The translations under genes were made by a program, and so were the position numbers. A stretch of 64,000 nucleotides of DNA from the NCBI GenBank assembly GCA_030425385.1, contig JAUIAH010000023.1, positions 1-64,000 on the forward strand. Direction: 5' to 3'. The notes beneath the pieces were generated by a model. That model saw nothing but the letters and a program-made list of their open reading frames with translations, ran no database searches and had not been told where the DNA came from. Positions 1 through 64,000 of this stretch are shown piece after piece. How positions within the stretch are numbered: position 1 is the stretch's first letter; every line of letters begins with the position of its first letter. Source of the stretch: Verrucomicrobiia bacterium. GTDB lineage: Bacteria > Verrucomicrobiota > Verrucomicrobiia > Verrucomicrobiales > DEV007.

Positions 1-107
1 AAGTCAGAAAGCGGAGCAGGAAAGGCTGAATCTGAATACGACGTCTCCGGAAATTCATCGCCCCACCACGTCTTCAAAAACGACTCAAGTTGGGGCAATG
101 TGGTCAT
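1..107 (-). CDS. 5' end of an unidentified protein gene (partial)
   Basis: An ATG at 107-105 opens a minus-strand frame that stays open for 35 codons to the window edge. The peptide begins MTTLPQLESFLKTWWGDEFP and is mildly acidic with two adjacent tryptophans. I do not recognise the family. No strong Shine-Dalgarno sequence precedes the ATG, so the start and even the reality of the gene are uncertain. The AT-rich stretch at about 110-250 would hold its promoter. There is no signal peptide or membrane segment in the visible part. Confidence 0.4.
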   Translation of the reverse strand, partial: MTTLPQLESFLKTWWGDEFPETSYSDSAFPAPLSD

Positions 108-263
108 GCCATTTTTTGCGACAACGTTGTATATACGACACGTGCGATATATCACCGGATATATGTGCAGGTCGTTTGGATTTCTTGATTATTTGGTTTT
201 GTTAATTTCATAATCACTACATTTTTCGTTTGACCGGTTTGTTCAATTGCTTACTTTGTTCGG

Positions 264-704
264 ATGAACGCTTTCCATGACTCGGATTTGCCTCGCCATG
301 CGGCTTGGTTGGAGCGTCTTTTGGATCAAGCGTTTTCGATGCTTTTGCTACAGTGATCCTGTTCATACGGGGATCGCACTCATTCCTCTTAGCCAAGCGT
401 ATTTGCATCACTTGGAGTCTCGGCCCAGTGTTCCCGATTGGCAAGCAGATCAGGCGCGCGGGCGCGCGAGGCGCTTCGTCTTTTCGCCAGGGAGATCGAG
501 CATGGGCGATGGGAGGGGGATCAGATCTGCTTCCGGTTGCGGACGGCTCTGCCGGTCCGGGACCTCTCGGTTCCCGTGGTCCCACCTGATGGTGGAGAAC
601 GGCACGGGGGTGCTTCCGCGAGGGAGATGATGCCCGCAGTGGCACACGATGCTTCTGTTTCAGCTGTTTCTCCCTCTGAGATGGCGTTGCGGCGCGGGGC
701 CTGA
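264..704 (+). pseudogene. Decayed gene, possibly a GntR-like transcriptional regulator
   Basis: Between the first gene and the SGNH hydrolase (about 790 bases) no intact gene is visible. An ATG at 264 starts a plausible 30-codon frame that hits TGA at 354. The same frame resumes around 438 with a stretch containing REIEHGRWEG, which resembles the segment before the winged helix-turn-helix in GntR-type regulators. Another frame then carries an HTH-like stretch ending in GVLPRGR. Coding-like pieces scattered over frames with in-frame stops suggest a frameshifted remnant. Seen: the stops and frame changes. Inferred: the family. The rest, to 899, also shows no intact gene on either strand. Confidence 0.33.
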
Positions 705-899
705 TCGTCGTGCTAGGGGATCGGCGAGCGAGCTGGCAGCGCTGCAGGCGATGCGCTTGGCGTTGGCAGGTGGCCTTTCATTCACTATGCGTTGGCGACT
801 GAGCGATTGTCTCTTTCTTGGGTGCGGCATTATTTGGCGCATTGGGGTAGGTGACGGGGTCGACTCGGTCTGGATGTGAGGGGAGCTGTTTTGCGTTGC

Positions 900-2225
900 C
901 TATCGTTTTGTTGAAGGTGAGTGTGGCTGGAAGCGGGGGCCGTCGGTGCGGCCTTGGGTCCAGAGGCGTAGGTTGCGGAGGCGTTGTCGGCCGTGGGCGT
1001 AGTAGAGCTTGTCGAGGCCGTCGAGGTGCCGTTGGTAGGCTTCCGCGCGTCGGGCTGGCCAATCGGGCTGAGGCTCGCCGAGGGATGGGCGCAAGGTTTG
1101 AGTGAGGGCGTTGGCAATTTCTTGATGCCCGCGGAAGGTTGGGTGAACGTGGTCGACGAGGATTTCGTTTCCTAACAGACCCGCAGGAGTGGTCTTTCCG
1201 AGTAGCGCTTGGGCATCGATGAGGGGGACTTTGGCACGGTGGCAGATGGTGCCTAGCCTTGTGGCCATTTCGGGAAGCATGCGTAGGGGGCAGAGGTCTT
1301 CTTCGAGGGCGTTCCAGAATGCGGTCTCGGCTGTGGCGAAGTCGTTCTGTGCGAGCGCGCGTTGGCCGTTGTGGTAGGCTGCCAGAGCGGGGCCGTCTGA
1401 TTTGAAGGGGGGGCAGTCTTTCAGATTCACCGGAGGACGGATCATGATGAGGGGGATTTCTGCTTGCTGGGCGAGAGTGACTAGCCGTTGCACATTGACC
1501 TCGAAATGGTCTAGCACCCGAGCTTTCCAAATGGGGTCGCGCGTGTAGCCGCGCAGGCCGCCTTGGTAGTCTAGCAGAGCATCGACTTCTCTTTTGAGAA
1601 TGGGACGGGCGTGGGTGATGCTGTCTGGTGACGGGAGGCAGTCGTTGATGAGATGATAGAGATGGAGCTGGGAAGCAAGTTTCACGGCGGGTTCCCAGCG
1701 GCGGGCGTCGGCGTAGGTGCGGGCTTCCAAGAATTCATTCTGTCCTGTGCAGACGATCAGAAGATCGGGCTCGTATTGGAGGCATTCTGTGAGGATGGGA
1801 ATGAGGCGGTAGCTCGCGTAGGAGACGCCGCCTGCATTCACGACTTCGAACGCTCGCTCGGGGTAAGCGCTTTGAAGACTCAGCTTGAGCCAGGTCGAGA
1901 AGGCCGTTTCAATGGAATAGGGGCGTCCTTGAACGGTCGAGCCTCCGAGGCAGAAGATCCGAAACGTACCCGCTCCTTTCTTTCTAGCAAAGCGGTCTCT
2001 CACAAAGTATCGCAAGCGTTCGGGCGAGGTCGCGTAGGTATTGGAGAAGGGATCGAGAGCAAAGAGTGGGCGCGTGCTTTCGAATTGGATAGCGGGGTCC
2101 TCCGTGGAATCGGGAACTCCCAGGCCTAGGAGTCGACAGCCCACCTCGATACTGGCGATGAGGAGGCACCCGATGGCGAGCGCTGCCAGGCGGCGTTTCC
2201 AAGGATGCTCGCGCAACCTGGCCAT
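900..2225 (-). CDS. SGNH/GDSL-type hydrolase, membrane anchored
   Basis: A 441-residue protein with an N-terminal signal or anchor segment (about residues 12-34). The SGNH core follows: block I GGST (94-97, nucleophile Ser96), block II NAGG (130-133), block III GQNE (161-164) and the Asp/His pair in DHVH (358-361). These families hydrolyse esters on sugars, lipids or wall polymers; the substrate cannot be read from sequence. An insert around 280-310 (YHNGQRALAQNDFATAETAF) looks like a single TPR hairpin. It is the last gene of the efflux operon, starting four bases after the permease stop, so it is probably co-transcribed. A role in modifying something exported by that system is inference only. 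Confidence 0.8.
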   Translation of the reverse strand: MARLREHPWKRRLAALAIGCLLIASIEVGCRLLGLGVPDSTEDPAIQFESTRPLFALDPFSNTYATSPERLRYFVRDRFARKKGAGTFRIFCLGGSTVQGRPYSIETAFSTWLKLSLQSAYPERAFEVVNAGGVSYASYRLIPILTECLQYEPDLLIVCTGQNEFLEARTYADARRWEPAVKLASQLHLYHLINDCLPSPDSITHARPILKREVDALLDYQGGLRGYTRDPIWKARVLDHFEVNVQRLVTLAQQAEIPLIMIRPPVNLKDCPPFKSDGPALAAYHNGQRALAQNDFATAETAFWNALEEDLCPLRMLPEMATRLGTICHRAKVPLIDAQALLGKTTPAGLLGNEILVDHVHPTFRGHQEIANALTQTLRPSLGEPQPDWPARRAEAYQRHLDGLDKLYYAHGRQRLRNLRLWTQGRTDGPRFQPHSPSTKR

Positions 2226-2229
2226 GACT

Positions 2230-3519
2230 TTATTCGTGGCGGAGGGCTTCGATCGGATCCAGTTTGGCGGCTTGCGAAGCGGGGTAGAGCCCGAAGACGA
2301 CGCCGGTGAGGCCGGAGATGCCGAAGGCGAGAATGACGGACCACGGGGTGACCACGGTCACCATCTGGGTGAAGAAGGAAACCATCAAGGGGGTGACGAT
2401 GCCTAACACCACCCCTATCAAGCCGCCGCCGATGGAAAGCACGATGGTCTCGATCAGAAACTGGGTGATGATGTCTTTCTTCTTGGCTCCGAGTGCGCGC
2501 CGCACGCCAATCTCTCGCGTGCGCTCGGTGACGGTGGCTAACATGATATTCATGATGCCGATACCGCCGACGAGGAGGGAGATGGCTGCGATGGAGCCTA
2601 ACACGATGTTAAACATGCGCTTGGTGGCTTCCGCTTCTCGTAGCAATTGCAGGGGAACGATCAGTTCGTAGTCATTCTGATCGTGGAAACGCGTGAGGAG
2701 CTGCTTGATCTGAGGCTCTGCGGCAATGACGGCGTCCGTGTCGCGCATCTTCACAATGATGCGGTGCAATTCCACGCGTTCGGCGCTGAAGCTCCCTGAG
2801 TTCCGGCGCACGAGGGTCTCGCCGAATCGGGAGCGTGCGGTGGAGAGCGGAATGTAGACATTATTATCCACGGGATCCCCATCGGTTTGGCTGCGTTGCG
2901 GGCGCTGCTCGAGAGTGCCGGTTTCCCGGACGATGCCGATCACTTGATAGTAGATGGCCTGCACGCGAATGGTACTTTGAAGGGGATCTTGATAGGGGAA
3001 TAGGCGTTGTGCGAGACCGGCGGTGATGACACAGACATTGCGCTGATGTTTCTCATCCGTCTGTGATATGAAGCGTCCGCGTGCCATCTCTAAGCCTTGA
3101 ATCTCGGGATAATTGCTCAAGGTGCCGATCACTTGCCCGGGTTCTTGCCGGCGACCGAAGCGGATATTCTCGCGGATGATGCGCATGGGCATGACGTGCA
3201 AGACACCAGGGATGGTGCGCTGCAACCTGCCAGCGTCATCATAGGTGAGGCCGTATTGGATCTCAAAGCTACGATTGTTTGAGGTATCGTCCTGATTCTG
3301 CTCTGGCGGCTTGAAGCTATTGATGATGATATTCGTGCTCCCCAGACGCTTGATGCGTTCTTGAGCTTCGTAGGAGGCCCCTTCACCGATGGCTAACATG
3401 GCGATGACGGAGCAGACTCCGAAGATGATGCCGAGCATGGTGAGCCCCGAGCGCAACTTGTGCAGGAGGAGGCTCTTCACTCCCAGCTGAATGGTGTTGA
3501 GAAGCTGTGAGGAAATCAT
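2230..3519 (-). CDS. ABC transporter permease, MacB/FtsX family
   Basis: 429 residues. An N-terminal transmembrane helix (about 20-45) precedes a long periplasmic MacB_PCD-type domain. A C-terminal FtsX domain with three helices contains the motifs GGIGIMNIMLATVTERTREIG and GVRRALGA. The protein lacks a fused ATPase; that is the separate gene just upstream (gap six bases), as in most MacB-like systems outside Proteobacteria. With the adaptor and outer-membrane protein it should form a mechanotransmission-type tripartite exporter for a peptide, lipid or antibiotic. The family assignment is secure; the cargo is unknown. Confidence 0.9.
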   Translation of the reverse strand: MISSQLLNTIQLGVKSLLLHKLRSGLTMLGIIFGVCSVIAMLAIGEGASYEAQERIKRLGSTNIIINSFKPPEQNQDDTSNNRSFEIQYGLTYDDAGRLQRTIPGVLHVMPMRIIRENIRFGRRQEPGQVIGTLSNYPEIQGLEMARGRFISQTDEKHQRNVCVITAGLAQRLFPYQDPLQSTIRVQAIYYQVIGIVRETGTLEQRPQRSQTDGDPVDNNVYIPLSTARSRFGETLVRRNSGSFSAERVELHRIIVKMRDTDAVIAAEPQIKQLLTRFHDQNDYELIVPLQLLREAEATKRMFNIVLGSIAAISLLVGGIGIMNIMLATVTERTREIGVRRALGAKKKDIITQFLIETIVLSIGGGLIGVVLGIVTPLMVSFFTQMVTVVTPWSVILAFGISGLTGVVFGLYPASQAAKLDPIEALRHE

Positions 3520-3525
3520 GTTCTG

Positions 3526-4227
3526 TTAGTTTTGAACATCCCTGGCAATGACGCCATCCCGCATGTGAACCACGCGTTGGGCACGGGCGGCGACGGCATC
3601 TTCGTGGGTGACCATGACGATGGTCTTGCCGTCGGCATTCAGTTTCTCGATGATCTCGAGAACTTCCTGCTCCGTTTGCGAGTCCAGGTTGCCCGTGGGT
3701 TCGTCTGCAAGAATCATGAGAGGATCGTTGACGAGGGAGCGCGCGATGGCAACGCGTTGCTGCTGGCCCCCCGAAAGCTGGGTGGGGCGGTGATCCAAGC
3801 GGTCGGCGAGCCCTACCAAAGCCGCCAATTCTTGACAACGCTCCTCGTAGTCTTTCAATTCGACACCTTGATAGATCAGCGGCACTTGGATATTCTCAAT
3901 CACTGTGAGCTGGGCGATCAGGTTGTACGATTGGAAGATGAAACCGAGGCGTTTGCCGCGCACGGTCGAGAGCGTGTCATCATCCATTTGGGAAACATCT
4001 TCCCCGCCGAGATAATACTGGCCGCGGGTGGGGCGATCCAGGCATCCTAGAATGTTGAGCATGGTGGATTTGCCAGAGCCAGACGGCCCCATGATGGCCA
4101 CGAAGGACCCTTCGGCGATGGAGAGATCGACCCCGCGAAGGGCGCGCACTTCTACCTCGCCTACCTGAAAGATCTTCTCGACCTGCTTGATTTCAATGAT
4201 GGCCTCCGGATCGGGCATAACACTCAC
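3526..4227 (-). CDS. ABC transporter ATP-binding protein, MacB/LolD type
   Basis: 233 residues, a complete ATPase domain. It has Walker A GPSGSGKS (47-54), Q-loop FIFQSYN (about 97-103), signature LSGGQ (151-155), Walker B MILADEP (171-177) and the switch histidine in TTHED-like VTHED (207-211). Length and motifs match the LolD/MacB/SalX group that energises FtsX-like permeases. The gene lies between the adaptor (gap 11 bases) and the permease (gap 6), consistent with one transcript and one complex at the cytoplasmic membrane. Confidence 0.93.
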
Positions 4228-4238
4228 ACCACTAAACC

Positions 4239-6074
4239 TTACTCGCCTCGTCCCCGTCCGCCGCCTTCGCCACCGCCACCGCCGCCTTGGAAGGACTGGC
4301 GCATGGCGTCACGCTCGTCATCGCTCAAGGTGCCATCGCCATCCTTATCGAAGCGTTTCAACATCTGAGCTCGGCGATCGTCGCCACCGCCACCGCCTTC
4401 TGGGCGTCCGCCACCGCGCTCGCCATCGGCACCGCCGCCACGCCCGCCGCCGTCGGCACCGCCGCGTTGGCGACCTTCGCCCCCGCCGCCGCCGCGAGGT
4501 CTGGACCGTTCGCTATTCGCTTCGGGGCGTTCGGTAGGCAGTTCCAAATCGTCTGTGGCTCCTTCTTGAAGAACGCCGCCAGAGAGATCGATCTCCTCAT
4601 CCACGGGAGGGGCCAGCATGACTTCTTGGCCTTCCTCTAGCCCTTTCTGAATCTCGATGAAGCTAGTATTAAACATGCCGATCTCCACGGGTACGGGTTC
4701 GGGCCCGCCGAGGCGCTTCACGTAGCAGACCTGATTGCCTCGATAGGTGGTCACGGCTTGGATAGGAACCTTGATCACGTTCTGCAGGTTGGCGATGACG
4801 ATGTCCGCTCGTGCGGAGACACCCGGTTTCACGTCGGGAAGGGAATCGGTGATGGTTACCTCGGTGCTATAGACTTTCATGTTAGGATTGCCCCATCGGC
4901 TTTGGGCATCTGGGAGAATGGCCACTTTGGTCACTTCGCCGCGGAAGCGCTCGTCAGGAAGCGAATCGAGGACGACAAAGGCGGGAAGGCCCACACTCAC
5001 TTGGCCCACGTGGGACTCATGTACCTTGAGAGTGACTTTCATCCGCGAGGTGTCTGGAATCTTGATGAGCTCCTGCCGTTTGCGCACTTGGGCACCTTCC
5101 TCGATCATGGATTCGCTGCTGAACCGGCTTGAGCTCATGGCATATACCACCAATCCCGATTGGGGGGCGTAGATCTTGGAGGACTTCAGTTGCTCCCTCA
5201 TCTTATCCAACTTGTCCTCATTCAATTTGAGCGTGGCTTCGGCGGAATTCTTATCAGCCGATGCTTGGGCAATCTTGCTTTCCCCTTGTTTCTTCACGCG
5301 CTCCAATTCTCGGAGGGCTTCTTCCAAGGTGGATTCGAATTCGGCTTCTGCTTTCGTCAGTTCATAATCTTTGAGCATCGCATAGGTACTGCGAGCGGTT
5401 TCCACCTCTTTGGATCCGCGACTGACTTCCAAGCCGTCACGGTCCACCGTGGACTTGGTTTCAAATCCTTGTTCTGCGAGTTTCTTGGACCATTCAAACT
5501 TCTCCTCCGCAAGTTTGAGTGATTCTTCTGACGTATCGATCGTCAATTCGGCACTGCGCAATTGCTGGTCTTTGTCCAATTCTTCAAACTTCTGCAGATC
5601 CATGCGGGCGAACTGCACCGCGAGTTCCGCCGCGCGCACCTCACTATCGACCGTGCTTGTCATGATCTCGAGATCATTCTCCGCTGTGACGAAGGCCGCG
5701 CGGCTGGTTTCAAAACTGATCTGTTGATCTTTTAACGCTTCCTCTGCCTCGGCGGAATCGAGCTCCACAATCAGGTCTCCCTCTTCTACATAAGACCCTT
5801 CGGGAACGATAAAGATGATGCGGGAATCGCCGTCCACTTCATTGCGCACGACCACTTCATTCACCGCCTCGAGTTGACCGCCTTCTGTCACCACCACGAG
5901 AAACTCCCCGCGTTCCACTTGATGATAGGCTGCTTCACTCAATTCATCAGAACCTCTCAGGAGAAGCCACCCGAGGGCGATGAGAACGATGGCGAGGATA
6001 GCCATGACTTTGGGCCGCGTCCCGATGGCGCGCGCGATCCGGCCGAGGAGTGACGGTGATTGATTGGAATCCAT
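4239..6074 (-). CDS. Efflux periplasmic adaptor (HlyD/MacA-like) with Gly-rich EF-hand tail
   Basis: 611 residues. An N-terminal membrane helix (about 22-40, ending LLLRGSDEL) is followed by a split lipoyl domain, a long acidic/basic coiled-coil hairpin (about 130-300) and beta-barrel and membrane-proximal domains to about 500. This is the architecture of adaptors linking an inner-membrane pump to a TolC-like duct. The last about 110 residues are unusual: Gly/Arg/Glu-rich low complexity interrupted by one canonical 12-residue EF-hand loop, DKDGDGTLSDDE (576-587, bases 4314-4349), and ending in more Gly-rich sequence. Adaptors do not normally carry this tail. It lies between the TolC-like gene (gap 15) and the ATPase. 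Confidence 0.88.
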   Translation of the reverse strand: MDSNQSPSLLGRIARAIGTRPKVMAILAIVLIALGWLLLRGSDELSEAAYHQVERGEFLVVVTEGGQLEAVNEVVVRNEVDGDSRIIFIVPEGSYVEEGDLIVELDSAEAEEALKDQQISFETSRAAFVTAENDLEIMTSTVDSEVRAAELAVQFARMDLQKFEELDKDQQLRSAELTIDTSEESLKLAEEKFEWSKKLAEQGFETKSTVDRDGLEVSRGSKEVETARSTYAMLKDYELTKAEAEFESTLEEALRELERVKKQGESKIAQASADKNSAEATLKLNEDKLDKMREQLKSSKIYAPQSGLVVYAMSSSRFSSESMIEEGAQVRKRQELIKIPDTSRMKVTLKVHESHVGQVSVGLPAFVVLDSLPDERFRGEVTKVAILPDAQSRWGNPNMKVYSTEVTITDSLPDVKPGVSARADIVIANLQNVIKVPIQAVTTYRGNQVCYVKRLGGPEPVPVEIGMFNTSFIEIQKGLEEGQEVMLAPPVDEEIDLSGGVLQEGATDDLELPTERPEANSERSRPRGGGGGEGRQRGGADGGGRGGGADGERGGGRPEGGGGGDDRRAQMLKRFDKDGDGTLSDDERDAMRQSFQGGGGGGEGGGRGRGE

Positions 6075-6089
6075 GACGGTGAGGGGTTG

Positions 6090-7859
6090 TTAGTTAGCGA
6101 AGATTTGGTCGGGCGTGGGAATGGCATCCTCATCGGCACTGACTTCTACTTCGGGTGTGGGTGTGGGTGCGGTTTCAGTGGGAACGGGCTTGGCAGAACG
6201 CCATTTATCGAGATTCACTTTGAGGGCTTTGTCCTTTAGCCAAAACGCCTCTCCCTCAGTTGACAGGATGCCCAAATCGGCGAGGAGGCCGAGCCGCACT
6301 TCAAGGTAGTCCACCAGGACCCCCGTGACGGCGTTCTGAGCATTAATGAGCGCATCTTGAGATTCATTCAAATCACGGAAGATCACCGTGCCCGCTTGCA
6401 GACGCAAGCGATTCCCCTCCACTCGGTTCTCGGCCAAGGCCACCGCATTGCTTTGAATCTGAAAACTTTGCCGCAGTTGCTCCAATTGGCGCAATTCCTG
6501 ATCGATCAGATTGCGCAATTGATCAAATGTCAGGCCGAGGCGACGGATAGCTGCTTCAAACTGAATCACCGTCGAGCGATATTGATTGCGTTCTTGGAGG
6601 CGATCCAGAGGGAGGTTGAGTTGGATGCCAACATTGGCTCTAACGTTATCGAAATCGAAGTCGGCGTAGTCCGTGGCACCTTCATCGTTGTCCAAACTAG
6701 CATCCGCAAAGATATTAAGATCGGCTTTGAGCCGGTCGGCGGCCAGAGCGACCTGGCGTTTGCTATCTTCGAAGCGATCCACTTCATTGAGCAGGGGCAA
6801 GCGATGCTCCAAGGCAATGCGGAAACTTTGTTCGCGGCTGAGATCGAGGGATTTCAATTCCAAGTCTCGCAGCTTCGTCATTTCGTCGTCGTTCAGACGC
6901 AAGTCGACGGTTTGGGGCATGCCCAAGGTGATCTTGAACCGATCGAGCGCATTGCGAAAGCGTGTGATGGAGTTGAGATAACTGTCCTTGGCTTGCAACT
7001 CGGCCTGCTCGGACTCGGCCACCTGTTCGGGACGGGCGCGGTCCACGGATCGTGCGCGAAGGTATTCGGTGAATCCTTTGCGGGAGAGGTAGTTATTGTA
7101 TTGGTTGTAGATGACGTCCTTGGCTTGCAAGAGCCGATAGTATTCAATGACGACATCCACGGCGAAAGTGTTCTGGAAGTGACTGAAATCACGGACACCA
7201 TAGAACACGTTGCGATGGGCTTGTTTGAGCCGTTCTCCGGCGATCTTGGAACCGGCACCACGAAGCAATGGCTGGAGGAGATTGAGGCTAATGACAGAGG
7301 CGGCGGAGCGTCGCGGGTCCCCGGTGTAGTAGCGCAAGAGATCATTGGCGATGCTCAAGCCGATGTCGGCACCGGTGATGAGGGCTTGGTCCACACCAAT
7401 GGTCGAATTCACGCGTCCGAGACGTTCGCCATCGCTGAGGCGTGATCCCGTGGCGCGGGAATTGGCGAACAGCTGGGGGAAGAACTGATGACGCTCGCCA
7501 GTGAGATTGAGAGCCGTGACGTAGAGAGACTCTTTCTCTGACTGGTAGTCACGGCTGTGTTTCACCGCATAGTCGAGGGCCTGATCGATGTTGAGTTCCT
7601 TCCGCTTGGCTGGACTGCGTTTATCGAGAATGGCCTGACTTGAGAGATCCTTTGGTTTCTTGTCGGAGAATTCTGTATCGATGGTGAAATCGTCAGAGGC
7701 TTCTCCGAAGATGTCTTTCTCGACCTGCTGCAGGATCTTGTAGACATCCTTATCGGCCTGGCGCCTATAAAAGCCAGTGGTACATCCAACCACTAGGGTT
7801 CCCACACTTAGCACTAACAATAATCGAATGGTTGGTGGGGCGCATTTGGTGGTGGGCAT
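6090..7859 (-). CDS. Outer-membrane efflux lipoprotein, TolC family
   Basis: 589 residues. The N-terminus carries a lipoprotein signal with lipobox LVVGC (Cys26). The body has long alpha-helical regions rich in Gln, Arg, Leu and Glu, including a repeated coiled-coil layout around 230-330 and 430-520, as in TolC/OprM duct proteins. It would form the outer-membrane channel for the adaptor, ATPase and permease encoded directly downstream. It starts 16 bases after the RsmA-Nudix gene, so the whole set down to 900 is probably one operon. The extra N-terminal region (30-110) and the Pro/Thr-rich acidic end vary in this family. Confidence 0.87.
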   Translation of the reverse strand: MPTTKCAPPTIRLLLVLSVGTLVVGCTTGFYRRQADKDVYKILQQVEKDIFGEASDDFTIDTEFSDKKPKDLSSQAILDKRSPAKRKELNIDQALDYAVKHSRDYQSEKESLYVTALNLTGERHQFFPQLFANSRATGSRLSDGERLGRVNSTIGVDQALITGADIGLSIANDLLRYYTGDPRRSAASVISLNLLQPLLRGAGSKIAGERLKQAHRNVFYGVRDFSHFQNTFAVDVVIEYYRLLQAKDVIYNQYNNYLSRKGFTEYLRARSVDRARPEQVAESEQAELQAKDSYLNSITRFRNALDRFKITLGMPQTVDLRLNDDEMTKLRDLELKSLDLSREQSFRIALEHRLPLLNEVDRFEDSKRQVALAADRLKADLNIFADASLDNDEGATDYADFDFDNVRANVGIQLNLPLDRLQERNQYRSTVIQFEAAIRRLGLTFDQLRNLIDQELRQLEQLRQSFQIQSNAVALAENRVEGNRLRLQAGTVIFRDLNESQDALINAQNAVTGVLVDYLEVRLGLLADLGILSTEGEAFWLKDKALKVNLDKWRSAKPVPTETAPTPTPEVEVSADEDAIPTPDQIFAN

Positions 7860-7875
7860 GGTTCTACTTCAATGC

Positions 7876-9237
7876 CTAGAGCGTGATTCCGTCGCGGTTT
7901 CCGCCAGATTTCTGATAGACGCGGAAGCACTCGATGAATCCGGAGGCGAAGTCTTGCGGGCGCTTCTCAATCCAGCGATCGACTATTTCCACTGGAAAGT
8001 AGGCGCCCGTCTCGACTTCTGCACAGGGATAGCGGAGGCGTTTGGGGGCGTCCACGCGGAAGAGGTGGACGTGCTCCCAGCCGGTGGCGGCTGTGGCTGG
8101 CAAGGTCGCGATCCATTCGGGTTCGCGTTCCCTGATGCCGAGTTCTTCTTCCAATTCGCGCACGACTGCCGAGGCGTATGATTCGCCCGCATCGAGATGA
8201 CCGGCGGCAGAAGAGTCCCAGACTCCAGGGTGGGCGTCCTTCAAATGCGAGCGTTTCTGCAGGAAGAGATCACCGGCTTTATTGAACGCAAAGACATGAA
8301 TGGCGCGGTGTCGCCAGCCGTTGGCATGCACCTCGCGGCGCGTGGCCTGACGCAGGACAACGTCGTTCTCATCGACGACGTCGAAGCATTCGTCGTCTTT
8401 CTGGGGGTTATCCTTGAGGGGATGATCGTCGACCAGGCGAGCCATGTGGATCCAGTCTTCGAGCGAGAGCTCTTCGGCGCGGGCTGTGGGCGGGATCTGC
8501 AAGGTCGCGCCTACCTGTTCCCAATCCACGCTCAGAGGCGCGAGGACATTCTTCAACTGCTTGCGCCGCTGAGAGAAGCCCTGACGGATCAGGCGATCGA
8601 AGGTATCGTGATCAAATATAGGGAGTTCCCCGGGGGCACGTCGCTCGAGCACAATGATGGAGGAATCCACCTGGGGACGTGGATAGAAAGCCGCGGGACC
8701 GATGGAGCGCAGCATCTTGGGACGCCAATAGGCCTGGATGCGGAGGGAAAAGGCGCCGTAGTCTTTGGTCCGGGGCTTGGCGACCACACGCTCGGCGACT
8801 TCTTTCTGCAGCATAAACACGGCCCTGGTGAACGGGCTGGGCGGCATGAGGTAGTGGATCATGATGTGACCGCCGCAAGAATAGGGGAGATTGCCAATCA
8901 GCTTGAGGGGCTGTTCTGGAAATAATGACCGGAAATCGTGCTTCACCGCATCTTCCGGAATGACGGTCACGCGGGGATCGCTCTCATAAGTCTTCGCAAG
9001 GTGCGCTGCCAAGCGTTGATCGTATTCGACCAACCAGAGATTCTCAGCTGCCTGGTGCAAGTGGCGCGTGAGGGCTCCTGTTCCAGGTCCGATCTCCACG
9101 GCGGATTCCCCTGGAGAAAGCTCCAATTGGCGGACAATCCATTGGGCCGACTGATCATCCGTGAGAAAGTTCTGACCGAGCTTACGGCTGGGTTGAACCC
9201 CGAGAGAATCCAGCAAGGAACGCAAGGCCGCTGACAT
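7876..9237 (-). CDS. rsmA: 16S rRNA dimethyladenosine transferase (RsmA/KsgA) fused to a Nudix hydrolase domain
   Basis: 453 residues against about 270 for ordinary RsmA. Residues 1-270 form the methyltransferase: QNFL near 22-25, the SAM-binding loop EIGPGTG (48-54), the catalytic motif NLPY (116-119) and the C-terminal helical domain with FSQRRKQLKN. Family knowledge: it dimethylates two adjacent adenines of helix 45 late in 30S assembly. Residues about 283-445 are a Nudix hydrolase with a complete box, GHLDAGE...REL-EEELGI (346-368), closest in pattern to the isopentenyl-diphosphate-isomerase-like/YfcD group. The two domains share one uninterrupted frame. It is the first gene of the efflux operon. 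The assignment of each half is firm; why they are fused is unknown. Confidence 0.92.
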   Translation of the reverse strand: MSAALRSLLDSLGVQPSRKLGQNFLTDDQSAQWIVRQLELSPGESAVEIGPGTGALTRHLHQAAENLWLVEYDQRLAAHLAKTYESDPRVTVIPEDAVKHDFRSLFPEQPLKLIGNLPYSCGGHIMIHYLMPPSPFTRAVFMLQKEVAERVVAKPRTKDYGAFSLRIQAYWRPKMLRSIGPAAFYPRPQVDSSIIVLERRAPGELPIFDHDTFDRLIRQGFSQRRKQLKNVLAPLSVDWEQVGATLQIPPTARAEELSLEDWIHMARLVDDHPLKDNPQKDDECFDVVDENDVVLRQATRREVHANGWRHRAIHVFAFNKAGDLFLQKRSHLKDAHPGVWDSSAAGHLDAGESYASAVVRELEEELGIREREPEWIATLPATAATGWEHVHLFRVDAPKRLRYPCAEVETGAYFPVEIVDRWIEKRPQDFASGFIECFRVYQKSGGNRDGITL

Positions 9238-9434
9238 GCACGATGCCTCGTAGGCATCTCGGAAACTGGCAAGACGCGATCTTCAGAATTCCTGGCCTCC
9301 CAATCCATACAAACCATAATCGAGAACGTGCTTGGCGACGCCTTTGGCTACCGAGTCCATTATTCGTAATTTCAAGAATTTAGAAGCCCCTCTTATTGTG
9401 AGTTTAATTTCTAGGCGGATCAGATGTGAGAACG

Positions 9435-9464
9435 TTGATTTATCATAAAATCTTGTTTGATAAT
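9435..9464 (+). promoter_or_regulatory. Candidate housekeeping promoter for the PEP-CTERM gene
   Basis: TTGATT at 9435-9440 and GATAAT at 9459-9464 are separated by 18 bases within a markedly AT-rich stretch. Initiation near 9471 would leave a leader of about 58 bases before the ATG at 9529. The match to a sigma-70 consensus is by eye only. The facing operon that starts at 9237 must have its own promoter in the same 290-base gap, but I could not pick a clear one. Confidence 0.45.
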
Positions 9465-9528
9465 CGACCTGATCCCTTTAGAATCCCTAATATCTACTCC
9501 AACGATAAACCAAACTGACCTCTCACAA

Positions 9529-10239
9529 ATGACAACGATCCCCCGATTCGCACTGATTGCTGGTCTTATGGGAATTACAGCGCTCGCTTCTCACGCAGGA
9601 GTGACGCTTGCCCCGACAATTACAATCGCTCTTGATGATTTCCGAGATGGCCTGGGGACGGACCCGCTTCAGGTGTTTGTCCCGACCACTTCGGCTACGA
9701 CCTCGGAGACGCTGACCGTGCCCGGTTTGGTTGGAGCCACCCGCGACACCACGGTTTCGCATCTCGGCGGAGACGCGCGTGTTCGGGCGACGATTTCTGG
9801 GAATACGCTAAGTTTCAGTTCAGATGCGAACACGCATGGCATGCTGACTCTCGAGTATGCGTTCCCAACGCCCATCGATTTCACCCAAGCAGGTGGCCAC
9901 GCGTTTCTCATTGATGTGGTTTCCTCGGACAACCCACCCGTGGCAGGCGATTTCGCCTTAGCGGCTGCCAGCGTTGGTGGGACCTTGAGCGGCCCTGCCA
10001 TGACGCCGTTCGTCGTCGGCGCGGTTGAGGTGGCTTTCTCTGATGCTGCCTTCGCGGGAGTCGACTTTTCTGAGGTCACCAACGTCACGCTCACTTATAA
10101 TGTGGATCCTGAGTTCGATGGATCGATCCAGATGATCGGTATCAGCGCTCCCGGAGCGGCAGGCGTTCCCGAGCCCAGCGGTGCGGTGGCATTGCTCACG
10201 GTTCTTGTGGGTGCCATGGCGCGTCGCCGCCGTGCCTGA
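9529..10239 (+). CDS. PEP-CTERM sorted secreted protein
   Basis: 236 residues from the ATG at 9529, which puts a normal signal peptide at the N-terminus (about residues 4-23, ending in ASHAG). The C-terminus has the tripartite PEP-CTERM sorting signal: VPEPS, a hydrophobic helix (AVALLTVLVGAMA) and a basic end (RRRRA). Such proteins are processed by an exosortase and are typically linked to exopolysaccharide. The body is beta-rich with many Thr, Val and Asp, with no recognised enzymatic motif. It is monocistronic, with its own promoter upstream and a strong terminator downstream. An in-frame GTG/TTG further upstream would destroy the signal peptide and was not used. Confidence 0.85.
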   Translation: MTTIPRFALIAGLMGITALASHAGVTLAPTITIALDDFRDGLGTDPLQVFVPTTSATTSETLTVPGLVGATRDTTVSHLGGDARVRATISGNTLSFSSDANTHGMLTLEYAFPTPIDFTQAGGHAFLIDVVSSDNPPVAGDFALAAASVGGTLSGPAMTPFVVGAVEVAFSDAAFAGVDFSEVTNVTLTYNVDPEFDGSIQMIGISAPGAAGVPEPSGAVALLTVLVGAMARRRRA

Positions 10240-10272
10240 TCCAGCACCTAGCATTCTTTCGTTTCTATTTGG

Positions 10273-10303
10273 AAAAGGCACCTCGGTTGAGGTGCCTTTT
10301 CTC
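10273..10303 (+). terminator. Rho-independent terminator
   Basis: A perfect 12-bp inverted repeat (AAAAGGCACCTC at 10273-10284 with GAGGTGCCTTTT at 10289-10300) encloses a GGTT loop and ends in a T run. It lies 34 bases after the PEP-CTERM stop. The A-tract on the left arm means it could also stop minus-strand transcription. Confidence 0.9.
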
Positions 10304-10393
10304 GTTGTTACAAGCCGCTACACAAATGGGCTTGTCTCCCATGGGGAGATTCCTAGCTTCCGGCAACACGCCATCTCATCCTCTTCTTCTGCT

Positions 10394-11725
10394 ATGAATA
10401 TGCGCTACGTCATTGGACTTCTCATCACCGCGGGAGCGTCGTTCGGGATCGGGTATGCGCTGAGGCCAGCTCCGGAGGTTGTTGATGGGTCACAGCCTGT
10501 TGCGCCTGCGGCGTCGCTCGTTCCGGCCCCCATGCAGTCGGCGGCGGACAAGCAAGCGGTGGCGGAACAGATGGGCGCGTTGAGTGATGCTGAAAGCTTC
10601 GTTGCCAAATATCTCCGGAATGGGGAAATCAGCGCGAAAGCGATGGAGCGAGCCATGAGTGAACTGTTAGCCGAATCCGACCCCATCAAGATGAATCAAA
10701 TGATGGCGGAGTTGTTAGGCCAACTCACCCCAGAGAATGCACCGGTGGCGATGCAAGCATTGCAGGGGAACGTTTCGCGTGATCCCAGTCAATTCTACCT
10801 CTCGGCTCTCTTCGCCAACGCCTGGGGAAGGATCGATGGCGAGAAAGCGTTAGACTACATGAAGGATGCGGATGGGATGTTGGGCAGGATGGGCTCCGCG
10901 TCAGCTCTCTCAGGATGGGCGTTGGATGAGCCTGATCAAGCCATGGCTTGGCTCGAGTCGCAGGAAGACACGCCCCAGAAGATGATCTATACGGCGGGGC
11001 TCATCAACGGACTGGCGAAGAGCGATCCTAGCAGTGCGACGGAGTATTTGCTTAGCGTGCCAGAGAACAATCAGATGCGTTCGCGTTACATTGACATCAT
11101 TGCCAATGAACAGATGAAGAAAGGGATCGATGAAGCCACACGCTGGGCGGATGGTCTTTCGGATGCCTCTCTCAAGGGCGATGCCTTCACTGATCTCGCC
11201 ACGCGCTACACGCAGCAGGACCCTGAGCAGGCGGGCAGATGGATCGAGGATCGTGCGACCGAACCGTGGGCGCAGGATGCGGTGCGCGAGGTCGCGGATG
11301 AGTGGGCCGAGCTCGATCCTGCCGCCGCGGTGGAATGGGCCGGGGGCCTACCAGAACAATCACAGGGCGATGCCATGGCCGCGGCCTTTGAGGAATGGAC
11401 GGAGTCCGATCCCACCACGGCGAGCACGTATCTAGCAGAGATGCCAGATTCGCCCACCAAGGATCACGCTATCGTTGGGTTCACAGAGCGATTGGTCCGC
11501 GAGGATCCAGAGGCTGCCATGACATGGGCATCCACGATCAATAATGCGGACCTGCGGACCGAGGCCCTTACGGACGCGGGGCAAGCGTGGTATCGTCAAG
11601 ATCAGGAGGCGGCTTCGGCCTGGCTTTCGACCAGCGACTTGCCTGCAGACGTCCAAGAGAAGGTCACGGCTCCACCCTCACGGGAACGCAATTTCATGGA
11701 CGCATTTCGAGGCTTCCGAAACTAA
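10394..11725 (+). CDS. Membrane-anchored protein with 32-residue helical repeats
   Basis: 443 residues from ATG 10394 (a second ATG lies at 10400). A short cytoplasmic start precedes one hydrophobic helix (about residues 5-24, GLLITAGASFGIGYAL), then a Pro/Ala linker. The remainder is an alpha-solenoid with a period near 32 residues, each unit reading roughly DP-x-x-A-x-x-W-x-x-x-(L/M) followed about 20 residues later by W; the last five units begin DPEQAGRW, DPAAAVEW, DPTTASTY, DPEAAMTW and DQEAASAW. No catalytic motif is seen. The same pattern forms the C-terminal part of the sigma-factor fusion at 34920-37346, suggesting related protein-binding modules. Function unknown. It is followed 41 bases later by another secreted protein. 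Confidence 0.75.
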   Translation: MNMRYVIGLLITAGASFGIGYALRPAPEVVDGSQPVAPAASLVPAPMQSAADKQAVAEQMGALSDAESFVAKYLRNGEISAKAMERAMSELLAESDPIKMNQMMAELLGQLTPENAPVAMQALQGNVSRDPSQFYLSALFANAWGRIDGEKALDYMKDADGMLGRMGSASALSGWALDEPDQAMAWLESQEDTPQKMIYTAGLINGLAKSDPSSATEYLLSVPENNQMRSRYIDIIANEQMKKGIDEATRWADGLSDASLKGDAFTDLATRYTQQDPEQAGRWIEDRATEPWAQDAVREVADEWAELDPAAAVEWAGGLPEQSQGDAMAAAFEEWTESDPTTASTYLAEMPDSPTKDHAIVGFTERLVREDPEAAMTWASTINNADLRTEALTDAGQAWYRQDQEAASAWLSTSDLPADVQEKVTAPPSRERNFMDAFRGFRN

Positions 11726-11766
11726 CAAAGTTCTTCATTCTATCAAACCACTAACACCAAACCTCC

Positions 11767-12825
11767 ATGCATAGCCTGCGCCTCTCCGTTATTCTTTCAC
11801 TTCTCATGTCCACCATTCTCATGGCGGATCACCATGCTGGTGGCGCCGCCGGCCATTGGGCGACGGTGACGACCCTTCCTGAAGGCAATGAACTCGAATC
11901 AGAGATGATGCTCGCGAAAGAAGGCGATGGGTGGAAGGGCACGGTTTCTTCTGAGCGCTGGGATGAGCCGCGCGCATTCACCTCCGTGAGTGTGGACGGC
12001 AAGGAACTTGCCTTGGTGCTTCCCATTCAATATGAAGGGGCTGATCTGACGTTCCGCATCGCGGCGAAGGCGACGGGTGCGGATGGCTACGCGGGCAAAT
12101 GGATGGCGGAAGACCTGGACGGCAATGAGTTGGCCACCGGAGATTGGGAAGCGATTCGTATTCAGCCCGAGCCGAATCCCCTGGTAGGGGATTGGGACGC
12201 CAGCGCGGAAGGTCCCGATGGAGAGGACCTCGATTTCGACATGACTGTGAGCGAGTCAGAAGATTCTCTCGTTGCCACCCTGAAAGCAGACAGTGGGGAA
12301 CTCAAGGTGGACGCTATTTCTTTGGACGATGACAAGGTCACTATCAAAGTCCCCTATCCCTATGAAGGTGGCGCCGTGCCGGTCACCATCGCGGCGACGT
12401 TGAAAGGAGACGTGATCGAAGGGGAATGGTCAGCTTCCGCAGATGGCGAGGACTACTCGGGTGCCTGGACGGCGAAACGGAAGAGTGACCAAGCCGAACT
12501 CGCTGGCGAATGGAATCTTGCCGCCGTGCTCGATGATGGTTCTACGGCCAAGACAATCTGCGTGATTGAGAAAGAGGGCGATTCCTGGAAAGGGCATTTC
12601 GCTCGTGAAGACGGCGATGCCATCAAGCTCGACAAGATTGACCTCGTGGAGGGCGAGGTCACGATCGACTTTCTGTATCCCTATGATGGGACGGATGTAG
12701 ACATTCGCATCAAGGCAACGTTTGACGGTGATGATGCGTGGAAGGGCAAATGGGTCTCCTTCGACAGCAGTGGTCAGGAAGACTCGAGCGGCGACGTGAG
12801 CGCATCTCGCAAAACCGATTCCTAG
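11767..12825 (+). CDS. Secreted protein with three homologous beta-rich repeats
   Basis: 352 residues with a signal peptide (about 1-20, cut near MADHHAGG). The mature protein consists of three similar units of about 105-110 residues, starting near GHWATVTT, GDWDASAE and GEWNLAAV. Each unit has an acidic LxxDGxE segment, a WKG- or LVATLK-type strand, and a motif (I/Y)PYxYxGxxxxxxIxA followed by WxG(K/E)W. The pattern suggests a repeated lipocalin- or calycin-like beta barrel, but I recognise no named family. It is very acidic overall, as often seen in marine secreted proteins. No anchor follows, so it is probably periplasmic or released. Confidence 0.7.
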   Translation: MHSLRLSVILSLLMSTILMADHHAGGAAGHWATVTTLPEGNELESEMMLAKEGDGWKGTVSSERWDEPRAFTSVSVDGKELALVLPIQYEGADLTFRIAAKATGADGYAGKWMAEDLDGNELATGDWEAIRIQPEPNPLVGDWDASAEGPDGEDLDFDMTVSESEDSLVATLKADSGELKVDAISLDDDKVTIKVPYPYEGGAVPVTIAATLKGDVIEGEWSASADGEDYSGAWTAKRKSDQAELAGEWNLAAVLDDGSTAKTICVIEKEGDSWKGHFAREDGDAIKLDKIDLVEGEVTIDFLYPYDGTDVDIRIKATFDGDDAWKGKWVSFDSSGQEDSSGDVSASRKTDS

Positions 12826-12856
12826 ACAATCCTGCTTTCTGCGCAACGATGCGGTC

Positions 12857-14809
12857 GTGGATAGCATCGACTCTGCCGTAGCCAACGGAAAGCTCCTTCA
12901 GTCCAGCGCCGAGAATATTCATCGGTTGCTGGAGTCTAGCCAAGACCCTATCGATCGCGCAGCGGTCGACGAACTCGTCGCGGGCGAGCAATGGGAAGAA
13001 CTGAATGATCGGTTCTTCAAGACGCTTGCCTTTGGAACGGGAGGTCTGCGCAGTCGGACGGTCGGTCGCGTGGTCACTAGGGCGGAGCAGGGAGAGGCTC
13101 CTGAAGGTAGTCGTCCCCAGTTCCCTTGTGTGGGGACGAACGGGATGAATTATTATAATGTGAGTCGCGCAACGCAGGGGCTCGTTGCCTATGTGAAACA
13201 GTGGGCAGCGGCGCACGAGCCGGACGGTCGTCCATCGATTGCGATTTCCCATGACACTCGGCATTTCTCCCGAGAATTCGCGGAGTTCTGCGCCAAGGTT
13301 TGCACGGAACTGGGTGTGGATGCTTATCTGGTGGAATCGTGTCGCGCCACACCTCAGGTCTCGTTTGCAGTGCGCCACCATGGCTGCACGGCGGGGGTCA
13401 TGCTGACGGCGAGTCACAACCCAGCGCATGACAATGGCTACAAAGTTTATTTCAACGATGGCGCTCAGATCGTGGAGCCTCACGCTAGCGGAATCGTTGC
13501 GGAGGTGAATGCGCTCACGACGGCGACCTATGAGGCACTGCCAAAGGAAGAACAGGGAAAGGTGACGTTGTTAGGGAAAGACCTGGACGCTATCTACATG
13601 GATCGCCTGGAAACGCTCATGCTTCAGCCGGCGCTGCTCGACAAGGCCAAGGCTCTCAAGGTGGTCTTTACCAATCTCCATGGCACGGGAGGGATCATTG
13701 TCACTCAGATGCTTGAGCGGCTCGGGTTCACCTTCCTCACCGTTCCCGAGCAAGATGTTCAAGACGGCGATTTCCCCACCGTCAAATCGCCTAACCCCGA
13801 GAATCCGCCTGCCCTGGCCATGGCGATCGATTTGGCAATGCGTGAGGGTGCCGATATCGTGATTGGTACGGATCCCGATTGTGATCGTATGGGGGTGGCG
13901 GTGAAAGATCAGCGCGGGGAGATGGTCTTGCTCACGGGGAATCAGATTGGTTCGTTGTTAGCCTATTACCGGATCTCCACGATGATGGATCTGGGGATGT
14001 TAGAGGGGTCGACGAAGGCAAATGGCACCTTGGTGAAGACCTTTGTCACGACAAACTTACAGACGCAGATTGCCAAGCATTATGGCGTCGGTTGCGTGAA
14101 TACCCTCACAGGATTTAAATACATCGGTCAGAAACTCACGAAATACGAACGGGCGGTGCCCCTGCCCGAAGGCACGTGCTATGGGGACCTGAGTGAGGAT
14201 GAGAGTCGTGCGCTTCGACTGCAGCACTCCAAATTCTTCATCTTTGGAGGGGAAGAGAGCTATGGTTACCTCGGGGGTGATTTCATTCGCGACAAAGATG
14301 GCAATGCTGCTGTCGTGATGTTCTGTGAACTGGCGGCCTACGCCGTGTCCCGCGGACTCACGCTCCCGGAACTCATGGACGAGGTCTATCAGAAGTTTGG
14401 CTATTATTTGGAGAATCTGAAATCGATCGTCATGGAAGGCGCGGAGGGTGCGGGGAAGATTCAGAAACTAGCGACATCCTACACTCAGCAACCGCCGACC
14501 GAAGTGGACGGTTCCGCGGTGACGGCCGTGCGCAACTTTGCTGAAGACGACTTCATTGACGAGGAGGGGGATCCCATTCCCAAGGAGAAGATGATCATCG
14601 TCGACTTGGCCGATGGTCGATCTTTCGCGGTGCGGCCTTCAGGCACCGAACCCAAGATCAAATACTATCTCTTTAGCCAGAATCCCGCGCCAGCGGGTGA
14701 GCCGTTCACGCCCGAACAGGTCGAGCAGCTCAAGCAAGATGCCGCGCAGCAACTGGACTCTCTCTGGGCTTATCTTGAGAAAGACATCGATGTCCGCTTG
14801 AGCGCCTAA
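12857..14809 (+). CDS. Phosphohexomutase (phosphoglucomutase/phosphomannomutase family)
   Basis: 650 residues from GTG 12857; the nearby ATG at 12849 is out of frame. All family landmarks are present: FGTGGLR (59-65), the phosphoserine loop LTASHNP (183-189), the metal loop GTDPDCDRMGV (about 335-345), the sugar-binding GGEESYG and the phosphate-binding RPSGTEPKIKYY near the C-terminus. It should interconvert hexose 1- and 6-phosphates through a phospho-enzyme. Length and N-terminal extension match the long PgcA-type bacterial enzymes acting on glucose or mannose phosphate; the exact sugar is undecided. It ends a few bases before lnt, so the two may share a transcript. Confidence 0.93.
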   Translation: MDSIDSAVANGKLLQSSAENIHRLLESSQDPIDRAAVDELVAGEQWEELNDRFFKTLAFGTGGLRSRTVGRVVTRAEQGEAPEGSRPQFPCVGTNGMNYYNVSRATQGLVAYVKQWAAAHEPDGRPSIAISHDTRHFSREFAEFCAKVCTELGVDAYLVESCRATPQVSFAVRHHGCTAGVMLTASHNPAHDNGYKVYFNDGAQIVEPHASGIVAEVNALTTATYEALPKEEQGKVTLLGKDLDAIYMDRLETLMLQPALLDKAKALKVVFTNLHGTGGIIVTQMLERLGFTFLTVPEQDVQDGDFPTVKSPNPENPPALAMAIDLAMREGADIVIGTDPDCDRMGVAVKDQRGEMVLLTGNQIGSLLAYYRISTMMDLGMLEGSTKANGTLVKTFVTTNLQTQIAKHYGVGCVNTLTGFKYIGQKLTKYERAVPLPEGTCYGDLSEDESRALRLQHSKFFIFGGEESYGYLGGDFIRDKDGNAAVVMFCELAAYAVSRGLTLPELMDEVYQKFGYYLENLKSIVMEGAEGAGKIQKLATSYTQQPPTEVDGSAVTAVRNFAEDDFIDEEGDPIPKEKMIIVDLADGRSFAVRPSGTEPKIKYYLFSQNPAPAGEPFTPEQVEQLKQDAAQQLDSLWAYLEKDIDVRLSA

Positions 14810-14834
14810 CGAAGGCGTGGATAGACTCTCGGGC

Positions 14835-16454
14835 ATGCCCCGACTGATTGCCCTATCGTTCGCCCTTCTCAGTGGCGTTCTCCTAGCATTATGCTTTCCG
14901 CGTTTCAATGTGGAAGCCCTGGTCTGGGTGTGGGCTGCCCCCCTACTCATCAGCTTGTGGTGGCTCCCACGGCCGGAGACCGGCAGACGATTCTGGCGTG
15001 GCTTTGGTCTGGGCTACCTCACTGGGCTTGCCTTCTTTGGGATCAATCTCGCCTGGATCCACGAAGTGACTTTGGTGGGCGCCATCATCTTTCCCTTCTA
15101 CCTGGCGCTGTTTCTCGCCGTGTGGGCAGGGCTCTCCACCACCATTGGGCGTCCACGTGATGCGCAACTCCACACGCCTCCTGACAGTGAGGCGAAGCCC
15201 TCGCTCTTTCGCACGTCGTTTCATTCGCTGCGTTGCGCCTTCTTCAATGCCGCCACTTGGGTGACCTTGGAGTGGCTGCGAGGTTACCTGCTCACGGGGT
15301 TCGGATGGAATGGTCTGGGCGTGGCCTTTCATGACAACCTCAATCTCATCCAGATCGCTGAGATCACAGGGGTGACAGGTCTATCATTTCTCCCTATGTT
15401 TGCTGGGTGCGTCCTCGTCATCACCGTCCGTCGCTTCCAGCTTGAGATTCGTCATCAGCAACTGCGTCCTCATCTGGATTTCGGTGTGGCCTTGGCGGCG
15501 GTTGCGGCGACCTTTCTTTACGGACTCAATCACACGCTCAAACCTAAGGGAGATGGTCCCTCGGTGAAATGCGTCCTCGTGCAACTCGCCATTCCCCAAG
15601 AACTCAAATGGGATCCAGCTCAGGCGCCTAACATCATTGCTGATTTGCAAGCGTTCACGCGCACCTACGCCTCGACCACGGATCCCGACCTCATCATCTG
15701 GCCAGAGTCTTCCTTGCCCACGCCGCTCTTTGCGGATCCTGCCAATGATCCTATCATTAACGGACTTTTAGAGGAGGATGATTTCGCCTTGATGCTAGGA
15801 ACCAACGAGTATGACCTCGTGAATGACAAGGTCTTTAATAGCGCCGTGCTCGTCCAGGAGTCTCTGCAGTCAGCCGACCTTCAACTCTATCGGAAGATCC
15901 ATCTGGTGCCCTTTGGTGAGTTCATTCCCTTCCGTGAACGTCTGCCATTCCTCGATGCATGGTTGAAAGACTTGATTCCCGGCGACTTCACGCGAGGCAC
16001 GTCGACAGAGCCGCTTCCATTTCCTGACAAAGACCTTCAGGTGATCCCTCTCATCTGCTTTGAAGATACGGTGGGCCGATTGGCCCGTCGCTTCGTGCGT
16101 CCCGAAGCACAGTTCATGGTCAACATGACCAATGATGGATGGTTTCGGCGAAGCCCGGCGGCCGAACAGCATGTGGCCAATGCGCGATTCCGCTGTGTGG
16201 AACTCCGGCGGCCCATGGCGAGGGCGTGCAACACGGGAGTAACGTGTCTCATCGACGCCCAGGGGCGAATGATTTCCAAGTTGGAAGACCCTGACGAAGG
16301 CATCTTTGTGAAAGGGGCGCTTGTTGGAGCCTTGCCAATTGCAGATGCGGCTCCCCTGACATTCTACGCTCGCTTTGGGGATCTCTTCTCAGGCATCATG
16401 GCGGCGCTCGCCATCCTTCTCATGATCCGTCACCACCATACCGCATCCTCATGA
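14835..16454 (+). CDS. lnt: Apolipoprotein N-acyltransferase
   Basis: About 539 residues from ATG 14835; an in-frame GTG at 14817 is an alternative but leaves almost no room for a ribosome-binding site. The N-terminal half has several membrane helices (GVLLALCFPRF, FFGINLAWI, AIIFPFYLALFLAVW and others). The C-terminal half is a nitrilase domain with the catalytic triad: Glu291 in IIWPESSLP, Lys354 in YRKIHLVPFGEF and Cys408 in LICFED. The enzyme transfers an acyl chain to the N-terminal cysteine of lipoproteins at the outer face of the inner membrane. Its stop overlaps the sulfatase start (ATGA), which suggests translational coupling. Confidence 0.92.
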   Translation: MPRLIALSFALLSGVLLALCFPRFNVEALVWVWAAPLLISLWWLPRPETGRRFWRGFGLGYLTGLAFFGINLAWIHEVTLVGAIIFPFYLALFLAVWAGLSTTIGRPRDAQLHTPPDSEAKPSLFRTSFHSLRCAFFNAATWVTLEWLRGYLLTGFGWNGLGVAFHDNLNLIQIAEITGVTGLSFLPMFAGCVLVITVRRFQLEIRHQQLRPHLDFGVALAAVAATFLYGLNHTLKPKGDGPSVKCVLVQLAIPQELKWDPAQAPNIIADLQAFTRTYASTTDPDLIIWPESSLPTPLFADPANDPIINGLLEEDDFALMLGTNEYDLVNDKVFNSAVLVQESLQSADLQLYRKIHLVPFGEFIPFRERLPFLDAWLKDLIPGDFTRGTSTEPLPFPDKDLQVIPLICFEDTVGRLARRFVRPEAQFMVNMTNDGWFRRSPAAEQHVANARFRCVELRRPMARACNTGVTCLIDAQGRMISKLEDPDEGIFVKGALVGALPIADAAPLTFYARFGDLFSGIMAALAILLMIRHHHTASS

Positions 16455-18034
16455 AAGTCTTCTTGCTCTTCTCATTCGCTCTGACGCTTTCGCTTCTGGC
16501 TCAGGATCGCCCTAACATCTTCATTGCTATCAGCGATGACCAATCATGGCCGCATGCGTCGGCTTATGGGTCGTCCATGGTGCAGACGCCGCACTTTGAT
16601 CGCATGGCGCGAGAGGGGATCCTCTTCACGCATGCCTTTGCACCGTCGCCGGGTTGTAGCCCTTCGAGGGCAGCCTTCCTCACCGGGCGGCACGCCTGGC
16701 AGCTGGAGCATGCGGGCACGCACGCGAGCTTCTTTCATCCCAAGTATCAGACCTTCCCTGATCGCTTGCAGGACGCGGGTTACGCGGTGGGGTATACTGG
16801 CAAGGGCTGGGGACCGGGTGATTTCAAACGCCTCGGACGGACACAGAATCCTGCTGGGCCTCGTGTGACGGGACCGAAAGGATCTGGCTATGTGGGAGCG
16901 TTCAAGGCGTTTCTCTCACAGAAACGTCAACCCGATCAACCCTTCTGTTTCTGGTTTGGTAGCACGGATCCCCACCGTGCCTTCGAGAAGGGATCCGGCT
17001 TGGCGAAAGGCAAGACGCTCCAAGAGGCCGAGGTCCCGCCGTTCCTTCCCGATACACCAGAAATTCGGAGTGACTTGCTCGACTATGCTATTGAGATTGA
17101 GCGTTTTGATAGTGATCTAGGAGAGATGATCGCCCTCATGGAGGACGCGGGCGAACTCGACCATACCGTGGTGATCGTGACCTCGGATAACGGAATGGCT
17201 TTTCCTCGGGCCAAGGCCAATGTTTATGAATACGGCATCCACATGCCGCTCGCCATGCGCTGGGGAGCCGGAGTGCCCGGTGGACGCACGGTGGATGACC
17301 TCGTTGGCTTCGTGGATCTCACGGCGACCATTTATGAAATCACCGGAGTGGTGCCTCCTAGCGCTTTCCCTCTCAGCGGGCGCAGCTTGGCGGGTGTTCT
17401 TCGTGGCGATGGCGAGGGGATCCTTGATCGCGCGCGCGTGGCCGTCTACAGCGCGCGGGAACGTCATTCGTCCTCACGCTATCACAGCTTGAGCTATCCT
17501 CAGCGTTGCCTGCGGACGCGTGACTATCTCTACATCTACAATTTCACACCGGAGCGCTGGCCCGCTGGACCCTCGCAGAAATTTGCGCGGGCGGCTTTCG
17601 ATGCGAAAGGGGTCTTGGTGAAGGGGCAATTGGGTCCCGAGCATGGCGCTTACCATGACATTGATGCCTGCCCCACCTTGACGCATCTGATCGAAAGGCG
17701 CGAAGAGCCTGACATTGGCCAATTCCTTGATCTGGCGGTGGCGCGTCGTCCGCAAGAAGAACTCTATGCGGTCACGGATGATCCAGGCTGTCTACGCAAC
17801 TTGGCGGAAGACCCTGCCCATGCAGTTCGACTGGAGCAATTCCGTGCGCAACTGCTGGACTACCTTCGCGATACCGGTGACCCCCGCGCGCTGGGGAAGG
17901 GAGACGTGTGGGAGAGCTACCCACGTGTGTCGAGCCTGCGCTGGTTTCCTCAACCAGACTGGGTAGAGAGCAATCCTAACCGACTTCCAGAACAACCATG
18001 GTTGGAGGCGCGCCGGCCTCGGCTCACTCCGTGA
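16451..18034 (+). CDS. Type I sulfatase, N-sulfoglucosamine-sulfohydrolase-like
   Basis: 527 residues with a signal peptide (1-17, LSLLAQ). The metal-binding pair DD (29-30) is followed by the formylglycine signature CSPSR (69-73, Cys69 to be converted) and TGRH. Further down are GSTDPHRAF and the metal-site TSDNGMAF. The layout resembles the heparan N-sulfatase/SGSH group and would desulfate a glycan outside the cytoplasm. No maturase gene lies in the window. The 3' end is odd: the gene stops at 18034, but related sequence for its last codons (QPWLEAP-like) recurs downstream inside tandem repeats, so the C-terminus has probably been replaced (see 18355). Confidence 0.9.
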   Translation: MKVFLLFSFALTLSLLAQDRPNIFIAISDDQSWPHASAYGSSMVQTPHFDRMAREGILFTHAFAPSPGCSPSRAAFLTGRHAWQLEHAGTHASFFHPKYQTFPDRLQDAGYAVGYTGKGWGPGDFKRLGRTQNPAGPRVTGPKGSGYVGAFKAFLSQKRQPDQPFCFWFGSTDPHRAFEKGSGLAKGKTLQEAEVPPFLPDTPEIRSDLLDYAIEIERFDSDLGEMIALMEDAGELDHTVVIVTSDNGMAFPRAKANVYEYGIHMPLAMRWGAGVPGGRTVDDLVGFVDLTATIYEITGVVPPSAFPLSGRSLAGVLRGDGEGILDRARVAVYSARERHSSSRYHSLSYPQRCLRTRDYLYIYNFTPERWPAGPSQKFARAAFDAKGVLVKGQLGPEHGAYHDIDACPTLTHLIERREEPDIGQFLDLAVARRPQEELYAVTDDPGCLRNLAEDPAHAVRLEQFRAQLLDYLRDTGDPRALGKGDVWESYPRVSSLRWFPQPDWVESNPNRLPEQPWLEARRPRLTP

Positions 18035-18109
18035 GCGCGTTGGCCTTCTGCCTGCTTTGTGCGGCTCGCCCGAGGACGCGAGAAGGGATCGTGAGGCATC
18101 AGACCTCTC

Positions 18110-18167
18110 GCGCCCCTTCAGGGCGCCCGTGGGAACGCGAACGATTTCCCAAGGCTGAAGCCTTGGG
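18110..18167. repeat. REP-like palindromes downstream of the sulfatase
   Basis: Two perfect inverted repeats lie close together: GCGCCC/GGGCGC (18110-18126) and CCCAAGGCT-GA-AGCCTTGGG (18148-18167). The adjacent text (GGGGCCTTCAGCCCC) is also palindromic. Such GC-rich 'aaggcttcagcc' elements resemble dispersed REP-type palindromes of PVC and other bacteria. Folded in RNA they could also end transcription of the sulfatase mRNA, though no U run follows. Confidence 0.6.
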
Positions 18168-18186
18168 CTCTGCTCACAGGGGCCTT

Positions 18187-18381
18187 CAGCCCCGGGACTG
18201 GAGGGAGCAATCCTAACCGATGATCTCAAACGACCTTGGCTTGCGGCACGTCAGCCCCGGGAGTGGAGGGAGCAATCCTAGCCGATGATCTCAAACGACC
18301 TTGGCTTGCGGCACGTCAGCCCCGGGAGTGGAGGGAGCAATCCTAACCGATGATCTCAAACAACCTTGGCTGGAGGCACCC
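18187..18381. repeat. 65-bp direct tandem repeat, three copies
   Basis: Copies begin with CAGCCCCGGGA at 18187, 18252 and 18317, giving an exact 65-base period. Copies 1 and 2 are almost identical (one or two differences); copy 3 diverges in its last 15 bases. Each contains AGCAATCCTAACCGA (or CCTAGCCGA), which also occurs inside the sulfatase coding end at 17969. The unit therefore combines a piece of the sulfatase 3' end with a palindromic CAGCCCCGGG element. Confidence 0.92.
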
Positions 18382-18417
18382 ACCGTCGACGATGGCCGTG
18401 AATCTGCCTGTGGCTGA
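18355..18417 (+). pseudogene. Severed 3' end of the sulfatase gene
   Basis: Bases 18355-18417 read L-K-Q-P-W-L-E-A-P-T-V-D-D-G and six more codons before TGA. The start of this stretch (QPWLEAP) matches QPWLEAR in the intact sulfatase at about 17992-18012. The simplest reading is that the repeat expansion split the original end of the gene, leaving the old terminus here and giving the sulfatase a new stop at 18034. Seen: the match in sequence and order. Inferred: the direction of events. Confidence 0.5.
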
Positions 18418-18424
18418 CCAAGCG

Positions 18425-19615
18425 TTACTTCTTCTTTCCTTTCTTCCGCTTCTTCTTTCCTTTCTTCTCGCGGTCTTTCTTGGGCGTCTTGTCCTTCTTA
18501 GATTTGGATTTCGTGGGCTTGAGGATTTCGTCAAGCTCCACGGCACGATGTGTCCTAGCAGAAAGATAACAGGCTTCTACGAGGGCCATCGTCTTGAGGT
18601 TATCTTCTCCGTTGAGGCTGGGCTGGGTATCGTTTTCCAGGGCAATGAGGAGATCTGCCATGGGGCCGACGAAGGCGTCGGGGAGCCAGACTTTCCGCCA
18701 ACGTGGCTTGTGCCATTTGCCTGAGGCGGCCGTGGTGAAATCGATCGTGCTTGGGGTGCGCTTGGGATAGTCAGGCCATCCGATCGTGCCTCGCGCCATG
18801 CCTTCCAATCCCTCGACCCGCCAGCGCACGCCGAAGTCTTTCTGGGCTCCCTCTTCCGCGGGACCGGTCCAGACATCATCTAGGCTCATGGCGCGGAGAC
18901 CATTGGCATACTCCAGGATGTACATGCAGATGCCATCTTCATGGGCAAACTTCTTGGCGGTGCGTGGATCGGGACGCACGCTCGCATAGACCCTTACAGG
19001 ATCCCCAAACCAATAGCGGAAAGTGTCAAGGTGATGGATGGACATGATCCGTAGGGTGACCCAACCCTGACGTTCTTGCCAAGGCATCCAATGAGGGATG
19101 GCGCGCATGTCGATCGACGCCAACACGGGTTCTCCAAGATAGCCGCGGTCCAACACAGACTTGCATGCGCGGATGGATTGATCGAAACGCATGTTCTGAT
19201 TCACGGCCAAGGTCACGCCACGTTTCTGACAAGCCTTGACGATGCGCACGGCTTGCGCGTAATCGACGCCAAGCGGTTTCTGCGCGAGAATGCCGCGGAT
19301 GTGCGAACGTGTCAGGGCGGCCATGATAACGTCTTCCTGAATGTCCGGGGGGACCGCTACATCGACGACCTCCACGGAGGGATCATCGAGGAGCGCATCG
19401 ATGGTCTCATGCACCGTAGGGATCGCGTGCCGCTCGGCCACGGCAGCGGCTTTCTTGGGATCGCGCGAGGTGATGGCGACCGGATGGAAACCGACTTGCC
19501 GGTAGGCTTCCAAATGGCAGTCAGCCATGATGAATCCCGCTCCAATGCAGCCAATGCCCACCTTCTTCTTGCGAGGTAGGGGAGGCAGATAGTCCAGTCG
19601 CCCTGAAATCTTCAT
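18425..19615 (-). CDS. Gfo/Idh/MocA family oxidoreductase with lysine-rich tail
   Basis: 396 residues. An N-terminal Rossmann fold has [13 protein letters not shown] (about 22-34), and the family lysine lies in AQKPLGVDY (about 119-127). The C-terminal alpha/beta domain contains [19 protein letters not shown]. These enzymes oxidise or reduce sugars or related alcohols with NAD(P). There is no signal peptide. The last about 32 residues are almost only Lys with Ser, Arg, Glu and Gly ([12 protein letters not shown] and KKRKKGKKK), which is not part of the fold. The gene converges on the sulfatase and stands alone. Confidence 0.88.
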
Positions 19616-19739
19616 GCAGAGAGCATACCACTGGTCACTCGATCGGGAAGGCGCAATCCGTTCGGCTTCCTGTGGTTGTGATTTCTCTTGTCAATTTAGA
19701 GATTCCTAATAATTTGTGGATGGTAAACGTTCTTGTTCC

Positions 19740-20600
19740 ATGACTGGTTCTCCCCAAGAGCATCAACTTTTCTCGTCTACCGGCGGACGAGGCTGGTCGC
19801 CCCATCGCCAGGCGATGCTGCGCTGGGGAACGGTCCCTGCTTCGCAGCCCAAGCCCTTGGTGCGCCAGCCCATGCTGATGGCTCCGGAGCCGATTGCGGA
19901 TCCCATTTGCGAATCCTGTGGTCGCGCTCTTGAATTTCGCACCTTGAGGGAGGGACACTGTGCGCGCTGCGCCCAGGCACCGGCTGAAGGCAGGGCGCAA
20001 CACCAGGCGATGCAGCGGTGGTATCGGATCCGCCGTCAGCGCATGGCGCTGGCCGTGGCCACGGCTCTCTCGGGGGCCTGTGTGTTGGTGGCCGTGCTCC
20101 CGAAGTCGGCAGAAGATCAATCAACAGCAGTTCTCCCGGATCCGCAGCCGGTGGAAGCGCCAGGACACTGGCGAGATGCCTGGGCTGAGTTCCGCCGTGA
20201 TGATCGGCAGCGCTGGCACGAGCTTCCAGTCACCGTCTCCGTTGCCAAGGCAAGTTGCCATGAATTGTCGCCAGCGTGGTTGCGTGAAGGGCAGACGGGG
20301 CGGCTGTTCTGGATGGAGGCCGAGCAGGGAGCGGAGAAATGGCTCGGACGGTTCACCGGAGATCGAGCGGAGGAGATGGTCGCGCTTCTTTCGCACGTGT
20401 CTCAGGTTCCTCTGACACTGCGGTTGCGCCACGCCGATGGGCCCGCGGGATTGGTAGAAATCGGGCAACTCGTGCGCCGCGGATGGGAGAATGATGGGAA
20501 TGAGATCCGCCCCTTCGCTGCCCGATCCTCGCTTGCCTTCGTCGGTGCCGACGCATGGCTGGGAGATCTTTCTTTCGGGGAAGTGGCTGAGGTGCACTAG
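19740..20600 (+). CDS. Single-pass membrane protein with a cytoplasmic zinc ribbon
   Basis: 286 residues from ATG 19740; an in-frame GTG at 19716 would add eight residues. A probable zinc ribbon is formed by CESC (57-60) and CARC (74-77). A basic stretch (WYRIRRQRM) precedes one transmembrane helix (102-120). The C-terminal about 165 residues should lie outside the cytoplasm, are Trp-, Glu- and Arg-rich, and match no family I know. The layout, a metal-binding cytoplasmic head and an external domain, fits a sensor or scaffold, but that is a guess. It is followed 57 bases later by the large dehydrogenase fusion. Confidence 0.65.
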   Translation: MTGSPQEHQLFSSTGGRGWSPHRQAMLRWGTVPASQPKPLVRQPMLMAPEPIADPICESCGRALEFRTLREGHCARCAQAPAEGRAQHQAMQRWYRIRRQRMALAVATALSGACVLVAVLPKSAEDQSTAVLPDPQPVEAPGHWRDAWAEFRRDDRQRWHELPVTVSVAKASCHELSPAWLREGQTGRLFWMEAEQGAEKWLGRFTGDRAEEMVALLSHVSQVPLTLRLRHADGPAGLVEIGQLVRRGWENDGNEIRPFAARSSLAFVGADAWLGDLSFGEVAEVH

Positions 20601-20657
20601 GAAGGCATTCACTTGCTTTCTGCTAGCCCGTCCGTGGCAGTATGGCATGGTAGGCCG

Positions 20658-23600
20658 ATGCGGTACCCCTTCCTTCTCTTGGTTTCTCAACTAGCGTTTC
20701 TGCCACTGACGTTGGCAGAGGAATCGTTTCCGGTGGTTCCTGATGACGTGGATGTGGCGCTCTTTGCCAGGGACCCTCTTGTGCGCAATCCCTGCGCAAT
20801 CACCTTTGACGCCAAAGGGCGTCTCTGCGTGGGCATGGGGCCTCAGTATCGGAAGCCCACCCCCGAGACCCCTGGTGATTCTGTGTGGATCTTTATTGAT
20901 GAAGATCAAGACGGGGAGGCGGAAGATCGTCTCAAGTTTGCGACAGGATTGAATGCGATTCAGGGCATGGCATGGCGCGGGGAGGAACTCTGGATCGCCA
21001 ATGCGCCGGATCTCACGGTGGTGCGCGATGATGATGGTGACGACGTTGCCGACACCTATGTTAGGCTCTACACGGATCTCGGCAATCTGGAGCACGGCCT
21101 TCATGGGTTGAACTGGGGTCCTGACGGCATGCTCTACATGTCCAAAGGCAATTCCAAGGGATTGAATCAGCCACCAGCCCGCGTGGCTCCGAAACCCTTC
21201 CGCGATCTTTGGGGCATGGAGAGCCCTGAGGGAACGCCAGATTTCCCATCCCCTGTGACCTTTCGTGCGGACGCCTATCAAAAGCACTATCACGATCCCA
21301 GTGATGATTGGGGATTGTGTGGGGGGATCTTGCGCTGTCATCCAGACGGCACGGGCTTGGAGATCGTCACTCGCGGGGCCCGCAATCCTTGGGACATGGC
21401 ATTCGATGACGGGTTTGATTGGCTCGGCACGGACAACGACCAGAACCATGGCGATAAATTCTTCTCACCCTTTTATGGGGCACACTTCGGCTGGGGCCAT
21501 CCCTGGAGCTATGAATGGGAAGGGCTCCAACACTTTCCTTCTGCGCCAGCCTCTGGGCCATTGTTTGAAGGGTCGGGCACTGGAGTGATCTTCGTGGGAT
21601 TGCCGCACTATCCCGAAGCCTATCGAAACGTGTTCCTGGTGAATGATTGGCTAAAGCGTGAGATCTACATCTACCGTCCACGGTGGGATGGTGCGTGGAT
21701 GAAACCTGAGACGGATTCATTGCCCCTCTTTGCGCACGCAGACGGTGGACGCAGCATGAGCAGCAGTTCGGGGCGCGCCTTCGATCCGGTTGATATCGAA
21801 TTGGGGCCTGATGGTGCTCTTTATATTTCCAGTTGGGGACGCGAGTATGGGGCCAATGTCAGTGATGGCGAGATGCAGAATGAAGGAAGGCTGTATCGCC
21901 TTTGGCCCAAGGCGGCCCCTCCTCAGCCATGGACGACGACGAGAGATCCATGGAAAGACCTTGGCCATCATCTCCCTGTCTGGCGCACCAATGCGCAGGA
22001 AGCGATCCTGGCCATGGGGAAGGGGGCCATCGATCGGCTGCAAACGATGGCCTTGGCTGAGACGTCTAGCAAAGCGCTCGAAACGTGGTCTCTGTGGACC
22101 CTGGGGCGCATCGCTCCCGAGGATCCTGACATCGATGCCTTCATGGCGGATCGCTTGCAGCCTGCGAATGCGCTGAACCCGCGCTTGCAAGCGCTTCGAA
22201 TCTTGGCGCATCGTGCCCGTTTGCGAGGGGAGTCGACTCTTCCCCAAGCTGTCGTGGAGTCGCTGCAGAGTTCAGAGCCGCGGGTGCGGTTGGAAGCGGT
22301 CCTGGCACTGCGCCAAGCCGGGGATGTGAGTGCGTCAATGGCTTTGATAGACTTGGTGGCAGACGAGGAGGATCGCATCGTCTTCTACGCGACGTGGGGA
22401 GCAATGGGGGACGTGATGGGAGTGAATGAACGCAAGGCCTTGCTTGAAGATACTCGTGAGCGGGTGCGTTTGGCCGCGCTTCTCTCCTTACTCGAGGAGG
22501 ATGCACTGACGGATGTAGAGATCGACGCCATGGCTCGTGATGCCGTGCCCGTCATTGCCTCCTTGGCAAGCAAGCGTCTGGGAGGAAAGGCGGAGGCGAT
22601 CATCAAAGGGCCTGCCCTGGATGCGGCCATGCGGGCGCCAGCTTCCGATGCGGCCCCGCTCAAGGTGGTCGGCAAGATTGAGAGTCGCACAGGGAAGCCC
22701 TACCAGGAGGCGCGTCTTCAGTTAGGTGCTTTGGCTTATACGGATAGAGACTATCGCTTTCGCAAGATTCCTGCGGAGCTTGCAGGAGAAACGTTTATCC
22801 AAGTTGCCAATAGTGATGATGAAGCGACGGATGGTGGCTTCACGCTTAGGCTTCTTTATCCGGCCACGATCTTTCTCGCGGACGATACCCGGGGCGAGGA
22901 ACTGCCGTCGTGGGCGCGAGGGCAGTACATGCCCACCGAGATGACCTTGCACAATGGCGATCATGCCATGCGGATCTTTCAAATGGACGTTCCTGCAGGA
23001 GAAGTGCGCTTCGGCAGCAATCGCGATGATGTGGGTGGAAACAAGGCCCACTACCTGGTGATCGTGCGGCCAAAGCTCTTGGATCCACCGTCTCAAGCGG
23101 CGACCTTGGAGACAGTGCTCGCAAGTCTTGCCCAGGCGGATGCGGATCGTGGCCGCACGCTCTTTCACAGTTCTCAGGGAGCTACCTGTGTCACTTGTCA
23201 CCGTATGGAAGGGCTGGGAAATGTGTTTGCGCCCGATCTCTCTGACATAGCCTCACGAGCAGATGCCACCTTTATCATCCGATCAATCCTCGATCCTAGT
23301 GCTGAGATCACTGAGGGCTTTGCCATGCAAGTGGTGACGCAACAGGATGGGAGCACTGTTGGAGGAATTGTGTTAGAAGAAACGGGACGTTCCTTGACTT
23401 TCGGTGTGGTGGGTGGTCAAACCGTCCCAGTGGCCAAGACTGCCATCGCCAAGCGGGAAACCGTGCCCATATCCGCCATGCCAATCCTAGCGCCTATGCT
23501 ACAAGCGCAGCAGATTGCGGATATCACGGCATACCTTTTGCAGGGGCAAGACAAGAAGGAGGCCGAGAAGGAAGAGGGACTATCATTCATTCGTCATCCT

Positions 23601-24440
23601 GGTCGATTGGACATTCAAGCGGATGGTAGCCCTCTCTTGAGCTACTATTTCGAGCATGAGAAGACCAAGCGCCCGTTCTTTGCTCATTTGCACACGCCAA
23701 GTGGGCATCCCGTGACGCGCAATTTCCCGCCAATCGAGGGCCAAGACCCCACAGATCACGCCTTCATGCACCCTGGTTTGTCCCTTGGCTTTGCCGTGCT
23801 CGATGACGAGAATTTCTGGCACAATGACCGGGGACAGGTGATCCACGAGCGCTTCTTGGAAGAACCTCAGGTGGATGGAAGTCTCACTTTCCAAACGCGT
23901 CACCGCTATCAGCGGGAGGATGGCTCCCTTCTGTGCCACGAGGTGGCGCGCTACGAAATCGTGCCCAATGAAGATGGCTACCTGATTCTGTTAGAGAGTG
24001 CGTTTGTCAGTGGCCACGAGTTTGCCTTTGGCGTGAAGGAAGAGATGGGCCTGGCCATGCGGGTGGCCTCCCCTCTCCGCGTGAAGGGGGGTCAGGGTGG
24101 CATCTACAGTGGCAAAGGGGGCCGCGATGAAGCAGGCACTTGGGGCGTGGTGGATCAGTGGTGGGACTATGCCGGGCTGATGGGAGACAAGCATGTGGGG
24201 TTGCAGATCATGTCAGGGCCGGGAAATCCAGAAGTATGGGCCCACAGCCGCGACTATGGGGTGCTTGTCGCCAATCCGTTCCCGGTCGATCGCAAACCCA
24301 ATCGAGACAAGAAGACGGTCGTTCCTGCCAATCAACCATTCACCTTGCGCTTCGGTGTGCAGGTACATGAGCACTCGGCGCGCGAGGATTACGATCCTCA
24401 AGCCGCCTACGAACGCTACCGCGCCCAGGCTCATGAGTGA
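20658..24440 (+). CDS. Secreted PVC-type dehydrogenase / HEAT / cytochrome c / DUF6807 fusion
   Basis: About 1260 residues from ATG 20658, chosen because it gives a clean signal peptide (LLLVSQLAFLPLTLA). In order: a beta-propeller 'membrane-bound dehydrogenase' domain of PVC bacteria (about 20-420, with NWGPDGMLY, GARNPWDMAFD and DNDQNHGDKFF); HEAT-like helices (about 430-650); a beta region (690-830); a c-type haem site CVTCH (844-848) in the PVC haem-binding domain (to about 955); and a C-terminal DUF6807/PmoA-like domain (about 975-1255). The first parts suggest periplasmic sugar or alcohol oxidation coupled to cytochrome. DUF6807 usually occurs alone next to Gfo/Idh/MocA enzymes. The stop overlaps the next gene by 8 bases. 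Confidence 0.87.
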   Translation: MRYPFLLLVSQLAFLPLTLAEESFPVVPDDVDVALFARDPLVRNPCAITFDAKGRLCVGMGPQYRKPTPETPGDSVWIFIDEDQDGEAEDRLKFATGLNAIQGMAWRGEELWIANAPDLTVVRDDDGDDVADTYVRLYTDLGNLEHGLHGLNWGPDGMLYMSKGNSKGLNQPPARVAPKPFRDLWGMESPEGTPDFPSPVTFRADAYQKHYHDPSDDWGLCGGILRCHPDGTGLEIVTRGARNPWDMAFDDGFDWLGTDNDQNHGDKFFSPFYGAHFGWGHPWSYEWEGLQHFPSAPASGPLFEGSGTGVIFVGLPHYPEAYRNVFLVNDWLKREIYIYRPRWDGAWMKPETDSLPLFAHADGGRSMSSSSGRAFDPVDIELGPDGALYISSWGREYGANVSDGEMQNEGRLYRLWPKAAPPQPWTTTRDPWKDLGHHLPVWRTNAQEAILAMGKGAIDRLQTMALAETSSKALETWSLWTLGRIAPEDPDIDAFMADRLQPANALNPRLQALRILAHRARLRGESTLPQAVVESLQSSEPRVRLEAVLALRQAGDVSASMALIDLVADEEDRIVFYATWGAMGDVMGVNERKALLEDTRERVRLAALLSLLEEDALTDVEIDAMARDAVPVIASLASKRLGGKAEAIIKGPALDAAMRAPASDAAPLKVVGKIESRTGKPYQEARLQLGALAYTDRDYRFRKIPAELAGETFIQVANSDDEATDGGFTLRLLYPATIFLADDTRGEELPSWARGQYMPTEMTLHNGDHAMRIFQMDVPAGEVRFGSNRDDVGGNKAHYLVIVRPKLLDPPSQAATLETVLASLAQADADRGRTLFHSSQGATCVTCHRMEGLGNVFAPDLSDIASRADATFIIRSILDPSAEITEGFAMQVVTQQDGSTVGGIVLEETGRSLTFGVVGGQTVPVAKTAIAKRETVPISAMPILAPMLQAQQIADITAYLLQGQDKKEAEKEEGLSFIRHPGRLDIQADGSPLLSYYFEHEKTKRPFFAHLHTPSGHPVTRNFPPIEGQDPTDHAFMHPGLSLGFAVLDDENFWHNDRGQVIHERFLEEPQVDGSLTFQTRHRYQREDGSLLCHEVARYEIVPNEDGYLILLESAFVSGHEFAFGVKEEMGLAMRVASPLRVKGGQGGIYSGKGGRDEAGTWGVVDQWWDYAGLMGDKHVGLQIMSGPGNPEVWAHSRDYGVLVANPFPVDRKPNRDKKTVVPANQPFTLRFGVQVHEHSAREDYDPQAAYERYRAQAHE

Positions 24441-25299
24441 ATCCAGTTCCGTAGGGATCATTGGGGTGGGCTTGTTAGGAAGCGCCCTGGTCGATGTGCT
24501 CGCTTCTGCTCGTCGAGTCGAGGGATATGATCCGGGCCAGGCGCAAACTGCGAATGTCCATCTCCTCGCCTCTGCGCGCGACGTGGCTGAACGCAATCCC
24601 ATCGTGTTTCTTAGTTTGCCGAACAGCCAGATCGTTCGGAAAGTGCTTGAGGACATTTCCCCCGTCCTCACCGAACGCCATTTGATTGTCGATACGACGA
24701 CGGGAGATCCTCCTGACGCCTTGGCACACGCAGACATGCTCGCCGCGAGTGGGGCCCGATTGGTCGAGGCTACCATTGCGGGATCGAGTGATCTCTTGCG
24801 CAAACGTCAGGCTGGGATCTTTCTGGGAGGTGCTGAGTCAGATTTAGAGCGCGTTCAGCATCTCTTCGAAGAGTTGTCCGAGCGCTGTGAGCACGTGGGC
24901 GCTCTCGGGTCCGCTGCGCGATTCAAGCTTGTGTTCAATCTCGCTCTCGGCTTGCATCGAGCGGTTCTTGCAGAGGCCTTGCATTTCGGCGAACTCTTGG
25001 GCTTCAAAGAGGCGCAAACGCTAGAGATTCTTCAACATTCGCCAGCGCAATCGGGCGTGATGCTGACGAAGGGACAGAAGATGATTGCGAGCGATTATGA
25101 TCCGCCCCAGGCGCGTGTCTCACAGCATCTCAAGGATGTGCGCCTTATGCTCGCCGAAGCAGAGCGGCGAGGCGAGAAATTGCCGCTCAGCGCGACGCAC
25201 CGAGACTTGTTAGAATCTGCCGAAGCGCTCGGGTACGGTTCGAAGGACACGGCCGCTGTTCGCGAGGCCTATCGTTCTCGATCGGAGGATAGGCCATGA
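24433..25299 (+). CDS. NAD(P)-dependent beta-hydroxyacid dehydrogenase family protein
   Basis: 288 residues from ATG 24433, overlapping the preceding stop by 8 bases. An N-terminal Rossmann motif GVGLLGSA (9-16), the substrate-site region VEATIAGSS (the family's xxPVSGG equivalent) and the catalytic-lysine helix RFKLVFNLALG mark the 3-hydroxyisobutyrate/6-phosphogluconate dehydrogenase group. It should oxidise a small beta-hydroxy acid with NAD(P)+. The substrate motif is divergent (SS for GG), so the substrate is open. Its coupling to the sugar-dehydrogenase fusion and the following membrane protein hints at a shared catabolic step. Confidence 0.85.
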   Translation: MSESSSVGIIGVGLLGSALVDVLASARRVEGYDPGQAQTANVHLLASARDVAERNPIVFLSLPNSQIVRKVLEDISPVLTERHLIVDTTTGDPPDALAHADMLAASGARLVEATIAGSSDLLRKRQAGIFLGGAESDLERVQHLFEELSERCEHVGALGSAARFKLVFNLALGLHRAVLAEALHFGELLGFKEAQTLEILQHSPAQSGVMLTKGQKMIASDYDPPQARVSQHLKDVRLMLAEAERRGEKLPLSATHRDLLESAEALGYGSKDTAAVREAYRSRSEDRP

Positions 25300-25865
25300 T
25301 GCCGAAAGGGCTCAGGACGCTCCTGACAGGAGTCGCGTTTCTCGTGCTGGCCATCATGGCCCTTGTCGCCGCCTTCAAGCCCATGGTTCGCGGGGAAAGC
25401 TCAGAGCAGCAGTTCCGCGTTCCTGGGACCTTTCAAGTGTCCACGACAGAACCTGGACGTTATTTCCTCTGGGACAATACACGCACCGTCATCGACGGTG
25501 CGCGTTTCAAGACCACGGACAAGTTTCCAGAGACACTCGTGGTCACGGTCACGGATGCTGAGGGAACGCACTACCCATTGGACGACAGCACCTCCCTCTC
25601 GTGGTCGGTCGGCAATCATCGCAAGCAGAGCATCGGGCATGTGGATTTGTCAGGGCCAGCTGAGATGCAAGTCAGCATCGAGGGGGAAGGTGGACTTCGT
25701 GTCGTCTCCTTCTCTCAATCGACGCTCCTCAACAACTTGGGCCATTTCTTCAGGAGACTAGCCGTGGCCGGCGTGTGTGGGCTCCTCGGCGTCATCGGAA
25801 TCATCTGGGGCGCCGTCAAGCTGATGCGGCGCGCACCCTCATCACAACCTCCCCCGTTGCCCTGA
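25296..25865 (+). CDS. Hypothetical two-helix membrane protein
   Basis: 189 residues, start overlapping the previous stop (ATGA). One helix near the N-terminus (GVAFLVLAIMALVAAF) and one near the C-terminus (VCGLLGVIGIIWGAVKLM) flank an extracytoplasmic beta-rich domain of about 110 residues with Thr, Val and Asp. The end is Pro-rich. I know no named family. It is translationally coupled to the dehydrogenase and converges on mgtE. Confidence 0.7.
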   Translation: MMPKGLRTLLTGVAFLVLAIMALVAAFKPMVRGESSEQQFRVPGTFQVSTTEPGRYFLWDNTRTVIDGARFKTTDKFPETLVVTVTDAEGTHYPLDDSTSLSWSVGNHRKQSIGHVDLSGPAEMQVSIEGEGGLRVVSFSQSTLLNNLGHFFRRLAVAGVCGLLGVIGIIWGAVKLMRRAPSSQPPPLP

Positions 25866-25882
25866 GAAGTGCTGGAGCATTG

Positions 25883-27244
25883 TTAGACGAGGGAGTCCAT
25901 GGCCAGGGTAGCCAGGTTGAGGACAAGAAAGAAGCCACACATGTCTGTGCAGGTGGTGAGAATGGGGCCTGAAGCGAGGGCGGGATCTACTTTGAAGCGC
26001 TTGAGAAAGAGAGGTACCAAGCCACCTAAGAGGACAGAGAGCAGGGTATTCGCGGCGAGGGCGACCCCGATGACGAGGCCCAGCATGAGATTGCCTTTCC
26101 AAAGAGCGGCGACACATCCCAAGACGATGCCTAACACCACACCATTCACCAGGCCGAGCAGGCCTTCTTTGATGACCACACGGAGGTAATCGATGGGTTT
26201 GAGGATCCCTAGGGTGAGTTCACGGATACTCACGGCGACAGCTTGGTTTCCGGAACACCCGCTCATGTCGGAGACGATCGGGAGGAACATGGCAAGGGCG
26301 ATGACCGCTTGCAGCGTCTCTTCGTAGGCGGCGATGACACTGGCAGCGATCAGATTCAGGATGATATTTGGGGCTAACCAACACAGACGCCGATAGCAAC
26401 GGGTGCCGAGAGTCATGCTGCGCAGTTCTTCCCCAGAGACAATCCCGCTGGCTTTGAGAAAAGAGTCAGTTTGGTGTTCAGCGAGGGCTTCCTCCACTTC
26501 GTCGCGAGAAAGCACACCCACCATGCGTCCGCTTTCATCGACCACTGGCAGGCCCAAATAAGGGGTGGCGTCAAAGATGTCTTCCAGCTCTTCTAACGTT
26601 TTCCGAACATCGACCGAGCGAGGGTCGCGCAACATGATCTCTTCCACGGCGCGCGAACGCCGTTTCGTGACCAGGTCGCGCAAGCGAAGCACGCCTGTGA
26701 GGATGCCATTGGCGTCAGTGACGTAGATGTATTGCACGTCCACGGAACTGGAATCCTCCATTTCACTTAATCCCTCTAACACGGCTGCCAAGAGCGTCCC
26801 TTCGCGGTAGCTGAGAAAGTCCCCGCTCATGAGCCCGCCAGCAGTGTCGCGCGCGTAGCTCATCCGTTCCATGAGGGCAGTCTGCTCGTCGTCCGGTAGT
26901 GCTGCGACGATGGCGGACGACTCGTCCACGCTCATTTCCCGAAGGAAATCGCCTCCGACCTCCTCAGGGAGCTCGTGGATGATGCTGGCGGCGGTCGCGG
27001 ATGGCACATCTTCGAGTATCTCTACCGCTTGAGGCTCGGCGAGATTGCCTAGCAAATAGGCAGATTGATCAGCTGGCAAGAGGGCTAACAAAGCCACGTG
27101 TTCATCGGGTGAACAGCGCGAAATCAATCGGCGTTGATCATCAACGGAGAGTTTGCCGAGTAGTTCTTGCACGAAGGCAAGATCTCCCGCTTCCACAGCG
27201 GCGATGAGACCGTCTTCTGGGTGTCTGTCTTCGTTCTCGGTCAT
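25883..27244 (-). CDS. mgtE: Magnesium transporter MgtE
   Basis: 453 residues, the usual length. An N-terminal helical MgtE_N domain (about 15-125, with ILEDVPSATAASIIHELPEE) precedes a CBS-domain pair (about 130-255). A C-terminal membrane domain has five helices, with the pore-region signature FLPIVSDMSGCSGNQA (about 310-325). Family knowledge: a Mg2+-gated Mg2+ channel in which the N and CBS domains sense intracellular magnesium. The gene lies 21 bases upstream of the end of ggt on the same strand, with no sign of functional linkage. It converges with the small membrane protein gene. Confidence 0.94.
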   Translation of the reverse strand: MTENEDRHPEDGLIAAVEAGDLAFVQELLGKLSVDDQRRLISRCSPDEHVALLALLPADQSAYLLGNLAEPQAVEILEDVPSATAASIIHELPEEVGGDFLREMSVDESSAIVAALPDDEQTALMERMSYARDTAGGLMSGDFLSYREGTLLAAVLEGLSEMEDSSSVDVQYIYVTDANGILTGVLRLRDLVTKRRSRAVEEIMLRDPRSVDVRKTLEELEDIFDATPYLGLPVVDESGRMVGVLSRDEVEEALAEHQTDSFLKASGIVSGEELRSMTLGTRCYRRLCWLAPNIILNLIAASVIAAYEETLQAVIALAMFLPIVSDMSGCSGNQAVAVSIRELTLGILKPIDYLRVVIKEGLLGLVNGVVLGIVLGCVAALWKGNLMLGLVIGVALAANTLLSVLLGGLVPLFLKRFKVDPALASGPILTTCTDMCGFFLVLNLATLAMDSLV

Positions 27245-27265
27245 GATGGTGGGGTGGTGTGGGTG

Positions 27266-28954
27266 TTAGTAGGCAAGGGTGCCCATGGCCTGAAGGCGAT
27301 TGTCGACACAGGCTTCGAAACGGCCCTCGCGTCGCTGAAGAGCCTGGCTCACCCCTAGCGCCCTCCGTTCTTTCAAGGCATGGCCCATGGCCTGCAGGCC
27401 TTCCCTGATAGCGGCAGGTAATCCCGCCTCCACAGCGAGCGTTGACGGGGCCCACTGGTGGTGAATGCGAGGCTGGGCAATCACGTCTTGAAGAGGCAGT
27501 TGTAGATCGATCGCCCGGACAAGCCCCTGTAAGACTTGCGTGATAATGGTAGGGCCGCCGGCAGCGCCGATGGCGAGGACGGGTTCGCCATCTTTGAGGA
27601 CGATGGTAGGGCTCATGCTGGAGAGGGGACGTTTGCCAGGAGCGACGCTGTTGGCTTCGGAGCCTAACAACCCAAAGTAGTTGGGCACGCCGGGCTGCGC
27701 GGCAAAGTCATCCATCTCGTTGTTGAGAATGACCCCAGTGCCCGGAATCACCACACCGGAGCCATAGGTGGTGTTGACCGTTTGCGTGCAGGACACCCAG
27801 TTTCCCTCACGATCGGCGACACAGAAATGGGTCGTGTGCTTGCCAAACCATTCCGTATCGGCTCCGGGAGGCGTGCCATGCCCTGGCACTTTGGTAGTTT
27901 GATTCAAATCGATCTTGCTTGCGAGAGCCTTGGCATACTGACGGTTGATGAGGCCTTTCGGAACCTTGGCAAAGTCCGCGTCGCCTAGCCAATGAGCGCG
28001 ATCCGCAAAGGCGAGCTTCATCACTTCCGCGAGGAGGTGATGCTGTTGAATGGGTTCTAGCTCCGCAAAGGACCATTCTTCTAACATCTGCAGCATTTGA
28101 GCGACGTGGACGCCGCCTGAGCTGGGAGGCGGAAATCCGATGATCTCATGGTCGCGATAGTGCGTGCGAATCGGGTCCCGCAGGATCGCCTCGTAGGCGG
28201 CCATGTCTGCTTTTGTGAGAATGCCGCCGTGTTGCTGCATCCACGCGTCGATCTTGTCTGCAAAGGAGCCTTGGTAGAAGTGGGCGATCCCATTTCTACC
28301 AATGGCCTCGTAGGTGTCGGCCAGGTCGACCTGAACGAGTGTTTCGCCAATCTGCCAGGGCGTGCCTTCGGCGTTGAGGAAGATCGCGGCGCTGGCAGGG
28401 AATTGCTTGAGCTTGGAGACCGCCCCGCGGAGGCGGCCCGCGTAGTCTGCGGTGACGGGAAAGCCTTCGCGTGCGACCTTGGCCGCCGGGGCAATCAGCC
28501 TGGCCATGGGTTTGGAGCCATGCAAGCGCAGCAGGTGATCGTAGGCGGCGAGCGCGCCGGGAACGCCGACCGCGAGTGGGCCCACGCGGCTTAGTTCCGG
28601 CACGGCTTTTCCATTTCTGATGTAGAGATCGCGATGCGCGGCAGCGGGTGCCTTCTCGCGCCCATCGATGGCGGTGATGGTGCCATCCTTCGTCCTCACA
28701 AGGATAAAACACCCGCCCCCGATTCCCGAGTTGAATCCGTCAACGACTCCTAGCATCAATCCAGCAGCCACCGCGGCGTCGATGGCATTGCCGCCCTCTT
28801 TGAGGACATCGATCGCGGCTTGTGAGGCCAACGGATGGACGGTCGCGACGGCACCATGCACGCCGTTCGCACTGCGTACGAAGGACGATTTCGCCCATAA
28901 GTGGGCAGGCATTCCCGTAGCGATCAGAATGAGGAAGATGATAGTCGCTCGCAT
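27266..28954 (-). CDS. ggt: Gamma-glutamyltransferase
   Basis: 562 residues from ATG 28954, which gives a signal peptide (IIFLILIATGMPAHLWA); a longer upstream frame is low-complexity and rejected. The large-subunit motif GGNAIDAAVAAGLMLGVV and the autoprocessing site TTHFCVADREG (nucleophile Thr374) are present. Downstream are NTTYGSG and the substrate loops LNNEMDDF and PLSSMSPTIV. The enzyme cleaves and transfers gamma-glutamyl groups, mainly of glutathione, in the periplasm after self-cleavage. It is followed on the same strand by mgtE and preceded by pgsA (gap 56 bases). Confidence 0.94.
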   Translation of the reverse strand: MRATIIFLILIATGMPAHLWAKSSFVRSANGVHGAVATVHPLASQAAIDVLKEGGNAIDAAVAAGLMLGVVDGFNSGIGGGCFILVRTKDGTITAIDGREKAPAAAHRDLYIRNGKAVPELSRVGPLAVGVPGALAAYDHLLRLHGSKPMARLIAPAAKVAREGFPVTADYAGRLRGAVSKLKQFPASAAIFLNAEGTPWQIGETLVQVDLADTYEAIGRNGIAHFYQGSFADKIDAWMQQHGGILTKADMAAYEAILRDPIRTHYRDHEIIGFPPPSSGGVHVAQMLQMLEEWSFAELEPIQQHHLLAEVMKLAFADRAHWLGDADFAKVPKGLINRQYAKALASKIDLNQTTKVPGHGTPPGADTEWFGKHTTHFCVADREGNWVSCTQTVNTTYGSGVVIPGTGVILNNEMDDFAAQPGVPNYFGLLGSEANSVAPGKRPLSSMSPTIVLKDGEPVLAIGAAGGPTIITQVLQGLVRAIDLQLPLQDVIAQPRIHHQWAPSTLAVEAGLPAAIREGLQAMGHALKERRALGVSQALQRREGRFEACVDNRLQAMGTLAY

Positions 28955-29010
28955 AGGAGAGCCTACCGGCTCAGGCTGCGCTTGGCAATGCGCACAAGCG
29001 GATTCTTTCC

Positions 29011-29604
29011 CTAATCGACGGTTCCTGCTTCGCCCAAGCCCGAGTCGTGCGCCTGGCGCAAGCCATCGAGCGAGTAGACGATGGCGGATAGCAGCGTGAA
29101 GACACCGGCGATGGCGATGATGGAATGACGGGCGAGGTCCCCTGGCAAACCTAGCATCACCCACGCGAGCGCAACCATTTGAAAGAATGTCGCCACTTTG
29201 CCAGACCAATGAGGGCGAACATGCACCTTCCCCACCGCATGCTGGATGAGGAGAGCCCCCACGAGACAGCCCACGTCACGGCTGATGACCAGCGTGGTGA
29301 ACCAGAGCGGCAGGGAGTTGGGCCATGAGGATACTGTCAGGGTGACAATGGCAGCAAAGAGTAAGCCCTTGTCTGCTGCCGGGTCGAGGATACGGCCCAG
29401 GCGGCTTTGCTGATTGAAGCGCCTGGCAATGTATCCATCGAGCGCATCGCTCAGAGAGGCGATGATAAAGGTAGCCACCGCCGCCCAGCGATACCACTCG
29501 CTCGGTTTCCCCTGAGCCACTGTATCCGCATAATGCACCGCGAAGGCGACGAATACCGGGATGAGAAAGAGCCGAACGAAGGTGATCTTGGTCGCCGTGG
29601 TCAT
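29011..29604 (-). CDS. pgsA: CDP-alcohol phosphatidyltransferase, phosphatidylglycerophosphate synthase type
   Basis: 197 residues with about five membrane helices. The full CDP-alcohol signature D-G-x2-A-R-x8-G-x3-D-x3-D lies in SDALDGYIARRF...LGRILDPAADK (about 52-79). N-terminal ATKITFVRLFLIPVF is typical of PgsA. It would make phosphatidylglycerophosphate from CDP-diacylglycerol and glycerol-3-phosphate. The C-terminus has a short non-membrane acidic tail. A sister enzyme with another alcohol cannot be fully excluded. Confidence 0.88.
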   Translation of the reverse strand: MTTATKITFVRLFLIPVFVAFAVHYADTVAQGKPSEWYRWAAVATFIIASLSDALDGYIARRFNQQSRLGRILDPAADKGLLFAAIVTLTVSSWPNSLPLWFTTLVISRDVGCLVGALLIQHAVGKVHVRPHWSGKVATFFQMVALAWVMLGLPGDLARHSIIAIAGVFTLLSAIVYSLDGLRQAHDSGLGEAGTVD

Positions 29605-29639
29605 GGCTGGCTGGTTGGCGATCCGCGAGGCTTCGCTGC

Positions 29640-30323
29640 CTAACTGGAACTCGCCGCTTCCGCTTTGGGTGGTTTCGCTCCGGAAACCACTAGCTTTCGT
29701 CCCATATAGTCTTTGTCGTGCAATTCAGTCACTGCGCGTTGCGCTTCGTCTTGGTTGCCCATTTCCACGAAGGCAAAGCCCTTCGATCGCTGCGTACGCC
29801 CGTGGTAGACGACCTCCGCATGCATCACGGTGCCTACTCCGTTGAAGAGTTCCTGCAAATCGGACTCCGTCGCATCGTAGGAGAGATTGCCCACGTAGAG
29901 ACGCGGGGAGGTCACCGCGACCACTTTAGGCGTGCGTGTCGCCCGTTTCTTGGGGCTCTTGCTCACAGTCGTGCGCACCTTGCCCTGGGATTGCTTAGCG
30001 CTTTGGGTAGAAGTGCTCTTGGACTTCTGAACGTTGGCTTTCGGCTTGGCCTTGGTCTTGGCCTTCTGAGTGCTTCCGCCGAGACCTAAGAGCGCCAAGA
30101 AGCGTTTCCAAAGGGATGGCTTCGGTTTGGCGCGTGGCATCTTGGAGAAATCCACGCCTCCGCTGCGGGCACCACCGCCTTGGCGTCTCCCGCCTCCGCC
30201 TCCGCGTCTTCCGCCTCCGCGTCTTCCGCCTCCGCGAGACCGGCGATTACGTGATTGGCCTTGGCCCTGGCGGCCCCGACCCTTTCCTGCGGCATGCTGA
30301 TGGCGCTTCGTCGAAGATGACAT
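29640..30323 (-). CDS. RRM RNA-binding protein with Arg/Gly-rich N-terminus
   Basis: 227 residues. The first about 60 are an RG/RGG-type low-complexity stretch (GGGRRGGGRRGGGGG), then a Lys/Ser/Thr-rich linker. One RRM follows (about 142-215) with RNP2 LYVGNL and RNP1 KGFAFVEM. Single-RRM proteins of cyanobacteria and PVC bacteria usually have a short glycine-rich tail at the C-terminus; here a longer RGG region stands at the N-terminus, as in eukaryotic phase-separating proteins. The linker also contains PSLWKRFLALLGLGG, a possible amphipathic helix. RNA binding is a safe inference; targets are unknown. Confidence 0.88.
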   Translation of the reverse strand: MSSSTKRHQHAAGKGRGRQGQGQSRNRRSRGGGRRGGGRRGGGGGRRQGGGARSGGVDFSKMPRAKPKPSLWKRFLALLGLGGSTQKAKTKAKPKANVQKSKSTSTQSAKQSQGKVRTTVSKSPKKRATRTPKVVAVTSPRLYVGNLSYDATESDLQELFNGVGTVMHAEVVYHGRTQRSKGFAFVEMGNQDEAQRAVTELHDKDYMGRKLVVSGAKPPKAEAASSS

Positions 30324-30657
30324 TGAAATGAATGTATTTGAGGTTGAAATGGCCCATCGATCGCTCGGAAACGATCATCATCGCCCACTCCCTGAAAGAG
30401 TGGTCGGCGTCCGAAGGTGAATCGGAACGCTCCTTCGCCTGGGCCAGGAAGACGCCGAGATGCCAGAGCAAGAGCGGAAACCAAGCCCACTTTAGGAGTG
30501 AGCGGCTCTCACAGTGATTCGGCGTGAAGGACATTGAAGGTATGTTGACTTTCGTCCCTTCCAGATAATCACAGAATCCTAGGGCAGCAAGAGCCGAATT
30601 CCCCAGACTAGGGTCGGATAGGCTGGATCGATAGGAGTGACCGTGGATGGTTGGCTA
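30324..30657. other. 334-base gap without a supported gene
   Basis: This stretch separates the RRM gene start from the end of the PAS-AraC regulator. It should contain the RRM gene's promoter. Open frames of 60-95 codons exist on both strands; the minus one (30534 to 30247) has a hydrophobic segment (LLKWAWFPLLLWHLGVFLA) but overlaps the RRM coding start by 77 bases and lacks other support. No clear terminator or palindrome is visible. Confidence 0.5.
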
Positions 30658-31398
30658 CTAACGGTGGGCACGTGCCAGATTGCGATAGCGTAGCGGGGAC
30701 GTGCCGGTGACGGCTCGAAAGGACCGCGACAGAGCGGCTTGATCGCAGAATCCGCAGGTGAGTGCGATGGAGGCTATGCTAGTATTGGTGTCGCGAAGAA
30801 GATCCGCGGCGGCTTCAATGCGCAATTGCGTCAGGATCTGTTTGGGTGACCGCTTGTAAAGGCTCTGGGTCAGGCGCTCCAGCGCGCTGACGGTCAAGCC
30901 AGCCTCCGCGGCGAGTTCGGAGATCTTGAGGGGCTCATGGTAGCCCTGTTGCATTCTTGAGATCACGCTTGCGAGGCGTCCGATGGGTTTGTCGTCGCCT
31001 GCGGGGGCGTGGAGATTGCGCGACATGCTGGCAATGGCACGAATGCGGCCATCGCAGCGGCGGATGAGCACTTTGTCAGAGAGAAACCAGCCGTAGGAGC
31101 CGTCGGAATTCGTGATCATCTCCAAACGATTCTGCGTCTCTTTGCCTTGCTTGATGAGCGAGGCATCTTGACGCTCATACTCCTCGGCGAGCAGCGCAGG
31201 AAAGACGTGCGAAGCGGTTTTACCCGCAAGGTGGGAAAGATCGCTGAGCTTAGCATGTTTGAGAAAGGCGCGATTGGCCCAGACATAGCGTCCATAGCGG
31301 TCTTTGAGGCAGAAGAGCACATCTTCAAGCTTCTCAAATAGCTGGGCCATCGGTTCCAACTCGGGAACCTCGTCGATCATCTGTTTCCAACGTTCCAT
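30658..31398 (-). CDS. PAS-domain AraC-family transcriptional regulator
   Basis: About 246 residues from ATG 31398; a GTG at 31422 would add eight. A PAS domain (about 10-125, with DRYGRYVWANRAFLKHA) is followed by a double helix-turn-helix AraC domain (about 145-245, with ISELAAEAGLTVSALERL and IALTCGFCDQAALSRSFRAVTG). The PAS probably senses a small ligand. It is transcribed divergently from putA with about 120 bases between, the classic layout of a regulator and its target, so control of proline use is a reasonable inference. Confidence 0.87.
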   Translation of the reverse strand: MERWKQMIDEVPELEPMAQLFEKLEDVLFCLKDRYGRYVWANRAFLKHAKLSDLSHLAGKTASHVFPALLAEEYERQDASLIKQGKETQNRLEMITNSDGSYGWFLSDKVLIRRCDGRIRAIASMSRNLHAPAGDDKPIGRLASVISRMQQGYHEPLKISELAAEAGLTVSALERLTQSLYKRSPKQILTQLRIEAAADLLRDTNTSIASIALTCGFCDQAALSRSFRAVTGTSPLRYRNLARAHR

Positions 31399-31521
31399 GA
31401 AAGAAGTGTGGTTACGGTTCACAAGAACTTGAGCGATGCCATCGCGTTCTTGGCAGATTTCGGCAACTTGGGTGGAGGAAAGGGAAAAGACGAGCGGTCT
31501 CAGCGTGCCTAGCTTTCCACC

Positions 31522-34500
31522 ATGAAAGCACCTCCGACGGCCATGGCCACGAATGAAGCGCTTGCGTCCACCGACCCATGCCCTGCGGCGCGAGCCGCAG
31601 CGTTGGCTGAAAGACTGCTAGTCGCCTCATTGGCGATCCGAACCCATGCGGAACAAGAAGAAATGGAGCGCCTGTCTGGTCTCGTCCGTGATCCGGCCTC
31701 CAAGAAGTTTAGCATGACGATGACCGATCGCTTGTGGCGAACGCATTCAGTCCGGCGCGCGGCGGCTGGGTTTCGGAACATCTTGGACGCCTATGGGCAT
31801 CTGTCAGGATTTCGAGGGATTGATAGGGCGATGCTCAAGCTCGCGGGCTGGGCGTCATGCATCGCTCCCACAATCGTCATTCGAGCGATTCGCAATCGCA
31901 TGAGGCGAGAGAGCGCCAAAGTCATCCTGCCTGCTGAGGATCCTGGCTTCGCCCGTTACCTCAAGGCCAATGACAGGGCGAGACGGCGTGCGAATATCAA
32001 TCAGTTGGGTGAAGCGGTCTTGGGTGAACGAGAAGCGAACGCTCGTTTGGAGCGTGTCATTGCTTTGTTAGAAAGACCGGATGTCAATTACGTCTCCGTG
32101 AAACTGTCGGCCATCTACAGCCAGATCAGTTTAGTCGCGTGGGAGGCTACTTTGGAGGCTTTGGGCACGAAACTGAGGCGACTCTATCGTGCGGCGGCAG
32201 CCCAAGGAAAGTTCGTGAATCTCGACATGGAAGAGTATCGGGATCTGCGACTGACCGCGACTGTATTCCAAGCGGTGCTTGGTGAACCCGAGTTTCGTGC
32301 TCTATCGGCAGGGATCGTCTTGCAAGCTTACCTGCCAGATTCCGTTCAGGTGCAGCAGGAATTGACGGCATGGGCGCAAAGACGGTGCCAAGCGGGTGGC
32401 GCGCCGATCAAGGTTCGATTGGTCAAAGGAGCTAATCTCGCGATGGAGAAGGTGGATGCAGAATGGCATGGATGGCATCAGGCTCCCTATCCGAACAAGG
32501 CGGATACCGATGCCAACTATAAGCGAATGCTAGACATTGCGTTGTTGCCAGAGAATGTGAAGGCCGTCCGCGTCGGTGTGGGAAGTCACAACCTTTTCGA
32601 TGTGGCGTTGGCACTCACACTTGCTCGAGATCGGCAGGTGGAGGCCCAGGTTGATATTGAGATGTTAGAAGGGATGGCACCTGCACAGGCGCGAGCGGTG
32701 GCGCAAGAGGCGGGGGCGCTTCTGCTTTATGCGCCCATCGTTGACGCCAACGATTTCGGTAGCGCACTCGCCTACCTGGTTCGGCGATTGGATGAGAACA
32801 CGTCAGCGGGCAATTACCTGGCAGATCTCTTCGATCTCACCCCAGATAGCCCGGCCTGGGAGGCGCAGCGAGAGCGGTATCTAAAGGCTTGGAGCGGGCG
32901 CCAAGAAGTGTGCGCGGATTCAAGACGAGCCTCGCTACCCGAAACCCAGGCTAGCGTATTCGCCAATACGCCAGACACGGATTGGACCCAGCCGCGTTTT
33001 CGGGAGGCACTGCAAGCTGCGCTCACAGGGTATCGGCCCCCTGCAAGGATTCCTGTGCATCATGCTGAGGACATCGATGACGCATTGGAGCGTCTTGTCG
33101 AGGGACAGGAAGCGTGGAGAAATGCTCCTCCAGAGCACCGTCAGCAGCTCTTGCAAGCATGCGCGGATCGCATGGCTCACGAGCGTTTCGCAAGCATCGC
33201 GCTTCTCAATGACAAGGGCAAGAAAGCCATCGCCGAGGCTGATGCGGAAGTTTCAGAGGCGATCGACTTCGCACGCTACTACGCCGGATTTGCCGCGGAG
33301 CCGGAAGGGGTAGTGGCGCAACCGTTAGGCACAGTGGTCATCGCTCCCCCATGGAATTTCCCCTACGCCATTCCTTGCGGTGGTGTGCTCGCTGCATTGG
33401 CCGCCGGGAATACCGTGCTCCTGAAGCCCGCTCCTGAAGCTATAGAGATAGGCTGGTATCTCGTTCATCAACTATGGGAAGCCGGTATTCCAAGATCGGC
33501 GCTGCAGTTCGTATCCTGTCAAGATGGCGAAACTGGCACCAGGCTTATCACGGATCCTCGCTCGAACGCCGTTGTTTTAACAGGGAGCTCAGAGACAGCG
33601 AAGCGCTTCCAAGAGTGGCGTCCGACCCTGCCATTGTTCGCAGAGACTAGTGGGAAGAACGCCATTCTCGTCTCCGCGACCGCTGACCGAGAATTGGCCG
33701 CCCGTGATTTGGTGCGTTCTGCTTTCGGGCACTCAGGTCAGAAATGTTCTGCTGCGAGCTTGGGCATTCTCGAAGCCGAGGTTTATGATGATCCTGACTT
33801 CCTGCGGCAAGTGAAGGATGCGGCAGCGAGTCTGGTGGTAGGGCCCGCGCACGACCTCTCAAGTGTGGTCACGCCGCTGGTGCAGACGCCTAGCAATGCC
33901 CTGGTCCGGGCCCTCACGACGCTGGAGGAAGGCGAGGAATGGTTGTTGCCGCCACGACAAGACACTGCTGACAAGCGCTTGTGGTCTCCGGGCATCAAGC
34001 TCGGGGTCCGATCGGGCTCATGGTTTCATCACACCGAGTGTTTCGGGCCTGTGTTAGGGATCATGCGTGCCGCCGACCTTGAGGAAGGGATCACATTTCA
34101 GAATGCCGTCCGATTTGGTCTTACTGCGGGCCTGCACGCGCTCGATGAGGAGGAGATTTGTTGGTGGAAAGCCCATGTCGAGGCGGGAAATCTCTATATC
34201 AATCGTGGCATCACGGGAGCCGTGGTGCAGCGCCAACCCTTCGGCGGATGGAAGGATAGCAATGTGGGTCCAGGTGCGAAAGCTGGCGGACCGCACTATG
34301 TGAATCTTTTCCGAACGCTTCGGGATGAGAAGCCGCCTAACCTTGAGAAAGCGGCCGCGGACTATGCGGCTGCTTGGCGCGATCATTTCACTGTTCCCAG
34401 GGATCCTAGTGGGTTGACATGTGAGAGTAACATCTTGCGTTACCGTCCGCGGAAGGCCGTTCTCCTTCGTCTTCCGAAAGAGGCGACCGCCTTGGAGTCA

Positions 34501-34803
34501 TCTCTCGCGCAGCTAGCCAGCGCGACCACTGGAGTCCCCCTCACGATAAGCGAGGGAGCAAATGAGTCCGTAGAGGCATGCATCGCCCGTTTCGCTCAAG
34601 GTTTCGGCAACGACCTTCCGGTCACCCTTCGGACAGTCAGTGACCGCGATGACCTAGAGGAGGAGCTCATGCGGGCAGCTGCTGCAGCAGGGGTGAAATG
34701 GATCCACGCACCTCTTAGTGCGATTGGGAGGATCGAGCTGACGCATTGGTTAGAAGAACAGGCCATTTGCGAAACGAGACACCGTTACGGCAACTTGATC
34801 TGA
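31522..34803 (+). CDS. putA: Bifunctional proline dehydrogenase / delta-1-pyrroline-5-carboxylate dehydrogenase
   Basis: 1093 residues. The N-terminal half (about 120-470) is the FAD-dependent PRODH barrel, with VSVKLSAIYSQIS, RLVKGANLAMEKVDAEWHGW and KAVRVGVGSHNLFD. The C-terminal half (about 500-975) is the aldehyde dehydrogenase, with APPWNFPYAIPCGG, Glu708 in FAETSGKNA and catalytic Cys742 in GQKCSAAS. It oxidises proline to glutamate in two steps, probably channelling the intermediate. There is no ribbon-helix-helix DNA-binding domain, so it cannot repress itself as in enterics; the divergent PAS-AraC gene fits that gap. A further about 110 residues follow the ALDH domain. Confidence 0.94.
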   Translation: MKAPPTAMATNEALASTDPCPAARAAALAERLLVASLAIRTHAEQEEMERLSGLVRDPASKKFSMTMTDRLWRTHSVRRAAAGFRNILDAYGHLSGFRGIDRAMLKLAGWASCIAPTIVIRAIRNRMRRESAKVILPAEDPGFARYLKANDRARRRANINQLGEAVLGEREANARLERVIALLERPDVNYVSVKLSAIYSQISLVAWEATLEALGTKLRRLYRAAAAQGKFVNLDMEEYRDLRLTATVFQAVLGEPEFRALSAGIVLQAYLPDSVQVQQELTAWAQRRCQAGGAPIKVRLVKGANLAMEKVDAEWHGWHQAPYPNKADTDANYKRMLDIALLPENVKAVRVGVGSHNLFDVALALTLARDRQVEAQVDIEMLEGMAPAQARAVAQEAGALLLYAPIVDANDFGSALAYLVRRLDENTSAGNYLADLFDLTPDSPAWEAQRERYLKAWSGRQEVCADSRRASLPETQASVFANTPDTDWTQPRFREALQAALTGYRPPARIPVHHAEDIDDALERLVEGQEAWRNAPPEHRQQLLQACADRMAHERFASIALLNDKGKKAIAEADAEVSEAIDFARYYAGFAAEPEGVVAQPLGTVVIAPPWNFPYAIPCGGVLAALAAGNTVLLKPAPEAIEIGWYLVHQLWEAGIPRSALQFVSCQDGETGTRLITDPRSNAVVLTGSSETAKRFQEWRPTLPLFAETSGKNAILVSATADRELAARDLVRSAFGHSGQKCSAASLGILEAEVYDDPDFLRQVKDAAASLVVGPAHDLSSVVTPLVQTPSNALVRALTTLEEGEEWLLPPRQDTADKRLWSPGIKLGVRSGSWFHHTECFGPVLGIMRAADLEEGITFQNAVRFGLTAGLHALDEEEICWWKAHVEAGNLYINRGITGAVVQRQPFGGWKDSNVGPGAKAGGPHYVNLFRTLRDEKPPNLEKAAADYAAAWRDHFTVPRDPSGLTCESNILRYRPRKAVLLRLPKEATALESSLAQLASATTGVPLTISEGANESVEACIARFAQGFGNDLPVTLRTVSDRDDLEEELMRAAAAAGVKWIHAPLSAIGRIELTHWLEEQAICETRHRYGNLI

Positions 34804-34919
34804 AAGCAACGTGCTCATCCAAGACGCTAGCATTCCCTCATGCGCCGTTGAAGCCCTGGATTCCAGCAGACTAATCGTCTCCCAGCTTCCGAAACGGCTC
34901 TTCAGACGCTTCCAACCTG

Positions 34920-37346
34920 CTACTCATCGTCTGCCAGAGGGATCTGAGAGAGCACATTCAAACGTGTTTCAAGCTCGATCAAAGATTGGTCATGGAATGG
35001 ACCAGCGAGAAGCTTCGGGACAACGAAGCTATCGAGCTTTGTCAAAAGGGACTCACGAGCTGCCCCTATTGATTGACGATAATTCGAGAGTTCCGATCGA
35101 CTTAGAAGCTCCCTCGCCCAAAGATTCGCACGGTCAGCACCCTTGAGGGAGCGATACCTCGTTCGCTCTATTAGCCTCAAAACGGCTTCATCTCGATTTG
35201 CGCCCGGAGGAAGCGACCTAACGATAGCATAGGCGGATGAAGGCTTGAACGCTGCAATGAGGTCGATCTCAGCTAGATTTATGCTTTGATAGAGTTCAGA
35301 TTGGATTTCAAGATTCTGTTTCAACTCCGCAAGCCCCGAGCGTCCCTCAACGACAAAGACACCCCAGGCGAAGGCCTCAGCGGCCTGCGCATCGAGGGGA
35401 CTCTGGGCTTCTAGCAACAGCAATCCCCGATTCCTATCCATACGGCCAAACTGATAGAGAGCTTGACGTCTAACAGCAGAGCACTGCTCTGGGTTGACAA
35501 GCGTTTCTGACCAAGAGTTCGCCTTCTGCGGAGGCAACGCTGCAGCGACCCTTTCGAATAGGGACGGCTCATAAAGCACATTGGCGTGTTGCGTTAGCCA
35601 TTTCTGAGGCTCCTCAGGAGGCTCACTCTCAAGCCAGCTGACAAGCGCAGGTTCATAGGCATCCTGACACTCCGAGAGCGACTTAAGCGCCCAATTCAAC
35701 GCATCGCGAGGAGCACTCTTCGCCCAACCATAAAGGATAGATTCTGCTTGTTGCTTGGTGACGGAAGGCAAGCGTTCCGTCCAGGAAACAGCTTCAGCAG
35801 GATGTTCAGAAGCCCATTGTTCAAGAATCTCCGATGTGAGCCTGCTCGATAGCTTGTCTGACTCTAAATTCTCTAGCCAAGTTACTATCTGATCTGGAAC
35901 CTGCTGGTAAAGCGTTGGAATGGTTAGCGAAAGTAAGGTCTCCATCGTCTCCCCACGCTGATGGCGGAAGGAGATGTCATGCCCACGCTCAGAGACCCAT
36001 TCCCTACCTTGATCGATCTCCCAATCTCCCAGCAATGACAAGAGTTCAAATGGCGGGAGTTTCAATAGCGCTTCCGATAGGATCTCTACCGTTTCTCTAC
36101 GGACGAGTCCACGATTGGTGAGCCACAGGTAGGCAGTATCCAAGTCATTCACCACCAATTGTCGGAGTAAAGAGTCATGGGCTAGACGCTCCGCAGCATC
36201 AGTTCGTGGTAGATTTCTGATCCACGATTCGGCAGCCTTTGCATCTCGTCGCCACCATTCATGAATTGGAACATCTAGCAAACTTCCGAAGAGGGCTTGC
36301 CGATCATCACCGGTGGATTGGAGCCGGATCAGTTCGATCACCGCCCTCGCATTGCGCTGAGGATCCAGACCAGACCATCGAGAAAAGAGATCTGAAAGGT
36401 ATTGATCATCGGTTCTGCCTTTTAGGTAGGCGGTGAGCCGATCCAAGGCCCGTTCCCTTTCATGGTCAGGCAATAAGTAGATTCCTTCAATGTCATCGAT
36501 AGCGAGGCTGTGCGTACTTGTGATAGACTGCCGTTTCGAAAGGATAGATGAGCGTTGAGTCTGCGGGGTGCCCTGCGCATTGGCAGAAACGTGGTGATTA
36601 GAGTAGAAGGAGGCGGCAACGATCAGTCCTCCAGCAGCTAGGATACCGATTGAGATCATGGGCGATGAAACCAGCGCCCCCATGAAGCCAGCTGCGGGAA
36701 TCGGCTTCCGCAAGGCCTGCCTGGTGATTTCCTGACCAAGTTCCGCGGGTAGCCCGGCTCCTTGGGCAGAGAAATGGGGAGCAGCCAGCAAGCTTGCCGT
36801 CGAAGTGACACCGCGTGCTCCTAGCAAGCCTTGAAGGCGTTCCAAAGCCCGCCGCACTCGCTTCTGGGCGGTTTCCTTACGGATTCCCAAGGCAGTAGCC
36901 ACTTGCTCAAGACTTCGGCCTTCGAAGTAGCGGAGAAAGAGTGCTTCCTGATCTCGCTTGCTCAATTCTCCAATCGAGGTGCAAAGCACTGGAAAGAGAT
37001 CATGGGACGCCTCTGAGTTTCCCTCATTGGTAGAACCGTGAGCGTTTCCCATCTCGACAGCCGTGTGCTCTCGCTTGCGGCGTCTGGATTCGCGACGCAT
37101 CATCAATGCGATTTGCCGGCGGGTAGTGGAGAAGACCCAAGCCGATACCGAGCGGATCGCCTTCCCGCGGTCTCCCAATCCTGCGAGGGTGGAGAACACA
37201 ATCTGGCAGACGTCTTGAGCTTGCTGGTGATCACCCAAGCGTTGGTAAGCAAAGCGATAAGCCATCGGCAAGCACGCTTCGACGAGGAGAGCGAATGCGG
37301 CTTCATCTCCTGAGATGTAGGCCTGCAAGTAATCTTCATGCGTCAT
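34920..37346 (-). CDS. ECF sigma factor fused to a membrane segment and an alpha-solenoid
   Basis: 808 residues in one uninterrupted frame. Residues 1-90 are sigma region 2 (DEAAFALLVEACLPMAYRFAY, QDVCQIVFSTLA, WVFSTTRRQIA) and about 125-175 are region 4 (LSKRDQEALFLRYFEGRSLEQVA and the HTH). After a linker comes one transmembrane helix (229-249, ISIGILAAGGLIVAASF), then about 550 residues of helical repeats with a 30-32-residue period (for example HPAEAVSWTERLP, APRDALNWALKSL). With the sigma part cytoplasmic, the solenoid should face the periplasm. Its start is two bases after the stop of the secreted-protein gene upstream, so the two are co-transcribed. There is no separate anti-sigma gene; the fused part may replace it. 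Confidence 0.85.
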   Translation of the reverse strand: MTHEDYLQAYISGDEAAFALLVEACLPMAYRFAYQRLGDHQQAQDVCQIVFSTLAGLGDRGKAIRSVSAWVFSTTRRQIALMMRRESRRRKREHTAVEMGNAHGSTNEGNSEASHDLFPVLCTSIGELSKRDQEALFLRYFEGRSLEQVATALGIRKETAQKRVRRALERLQGLLGARGVTSTASLLAAPHFSAQGAGLPAELGQEITRQALRKPIPAAGFMGALVSSPMISIGILAAGGLIVAASFYSNHHVSANAQGTPQTQRSSILSKRQSITSTHSLAIDDIEGIYLLPDHERERALDRLTAYLKGRTDDQYLSDLFSRWSGLDPQRNARAVIELIRLQSTGDDRQALFGSLLDVPIHEWWRRDAKAAESWIRNLPRTDAAERLAHDSLLRQLVVNDLDTAYLWLTNRGLVRRETVEILSEALLKLPPFELLSLLGDWEIDQGREWVSERGHDISFRHQRGETMETLLSLTIPTLYQQVPDQIVTWLENLESDKLSSRLTSEILEQWASEHPAEAVSWTERLPSVTKQQAESILYGWAKSAPRDALNWALKSLSECQDAYEPALVSWLESEPPEEPQKWLTQHANVLYEPSLFERVAAALPPQKANSWSETLVNPEQCSAVRRQALYQFGRMDRNRGLLLLEAQSPLDAQAAEAFAWGVFVVEGRSGLAELKQNLEIQSELYQSINLAEIDLIAAFKPSSAYAIVRSLPPGANRDEAVLRLIERTRYRSLKGADRANLWARELLSRSELSNYRQSIGAARESLLTKLDSFVVPKLLAGPFHDQSLIELETRLNVLSQIPLADDE

Positions 37347-37348
37347 CG

Positions 37349-40186
37349 CTAGTCTCTAAGTGAAATGGATAGTCGATACATCGCGATAGGTCGCTGTGAA
37401 ATCGATTGGTGCGCTCGCAATGTTAATCGATGCAGCCCCCCACCCAAGGCCTCGTCTGCGATCAAGTCGAAATCGTCGTTCACATTGAACCAATCGATAC
37501 CGTCAAACGAACCAAGTAACCCTACTCGGACGCCAAAGATATCTTGACGCAGGGGGAATGTTAGTTCCAGGTGAGTTTCCTCATCTTCATGATAAATGCT
37601 CGTTTCAAGTGATGGGATCTCCGTGGCAGTCTTTGGGCTTGTGCCCATGATGAACTCTTCTAAATCGCTTGCACCATCTCTATCAGAGTCGTGAAGCTCT
37701 TGTTCCTCGGTTGGGAGGTCTAGCTTGTCCTCAAACGTTTCAAGCCAGTCCTCGAAGGCGACTTGATAAGGCGCTTTCTCAAGATCGAAGCCTAGCTGGA
37801 TCGTACCTATCTCCCCATGGATCACGGACTCACCCAGGACTGTCTCAAGTGCCATAGCCGTGACGGTGACCGGTAGCCTCACGGCCCCCCAGCTATCCCA
37901 GCCTGTGGCAGGGCGGTCTATTTCGTATGTGATCAGCGCACGTTGTCCATCGCCCTCAAGGGTCCAATCAACGAAATGCGCTGGAGCCAATCCGGGGTAG
38001 ACTTTGGTTGTCGGCGTGTCAATGGCCCGCCAAGGAGTCTGCGCCGTTCGGGCTATGCCAATACGAACGCCACTATCATTGCCACGCTGCGCAGTAGCTT
38101 GCAAGAACGCAGCAGAGAGCGGTGTCTCCGTCGAGAGGTAGCGAATCTGGAATCGATGGGTCAGCGAATTTGGATCGACTATGCCTTCGCCATGGATGAG
38201 TTCTGCAGAGATGGCAGGCCCTCGCTCATCAAACGCCTGTCGCGAGTAGAGGATAGCCTCCTCAAGATGCCCGCCCTGCGCATCGATCAGCCGCCCCGCA
38301 CGGGTTAGGATGCGAAAGTCGCTTGGCCATCCACCTTGGGGACGCTGAAATTCGTAGCTCACCGTTAAGTCGCGATCATTGTTAGACAGGCGCGTGCGAA
38401 TGACGGTAGGAGTGAGAGCGCTATTCTCGCCTGGTTTGGGATGGTAACGAGGGCCATAGAGGTGCCCGTTGCGCTTCTCAAAGTCGACCCCCGTCCAGTC
38501 TTGCAACTGTGGATCCTCTGGGTGTGGAGGCGAGTCGGACAGGAAAGCTTCCCACGCGATCAAAGGCATCCAGGCTGGGCGGGCCCGGAGAGCGTTCTGA
38601 TCGAGAGTCCCAACTGGTAAATCGGGAACAGTCACAGGACAATCTAAGGGAGTTGGTATCCATACCATCTCGTGATCGCCAGAGGCTTCCCAACCCACGG
38701 GGTAGGGAAGCTCGCGATCCTTCATCACCGGAAGAAGATCTGCCGGACTCGTTGATCCGGGTAAAAGCAACAGGTGGTCATCACGCAGACTCCCCGTCAG
38801 AATCGGCATTTCACTGGTATAGACCACATGAGCCCTAAAAGCCGTTGTATCAGGTTGAGGAGGCGAGTTCGATAGGAGGCTTGCGCGAATGTTAGGTTTC
38901 AATGCCAGACTGGTAATAGGTCCGATTCGTTGTGGACCATTTCCAACCCCAGACTGATCAGCGACAACGTTGGCATCCAATAGCAACAGTCGCGGCGCTA
39001 AGCCCCGATCCCATCCATAGCGTGGACGGTGCATCCGATAGACAACCTGCGCCGATCGCCCATCGATAGACGGTGTCACTGAGACGATTTCGAGATAGTG
39101 ATAGAAAGCGCCAGGATCCTGAGATAGCTCTCCGATAGCGAACACATCGCGGTCATCGAAGCTGAGCAAATCCAGCGGAGCGCGTGTGCTTTCGAAGATA
39201 AGCGTGATGTCAGTCCATTCGGTCGATGGATCTATCAAGGGCAAGTCCTCACCTAGCCTCACAAGGATGCGATCCTCTGCTCTGATGCTTGGCAAAGGCG
39301 TAGGACCAGACCAAAGCAGCCGTCCATTCTGATCAACGGGCCAGAAATCCCCAGGTCGTGGTAATTGGTAGTCGACATCGATGGCCCCTGACTCCCCAGG
39401 AACAGCCTCCACGGAAAGAATGGTGGCTCGAATACGCTCGGGAATCAGGTTTGGATCAGCGATAGGGTTTCCTAGTGGATCCATGCACACATTCCAAGGT
39501 GGAACCGCATAGTAGTTTCCTAGAGGATCCACACCCAGACTTCCATCAAACAGGCTCAGATAGTGTCGGTTGCCCAACGAATCTTGAGTGCGAACCCAGT
39601 TGGCTTGCTGATCCTGTGAGGCGAGGGTGATGTCGATGAGAGAGTCCGCTTCCACAGGGGCAAGATCGTGCCGGCGGTAGCGCATTCGAAACTGTAGGAC
39701 CTCATCCTGCAAAGTGACGAACATCGGTCCTGTGTAGGATCCTTCTAACAATGGTCGATGCAAGGGGATTGAGGGGAGTTCGACTTCAGCTACGGAAGTA
39801 TTGGAGCGATCAACAATCGCACCAGCAGCCATACGAATAGGAATCACATCGCCAGTGAGAATACTCCACCCTTGTTCGGGAGGAAAGACCTCATAGGTCA
39901 CCAGAGCCGAGAAACTCCGCAACGAATAGTCTACCAGAAAGACTTCAAGCGGAGAACCTGAGCCAATAATGAGATCATCGTCTCCAAATGAGGCCGGATG
40001 CAGCGGCGTATCGCTAGTATACGAGACTTGAAGCCTATAGCTCAGCGGTGGAGAAGAGAGGTCAATCGTTGCTGGATGAGTACTAACAGTGATATCGCCT
40101 CGCAGCAGGGAGAAACTAAGAAGGGAGATGGTAGCGACAAGGATGGTAACAGAATCAGCTCGGGAAGAGGATTTCATGGGCGTCAT
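37349..40186 (-). CDS. Large secreted repeat protein with a calcium-binding motif
   Basis: 945 residues with a signal peptide (about 13-31, LVATISLLSFSLLRG; a second in-frame Met lies at residue 4). The body has several diverged beta-rich units with recurring patterns such as YRLQVSYTSDTPL, RAHVVYTSEMPI and RFQIRYLSTETPL, each followed by VTYE(V/F/I)xxPxxGW. This suggests at least five Ig-like or cadherin-like domains. Near the end DSDRDGASDLEEFIMGTSP is a thrombospondin-type calcium motif common in Verrucomicrobiota surface proteins. No enzyme motif is seen. It is the first gene of a pair with the sigma-solenoid fusion. Confidence 0.75.
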   Translation of the reverse strand: MTPMKSSSRADSVTILVATISLLSFSLLRGDITVSTHPATIDLSSPPLSYRLQVSYTSDTPLHPASFGDDDLIIGSGSPLEVFLVDYSLRSFSALVTYEVFPPEQGWSILTGDVIPIRMAAGAIVDRSNTSVAEVELPSIPLHRPLLEGSYTGPMFVTLQDEVLQFRMRYRRHDLAPVEADSLIDITLASQDQQANWVRTQDSLGNRHYLSLFDGSLGVDPLGNYYAVPPWNVCMDPLGNPIADPNLIPERIRATILSVEAVPGESGAIDVDYQLPRPGDFWPVDQNGRLLWSGPTPLPSIRAEDRILVRLGEDLPLIDPSTEWTDITLIFESTRAPLDLLSFDDRDVFAIGELSQDPGAFYHYLEIVSVTPSIDGRSAQVVYRMHRPRYGWDRGLAPRLLLLDANVVADQSGVGNGPQRIGPITSLALKPNIRASLLSNSPPQPDTTAFRAHVVYTSEMPILTGSLRDDHLLLLPGSTSPADLLPVMKDRELPYPVGWEASGDHEMVWIPTPLDCPVTVPDLPVGTLDQNALRARPAWMPLIAWEAFLSDSPPHPEDPQLQDWTGVDFEKRNGHLYGPRYHPKPGENSALTPTVIRTRLSNNDRDLTVSYEFQRPQGGWPSDFRILTRAGRLIDAQGGHLEEAILYSRQAFDERGPAISAELIHGEGIVDPNSLTHRFQIRYLSTETPLSAAFLQATAQRGNDSGVRIGIARTAQTPWRAIDTPTTKVYPGLAPAHFVDWTLEGDGQRALITYEIDRPATGWDSWGAVRLPVTVTAMALETVLGESVIHGEIGTIQLGFDLEKAPYQVAFEDWLETFEDKLDLPTEEQELHDSDRDGASDLEEFIMGTSPKTATEIPSLETSIYHEDEETHLELTFPLRQDIFGVRVGLLGSFDGIDWFNVNDDFDLIADEALGGGLHRLTLRAHQSISQRPIAMYRLSISLRD

Positions 40187-40326
40187 TGGGTGAGTGCTAC
40201 CAGGTTGTTGCCGAGGGGGACGGAATCGGACAAATCTCCCGAAGTTTCTTCTTCGACCACCTTGTCAGCATTCGTTCATCGCTGGAATCCTGGTCAATCC
40301 TTCCGGTGCGAAAAGTCCACCCGTTA

Positions 40327-42009
40327 TCAGAGGACGCTGCGACTCACGCAGCCCTCGTGCGCTTGCGCGACGGTGGCGGCGAAGTCGGCCAGGTAGGTGC
40401 GGCCATAGCGCTCTGGGGGCGCGCATGGGCTGGTGCGGCCAGCGAGGACGTCGTCTTCAAGGTGCACGCGTATTTCTCCTTTGAGCAGGTCAAACGAGAT
40501 CCGATCGCCGTCTTGGATCCGTCCAATCGGGCCACCGACGGCGGCTTCCGGGGCACAGTGCACGCCGATGACGCCGTGGGAGACTCCAGAGACGCGCGTG
40601 TCCGAGAGGAAGGCCACGCGTCCGTCCAATTCCGGCACAGCAAGGATGGAGGTCGCCACGAGTACTTCGGGCATGCCGCTGGCCACCGGGCCTAGATTGC
40701 GCAGGACCACGACGGAGCCGGGCCGGACGCGTTTCTCTTGTACCGCGCGGACGATCGCTTGGGTGTCTTCAAAGCAGATGGCCTCTCCCTCGAAGTGGGG
40801 CTCAGCCCTGCTGGATACTTTGAAGACGATGCCGTCAGGGGCCAGATTGCCAAAGCAGATCTGCATGTCGGCATACGCCTTGAAGGGCTTGTCTAACGGA
40901 GCGATCAATTCTTGATCGGTCGGCACTTCAGGTTGGTCGGCCACATTCTCAGCCAAGGTCTTTCCGGTAACGGTGAGGCAATCACCGTCTAACAAGCCTC
41001 CCCTTAACAAGTGTGCGAGAAACAAGGGTGTGCCACCGAGATAATGAAGCTCGATCATGGTCAGATGACCGCGGGGGGCAAAGTTGCACAATACGGGCGT
41101 GCGTCGGAGAATAGGCTGGATGTCTGATAGGGTGAAATCGACCTTGGCCTCTTTCGCCAAGGCGAGGAGGTGGAGGATGCCGTTGGTCGATCCGCCCATG
41201 GCGGCGATGGCCGTGACCGCATTGGTGAAGGCGGCTTTTGTTAGGATATCCCGAGGGCGAATGCCTGACTCTAGCAGAGAAACGAGTGCGGGCCCCAAGG
41301 TGCGGCACTCCGCCTCTTTCGCCTCGCCCACCGCAGGATTCGAGGAACTGAAGGGCAACATCAGTCCAATCGTCTCCATGGCCACGGCCCAGGTATTGAA
41401 GGACGCCGCGATGCCGCAGCCTCCGGGGCCGGGGCATGCGTTACGGATGATCTCATCGACTTCTTCCGCTTCCATCGCTCCCACGGCTACCTTGGCCAAG
41501 GCGTCGTAAGGATCGGCTCCGGTGATCGGTTTGCCACGATGACAGCCCGGCGCGATTGTCCCGCCGCTCACGAGTAGTCCAGGGTAGTTCAGGCGCGCCA
41601 GAGCCATGGCAAAGCCCGGTCCATTCTTGTCACAATGATGGAGCCCCACGAGCGCATCATAACAATGCGCACTCGTCACCAGCTCGGCGCAGTTGGCGAT
41701 GACATTGCGCGAGGGCAACGACGCATTGCCCCCTTCCTGACCCTGTGTGAGATTATCACTCACGCCAGGCACTCCGAAAGGTAGGCCGATCAATCCCGAT
41801 TCCTTGCAGCTTTCCTTGAGGGCGGTGGCGATTTCGTAAGCGTGCACATTGCAGAGGTTGCCTTCTAACAATGGCACACCAATCCCCACCTGCGCCTTCT
41901 TGAAATCGCCCTCACTGAATCCCAATCCCCAGAAGAAGGATTGGATTCCTTTCTGCCAGCCATCGGTCAACTGACAACTGTTCCAATTCAAATGTTTCTC
42001 TTCGCTCAT
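40327..42009 (-). CDS. IlvD/Edd-family dehydratase
   Basis: 560 residues, normal for the family. Three cluster cysteines have the expected spacing: Cys53 (LCNVH), Cys126 (HHCDKNGPG) and Cys198 (GPGGCGIA), with the substrate-site SGGTIAPG (148-155). Further motifs are MGGSTNGILHLLA and the C-terminal FLSDTRVSG. These enzymes dehydrate dihydroxy acids or sugar acids using an iron-sulfur cluster. HCDK for GCDK, GIAASFN for the usual GMYTANTM region and the absence of other ilv genes nearby argue for a sugar-acid or other paralogue rather than the main IlvD. Confidence 0.88.
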   Translation of the reverse strand: MSEEKHLNWNSCQLTDGWQKGIQSFFWGLGFSEGDFKKAQVGIGVPLLEGNLCNVHAYEIATALKESCKESGLIGLPFGVPGVSDNLTQGQEGGNASLPSRNVIANCAELVTSAHCYDALVGLHHCDKNGPGFAMALARLNYPGLLVSGGTIAPGCHRGKPITGADPYDALAKVAVGAMEAEEVDEIIRNACPGPGGCGIAASFNTWAVAMETIGLMLPFSSSNPAVGEAKEAECRTLGPALVSLLESGIRPRDILTKAAFTNAVTAIAAMGGSTNGILHLLALAKEAKVDFTLSDIQPILRRTPVLCNFAPRGHLTMIELHYLGGTPLFLAHLLRGGLLDGDCLTVTGKTLAENVADQPEVPTDQELIAPLDKPFKAYADMQICFGNLAPDGIVFKVSSRAEPHFEGEAICFEDTQAIVRAVQEKRVRPGSVVVLRNLGPVASGMPEVLVATSILAVPELDGRVAFLSDTRVSGVSHGVIGVHCAPEAAVGGPIGRIQDGDRISFDLLKGEIRVHLEDDVLAGRTSPCAPPERYGRTYLADFAATVAQAHEGCVSRSVL

Positions 42010-42078
42010 GGCGCCCAGTAGAGCCAGGCGTGGTCATGCTGTAAAGCCATGGCTGTGGCAAGTTTCTTGTGTTCTTTG

Positions 42079-43290
42079 CTAGGAGTGCTCTCCGTAGAGG
42101 GCGCGCACGAGACGAAGGGCTTTCTCGGTGGGGAAGACGCTACGCTCCATCTGATTCATGACATAGGCAAAGCCGATCCCGGTTTCGGGATCAGCAAATG
42201 CTAGGGAGCCTCCCGCACCTGGATGCCCGAAGGCGCGGGTGTTGGGACCAAAGAGTTGCCGGCGTTTCTGTCCGTTGGGATCGATCGGATCTTTCATGAA
42301 GCCTGCGGCAAACGCCGTCTCACGGCACAGGACTTGATCCGGGCCCTGGATGCGGATGGATTCCATGGCTTCAAGGGTTGATTGAGCGAAGAAAGATTCG
42401 CCTGCACAGACGCCCCCAGTCGCGAGGAAAGCGTAGAAAGCGGCCAGGCCTTTGGCCGACGCTAGTCCTCCCATGGCTGGGTAGCCCGCTTTCCAGACCT
42501 CGGGCGCGTTCATTTCTGAGACCGCATGGAGGCCAGCGGGAGAACGGAAAGCGCGGACGGCGAGGTGCTGAGGGTCTGCCAGCGCTTGGTAGAAAGGGGC
42601 CTCCTCTGCAGTTTGAGAAATGCCCATGCGCCCTGGATAGATGGTCGCGACACGATCATGTTCAGACTCAGGCAGGCCAATCCAGAGGTCGAAGCCGAGA
42701 GGCTCGGCAAGCGCTTCGCGCCAGAGGGACCCAAGACTGGTCGCGGAGGTGAGGCGTTGCACGACGGCATCGAGAAGAAATCCAAAGGTCCGCGGATGGT
42801 AGCCATGACCGCGTGGTTCGTGAGGGGCCTGGCGCTCCAAGGCCGCGAGGACCGCAGCGTGATCGGTGAAGGGTGGGGGATCATCGAGAGCGGCCAAGCC
42901 CGCCTGATGGCTGAGTAGTTCTCCCAACGTGAGGCTCGCTTTCCCGTGCTGGCCGAACGCGGGCCAGCACTTGGAAAGGGGCATATCCAGCGTTTGATGG
43001 CCCATTTCCATGGCCGTGAGCGTGGTCGCCACGGCGGGGCCCTTGGTGCAGGACCAGATGGGGACAAGGGTATCGTGGGTCCATGGAGAGGTGTGTTCGC
43101 GGTCGCGGTAGCCGCCGACGAGGCTGAGGATCTCCTGGTCACCTTGCCACACGGAGACCGCCGCACCGATCTCGGAATGTTCGTGGAAATGGGCTTCAAA
43201 CAACGTCTGGAGGCGTTCCAAAGCGGCCGATTGGGGAGGGGAAAAGGGAGGCATTAGAAAGTGCTTGCGGGCCAGTTTGATTGCGTCCAT
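42079..43290 (-). CDS. Serine hydrolase of the beta-lactamase/EstB family
   Basis: 403 residues from ATG 43290, preceded by a purine-rich GGGGAG about ten bases upstream; a second ATG at 43254 is possible. The S-x-x-K motif is SCTK (80-83) in [12 protein letters not shown] Tyr motif, [11 protein letters not shown], and HPGAGGS late in the protein complete the class C-like active site. No signal peptide is seen, so it is probably a cytoplasmic esterase, as many EstB-type proteins are. It is transcribed divergently from rpmJ with about 60-100 bases between them. Confidence 0.87.
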
Positions 43291-43352
43291 GGTCCGCGCT
43301 CTCCCCTTGGGCCGAATTTCCGAGGGGACGCCAAACTCAAACGAATTTCGTC

Positions 43353-43556
43353 ATGCAAGTAAGAGCTTCCGTCAAGAGATTGAGTGCCGACTGCCAGATT
43401 GTGAAGCGTCGGGGCGTCCTCTATGTGATCTGCAAGAAGAACCCGCGTCTCAAGCAGAAGCAGAAGTGCAGCCCCAGAAATCAGACCAGTGCCCGCCGTC
43501 AGAACTGGCGTCGCCGCCGTCAGGGCGCTCCTTACAAGTCCTGGAAGCAGCGCTAG
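43353..43556 (+). CDS. rpmJ: Ribosomal protein bL36 with a basic C-terminal extension
   Basis: The first 38 residues ([20 protein letters not shown] then [17 protein letters not shown]) are unmistakable bL36. Of the usual zinc ligands only Cys14 and Cys27 remain; residue 11 is Ser and the His is absent, so this is the zinc-independent (C-minus) form. The reading frame continues to 67 residues, adding about 30 strongly basic ones ([17 protein letters not shown]), where ordinary bL36 ends near 38-41. It lies alone, not in a spc-type operon, with a pseudopilin gene starting five bases after its stop. Confidence 0.9.
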
Positions 43557-43561
43557 AGCGC

Positions 43562-44170
43562 GTGATTGCTCAGCGAGGCTTTTCTCGCATCGAGTTAGGC
43601 GTCGTGATGCTGGTCAGTGGCATCGTTGGCATCCTATTGATTGGAATCTTGCAAGGCACGCGCCAATCGCTTCCAAGTGTGTCGAAAGCACGCGGTGCGC
43701 ACCAGATTCTCGGGGCGCTCACTCTGTATAGTGGAGACTTTGGAGGCGTCTACCCTGAGGGCTCGAGGAATGCTAATGAGGCCTATCGCTCCCTATTCTT
43801 GGCCGATTATATTGACTCAGAGACCCCTTTCTGGATTCGAGATGGTGCTCCTTTCTGTGCTGTAGATCCTCCTGACAACCTGGTCGAACCTGAGGAGAAG
43901 ATCCTTGAGGCTGGGGAGAACGGTTACGGCTATGTGAGTGGATCGACCGACAGCGAGCCATCAGGCGTCCCCATCCTCTATTCCGGCGGCTACCATCATG
44001 GGAGCGCAGCTCGCGATTGGCATATCATTGGATTTCGCGACGGGTCTGCGAGTGTGATTGAAGGAGAGTTTCCCAAGGAAGCCATCAGAATGGCGCTCGA
44101 TCAATATCCTAACATGATTGCGTTGGATCCCCTAACCATGGTGCCATCAGGCTCGTCTGACCAAGAGTGA
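43562..44170 (+). CDS. Type II/IV pseudopilin-like protein
   Basis: 202 residues from GTG 43562. This start puts the prepilin peptidase site at the very N-terminus: RG|FSRIELGVVML, with Glu at +5 and a hydrophobic helix (LVSGIVGILLIGIL). Verrucomicrobiota and Planctomycetota have many such single pseudopilins. The globular part has DPPDNLVEPEEKI and GYVSGST stretches with no known motif. A longer in-frame extension upstream overlaps rpmJ out of frame and was rejected. It follows rpmJ closely and overlaps the next gene by four bases. Confidence 0.82.
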   Translation: MIAQRGFSRIELGVVMLVSGIVGILLIGILQGTRQSLPSVSKARGAHQILGALTLYSGDFGGVYPEGSRNANEAYRSLFLADYIDSETPFWIRDGAPFCAVDPPDNLVEPEEKILEAGENGYGYVSGSTDSEPSGVPILYSGGYHHGSAARDWHIIGFRDGSASVIEGEFPKEAIRMALDQYPNMIALDPLTMVPSGSSDQE

Positions 44171-44676
44171 CGATTCACGCCCAAGCCACGGTAGATGAAC
44201 CTTCTCTCGTCGAGGCCTGGCAGTGGCATTGGCGGGCGCAGCCTTCATGGAAGCGCTGGATCTACCCGGTCTGCGGGATTCTCAACATGCTAGCGGCCGT
44301 CTACCTCATGGCGTTCACGCCTCCGCCGATCCGTTTGGCGGGCCCATTGTTGCTGGTCTTCGGTTATGTCTTGGTGATGCGCCGCCGCTATCAAGAGGTC
44401 TTCCTGCGGCGACGCGCCCAGCGTTTGCCGATCCTTGGGCAGTTGGGACAATGGACATTTCACCAGGACCGCATGGTGATCGACCTCGGAGGGGAGGTTT
44501 CCAAGGTGCGCTATGCCTCGCTCGACCACGTCCTGCGAACGCCGAAGGGCCTTCTCTTCTATCCGCAACCCGATCTCTACTATTGGCTGCCTGCGGATGC
44601 GTTTGAGAATCTTGAGGCACGCGTGCAAGCGGAAGCGATCATTCAGGAACAGGCTCGTTGCGTGAGTCTGCCCTGA
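44167..44676 (+). CDS. YcxB-like membrane protein
   Basis: 169 residues from GTG 44167, which overlaps the previous stop (GTGA). Two membrane helices (about 35-52 and 58-72) are separated by a short loop. The C-terminal part (LGQWTFHQDRMVIDLGGEVSKVRYASLDHVLRT and LYYWLPADAF) resembles the YcxB-like domain found in many small bacterial membrane proteins. Function is unknown. Confidence 0.65.
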   Translation: MTIHAQATVDEPSLVEAWQWHWRAQPSWKRWIYPVCGILNMLAAVYLMAFTPPPIRLAGPLLLVFGYVLVMRRRYQEVFLRRRAQRLPILGQLGQWTFHQDRMVIDLGGEVSKVRYASLDHVLRTPKGLLFYPQPDLYYWLPADAFENLEARVQAEAIIQEQARCVSLP

Positions 44677-44734
44677 AACGCCTTCATCAATTGCCGGACG
44701 TCAGACGGCACCAACCGCCCATGCCTATGAGTCC

Positions 44735-46228
44735 TTATGCTAGGATGTCGTGGACGACTTTGGCAGGCTTCACACCAGTGAGACGCTGGTCGAGACCTTG
44801 GAAGGGATAATAGAGTTTCTGATGGGGCATGCCCACGAGATGGAGAAGGGTAGCGTGGAAATCGGCGAGAGGCACCGGATTGACCGCTGCCTGGTACCCC
44901 AGTGGATCCGTCTCGCCATAGGACATGCCTGGCTTGACGCCTGCTCCCGCCATCCAGATGGTGAAGGCGTTCGGGTTGTGATCGCGACCAATGAAGCGCA
45001 TTTCTTTGCCATTCCGATTCTCACGCATGGGGGTGCGTCCAAATTCACCGCCCCACACGATGAGCGTCTCATCGAGCATCCCGCGCTCTTTGAGATCGTT
45101 GATGAGGGCGGCGATGGGGCGATCTATCTGGCGGCATTTCTTGAGGAACCCACCGTTGAGGGATTCGGATTCATTCGAGCCATGCGTGTCCCAGCCCCAG
45201 TCAAAGAGTTGGATAAAGCGCACCCCGTTCTCGGCAAGGCGTCGGGCGAGGAGACAATTGTTAGCGAAACTTTCCTTGCCGGGTTCCGTCCCATACCGCT
45301 CGTGCATGTGTTGGGGTTCTTGCGAAATGTCCATCACTTCCGGTACGGAGATCTGCATGCGAAAGGCCATCTCGTACTGAGCAATCCGCGTGATGGTCTC
45401 CGGATCTCCGATCTCCTGGTGCGTCATCGCATTGAGACGATTGAGCCCATCCAAAGCAGCGCGACGGATATTCCGTGTGACTCCGTGAGGATTGGCGATG
45501 TTGAGGACCGGGTCCCCCACCGAACGGCACTGAACGCCTTGATACACGCTGGGAAGGAAACCGGACCCCCAGAGTGACTTTCCGACGCGAGGGAGGCGTC
45601 CCCCAGAAATGAGCACCATGAATCCTGGCAGATTCTCATTGGGTGTCCCTAGACCCCAGGTGACCCACGAACCGATGGAGGGCTTGCCCAGGTTCGCATT
45701 GCCAGTGTGGACCATGAGTTGGGCGGGACCGTGGTTGAACTGCTCGGTTTGCATCGTTTTGATGAAACAGAGGTCATCCACACATTGAGACAATTCGGGC
45801 AAGCGTTCAGAAACCCACGCTCCAGATTGGCCGTGCTGTTGGAAGGCGTATTGGGGGCCGAGCATCTTGGGCACGCCACGGATGAAAGCGAAGCGTTTGC
45901 CTTCAAGGAATTCCTCCGGGCAATCCCGCCCGTCGAGCTCTTGCAGCATGGGTTTGTAATCAAACAACTCCAGCTGACTGGGAGCCCCAATCATGTGCAG
46001 GTAGATGACGCGCTTGGCCTTGGCGGTGATGCTAGAAGGCAAGGAGCTGAGTGGGGCAGCCGGATCGTGGACGATCGGCGGCTTGCCACCCGCGGCGAGG
46101 GCTTGGCCACTTTGTGAGGCGAGCCAGGCTGCGCCGAGGCCGGTGGAACAGTTGCGCAAGAAGTGGCGGCGCGTGACCGCTTGGAGGCGTTCGTTTTCGA
46201 GCTGTTGGAGGAGGGAGGACGTGTTCAT
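44735..46228 (-). CDS. DUF1501 family Tat-exported protein
   Basis: 497 residues. The N-terminus has a twin-arginine signal TRRHFLRNCSTGLGAAWLA. The body is sulfatase/alkaline-phosphatase-like, with motifs typical of DUF1501: YLHMIGAPSQLELFDYKP, FNHGPAQ, FDWGWDTHG, and GGEFGRTPM followed by GRDHNPNAF. It is always found next to a DUF1549/DUF1553 cytochrome protein in Planctomycetota and Verrucomicrobiota, as here: the upstream gene's stop overlaps this start by four bases. The pair may process sulfated or other polysaccharides, but no reaction is proven. Confidence 0.9.
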   Translation of the reverse strand: MNTSSLLQQLENERLQAVTRRHFLRNCSTGLGAAWLASQSGQALAAGGKPPIVHDPAAPLSSLPSSITAKAKRVIYLHMIGAPSQLELFDYKPMLQELDGRDCPEEFLEGKRFAFIRGVPKMLGPQYAFQQHGQSGAWVSERLPELSQCVDDLCFIKTMQTEQFNHGPAQLMVHTGNANLGKPSIGSWVTWGLGTPNENLPGFMVLISGGRLPRVGKSLWGSGFLPSVYQGVQCRSVGDPVLNIANPHGVTRNIRRAALDGLNRLNAMTHQEIGDPETITRIAQYEMAFRMQISVPEVMDISQEPQHMHERYGTEPGKESFANNCLLARRLAENGVRFIQLFDWGWDTHGSNESESLNGGFLKKCRQIDRPIAALINDLKERGMLDETLIVWGGEFGRTPMRENRNGKEMRFIGRDHNPNAFTIWMAGAGVKPGMSYGETDPLGYQAAVNPVPLADFHATLLHLVGMPHQKLYYPFQGLDQRLTGVKPAKVVHDILA

Positions 46229-49107
46229 TTGGTGAGAGATTCGTCGAGATTGAGCAGCACCGAAGCCACGGCTTTGAGCGAAGCGTCTTCGAAGTCGTCG
46301 ATGCCTTCGGGTTGGTCTTTCTGATAGGTTTTGACTAACTGATCGTAAAGGTTTCGCATCTCGGTGAGGCGCTCAGCGCTGGGCTCATGAGACGTGGCCA
46401 GTCGGTGACCGTAGCGGAGCTGTTCATCGAGGGTGTTCGCGTGCTTCCGCATCCGGTCAGCTAAGGCGTTGGCGGACTCCACGAAGACAGGATCATTCAG
46501 GGTCACGAGCGCTTGCAAGGGCGTGTTGCTAGGCAATCGGCGTTGATTGCAAAGCTCGCGGCTAGGCGCATCAAAGGTGACCAGGGAAGGGAAGGGAATG
46601 CTCCGCTTCCAATAGACGTAGATCGCGCGCCGGTAGCGTTCCGCGTCTTCCTCTGTTTCCCACGGATCACGAGCGAAGGGCTTCCAAACGCCTTTCGGGA
46701 GTGGTGGTCGCACAGGCGGTCCATAGGACTTGGGATTGAGGAGCCCACTCGTCGCCAGGGCGAAGTCACGGATCATTTCCGCTTTGAGACGTCGTCGCGG
46801 GCCGCGGGCCAACCAGCGATTCTGCAGGTCGCGTTCATGAGCCTCGGGGGGCGCCTTCGCCGATTGCTGATAAGTGGCGGAGAGGACCATGAGTCGTAAC
46901 AGAGCTTTCACGTCCCACTGGAGATCCTCACGGAAATGCACAGCGAGCCAGTCTAACAACTCCGGATGGCTTGGTTTCTCGCCAGCCCCTCCGAAATCCT
47001 CTAGCGTAGCGACCAAGCCATAGCCGAAGAGTTGCTCCCAGAAGCGATTCACGGCCACACGTGCCGTGAGCGGATTGTCAGGACTGACCATCCATTTGGC
47101 TAGGGCGAGTCGATCGGGCGTCTTCTGGGAAGGAGGCAGCGGTGGAAGGAAACCAGGAACCCCCGGAGTGACCACCTTCCCTTTCTCTAGCCAGTTGCCA
47201 CGCTCAAACATCCGGCTCTCGCGCTGCAGGTGCGCCGGCCGCTCTCGCATGATGGGAACGCTACTGGCAGGAATCTTGCGAGCGGCCGAGCGCACCTCCG
47301 CGATGCGATCGCGGGCGGTGCTCCATTGGTCGCTCTGATAGAACGCCGTCCACCGGTCGTCACCCGTGAAATGAATGGCCCCACGCTGCGTCACCAGGGG
47401 AAAGGCCCCCAGGGCCTGGATCTCGTGCTTAAGACTGAGCATGACCATGCTTCCCTCGCGGAGGCGAATGGGCTGCTCTGGCACAACCACACAGGTCCGG
47501 CGATGAAAGATCTTGCTCATGGCTCCAAACCCGCCGCTCCCACGCTTGAGACTATCATTGGGATCATAGGTGGGTTCCGCTTCATCCCCATAGACCTGCG
47601 CGAGCGGGACGGACTGATACTCCTCGTCACCCTCATGCCAGACCTCCAGCTGGATCCGTGAGAGGATGCCGCTCCATTCAGGCGTGTGTCGAGCCTGCTC
47701 CTCATCCACCGGCATGAGATCGATGCGAATGGCGGTGAGTGCCTCGAGGGATTCCAATCCCCGGACTTGAAAGAAATACTCGGTGCCCGCGGCGATGTTG
47801 CCCACGGAGCGAAATTCCGTTAGGCCGTCGTTTGCGATCATGGCGACGCCATTGCCAGCAGAGGTGGCTTTGACGTTTGCGACGGTAGGCGTGTGCCACG
47901 ACGTGGCCTCCAACTGCTTCTTCGTCTCCCTAGTGAGGGATTCTCGCAGCCTCCGCGTTTCCTCGCGAAGCGCTTGCGCCTCTTGATAGAGGGCGCGATC
48001 GCGAGGAACGCGTAATGTAGGCCAATGGTTCCCAAGATCGGCATCGGCGGTGTTGTTGAAGAATGAGAGGAATTCGTAGTATTCATCGTGCTCGATGGGG
48101 TCGTAGGGATGGGAATGGCATTGCACACAGCCGAAGCTGATGCCCTGAAACACTTCCCACGTCGTGTTGGTCCGATCCATCACAGCGGCGACGCGAAATT
48201 CTTCGTCATCAGTCCCGCCTTCTCCATTGCTCTGCGTTTGGCGGTGAAAGGCGGTGGCGACAAGTTGATCAATGCTAGGCTCTGGCAAGAGATCGCCGGC
48301 CAATTGATCGATGACAAATTGGTCGAACGGCTTATTCTCGGCAAAGGCACGAACGACCCAGTCACGGTAAGCCCACGTTTCCCGTCTCGCATCCACACCC
48401 AACCCTTCCGAATCCGCGTAGCGAGCGAGATCCAGCCACATCGCCGCCCAGCGTTCTCCGAAGGCACGTGATTCTAACAATTCATCCACCATAGTCGCGA
48501 AGGCTTCGCGACTCTCGTCCGCCAAGAAACGGTCCAGTTGTTCGGTGGTCGGCGGCAAGCCCGTGAGGTCAAAGGAAGCCCGTCGAAGGAGGGTTGCTTT
48601 GTCCGCGGGCGCGCTCGGGTGCCAGTCCATCGACTCAAGCGTTCGCAGGATGAAATGGTCAATGGGCGTCTGGCACCATGCCTTCTGAGTCACTTCGGGC
48701 GGCGCGATCTTCTCCTGAGGTTCGAAAGCCCAGTGGCGCTTCCATTCGGCCCCTTCCTCGATCCATTGGCGCAGCACGTCCACTTCTGCGGCGCTCAGAG
48801 CGGCACCGTGTTCGGGTGGTGGCATGCGTTCATCAAGGTCATCAGAAAGGATGCGCTCCAGCATGTGAGACTTCGCGCTATCCCCAGGGACGATCGCGGG
48901 CAGGCCTGATTTCCCCTCGGCGATGGCCTCATCGCGGGCGAGAAACGAAAGCCCTCCCGCCTTCTTCACGCCTCCATGGCAGCCCACGCAGTGGGCATTG
49001 AACAGTGGGCGGATCGATTCGTTGAAATCAACGCCGGGCGGGGCCGCTCCAGCAGAGAGAGGAATACTCAGGAAGGTGACTAGGGGAAGGAGTCGCGGAC
49101 GAAACAT
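46225..49107 (-). CDS. PSD1/planctomycete cytochrome C domain protein (DUF1549 and DUF1553)
   Basis: 960 residues from ATG 49107, chosen because it gives a signal peptide ([16 protein letters not shown]). In order: a planctomycete-type cytochrome c domain with haem motif CVGCH (about 37-41); DUF1549 (about 130-340, with [16 protein letters not shown] and [12 protein letters not shown]); a concanavalin-like middle region; and DUF1553 (about 620-900, with [20 protein letters not shown] and [12 protein letters not shown]). A secreted, probably redox-linked partner of the DUF1501 protein encoded next. The domain order and length match the family. Confidence 0.93.
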
Positions 49108-49359
49108 GGGTGCCCTATACAATGCCAAAGGAACCCAGGAGTCGCGAGCGGAAATCCCGTTGACCACTCTCGTCCTCCACCCAAAAGCAGTCCGAAAAAA
49201 TCCTTGCCTGCGACCGCTGGCTCAAAAGAGCCCCCTCACAGAAATCGCTCCACACCGTTATCTCGTCGCCCTTGGCGAAGACGGGTGGACCCGTCCTCGG
49301 ACTCCCCCTCGCCGACCGCTCGGTCCTCGCCGTGCAGAAGCAAGCAAGGGAGGTCAGAA

Positions 49360-52300
49360 ATGAGCCGCCCAACCTGCCTCAAGTCTCTTGGATTCCCGGT
49401 GCGCCATGCCATCGTCTCCCTCATGGCAATCCTGTTCATCGCTCCCGTTCAAGCAGGAGAACCCATCCTCACCAACCCAGAACCATGGTCCATGGTCAAT
49501 CCTTCGGGACCCACCGTCCGCTTTGAATGGACCAATGGAGGCATGCAAGTGAGCGAATATTGGGTCGAAGCCAAAGACAGCGTCGTCTACGAAGATTTCT
49601 TTTATAATTCAGGCTCGCTCCCATCCACCACCAATCATGTGGATATCTCTGGCATTCCCTCAAATGACGGTCTCTTCTACATCCGTCTATGGTATCGGCC
49701 TACCTCCACTGGAAGCTGGGAACACCGCGACTTCGGTTACCTCACCCAGCGAGCCGAGCCCCAACTCCTCACACCCGCAGAAGGCTCCGTCCTCCCCGGA
49801 TCGCGCGTCCATTTCACATGGACTTCCAACGGATATCCCAATGTAACCGACTACCATCTCGAAGTGGGAACCTCACAGGGAGCCTACGACATCGCCTCAA
49901 AAGCCGTGTCAGCAACAGCCGTGTCCACCACCACGGTCAGCAATATCCCCACCAATGGCCAAGCCGTCTATGTCCGCTTCTGGTGGTATCGTCCCGTTCA
50001 CAACTGGTCTTACAGCGACTACATCTACACAGCCGCCGTCCCCAGCCCATCCATTGGCAATGTAGAGGATCACAGCACCCTAAGAAACAATCACGAACTC
50101 GAACTTCATCTCAACGGCGGCGCCAGCCCCACAGCCTATTGGATCTATGTCGGATCCCAGTGGAGCTCAGCCTCAGGCGCTCAACAATACGATCTCCACA
50201 GTACGGGGGAGCTTCCAGGGAGCATCTCCACCTACGTGCTCCCCTCTGACATCCTCCCCAACGAACCCCAAATCGTCTACATCCGGCTATGGTATCGCAT
50301 GGGCCCCGCGGGCACCAATTGGGAATCCAAAACCACCATCCATGTCGCCCACGCGCCCGAAAGCACCATGACCCACCCTGCGGACCGGGAACAAATGGTC
50401 AAAAACCCCTACAACACCCATCTCTATCAATGGTCACCCAATCCCCATTATGGAGGGGTTAGAGCCAAATGGCTCGACATTGGCTCGTCGCAGGGAAGCG
50501 GAAGCCACTATTCGCAGATCTGGTACGCGCGCCATGAAACACAAACCATCAGCGGGCTACCCACCAACGGCCAAACACTCTACCATCGTCAATGGACCCT
50601 CTTCGGAGACGACTGGTTCTACCGTGACACCGTCGCCTACGCTCCCTACGTCACCACCTCTGACATCGATGGTGACCGTGTTAGAAACGAAAACGATCCC
50701 GATATCGATGGAGATGGCATCCGCAACGCAGACGACCAAGACGTCGACGGCGACTTCGTCCTCAACGGAGCCGACACCGACGACGACGGAGACGGCACAC
50801 CAGACAACAGCGACACAACTAAGATCGGTCCCACCGATGACACGCACCACCTCATTCGCTTCACCTACGACATCGGCGAATCCTTGGTTCTAGATAGTGG
50901 AGACAACCTCGCCTTCAGCCAATCCAACTCGGCAACAGGCACGGCCGAGGCCATGGTCGAATACGGCGAATACTACTATTTCGATGTTGGCGAATACGCA
51001 ACCCTCCACGTCGACCTCCTTGGAGCCCCCTATGTGGCCCTCGAACACGGAACTACCAATGTCACCACGACGATCACCACGGGCCAAGCGGAGTCCAAAG
51101 AATTGAACGTCCATCCAGTGGAAGTGCGAGTTCAGGTGAATGGCACATTTCAGGCTGATCCGAGCTATTTGCCGGGTTATGAATCTGGGGCGCCCAAGCT
51201 GCACACCGGAAACACCTTTAATGCTGGGAATAGCCGCTACCACTACGGGGGACCACAAGCGCTGAAAGTGGTTGTTGTGGAATTGGACTCCACTCAATTT
51301 GCCAATCCTACGATGGAGATCACTGAGGTGACCAGCTATCCAGGCTATGCCTCAAATGGAATCGATCCTGCTCTTGAAGACGACAACAACGAAGACTTCT
51401 CCTTCAGCGCCAGCTCGAACGAACGCGACGTCAATGCGACCACAGGAGCGAACGAACTCTCAGCGATCATGTACTGCAAAGATTACTGTGCCGCCTGTAC
51501 GGTGGATATCAATCTAGGGGGAGCGATCACGACGATCACGATCCCCCATGATGCCAATGGAGACGGGTTGGCGGATCACTGGCAGTTTGCCGAGATTGAT
51601 CGTTGGAATGCCCAGTATCCCGGGACCGCTGCGGTGCCACGAGACCAAGCGGGTCTTGGTCAATGGGACATCAATAGTGATGCTGAATTAGAGGACAGTG
51701 ACGGAAATGGTCCGATGCCTGCGATGGCAGATGAGGGCGATGGACTCACCGTTCTTCAAGAATATCGCGGCTACATCCTCGATAACGGCGTGGCGATGAA
51801 TGGCCAGTCACACAAACGCATGAGTCTCGCCCGCAAGGAGCTGCTCGTCGAAGTGCGGGAAGAGGCCAACATGACTCAAGGCCAAGGGCCGGAAACCAAT
51901 CAAGCAGTCTTGGCCACTTTTGACTCAACTGCGGCTTTTGAGGCTACCCGCGATTTTTATCTTGATCAACAGCAAGGAGCAGAGATCGATCTTTATTGGG
52001 TAGAGCTAGAACTCGAAGTGCCCAATGAACCTTTTCCGGCGGTCCCTGCGAATGGAAATCAACCTCCGGCGGCGGCGCGGCCTAACGCCCACCGATGGGC
52101 TGGGGAAGTGTCGATGGCTACTTTCGGTGCCCCCAATGAATATGCAGGAGCGGGCCTCGTTTATCGCGATGAGCAGCTTGCAAAGAGTGATGAAGACGAA
52201 CATGACGATCTCTATGGGCCTGGTAAAGATAATCCACGGCTCTATGCTCTGAATCGCCATCCGAACCTAGGTGATTTCGTGAAAGTTTATTTCCCTTCAC

Positions 52301-52698
52301 GACTTGGCTGGGTGCATCGGAACGTAGCTCTTCAATATCCACAAGGCATTCTTTTTACTTCGGGCCATTCTACAAATGTGAAGACCAATCGGGGTGTTTC
52401 CGTCGAGGTTGCGTGTGTTGCCGATGAGCGCATCTTTTTCTATAATCAAAACGCCCACTTTAGTGAGCAGCAATTCTCCCAACTGCTCGATTATGTTGTC
52501 GCCCATGAGGTAGGCCATATTATAACACCTGATATGACTGGCGTACAAGGCCATGAGCATCCTGGCACTGGAAGGCTCATGGGTCACCTGAATCCAGTGA
52601 TCAATGGAGATCCGATCAATCTTGGGACCCTCACTTGGGGCCAGGGTGAAAGCATCGAAGGCACGAATTTTAGGAGCCGTTGGTCAGATGATCCGTAG
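49360..52698 (+). CDS. Secreted multidomain protein ending in a zinc-metallopeptidase domain
   Basis: 1112 residues from ATG 49360, preceded by a strong GGAGG at 49350-49354. A signal peptide (about 15-32, SLMAILFIAPVQA) is followed by four to five Ig-like repeats of about 95 residues (patterns VRFEWTNGG, VHFTWTSNG, and YIRLWYR or YVRFWWYR), to about residue 430. Then comes a thrombospondin-type-3 linker (about 435-487, DIDGDGIRNADDQDVDGD), a beta region, and a C-terminal domain with HEVGH (1049-1053) and a following GHEH. The motif indicates a zincin-type protease, though a third metal ligand is not certain. Codon choice and GC skew change sharply near base 51100. Confidence 0.8.
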   Translation: MSRPTCLKSLGFPVRHAIVSLMAILFIAPVQAGEPILTNPEPWSMVNPSGPTVRFEWTNGGMQVSEYWVEAKDSVVYEDFFYNSGSLPSTTNHVDISGIPSNDGLFYIRLWYRPTSTGSWEHRDFGYLTQRAEPQLLTPAEGSVLPGSRVHFTWTSNGYPNVTDYHLEVGTSQGAYDIASKAVSATAVSTTTVSNIPTNGQAVYVRFWWYRPVHNWSYSDYIYTAAVPSPSIGNVEDHSTLRNNHELELHLNGGASPTAYWIYVGSQWSSASGAQQYDLHSTGELPGSISTYVLPSDILPNEPQIVYIRLWYRMGPAGTNWESKTTIHVAHAPESTMTHPADREQMVKNPYNTHLYQWSPNPHYGGVRAKWLDIGSSQGSGSHYSQIWYARHETQTISGLPTNGQTLYHRQWTLFGDDWFYRDTVAYAPYVTTSDIDGDRVRNENDPDIDGDGIRNADDQDVDGDFVLNGADTDDDGDGTPDNSDTTKIGPTDDTHHLIRFTYDIGESLVLDSGDNLAFSQSNSATGTAEAMVEYGEYYYFDVGEYATLHVDLLGAPYVALEHGTTNVTTTITTGQAESKELNVHPVEVRVQVNGTFQADPSYLPGYESGAPKLHTGNTFNAGNSRYHYGGPQALKVVVVELDSTQFANPTMEITEVTSYPGYASNGIDPALEDDNNEDFSFSASSNERDVNATTGANELSAIMYCKDYCAACTVDINLGGAITTITIPHDANGDGLADHWQFAEIDRWNAQYPGTAAVPRDQAGLGQWDINSDAELEDSDGNGPMPAMADEGDGLTVLQEYRGYILDNGVAMNGQSHKRMSLARKELLVEVREEANMTQGQGPETNQAVLATFDSTAAFEATRDFYLDQQQGAEIDLYWVELELEVPNEPFPAVPANGNQPPAAARPNAHRWAGEVSMATFGAPNEYAGAGLVYRDEQLAKSDEDEHDDLYGPGKDNPRLYALNRHPNLGDFVKVYFPSRLGWVHRNVALQYPQGILFTSGHSTNVKTNRGVSVEVACVADERIFFYNQNAHFSEQQFSQLLDYVVAHEVGHIITPDMTGVQGHEHPGTGRLMGHLNPVINGDPINLGTLTWGQGESIEGTNFRSRWSDDP
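49450..49541 (+). repeat. Copy 1 of a 92-bp duplication (inside the metallopeptidase gene)
   Basis: This stretch encodes QAGEPILTNPEPWSMVNPSG and the next dozen residues, just after the signal peptide. It recurs at 55451-55542 with three substitutions in 92 bases, in the same reading frame and orientation. Confidence 0.95.
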
Positions 52699-53833
52699 AT
52701 TCACACGTCCCAGGAGTTTCGGGCTGAGGTGTTTACTTCTGTCATTTGTCGTTCCCTTTTCTACGCTCTGGAGTTCGCCAGTCTCCTGGGAGATTTACCA
52801 AGCCTTTCCCTCTTGGATTGAGGGCGAACGGTTTCGGGCTTTCGTGAAGGTCACGAATGTAAGCGAAGAGGTGATTCCTTTGGCGGGAGATAGTTGGAAC
52901 TTAATGATCCAACAGACGCGTCTGGTACCTAAGTGGAAGGAAGGAATGCAACATTTGCACGGCGGTCTTCTCCACTCCCATCATCTGCCTCAAGCAGCAG
53001 AGCCTTGGAAGGCCGATCAGGATTGGGTTCTGTCATTGAAAGAGCTTGAGAGAGATTTTGGGAGGGCCTTGAGACCGGGTCAGAGCGAAGTGCTAGGCGA
53101 CTTGTCCCTCCGTGGACTCTGGCACCGCTATAAGATGCCAAACACTCATTTGGAGAGCTTTCAACTAGCCCTCCGATTAGGGCCCGATCGTTACGCTTTC
53201 TCACAACCGCAATCGTTGATTATGGCCGATGTGGCTGCCATTGAGACCCATCCAGTGATTGGGGAATATGAACGAGTAGGGGGAAAGATCAGGTCAATTC
53301 GCGAGGTCGAAATCGATGGGGAGAAGTGGCTCTTCAGAAGCCGTTTTAGGATCGCCCGTGTGCCTGAAGGGGCGACGCCACGATTTCGCACGGAGGACCA
53401 GAAGGAGACCTTGGTCATTGAATTCGATGGGGTGGACGAGGAGCCCGTTCGTATCGATGTGCGGCAGTTGTTTCCACAGAGCGGCTCCGAACGAACCGTG
53501 CCGCATCTTCATCTGTGGCGCAGCCTGACGGATCGCTCTATGCATGAGATGGCTGGGACTCCGGGCGGATTTTACAAGGAGAGTGGCCTTACCCTCCAGC
53601 AGGCCTTCAAACTCAAATGGGACGGCAGCGATCCCGAGTTGAAGGCTGCCTCTTTCCAACCAGAAGACGGAGCCGATCCGCCAGGAGTTGATGCGGAGGA
53701 GGGAGAGCCCGAGGCTTCTTCAATCGGCGCTTTGCCGGAGAGCGTTGAAAGGCAGGGGCAAGGGAGTGGGCGTTGGCTTTGGTTGGGCGTGGTCATCACG
53801 TTGCTCGGACTGGTTGCGTCGTTGTCAGAGTGA
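52688..53833 (+). CDS. Secreted protein with C-terminal membrane anchor, unknown function
   Basis: 381 residues from ATG 52688, overlapping the protease stop by 11 bases. A signal peptide (LRCLLLSFVVPFSTLWSS) and a C-terminal helix (WLWLGVVITLLGLVASL) make it a type I membrane protein. The external part starts with a beta domain (AFVKVTNVSEEVIPLAGDSWN) and has an acidic Pro/Glu-rich stretch before the anchor. I know no family. Its translational coupling to the protease gene suggests a partner, inhibitor or substrate. A broken paralogue of its first 60 codons lies at 54028-54200. Confidence 0.72.
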   Translation: MIRRFTRPRSFGLRCLLLSFVVPFSTLWSSPVSWEIYQAFPSWIEGERFRAFVKVTNVSEEVIPLAGDSWNLMIQQTRLVPKWKEGMQHLHGGLLHSHHLPQAAEPWKADQDWVLSLKELERDFGRALRPGQSEVLGDLSLRGLWHRYKMPNTHLESFQLALRLGPDRYAFSQPQSLIMADVAAIETHPVIGEYERVGGKIRSIREVEIDGEKWLFRSRFRIARVPEGATPRFRTEDQKETLVIEFDGVDEEPVRIDVRQLFPQSGSERTVPHLHLWRSLTDRSMHEMAGTPGGFYKESGLTLQQAFKLKWDGSDPELKAASFQPEDGADPPGVDAEEGEPEASSIGALPESVERQGQGSGRWLWLGVVITLLGLVASLSE

Positions 53834-54027
53834 TGAGAGGCAGAGCATAGATCGCTGAAGGTATTGAACGAATTGATTTGCCCACGAGCCAAACCGGATC
53901 TTTGTTTCGTGGGATGAGGCCTATTTTCAGTCGTAGATTCCCGACGCGTCCTTTTCTGGGTGGCCGTTGAATTTTAGAAACAGGAGGTCCGATATTCCCT
54001 AACGCTGTCAATAGTCCTAGAACTCCT

Positions 54028-54200
54028 ATGAAACGGAACCTACTATTGGCACTGTTCACTCTCCTTGCTTCGCTTCAAGGATCGCCCCGATTCATCAGGC
54101 CCTTCCCTCTTGGGTTGAAGGCGAATGATTTCGAGCGTTCGTTGAGGTCACCAATGTTGGCGAAGAGGTGATTCCCTTGGCGGGACATAGTTGGAACGCA
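54028..54200 (+). pseudogene. Truncated, frameshifted paralogue of the 52688 gene
   Basis: An ATG at 54028 starts a good signal peptide (MKRNLLLALFTLLASLQG). From about 54080 the sequence matches the 52688 gene in another frame: QALPSWVEGE-stop-FRAFVEVTNVGEEV against QAFPSWIEGERFRAFVKVTNVSEEV, then IPLAGHSWN against IPLAGDSWN. So there is a frameshift after the signal peptide, an in-frame TGA where Arg is coded in the intact copy, and loss of everything after about 54187. The 190 bases between 53834 and 54027 show no gene. Confidence 0.8.
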
Positions 54201-54204
54201 GGCG

Positions 54205-54393
54205 TTGGCTTGTGTGGCTGCGGCAAGGACTGCTCCAGGAGCAACTCAAGGTTCAATCCAGTCTTCGATCGATATGGATGCTGAATATGGATTCGGAGCA
54301 ACGCATAGCGCTGAGTGGGTAAATGCATTGCAGTCTGCAAGTGATTTCTATTCAAGGTTGATAGTTGAATTTGGTCTAAATGTTGAAGAATGA
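54205..54393 (+). pseudogene. Orphan C-terminal coding fragment of an unidentified protein
   Basis: A 62-codon open stretch directly after the broken paralogue, ending in TGA at 54391-54393, reads like the tail of a globular protein (IDMDAEYGFGATHSAEWVNA, then QSASDFYSRLIVEFGLNVEE). It has no start region or ribosome-binding site of its own; the ATG at 54205 lies in the join. The pattern faintly recalls tails of RHS-type toxins or lipase-like domains, but I cannot name it. Best read as a 3' remnant fused to the pseudogene by deletion. Confidence 0.5.
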
Positions 54394-55409
54394 GAAGATA
54401 CATTCCTCATATTCTATTCCTTACAGTTTTTGCCCTTTTGGTGATCTTGATTGTTGGCGCATCTAAAAGACATGGTTTATCTTTGGGGGGTGCTGAGACT
54501 GGACAAAAGCCAGATCAAGGTGAGAGGAGTGTCCTTACAGAGCGCCAGCGTAGCCCAGGGCATAGAGTGGGCCCTCGGAAGCGCTTTATAGATGGTTTCA
54601 AAACGCCAATTGAGTTTTGGGGGAAGGTTGAAGACCAAGAGGGGAATCCAGTGGGCGGAGCGAGAATCACTTTCCGACCTGTAGATGTTCCATGGGATCT
54701 CGACGGTCGCTCGTCGGTTTTCACAAGGTATTCTGATTCACAGGGTCTATTTGCTATTTCTGGCATTCGTGGTTCAAGCTTAGGAGTCTTAGTAGAGAAG
54801 GATGGTTTTGTGCCGAAGATGGATAAGAGTGGGGAATCATTATCAAGAAGGAGGTTTCACTATTCGTTTTCAGACGCGATGCCTCGTTTTCAACCTCCGT
54901 CGAAAGATCAGCCAGCTGTTTTCGTGTTGCGAAAGAAACTTGAAGCCTCAATGTTGTATACAAATACCCGGAGGCGGTATCCGTTGACAACGGATGGAGC
55001 TCCGATTCGGATCAAATTGAGACCAGGAGAACCCGAGTTTATTTTGAACTGCTGGGCTGATCTTGAGGGACGCTATGGGCAAGGACGGAACGCTCCCTTT
55101 GATTGGAGCTTTAAGGCGCGTATTCTAAATGGCAGACTGCAGAAAGCGAGTGATCCTAATGGAGTTGAGGCTCCTGATTTCGGGTATAAGGAGGAGATTT
55201 TTGTTAAATTTTCAGGTTTGTCGGAAGATTGGACATGGGCAAAAAGTGGATTGGGCTTTTGGGCCTACTTGAGTGACGGATCATACGCCCGAATCAACAT
55301 CGATATCCGAGTGGGGCGCCAAAACCTGGTGTCGGTCAATTCTAGGCACAACCCAACCGGGTCGCCTGTCCTCGAATGTGATCCGGAGAGCGAGATTTCC
55401 TTCAGATAG
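54390..55409 (+). CDS. Membrane-anchored protein with a carboxypeptidase regulatory-like domain
   Basis: 339 residues; the ATG overlaps the preceding TGA (ATGA). One N-terminal membrane helix (ILFLTVFALLVILIVGA), a basic linker, then a CarboxypepD_reg-like beta fold (about 75-140: EFWGKVEDQEGNPVGGARIT and DSQGLFAISGIRG). The rest is beta-rich without known motif. Base composition is clearly AT-richer than neighbours such as putA or the M3 peptidase, suggesting recent transfer. Adhesion or binding is the usual guess for such domains; no function is shown. Confidence 0.7.
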   Translation: MRRYIPHILFLTVFALLVILIVGASKRHGLSLGGAETGQKPDQGERSVLTERQRSPGHRVGPRKRFIDGFKTPIEFWGKVEDQEGNPVGGARITFRPVDVPWDLDGRSSVFTRYSDSQGLFAISGIRGSSLGVLVEKDGFVPKMDKSGESLSRRRFHYSFSDAMPRFQPPSKDQPAVFVLRKKLEASMLYTNTRRRYPLTTDGAPIRIKLRPGEPEFILNCWADLEGRYGQGRNAPFDWSFKARILNGRLQKASDPNGVEAPDFGYKEEIFVKFSGLSEDWTWAKSGLGFWAYLSDGSYARINIDIRVGRQNLVSVNSRHNPTGSPVLECDPESEISFR

Positions 55410-55450
55410 GTTCAGACATGGCCAGCAACGGAAAGGGGGGTGTTCAGCCG

Positions 55451-55542
55451 CAAGCAGGAGAACCAATCCTCACCAACTCAGAACCATGGTCCATGGTCAA
55501 TCCTTCGGGACTCACCGTCCGCTTTGAATGGACCAATGGAGG
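55451..55542 (+). repeat. Copy 2 of the 92-bp duplication (in front of the 55556 gene)
   Basis: Matches 49450-49541 with three substitutions (offset 6001 bases). It lies in an open frame that begins at an ATG at 55418 and runs into the next gene, so it could be translated as an N-terminal extension. Its GGAGG at the right end stands 13 bases before ATG 55556. Confidence 0.95.
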
Positions 55543-55555
55543 AATTACCGATCGA

Positions 55556-56524
55556 ATGAGTTCAAGAATTTCGTACGTCTGGGTCATCGGCTTTTTCTTA
55601 TTCTTTGCAATCAATCTTAATTTTGGTGCAACCGATAAGGTTCCTGAGTACGATCCGGCCGAGTGGCCTTCCGTTCATCTTAAGCTCTCTCAAGCTGGAA
55701 CGCTTAAGGATGTCTTTGATTCAGGATTACGGCCATACCGATTGCCGGGATTGGAAACCAGGACTCTAGAGGTGAAGCATATGCGATTAACGGTTGAGTT
55801 GGCTTCAGGTAAGCACTTGCCGACAGTGCTGACTGAATGGCTAAACATCAGGATGTTTGATGACGGGGAGATTGCACACATGGAAGGTGCCACGCCAAGG
55901 TTGAGTATTGAACAAGCAAGGAAAGATTTACTCAGATGGCTGCCTTATGGAACGCGGTCCATTGACGAACTTGATAGCTATCTCAAGGCAGTTCAAAACG
56001 ACCCGCTAGATTTTGATGATCCCTATTCAGGACTTTCAGATGGTTGTGCCATCAGATGGAAAGAACCTGGTTGGCAGACGGAAGGAGGTGGGCCTCAGTG
56101 CACGATTTGGTTTAGAAAAGCATTTAGTAAGGTCGAGCCTCTTAGATTATATTTCAAGATTTCTTGGGGTGCAAATAGGCCATTGAGGTTGAGAAAGAGT
56201 TATCGCTTTCCAATTCCTCCGCCACTTGGCTACGAGCAGGTATCGATGGAAGCGCCGAAGAACTATGGTCCAGACAGCGCGACAGATCTCATGCGGTCAC
56301 AGATGGAGGATATCATTGAGACTCCAGCAGAAGTGCGCGGGAAGAACCAACAGAGTGATTTGGTCCTAGAAAACGGTGCAAGAAAAGCCCACGCGGTAAA
56401 CTCAGAAAACTCAACTGGCGAAGCGCCGGGTGAGGTAGGTTCAATTTCCTCGCAGTGGCTTGCCTGGGGTGGCATTGTCTTGGCGCTCCTTTTTTTACTT
56501 TTGTTCTTCAGATTAATTGATTGA
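55556..56524 (+). CDS. Secreted protein with C-terminal membrane anchor, unknown function
   Basis: 322 residues from ATG 55556, where a signal peptide begins (VWVIGFFLFFAINLNFGA). An in-frame start at 55418 would add 46 residues containing the duplicated leader and bury the signal peptide, so it is less likely. A C-terminal helix (WLAWGGIVLALLFLLLFF) gives the same topology as the protein at 52688, though sequence similarity is not obvious. Composition is AT-rich like the preceding gene. No family is recognised. Confidence 0.68.
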   Translation: MSSRISYVWVIGFFLFFAINLNFGATDKVPEYDPAEWPSVHLKLSQAGTLKDVFDSGLRPYRLPGLETRTLEVKHMRLTVELASGKHLPTVLTEWLNIRMFDDGEIAHMEGATPRLSIEQARKDLLRWLPYGTRSIDELDSYLKAVQNDPLDFDDPYSGLSDGCAIRWKEPGWQTEGGGPQCTIWFRKAFSKVEPLRLYFKISWGANRPLRLRKSYRFPIPPPLGYEQVSMEAPKNYGPDSATDLMRSQMEDIIETPAEVRGKNQQSDLVLENGARKAHAVNSENSTGEAPGEVGSISSQWLAWGGIVLALLFLLLFFRLID

Positions 56525-56586
56525 ATAATGGCGCATTGCCTAGGGGAGATTGGTCGCCGCTCGTATGATCCAGGTGTCCGATTCCT

Positions 56587-58635
56587 TCACGGAAGGGCCC
56601 GAATCTCCGGCTGGCGCAGGACAAATTGGCGTCGTTCCCGGAGATAGGTGCGAAACAACGCGAGGGTTTTCTTGATTTCGGGCTGCAGCCGTGGATTGGC
56701 CTCGGGAAGGAGCCGTTTCTCCAAGCGATCGATTTCCGGTCCAAAGGCTTCTTCCGTGAACACGGTGGTCGCGAGTTCGCGTATTCGTTTGAGAAAGAGT
56801 ATTCGAGTTTCGGGATGGGCGAGCACGGGGCGTGAGATCTCGCCGCCGTAACGATACCAGGGAGCTCCTGGCAAGCCGATGGCGTGGAAATACTGGTCAT
56901 CGGGCCCTTGGATTCCCGGTGGTAGGTAGCCCTGCATGCCAGCTTCCAGAGGGAGGTCAGAGAAGACTGTATCGTCGTGGATTCCGTCGTGGAATCCCCA
57001 GGTCTTGTCCTGATCCCACGGGAACATCCACCACTTGTCGGTGTCCTTGGAGACCTCGTGATAGAGGAAGTAGTTGTTGTGGAAACCGTCCCAATAGGAG
57101 AGCAGTGCGTTGGCGGCGAAGTAATGAATGATCGCTTCCGGAGGATCCAACGGCTTTCCCATCTTGAGGGATTCTGTCAGATCGATGAGATCTTGATAGT
57201 CTTCATGCACATTGGTCTTCTTCTCGTGCCGCCCAATCACGATGGGAGAGCGTCCTCGCTGGTTAGGATAAGCGCGCGCACTCGGCTGATGATTGCCTTG
57301 CCAGATGGCTTTGTAGAGATTGCCATCATCGTCCAGACCGTGCCGGCGTAGAAACGCTTTGTTAGGTTGCTCAAAGGCCAGATGAATCCCGCGAGCACGT
57401 CCATCGATCTGCAATTGAAAGTAATCGGCCCACGAAGCGGGCACGCCAGCGCGTCGGTGTAATTCAAATGCTAGGGATTCGCAAAGAGAATGCCGCATGG
57501 CGAAGATGGTCAAGACATTGATCGTCGACATGTTGCGCCACAGGCGGTCCTTGTGGAGACGCACCTTGTAGCCTTGCGATCGCGGCGTGATATGAATGAA
57601 ATCGAAGAGAATGGTCTTCTTTGTTTCTTCATCGGTGATGACGACGGCGTCGCTTCCCTGTGCGGGATAGTCGGCCTGGGGGCCGCGGAAATAGCGTTGC
57701 GGTGCGGTGACGTCTTTCTCAGGGAAGAGGAAGGTGACGGCAGGAATGGTGCCGACCTTGATCGGGTCCCTGGCATAGACTGAGAACATGGGACGAAGGG
57801 CATGCGCGTGGGGCACGCGGCGCACGGCACCGTCCTGCCCGGTAAGGATATAGGCGAAACGGATGATGCCCTCCGCAGTCGCCGCGGGAAGGGTTGCCTG
57901 GTAGGTGGTGCCCTTGCCTTTCATGGAGTGCCTTCGCTCCTCACTGATTCCTGATCCGGTGACAAACGTCGAAACCACGTCAATTTGAGACACGGCCGGA
58001 CCGTCAGGATCAATGTCCACGCGCAGAGGAAGCGTTTGTCCAAGGTCCACGCGGGTAGGCGTATCGGAAACGGTGAGGACGCGAGGAGGCTCGGTGGGCG
58101 TCGCCGAAGTGTTGGCCTTTCCGGGCGTGCCACCCGGTGTCGTGTGCGCGTGGGTGCTTGTGAGTGAAGGCGCCCAACTGGAAACCAAGCCGCTCGCCGC
58201 TGAGGGGCATAGACGCTCTAACGAAGCACTCATGCCATCGGCGATCACCGGCCAAGGGAGCGTGTCGTCATACGTGACGTTCTCGATCACCTTTCCAGTA
58301 GCGTCTTGCAGCATCACCGTATCGCCACCGTTTCCCAAGCGGTGCGCCATGGTTCCAGCGGGAGGGAAGCCGTAGGATTCCTCAAACAATGCGGGTTCGC
58401 TGCTAACCACCGTGAAACTCCCTGGTGCCAGTGAACTCTTGTCAGGAAAGGTGTAGAGCGTTCCTTTCTCATCGGCGAGCGTCCAACCGGAAACCTCCGC
58501 GGGTTCTGTGCCTGAATGATAGAGCTCGATGAACTCCAACTTCAAGTCATCAGGCGCGTTGTAGAATATCTCGTTGATGACAAGATCACCCCAAGAATTG
58601 GTGATCGATAGGAAGATGAAGAGGAACCCTTTCAT
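56587..58635 (-). CDS. CotH kinase-family protein with N-terminal lamin-tail domain
   Basis: 682 residues from ATG 58635 (a GTG two codons earlier is possible). A signal peptide (GFLFIFLSITNSWG) is followed by a lamin-tail domain (about 18-130: LVINEIFYNAPDD, IELYHSG, GWTLADEKG) and a beta region. A CotH domain runs from about 300 to 640, with DRLWRNMSTINVLTI, the ATP-site region IHLAFEQPNKAFLRRHG and the metal motif WMFPWDQDKTWG. CotH proteins are atypical kinases that phosphorylate secreted proteins; in PVC bacteria they are numerous and exported. Kinase activity is inferred. Confidence 0.87.
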   Translation of the reverse strand: MKGFLFIFLSITNSWGDLVINEIFYNAPDDLKLEFIELYHSGTEPAEVSGWTLADEKGTLYTFPDKSSLAPGSFTVVSSEPALFEESYGFPPAGTMAHRLGNGGDTVMLQDATGKVIENVTYDDTLPWPVIADGMSASLERLCPSAASGLVSSWAPSLTSTHAHTTPGGTPGKANTSATPTEPPRVLTVSDTPTRVDLGQTLPLRVDIDPDGPAVSQIDVVSTFVTGSGISEERRHSMKGKGTTYQATLPAATAEGIIRFAYILTGQDGAVRRVPHAHALRPMFSVYARDPIKVGTIPAVTFLFPEKDVTAPQRYFRGPQADYPAQGSDAVVITDEETKKTILFDFIHITPRSQGYKVRLHKDRLWRNMSTINVLTIFAMRHSLCESLAFELHRRAGVPASWADYFQLQIDGRARGIHLAFEQPNKAFLRRHGLDDDGNLYKAIWQGNHQPSARAYPNQRGRSPIVIGRHEKKTNVHEDYQDLIDLTESLKMGKPLDPPEAIIHYFAANALLSYWDGFHNNYFLYHEVSKDTDKWWMFPWDQDKTWGFHDGIHDDTVFSDLPLEAGMQGYLPPGIQGPDDQYFHAIGLPGAPWYRYGGEISRPVLAHPETRILFLKRIRELATTVFTEEAFGPEIDRLEKRLLPEANPRLQPEIKKTLALFRTYLRERRQFVLRQPEIRALP

Positions 58636-58775
58636 AAGCACATGGTTTCGCCAGGAATGCTAGCGAAGCCTTGCTCGAAAGGGAAGTGATTTGTTCGTGG
58701 TATCGGGAAAGGCGGCGAAGAGCGCACCGCAACCGATTCTCCGCTTCAATCGGAGTTTCGTTGAACCCTAACGGA

Positions 58776-59774
58776 TCACTTTATGGGTGATGCTGCTTGA
58801 TGCAATTGGTAGGGAACGAGTACGGCGGTCGTCTGGTCGTTCTCTTGGAGTGCATACGAGCGTGGCGACCGCGTGCGGCGGCCGGAGGCCCAGATCATGA
58901 GGCGTTCGGCATCGTCGAAGATATACTTCGTCTCAGACCCTAACTGAACCAAGATCATGGGGCGGCCACGCATGATGGCGCTGGTGACCAGGCACCGGCC
59001 TGCGGCCCGGGTGTAACCGGTCTTCATGCCGGTGCAGGCGCTCATGCGGGGGAGGAGTTTGTTGGTGTTCTTGAGTTCCTTGGGGCCGCGCGGGGTGTGG
59101 AACGTGAAGCGTTCCATGTTCACCGCACGCCGGATGAAGCGATTCTGCGAGGCGGCGAAGGCGATGCGAGCGACGTCGCGCGCGGTGGAGTATTGCCCCG
59201 AGGTCGTCAATCCGTGAGGGTTGAGGAAGCGGGAACTGGTGGCCCCCAATTGGCGCGCTTTGAGATTCATCTTGTGGGTGAAGGCGGCCACACTTCCGGC
59301 GTTGTCACGGGCCAGAGCCACTGCGGCATCGTTGGCACTCTTGATGAGGATCGCGTGCAGTAAGTCCGAGCGGCTGTAACGTTCGCCTGCTTTGAGGTAA
59401 AGTTTGGAGGGCTCGACGCGTGTGTCTGAGGCTTGGATGGTCACGGAACGATTGAGATTGCCGGCATCGAGCACCACGAGAGCGGTGAGCAGTTTCTGCG
59501 TGCTGGCGACGGCTCGTCTCACGTCGGCACCCTTCTGCGCGATGGTTTCCCCGGAACGGCCGTCGATGAGGATGAGGGAATCCGCGCGTACCAGCGGCAA
59601 ATCTCCCGGATACTGACTCAAAGAGATCGGCGTGGCGGCCACGCGTGGCGCGGGGGCGCTCATTCCACCGGAAGGGCGCGGTGGTGGCGCTTGGAAACGG
59701 CCGTATTGTTTCGGACCTGCGCAGGAGGCGAACAGGCTGATGCTGGCGAAGACGAGGGCGATCAGGCGGTGCAT
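58776..59774 (-). CDS. D-alanyl-D-alanine carboxypeptidase lipoprotein (peptidase S11)
   Basis: 332 residues. The lipobox FASC sets Cys18 as the lipidated residue. The three penicillin-binding motifs are present: S-T-Q-K (91-94), S-A-N (146-148) and K-T-G (251-253), in the contexts RAVASTQKLLTA, LIKSANDAA and GMKTGYTRAAG. It would trim the terminal D-Ala of peptidoglycan stem peptides in the periplasm. The C-terminal PBP5-like anchoring domain is missing, replaced functionally by the lipid anchor. Monocistronic. Confidence 0.93.
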   Translation of the reverse strand: MHRLIALVFASISLFASCAGPKQYGRFQAPPPRPSGGMSAPAPRVAATPISLSQYPGDLPLVRADSLILIDGRSGETIAQKGADVRRAVASTQKLLTALVVLDAGNLNRSVTIQASDTRVEPSKLYLKAGERYSRSDLLHAILIKSANDAAVALARDNAGSVAAFTHKMNLKARQLGATSSRFLNPHGLTTSGQYSTARDVARIAFAASQNRFIRRAVNMERFTFHTPRGPKELKNTNKLLPRMSACTGMKTGYTRAAGRCLVTSAIMRGRPMILVQLGSETKYIFDDAERLMIWASGRRTRSPRSYALQENDQTTAVLVPYQLHQAASPIK

Positions 59775-59915
59775 AACAGTGGGTGAGGCAAACTAGGAGG
59801 GATACCGGTGATTGCAAGGCTGTGAGAGTGCTGGCGGTCCGCCAGAATTGAGAATGAAGGTTTGATTTCGTTTCGGCAGATGGCTTGATTGCGGCCCACA
59901 CAACCGACAACTACG

Positions 59916-60419
59916 ATGATCACGCGATTGATGCTCGGGGCGTTGACCCTGTTTCTCTTATGCTCTTGTCAGACCGGCGGCGGCGGCGGCCCGCTGGTCA
60001 CCGCTCGAAATGCCAAGATTCGGCAGGAACCCACGGGCGATCATTTCGTCGGTCGGCGTTACTGGGTCAAAGGATCGCGAACTTGGGGGTGGCTGCGTCG
60101 CCCACGACAACCGTGGGACAAGGCGCGGCTTGTCGTGATGAACGAATGGCGACAGACCAATCCCGATCGCTTCCCTGAATACAGCGCGAGCGGTGGGCCG
60201 GTAAACGGGTTCGACCATAACTACGAATACAAGATCTGGGGCCGTTTCACGGGTGATGAAGCCTACGATCCGACGACGAATTTGGTTCTGCCAGAGTTCC
60301 TCTTGGAGCGGTATCAACTGGTTGATAAATCGCCTGGTTGGCTCTTCACGCCGCGCGACCGCATGGGGAATAATCGCCTCCCGCGCACGCATGTGATGGT
60401 CTTAGCTTCGGAGGATTGA
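59916..60419 (+). CDS. Small lipoprotein of unknown function
   Basis: 167 residues from ATG 59916, where a lipoprotein signal begins (LGALTLFLLCSC, lipid site Cys18). The mature part is basic and Trp/Arg-rich, with ARNAKIRQEPTGDHFVGRRY and NYEYKIWGRFTGD; such sequences are common in Verrucomicrobiota but of no assigned role. It ends four bases before the M3 peptidase start, so the two are coupled. Confidence 0.75.
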   Translation: MITRLMLGALTLFLLCSCQTGGGGGPLVTARNAKIRQEPTGDHFVGRRYWVKGSRTWGWLRRPRQPWDKARLVVMNEWRQTNPDRFPEYSASGGPVNGFDHNYEYKIWGRFTGDEAYDPTTNLVLPEFLLERYQLVDKSPGWLFTPRDRMGNNRLPRTHVMVLASED

Positions 60420-60423
60420 GAAG

Positions 60424-62532
60424 ATGAAAGAAGCTTTTCTGGAAGATACGGTGCACATCCGCTGGTCCTGTCTCGTCCCCGACAGTGTGGCGGATGCCAT
60501 CGGCGAGGCGCTCAAGGAAGCGAATGCTCATTTGGAAGCGATCGCGAATCAGGATCCTGACAAAGCAACCTTTGCCTCGAGCTTTCTCGCGCTGGAAGAT
60601 GCCACCGAGAGCTTGAACCGTGCCTGGGGGCGCGTGGGGCATTTGGATGCCGTCTGCAATTCAGATGCCTTGCGCGGTGTCTACAATGACTGGCTCCCCA
60701 AGGTCTCCTCCTTTCACGCGCAGATCGCGCTGAATGAAGATCTCTGGCGAGTGCTCAAAGCGGTCTCCGAGAATCATGAAGAGGTGGCTGCGCTGGAGCC
60801 AGTGCGGCGACGCCTCATGGATGAGACCTTGCGCGAGTTTCGGTGCAATGGTGCGGATCTTCCTCAGGAAGAGAAGAAGCGATTGGAGACCTTGAAGCAA
60901 GCGCTGGCCGAGAAGACGCAGAAGTTTTCGGAGAATGTGTTAGATGCGACGAACGCCTTTCAGTTATTTGTCGAAGACGAGTCGCGGCTGGCGGGCTTGC
61001 CGCAAATGGCCAAGGATGCGGCCAAAGCCTCTGCGGAGAGCAAGCGTGAGGAGGGCGATGTGCGTGAACGCTGGCGCTTCACCTTGCAGGCGCCGTCACT
61101 GATGCCGGTCTTGCAGTACGCTGAGGACGACGAGTTGCGCCACGAATTATGGAAGGCTTTCAGTGTGCTGGGAAGAGAGGCCCCTCACGCAAATCTGACA
61201 CTGATCGAGGAAATTCTATCATTGCGTCAAGAAATGGCGGAATTGTTAGGGGGATCCAATTTCGCAGATCATGTGATTGCACCGCGCATGGCGAAGGATG
61301 GAGCTACCGCTTTGGGATTTGTGGAGGATTTGCATGATCGCATTGGTGACCAATTTCAAAGGGAAATCGCTGAGCTAGAAGCCTTCAAGGCTGAGCAGAC
61401 AGGGGCATCAGTGGGCCCGCTGGAGCCCTGGGAATTGGGGTTCTGGTCTGAGAAGCTGCGCCGTGCCCGGTATGATTTCGACGAGGAAGCGCTGCGGCCC
61501 TACTTTGCGATTGATCGCGTCATTGAAGGGATGTTTGGCATCGTCGAGGACCTCTTTGACATTCGGTTAGAAGAGCGCCCAACGGTCTTCTATGACGAGC
61601 CGACGGGGTCGCCGGATCCTGACAAGGTCGAGGTGTGGCACAAGGAGGTGAAGTATTACGACGTCCATGATGCTTCGGGCGAGCGGCTGGGGGGCTTCTA
61701 CGCCGATTGGCATCCTCGTGAGAGCAAGCGGGGTGGTGCGTGGATGAATTACTTACGCACGGGATTGCCGGCCGAAGCCTCGCCTACGGGGAAACGCGAA
61801 CCTCACGTGGGACTCATTTGCGGCAACCTCACGCCGTCTGTTGATGGCAAGCCGGCGCTGCTCAATCATCGGGAAGTGGAGACGGTCTTTCACGAGTTCG
61901 GGCATCTCCTGCACCATCTCTTAGGGAATGTCAGTGTCCGGTCCTTGAATGGCGTCAATGTCGTGTGGGACTTTGTCGAATTGCCTTCGCAGATCTTGGA
62001 GAATTTCTGTTGGGAGCGTGTTAGTTTAGACCGCTTTGCCCGCCATGTCGACACGGATGCACCGATTCCCGAGGAGCTCTTTGCCAAGATGCAGGCGGCC
62101 AAGAATTTCCAATCGGCGATCACCTGCATGCGTCAGTTGTCCTTTGGTAAGATGGACCTTGAGTTGCACTACCATTACCGCGAACTCGAAGGGGAGAATA
62201 TCGATCAGGCGATTGATGCGATGTTAGCATCGTATCAGATTCCAACGAAGACGCCGCGTCCGAATAACAGCGCGAGTTTCAACCACCTCTTCTCCTCGCC
62301 GACGGGCTATGCTGCCGGTTACTACTCCTACAAATGGGCGGAAGTGCTCGATGCCGACGCCTTCACGCGTTTCCAGGCCCACGGGGTGCTCAGTGCGGAA
62401 GTAGGTCGAGCCTTTCGTGACAAGATTCTCAGCCAAGGAAATGCGCGTGAAGCCGGGGAACTCTTCCGTGACTTCATGGGGCGCGATCCTGCCTTGGAAG
62501 CGCTTCTCAAGCGCAGTGGTCTCGCCGCCTGA
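60424..62532 (+). CDS. prlC: M3 family oligopeptidase (oligopeptidase A type)
   Basis: 702 residues, the family's normal length. The zinc site HEFGH (490-494) is followed by the downstream glutamate region FVELPSQILENF. The C-terminal part has FNHLFSSPTGYAAGYYSYKWAE, typical of oligopeptidase A and dipeptidyl carboxypeptidase. There is no signal peptide, so it degrades short peptides in the cytoplasm. It could equally be named Dcp; OpdA/PrlC is favoured by overall pattern. Confidence 0.9.
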   Translation: MKEAFLEDTVHIRWSCLVPDSVADAIGEALKEANAHLEAIANQDPDKATFASSFLALEDATESLNRAWGRVGHLDAVCNSDALRGVYNDWLPKVSSFHAQIALNEDLWRVLKAVSENHEEVAALEPVRRRLMDETLREFRCNGADLPQEEKKRLETLKQALAEKTQKFSENVLDATNAFQLFVEDESRLAGLPQMAKDAAKASAESKREEGDVRERWRFTLQAPSLMPVLQYAEDDELRHELWKAFSVLGREAPHANLTLIEEILSLRQEMAELLGGSNFADHVIAPRMAKDGATALGFVEDLHDRIGDQFQREIAELEAFKAEQTGASVGPLEPWELGFWSEKLRRARYDFDEEALRPYFAIDRVIEGMFGIVEDLFDIRLEERPTVFYDEPTGSPDPDKVEVWHKEVKYYDVHDASGERLGGFYADWHPRESKRGGAWMNYLRTGLPAEASPTGKREPHVGLICGNLTPSVDGKPALLNHREVETVFHEFGHLLHHLLGNVSVRSLNGVNVVWDFVELPSQILENFCWERVSLDRFARHVDTDAPIPEELFAKMQAAKNFQSAITCMRQLSFGKMDLELHYHYRELEGENIDQAIDAMLASYQIPTKTPRPNNSASFNHLFSSPTGYAAGYYSYKWAEVLDADAFTRFQAHGVLSAEVGRAFRDKILSQGNAREAGELFRDFMGRDPALEALLKRSGLAA

Positions 62533-62646
62533 TAGCGGCGGCCAGTCTTCCTAGTAGAGCATCCGTGCGGTTGTGCAATGGATGCCGCAAGGGGCGTAGC
62601 TCATGCGTGGTTAAGGTGGGCTGGCGCCTGCCATCGTGAGGGGACT

Positions 62647-63066
62647 ATGAAGAAACGCGAACCTGTTAGTAAGATCATGACCACGGAAGTGGTCACCGTG
62701 AACCGCGGTGATGCCCTCTCCAAAGCCCGTCAACTGTTTGAGAGCCATCACGTGCACCATCTGCCGGTGGTGAGTGGCGATGAACTCGTGGGGATCATTG
62801 CCTGGAGCGATCTCATGCGCATCGCCTTCGGTGACCTGGGTTCCCAGGATGAACGCAGTCTCGACGCGATCCTGGATCACATGTTTGAGTTGGAGAAAGT
62901 CATGCAGGCTGATCCTATCTCCATCGAGTCTCATCAAACGATTGGGGAGGCAGCGGCCAAGCTGCGCTCTGGCGACTACCACTCGCTACCCGTGGTCGAG
63001 GGTAAGAAGCTTGTCGGCATCCTCACGTCCTCCGACCTCATTGGGTACTTGGCTGATCTTCTGTAG
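62647..63066 (+). CDS. CBS-pair protein
   Basis: 139 residues from ATG 62647, which has a GAGGGG six bases upstream; a longer upstream extension is not needed. Two CBS domains (about 8-60 and 86-138) make up the whole protein: VSKIMTTEVVTVNRGDALSKA with HHLPVVSGDELVGII, and MQADPISIESHQTIGEAA with SLPVVEGKKLVGILTSSDL. Stand-alone CBS pairs bind adenine nucleotides and regulate a partner; the partner is not evident here. Confidence 0.88.
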   Translation: MKKREPVSKIMTTEVVTVNRGDALSKARQLFESHHVHHLPVVSGDELVGIIAWSDLMRIAFGDLGSQDERSLDAILDHMFELEKVMQADPISIESHQTIGEAAAKLRSGDYHSLPVVEGKKLVGILTSSDLIGYLADLL

Positions 63067-63098
63067 GGAGTCAGCCAGTGCCGTCGCGTGATGGGGCG

Positions 63099-63332
63099 TT
63101 ACTGCGCCCAGGCGTTGGCCAGGGTCTTGTAGTCGGGCTTGGCCGAGAGATCACTGATGCCTTGCTCGCCTCCCGTGTAGGCTTTGGAGGCGGCGGTGTT
63201 CCAGAAGGCACTCGCGGCGGGCACCGCCTGGCGAGATAGCATTGGAGTCTCGGGCTCCGGAAGGGATTGAGTCGGCTTGGCGTGTAGGGCGTAAGCAGAA
63301 AGGGCAGTCAAGAGGCAGGCTGTGAGTTTCAT
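63099..63332 (-). CDS. Small secreted protein
   Basis: 77 residues from ATG 63332, where a clear signal peptide begins (MKLTACLLTALSAYALHAKP). The mature part of about 59 residues is Ala/Ser/Pro-rich, without cysteine pairs or a known motif. The gene converges with the CBS gene (33 bases) and is divergent from the sigma factor. Unknown function. Confidence 0.6.
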   Translation of the reverse strand: MKLTACLLTALSAYALHAKPTQSLPEPETPMLSRQAVPAASAFWNTAASKAYTGGEQGISDLSAKPDYKTLANAWAQ

Positions 63333-63517
63333 GGCTGATGTAATTTCCATAATTTAAAGAGAAAGGCAATGGCCATCGTATCGCTGATGAAATTAATTGC
63401 AGCGATGAGAATCAGCCCGTTTCAAGCCAAAGCCTAAGAAATTCAGAATAGCTGTCGGGAATCCGCTCCCTCGCGAAATGGGAGAGAGTAGAGTGTGACC
63501 CCATTCTGGTGACAGCC

Positions 63518-64000
63518 ATGCAGAAAGCCCTGACCATTCCTCCCGAGAATCGAGCGCCCGTCGCTGACGATCATGAACTCTTGCGACGCTACGTCCAGGC
63601 GTCAGACGAGAGTGCTTTTCGAGACTTGGTGCGTCGGCATGAAGGGATGGTCGAGTCCGCGGCGAAGCGAGTCCTGAGAAATCAGGATCTCGTCCATGAG
63701 GTGTCTCAGAATGTCTTTGCGTTGTTGGCTCGTAAGGCTCCTCATCTCCCTCACAAGGTTACCATCTCAGGTTGGCTCTTCAAGGCGGCCCGATTTGAAG
63801 CCCTGAGGCTCGGGCGAAATGATGCCACGCGGCATCGCCACCTGCGCGCATATGCGATCGATTCGGATTCGCCGGACGTTCCGGAAGGCTTGCAGGACGC
63901 TTTCCGTGAATCATTGGATGAAGCGTTGATGCGACTCGGGGATCGTGACAGGGAAGCCATTCTCCTGCGGTTCTATGAAGAGATGCCCTATCGAGAATTG
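63518..64000 (+). CDS. ECF sigma factor (partial, runs off the window)
   Basis: An ATG at 63518 starts 161 codons open to the edge. Region 2 is recognisable (DESAFRDLVRRHEGMVESAA, NQDLVHEVSQNVFALLARKA, ISGWLFKAARFEALRL), and region 4 begins at the end (LGDRDREAILLRFYEEMPYREL). Verrucomicrobial sigma factors of this type (AFRDLV, QNVFA.LARKAP) are often continued by a membrane helix and a large C-terminal domain; whether this one is cannot be seen. It should carry its own promoter in the 185 bases upstream. Confidence 0.9.
   Translation, partial: MQKALTIPPENRAPVADDHELLRRYVQASDESAFRDLVRRHEGMVESAAKRVLRNQDLVHEVSQNVFALLARKAPHLPHKVTISGWLFKAARFEALRLGRNDATRHRHLRAYAIDSDSPDVPEGLQDAFRESLDEALMRLGDRDREAILLRFYEEMPYREL

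Follow-up and report, generated by a model that had tools for sequence, protein, structure and literature searches.

An ECF sigma factor fused to a predicted membrane helix and an alpha-solenoid, encoded behind a conserved Ig-repeat gene in a verrucomicrobial bacterium

The anti-sigma part of IutY of Pseudomonas putida is of the FecR type, like that of cell-surface signalling systems. IutY (ECF243) combines a cytosolic sigma part and a periplasmic anti-sigma part in one chain that is processed by Prc and RseP, and its periplasmic region is an RseP substrate once cut back to about 50 residues (PMC5411451). ECF48, ECF52 and ECF53 have C-terminal membrane helices and an extension, with proteolytic activation proposed, and in ECF42 (TPR) and ECF57 (WD40) a repeat-type C-terminal extension is thought to work by protein contact (PMC8999054).

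We analysed a window of 64,000 nucleotides, that is, the whole stretch of DNA considered here. An ATG frame of 808 codons runs without interruption exactly from 34920 to 37346 on the minus strand, which the earlier note had left unstated, and the plus strand of this segment contains many stops. The encoded protein and its parts are the following.

34920-37346, minus strand: fusion of an ECF sigma factor, linker, predicted membrane helix and alpha-solenoid, class A, 808 aa (frame, Pfam, NCBIfam, homologues, AF2)
37080-37286, minus strand: sigma region 2, residues 21-89 (Pfam PF04542)
36834-36974, minus strand: sigma region 4, residues 125-171 (Pfam PF08281)
36663-36833, minus strand: linker, residues 172-228, with the family signature ...RG......L........P..L.......A (alignment of 22 fusions)
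36600-36662, minus strand: predicted membrane helix, residues 229-249 (hydropathy; low-confidence AF2 helix)
36498-36599, minus strand: stretch between helix and solenoid, residues 250-283, a candidate first-cleavage site (pLDDT below 50)
34923-36497, minus strand: alpha-solenoid, residues 284-808, with a helix pair roughly every 25-34 residues (AF2; PPR/HEAT-type matches generic)

Frame, Pfam and NCBIfam agreed on the uninterrupted sigma-bearing protein described in the earlier note. Pfam detected Sigma70_r2 at residues 21-89 (5e-10) and Sigma70_r4_2 at residues 125-171 (2e-9), TIGR02937 matched residues 17-173 (1e-23), and the best 25 of 77 NCBIfam matches all fell inside residues 2-190. The protein has regions 2 and 4 but lacks region 3, as ECF sigma factors (sigma70 group 4) do. 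The AF2 model was matched to AlgU over residues 1-179 (8z6g_B; Z 8.5, rmsd 11.2 over 133) and to SigE over residues 12-177 (9m9e_F; Z 9.6, rmsd 18.7 over 112). A profile of the fusion family retrieved 50 PDB sequences, all sigma factors or parts of them, with the ECF ones on top. Neither a FecR nor a zinc-finger anti-sigma domain appeared among the nine Pfam rows at E<=1 or the best 25 of 77 NCBIfam matches. The same Pfam search gave no TPR or WD40 match, and WD40 is excluded for the extension because the AF2 model is all-helical. The linker presumably resembles that of planctomycetal WD40-ECF proteins. Full-length homologues with 28-33% identity are encoded by open frames on further contigs and in a second genome, indicating that the architecture is more than chance; the search within the own genome (G000) scored 17 of 146 candidates.

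Beyond the helix, about 550 residues of 30-32-residue repeats had been proposed. Helix pairs are present, over about 520 residues and with a spacing of 25-34; the AF2 helices, mostly paired, start at 498, 528, 561, 594, 619, 653, 684 and 716. Block pLDDT was 80-92 for residues 601-750 and mostly 43-87 for residues 284-600, in a whole-protein model with a mean pLDDT of 63.9 and a pTM of 0.44, from 3 sequences. The single Pfam match to the C-terminal half, Metal_resist, was below cut-off (E 0.22, 12.1 bits vs 29.2), and the solenoid profile matched no PDB sequence at E<=1. Foldseek and VIA yielded PPR, HEAT and importin-type matches (best Z 10.0), with TM-scores of at most 0.20 among the best 50 matches listed. 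We claim no family for the solenoid because these structure matches are generic to helical repeats. Profile searches also identified stand-alone relatives, one of them in the window.

10181-11725, plus strand: stand-alone 514-aa frame related to the solenoid repeats (profile relatives)

By eye, this frame probably starts near residue 72, ahead of a hydrophobic segment. Because ORFs were called mechanically (ATG/GTG start, longest-first), the starts of this frame, L088|5 and L074|76 are probably too early. An N-terminal hydrophobic export segment was found in 27 of 31 stand-alone relatives, compared with 114 of 277 background genes. No Pfam model above cut-off was found in this analysis for these exported relatives, which form an abundant family.

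The predicted membrane helix was expected at residues 229-249. By hydropathy, residues 225-243 form a hydrophobic segment (Kyte-Doolittle 2.0), and AF2 placed a helix at 229-249; both match that expectation, the helix lying in a low-confidence stretch (pLDDT about 33-37), and pLDDT was below 50 across all of 181-284. The segment exceeded its own shuffles (0.015), and the flanking lysines and arginines (3 inside, 0 outside) favour the expected topology. Across the family, 36 of 40 fusions have a hydrophobic segment C-terminal to the sigma domain (19-residue mean of at least 1.5), L071|19 being left out of this test as a stop splits its sigma part; the segment of L066, of class A, is weak (1.33). 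Nine of the 40 segments beat shuffled versions of the alanine-rich region they lie in (p<0.05). Of the 40 fusions, 8 had more lysine and arginine on the inner flank of the helix and 23 on the outer, and net charge favoured N-in in 21 and opposed it in 13. Charge bias was dropped as topology support, this family-wide result being mixed. The residues beyond the helix would lie outside the cytoplasm, as the relatives with exported sensors suggest, and the sigma factor is very probably tethered to the membrane with an external sensor.

Two bases upstream lies the 945-residue gene for which secretion had been proposed, and its product has a hydrophobic N-terminal segment.

37349-40186, minus strand: 945-aa exported Ig-repeat protein, conserved partner (frame, hydropathy, profile search)
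40103-40159, minus strand: its N-terminal hydrophobic export segment, residues 10-28 (hydropathy)
39815-40039, minus strand: Ig-like repeat, residues 50-124 (repeat HMM)
38966-39211, minus strand: Ig-like repeat, residues 326-407 (repeat HMM)
37847-38158, minus strand: Ig-like repeat, residues 677-780 (repeat HMM)
37352-37774, minus strand: C-terminal part, residues 805-945, with acidic D.D.DG motif and conserved end domain (alignment, genome search)

The repeat HMM was built from the same partner ORFs that it subsequently matched. AF2 modelled residues 318-428 as all-beta (pLDDT 82, pTM 0.74). The 945-aa protein had no Pfam match, and the repeat fold had none in the PDB at E<=0.001, the best being the S-layer protein SbsC at 0.23; the label Ig-like is thus a putative one, given from strand layout. 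We take the D.D.DG motif to be of calcium type. The end domain matches many further long frames of the phylum (82 of 423 candidates scored). The next gene upstream encodes 560 aa and a convergent gene of 1093 aa lies downstream of the fusion; by eye, we assume them to be IlvD-like and PutA-like, respectively. As the earlier note had stated, no anti-sigma gene was recognised among these three neighbours, and a zf-HC2 search of the genome (150 of 153 candidates scored) gave 2 matches, 0 of them on this contig.

The proposal that the upstream secreted protein is a partner was strengthened by a survey of homologues. Of the 9 class A fusions whose upstream DNA is readable, 8 have the Ig-repeat gene immediately before them (7 of 8 excluding the window), L112 and L113 being called class A from the sigma part, with the remainder cut by contig ends. 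The divergence of the fusions tracks that of their partners (Mantel r = 0.70, a value reached by 60 of 40,320 permutations). A partner profile (A3), built from 6 upstream genes picked by position, gave 11 strong matches (82 of 423 candidates scored); 6 of the 11 were its own position-chosen rows, and the link is therefore weaker from the Ig-protein side. Of the 5 newly found Ig genes, 2 precede a class A-like sigma frame, 2 do not and 1 is at a contig end, and a broken class A copy in genome G002 lacks the Ig gene. Among 38 genomes searched (37 of 193 candidates scored), strong class A matches were confined to one genus. Three ECF-type promoter patterns were sought upstream of 8 partner genes and none was common. 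For the 945-aa protein as ligand or regulator of the fusion, we consider the chances evenly balanced.

The fusion is not isolated. We counted 25 ECF fusions in this genome, on many contigs, including L071|19 with a sigma part split by an in-frame stop; ECF frames shorter than 350 aa and the multi-helix L084|37, of another type, were not called fusions. One more begins in the window.

63509-64000, plus strand: second ECF fusion, truncated at the end of the window (complete in L080, 504 aa)

Across Verrucomicrobiota, the sigma-linker-helix module is met again with differing exported domains, namely alpha-solenoid, TonB_C, alpha-2-macroglobulin and unknown ones. In 18 fusions from outside the order, Pfam found TonB_C in 4 (L133, L134, L144, L145) and alpha-2-macroglobulin in 2 (L147, L148), with no named C-terminal domain in the other 12. 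The module is also present in a MAG (L101, L102) and in the single-contig genomes G137, G140, G148 and G189; as the phylum search scored at most 18 candidates per genome, fusion counts for genomes other than G000 are minimum values. Where other fusions have a linked exported gene downstream, it frequently encodes a relative of the sensor that lacks the sigma part: at E<1e-3, 16 of 38 own pairs matched compared with 194 of 1406 non-own pairs, the 38 ORFs including some weak cases that are short or lack an export segment. In most solenoid pairs, the own downstream partner is not the best match. The one-protein signalling device proposed earlier thus stands as a single chain of ECF domain, predicted membrane segment and solenoid, but it looks like a two-gene system, is one of 25 fusions and belongs to a modular family spread over the phylum. 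The literature listings searched gave no description of Verrucomicrobial ECF-membrane-sensor fusions, which does not imply absence from print.

Like IutY, the fusion has an ECF domain and a regulatory part, here predicted to be membrane-bound, in one polypeptide, in a genome that encodes homologues of RseP (C55, 218.8 bits) and Prc (C25, 286.5 bits), each above cut-off. It differs in having no recognised anti-sigma domain, a 520-aa solenoid as its external part and an exported Ig-repeat protein as its partner, whereas IutY carries the anti-sigma part of cell-surface signalling and works with a siderophore receptor. With its C-terminal extension and predicted membrane helix it resembles ECF48, ECF52 (SCO4117) and ECF53 of Actinobacteria, but neither their zinc-finger (anti-sigma-like) domain nor the carbohydrate-binding domain of SCO4117 was found in it. 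The repeat-type C-terminal extension recalls ECF42 and ECF57, from which the fusion is set apart by the lack of a TPR or WD40 match, by the hydrophobic segment before the extension and by the export segments of most stand-alone relatives. The RpoE-RseA pair possibly follows the same logic, with sigma held at the membrane, but no separate anti-sigma gene was recognised beside the fusion. In our best reading, the fusion would work like IutY without a recognised anti-sigma domain.

The sigma domain would be kept at the inner membrane face, inactive or away from core polymerase, by its own helix and linker, while the periplasmic solenoid would monitor the secreted Ig-repeat protein, be it its presence, folding, export, assembly or a carried ligand. 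A change at the solenoid may then make residues 250-283 accessible to a Prc- or DegS-like protease of the periplasm, an RseP-like site-2 protease would cut the stub, and the freed sigma fragment would turn on its regulon. Topology, the contact between solenoid and Ig protein, proteolytic release and target genes are all inferred here. We regard release by regulated proteolysis as having about an even prospect of being right, and the explanation as a whole as tentative, its chance falling slightly short of even.

ToxR/CadC-type activators work while membrane-tethered, and the sigma factor might likewise act uncleaved, with the solenoid altering its orientation or oligomeric state. The anatomy would be identical, cleavage of the fusion is itself an inferred step, partner and sensor are co-encoded, and the excess of sigma-less sensor relatives among own downstream pairs would suit hetero-oligomer switching. 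We nevertheless think this unlikely, given that the studied membrane fusion IutY is freed by proteolysis (PMC5411451), that RseP and Prc are encoded in the genome and that a tethered holoenzyme would presumably get to fewer promoters. It is still less probable that the hydrophobic stretch does not span the membrane and that the helical repeats control a cytosolic ECF factor by protein contact. The mixed charge bias, the many segments not above shuffles of their alanine-rich region, the low-confidence AF2 helix and the ECF42/ECF57 precedents (PMC8999054) agree with such an arrangement; the export segments of the stand-alone solenoid relatives and of the 945-aa partner, and the presence of TonB_C and alpha-2-macroglobulin on the identical module, argue against it.

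The Ig-repeat gene may also be a client or regulon member rather than the signal, the fusion sensing envelope damage, polysaccharide or another cell and the shared operon reflecting autoregulation. We find this plausible, if on the doubtful side: two of the 11 Ig genes are not followed by a fusion, other fusions built alike have different neighbours and the solenoid/Ig-protein contact is postulated, but the pair is kept at nearly all readable class A loci and has co-diverged. That two genes were joined by an error of gene calling or of assembly, the latter raised in the earlier note as a possible refutation, has a negligible chance of being correct. The L071 paralogue with an in-frame stop in its sigma part and the broken G002 copy would fit it, but the 25 fusions on many contigs, the homologues in other genomes and the module in the MAG and in single-contig genomes rule it out.

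Verrucomicrobiota may hold a large class of ECF sigma factors that are modular, transmembrane and one-component, in which a conserved sigma-linker-helix unit carries interchangeable periplasmic sensors (solenoid, TonB_C, alpha-2-macroglobulin, others), often with a co-encoded exported partner (a secreted repeat protein or a sigma-less sensor relative), so that two dozen envelope-sensing channels could work in parallel in one genome with no anti-sigma factors; we would put the case for this as no stronger or weaker than the case against. If true, bacteria across a phylum use single-chain envelope-to-RNA polymerase sensors in place of sigma/anti-sigma pairs. Interchangeable sensors, with TonB_C and alpha-2-macroglobulin as two known types, would make the signal sensed by the sigma factor directly testable, the sigma-linker-helix unit could become a biosensor scaffold, and the abundant exported solenoid family would gain a candidate function.

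The window holds a fusion of an ECF sigma factor, a linker, a hydrophobic segment and a putative C-terminal sensor in one chain, preceded by the gene of an exported protein, here called the partner.

34920-37346, minus strand: ECF sigma-solenoid fusion with a predicted membrane helix, 808 codons, single frame
37349-40186, minus strand: partner, 945-aa Ig-repeat protein

The ECF sigma factor was located at residues 17-173 (TIGR02937, 1e-23), and Pfam regions 2 and 4 also matched. An AlphaFold model, for which the window protein and two named homologues were the input, had a mean pLDDT of 63.9 and a pTM of 0.44. Residues 284-808, the solenoid, were predicted to be all-helical, mostly as helix pairs with starts approximately 25 to 34 residues apart, and block pLDDT was 80-92 for residues 601-750. 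A hydrophobic segment found by hydropathy (225-243) coincides with a predicted helix at 229-249, within a stretch (181-284) of pLDDT below 50. VIA-align matched the N-terminal part to SigE (9m9e_F; Z 9.6, rmsd 18.7) and AlgU (8z6g_B; Z 8.5, rmsd 11.2), while VIA-align and Foldseek matched the rest of the model only to generic helical-repeat proteins. The domain searches and the model bear out the anatomy proposed in the earlier note, namely, a sigma factor, a putative membrane helix and helical repeats, to which we add the minus strand.

When the window's genome (8.0 Mb, 74 contigs) was searched with residues 1-190, 39 matches were found, and the top 24 of them sit in open frames of 489-893 aa. 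We counted 25 fusions of 369-889 aa in 25 regions of this genome plus the window, including one whose sigma part is broken by a stop: in this paralogue (L071:8069-10336), an in-frame stop inside the sigma domain leaves 101 + 640 aa. TIGR02937 had 113 matches in the genome, 85 of them above the family cut-off. Proteins closely related to the window protein along the entire C-terminal half (class A) are present there in four full copies, in the window and regions L061, L062 and L066. A second genome, G003, holds further copies (L086, L087, L088, L089 and L114), several of them cut by contig ends, as well as two class A sigma parts only (L112, L113), and a third, G002, has a broken copy. No C-terminal domain was named above cut-off in 10 further fusions (nine from the window's genome, and L099); a TPR match in L079 was below cut-off. 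Elsewhere in this genome, in L084 below 7460 (contig C55 near 232000-240000), the translated motif FNPRPPLGRRL is repeated, which we take to be the signature of a CRISPR array, and next to these repeats lies an ECF-like frame in which approximately six hydrophobic segments are found.

The partner gene stops 2 bases upstream of the fusion. Its product starts with a hydrophobic segment and has five matches to an Ig-like repeat, three of them near full length. Its C-terminal region carries an acidic D.D.DG motif and a conserved terminal domain, and many other long frames in the phylum match this region as well. Among ORFs from the window plus 40 fetched regions, every phmmer match of the partner other than itself lay immediately upstream of a class A fusion (in L088, L062, L087 and L066, and as two pieces in L061). 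The L061 copy (6575-8302) is split by one in-frame stop into 402 + 170 aa. Of 13 partner ORFs, 12 contain the Ig-like repeat, with 37 copies in all. The repeat profile, built from partner ORFs that it later matches, detected these 12 ORFs alone in the fetched regions. A model of one repeat, based on nine repeats from three proteins, was all beta (pLDDT 82, pTM 0.74), with no significant match in the PDB.

Upstream DNA could be read for 9 class A copies, and the partner lies directly upstream of 8 of them (7 of 8 excluding the window), L112 and L113 being counted as class A by their sigma part, as contig ends cut the remainder. Among these copies, only the broken one in G002 lacks the partner. 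The pairing looks softer from the partner side. The C-terminal 206 residues of the partner had 11 strong matches in 38 genomes, eight of them directly followed by a class A-like fusion, two without a fusion behind (contig C25 of the window's genome and C172 of G002) and one at a contig end (C515 of G003). Six of the eight fusion-linked matches were rows of the search profile, and only 2 of the five found anew have a fusion next. Pairwise identities of sigma domains and partners correlate over eight pairs (Mantel r 0.70, reached by 60 of 40,320 permutations). Together, the conserved pairing and the co-divergence are the best evidence that fusion and partner work together. No shared ECF-type promoter was detected in a search ahead of the eight partner genes.

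In the window's genome, 12 of the 25 fusions are followed by a protein with solenoid similarity (E≤1e-5), and in six cases the two genes overlap by 4 bases. A close same-strand downstream ORF was found for 38 of 56 fusions, and it resembled the C-terminal part of its own fusion at E<1e-3 in 16 of these 38, compared with 194 of 1,406 mismatched pairs. In many cases, the downstream partner is therefore related to the sensor but lacks a sigma part, for more than one sensor type, and the Ig-repeat partner of the window thus represents one of two pairing modes. The own partner was the best match of all in L136, L139 and L143 but not in most solenoid pairs. In L136, the fusion and the gene downstream of it both look solenoid-like: the solenoid profile detects the downstream gene, whose similarity to the fusion reaches 1.8e-28. 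Loci with sigma-less sensor relatives downstream were seen among L061-L083 and L133-L146.

A profile of the sigma factor, linker and helix, made from 22 fusions, was run on 145 genomes of the phylum, where up to 18 candidates were scored in each genome. Among the matches listed, those above 140 bits reach model position 236-265, in frames of 431-2319 aa, and a bit-score gap separates them from the next tier (≤137 bits), whose matches mostly stop around position 180, in frames close to 200 aa long. Fusions of this module are present in at least seven genomes of family f9 (same taxonomic class), with at least one each in f4 (same order), f22, f24, f26 and f31. Their C-terminal parts vary. Among 18 fusions from outside the order, Pfam identified TonB_C in four (L133, L134, L144, L145) and alpha-2-macroglobulin domains (A2M, MG2, bMG10) in two, and named no C-terminal domain in 12. 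The next gene downstream belongs to one family in L133, L144 and L145 (phmmer 1e-20 to 1e-23). In the two alpha-2-macroglobulin fusions, the same linker and hydrophobic segment form the joint.

L147:2210-8965: ECF sigma factor and alpha-2-macroglobulin in one frame, 2251 aa
L148:2853-9803: ECF sigma factor and alpha-2-macroglobulin in one frame, 2316 aa

TonB_C and alpha-2-macroglobulin are periplasmic or exported domains, which supports an external C terminus of the module. Among stand-alone solenoid relatives (at least 250 aa, deduplicated), 27 of 31 start with a hydrophobic export segment, versus 114 of 277 other genes of the same regions. The relative within the window (10181-11725) falls among the four misses, because its mechanically called start lies too far upstream; a hydrophobic segment can be made out by eye after the probable start. 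Repeats of 33-35 residues (W..DP..A..W...LP) are also visible by eye in this protein, and the small protein adjoining it (9457-10239) appears to end in a PEP-CTERM-like sorting tail. Four solenoid-repeat genes, two per strand, are clustered in L120:7730-14524. The charge test gave a mixed picture: over 40 fusions, the K+R bias around the helix favored an internal N terminus in 8 and opposed it in 23, net charge favored it in 21 and opposed it in 13, and the hydrophobic segment beat shuffles of its own alanine-rich region in only 9. The window protein passed both tests (K+R 3 inside, 0 outside; shuffle p 0.015). We consider the C-terminal part very probably external, given that TonB_C and alpha-2-macroglobulin domains are fused to the module and that relatives of the solenoid are exported.

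Among proteins already studied, the closest is Pseudomonas putida IutY, a membrane-bound single chain of sigma and anti-sigma parts processed by Prc and RseP (PMC5411451, PMC8999054). The window's genome contains RseP-like and Prc-like protease genes above curated cut-offs, with matches to the M50 family as well, and has few zinc-finger anti-sigma domains (two zf-HC2 matches, 150 of 153 candidates scored). The IutY precedent, the protease genes and the rarity of zf-HC2 lead us to favor a mechanism in which the sigma domain would be tethered to the membrane and then freed by regulated proteolysis, with the solenoid monitoring what condition the secreted Ig-repeat protein is in. The data establish the anatomy, the gene pairing, the co-divergence and the presence of the proteases, whereas we infer the contact, the cleavage, the topology and the target promoters.

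ECF sigma factors with a regulatory extension, and others with a membrane extension and proteolysis, are already known in general. A review (PMC8999054) lists no fewer than 26 ECF groups that have extensions, of which 15 are unstudied, and PMC8567305 describes WD40-type ECF extensions in Planctomycetes. We found no membrane-sensor ECF fusions reported for Verrucomicrobiota in the literature searched, whose coverage did not extend to key papers. The chances seem evenly balanced that the fusions described here make up a modular, phylum-wide class of membrane-sensor ECF sigma factors in Verrucomicrobiota.
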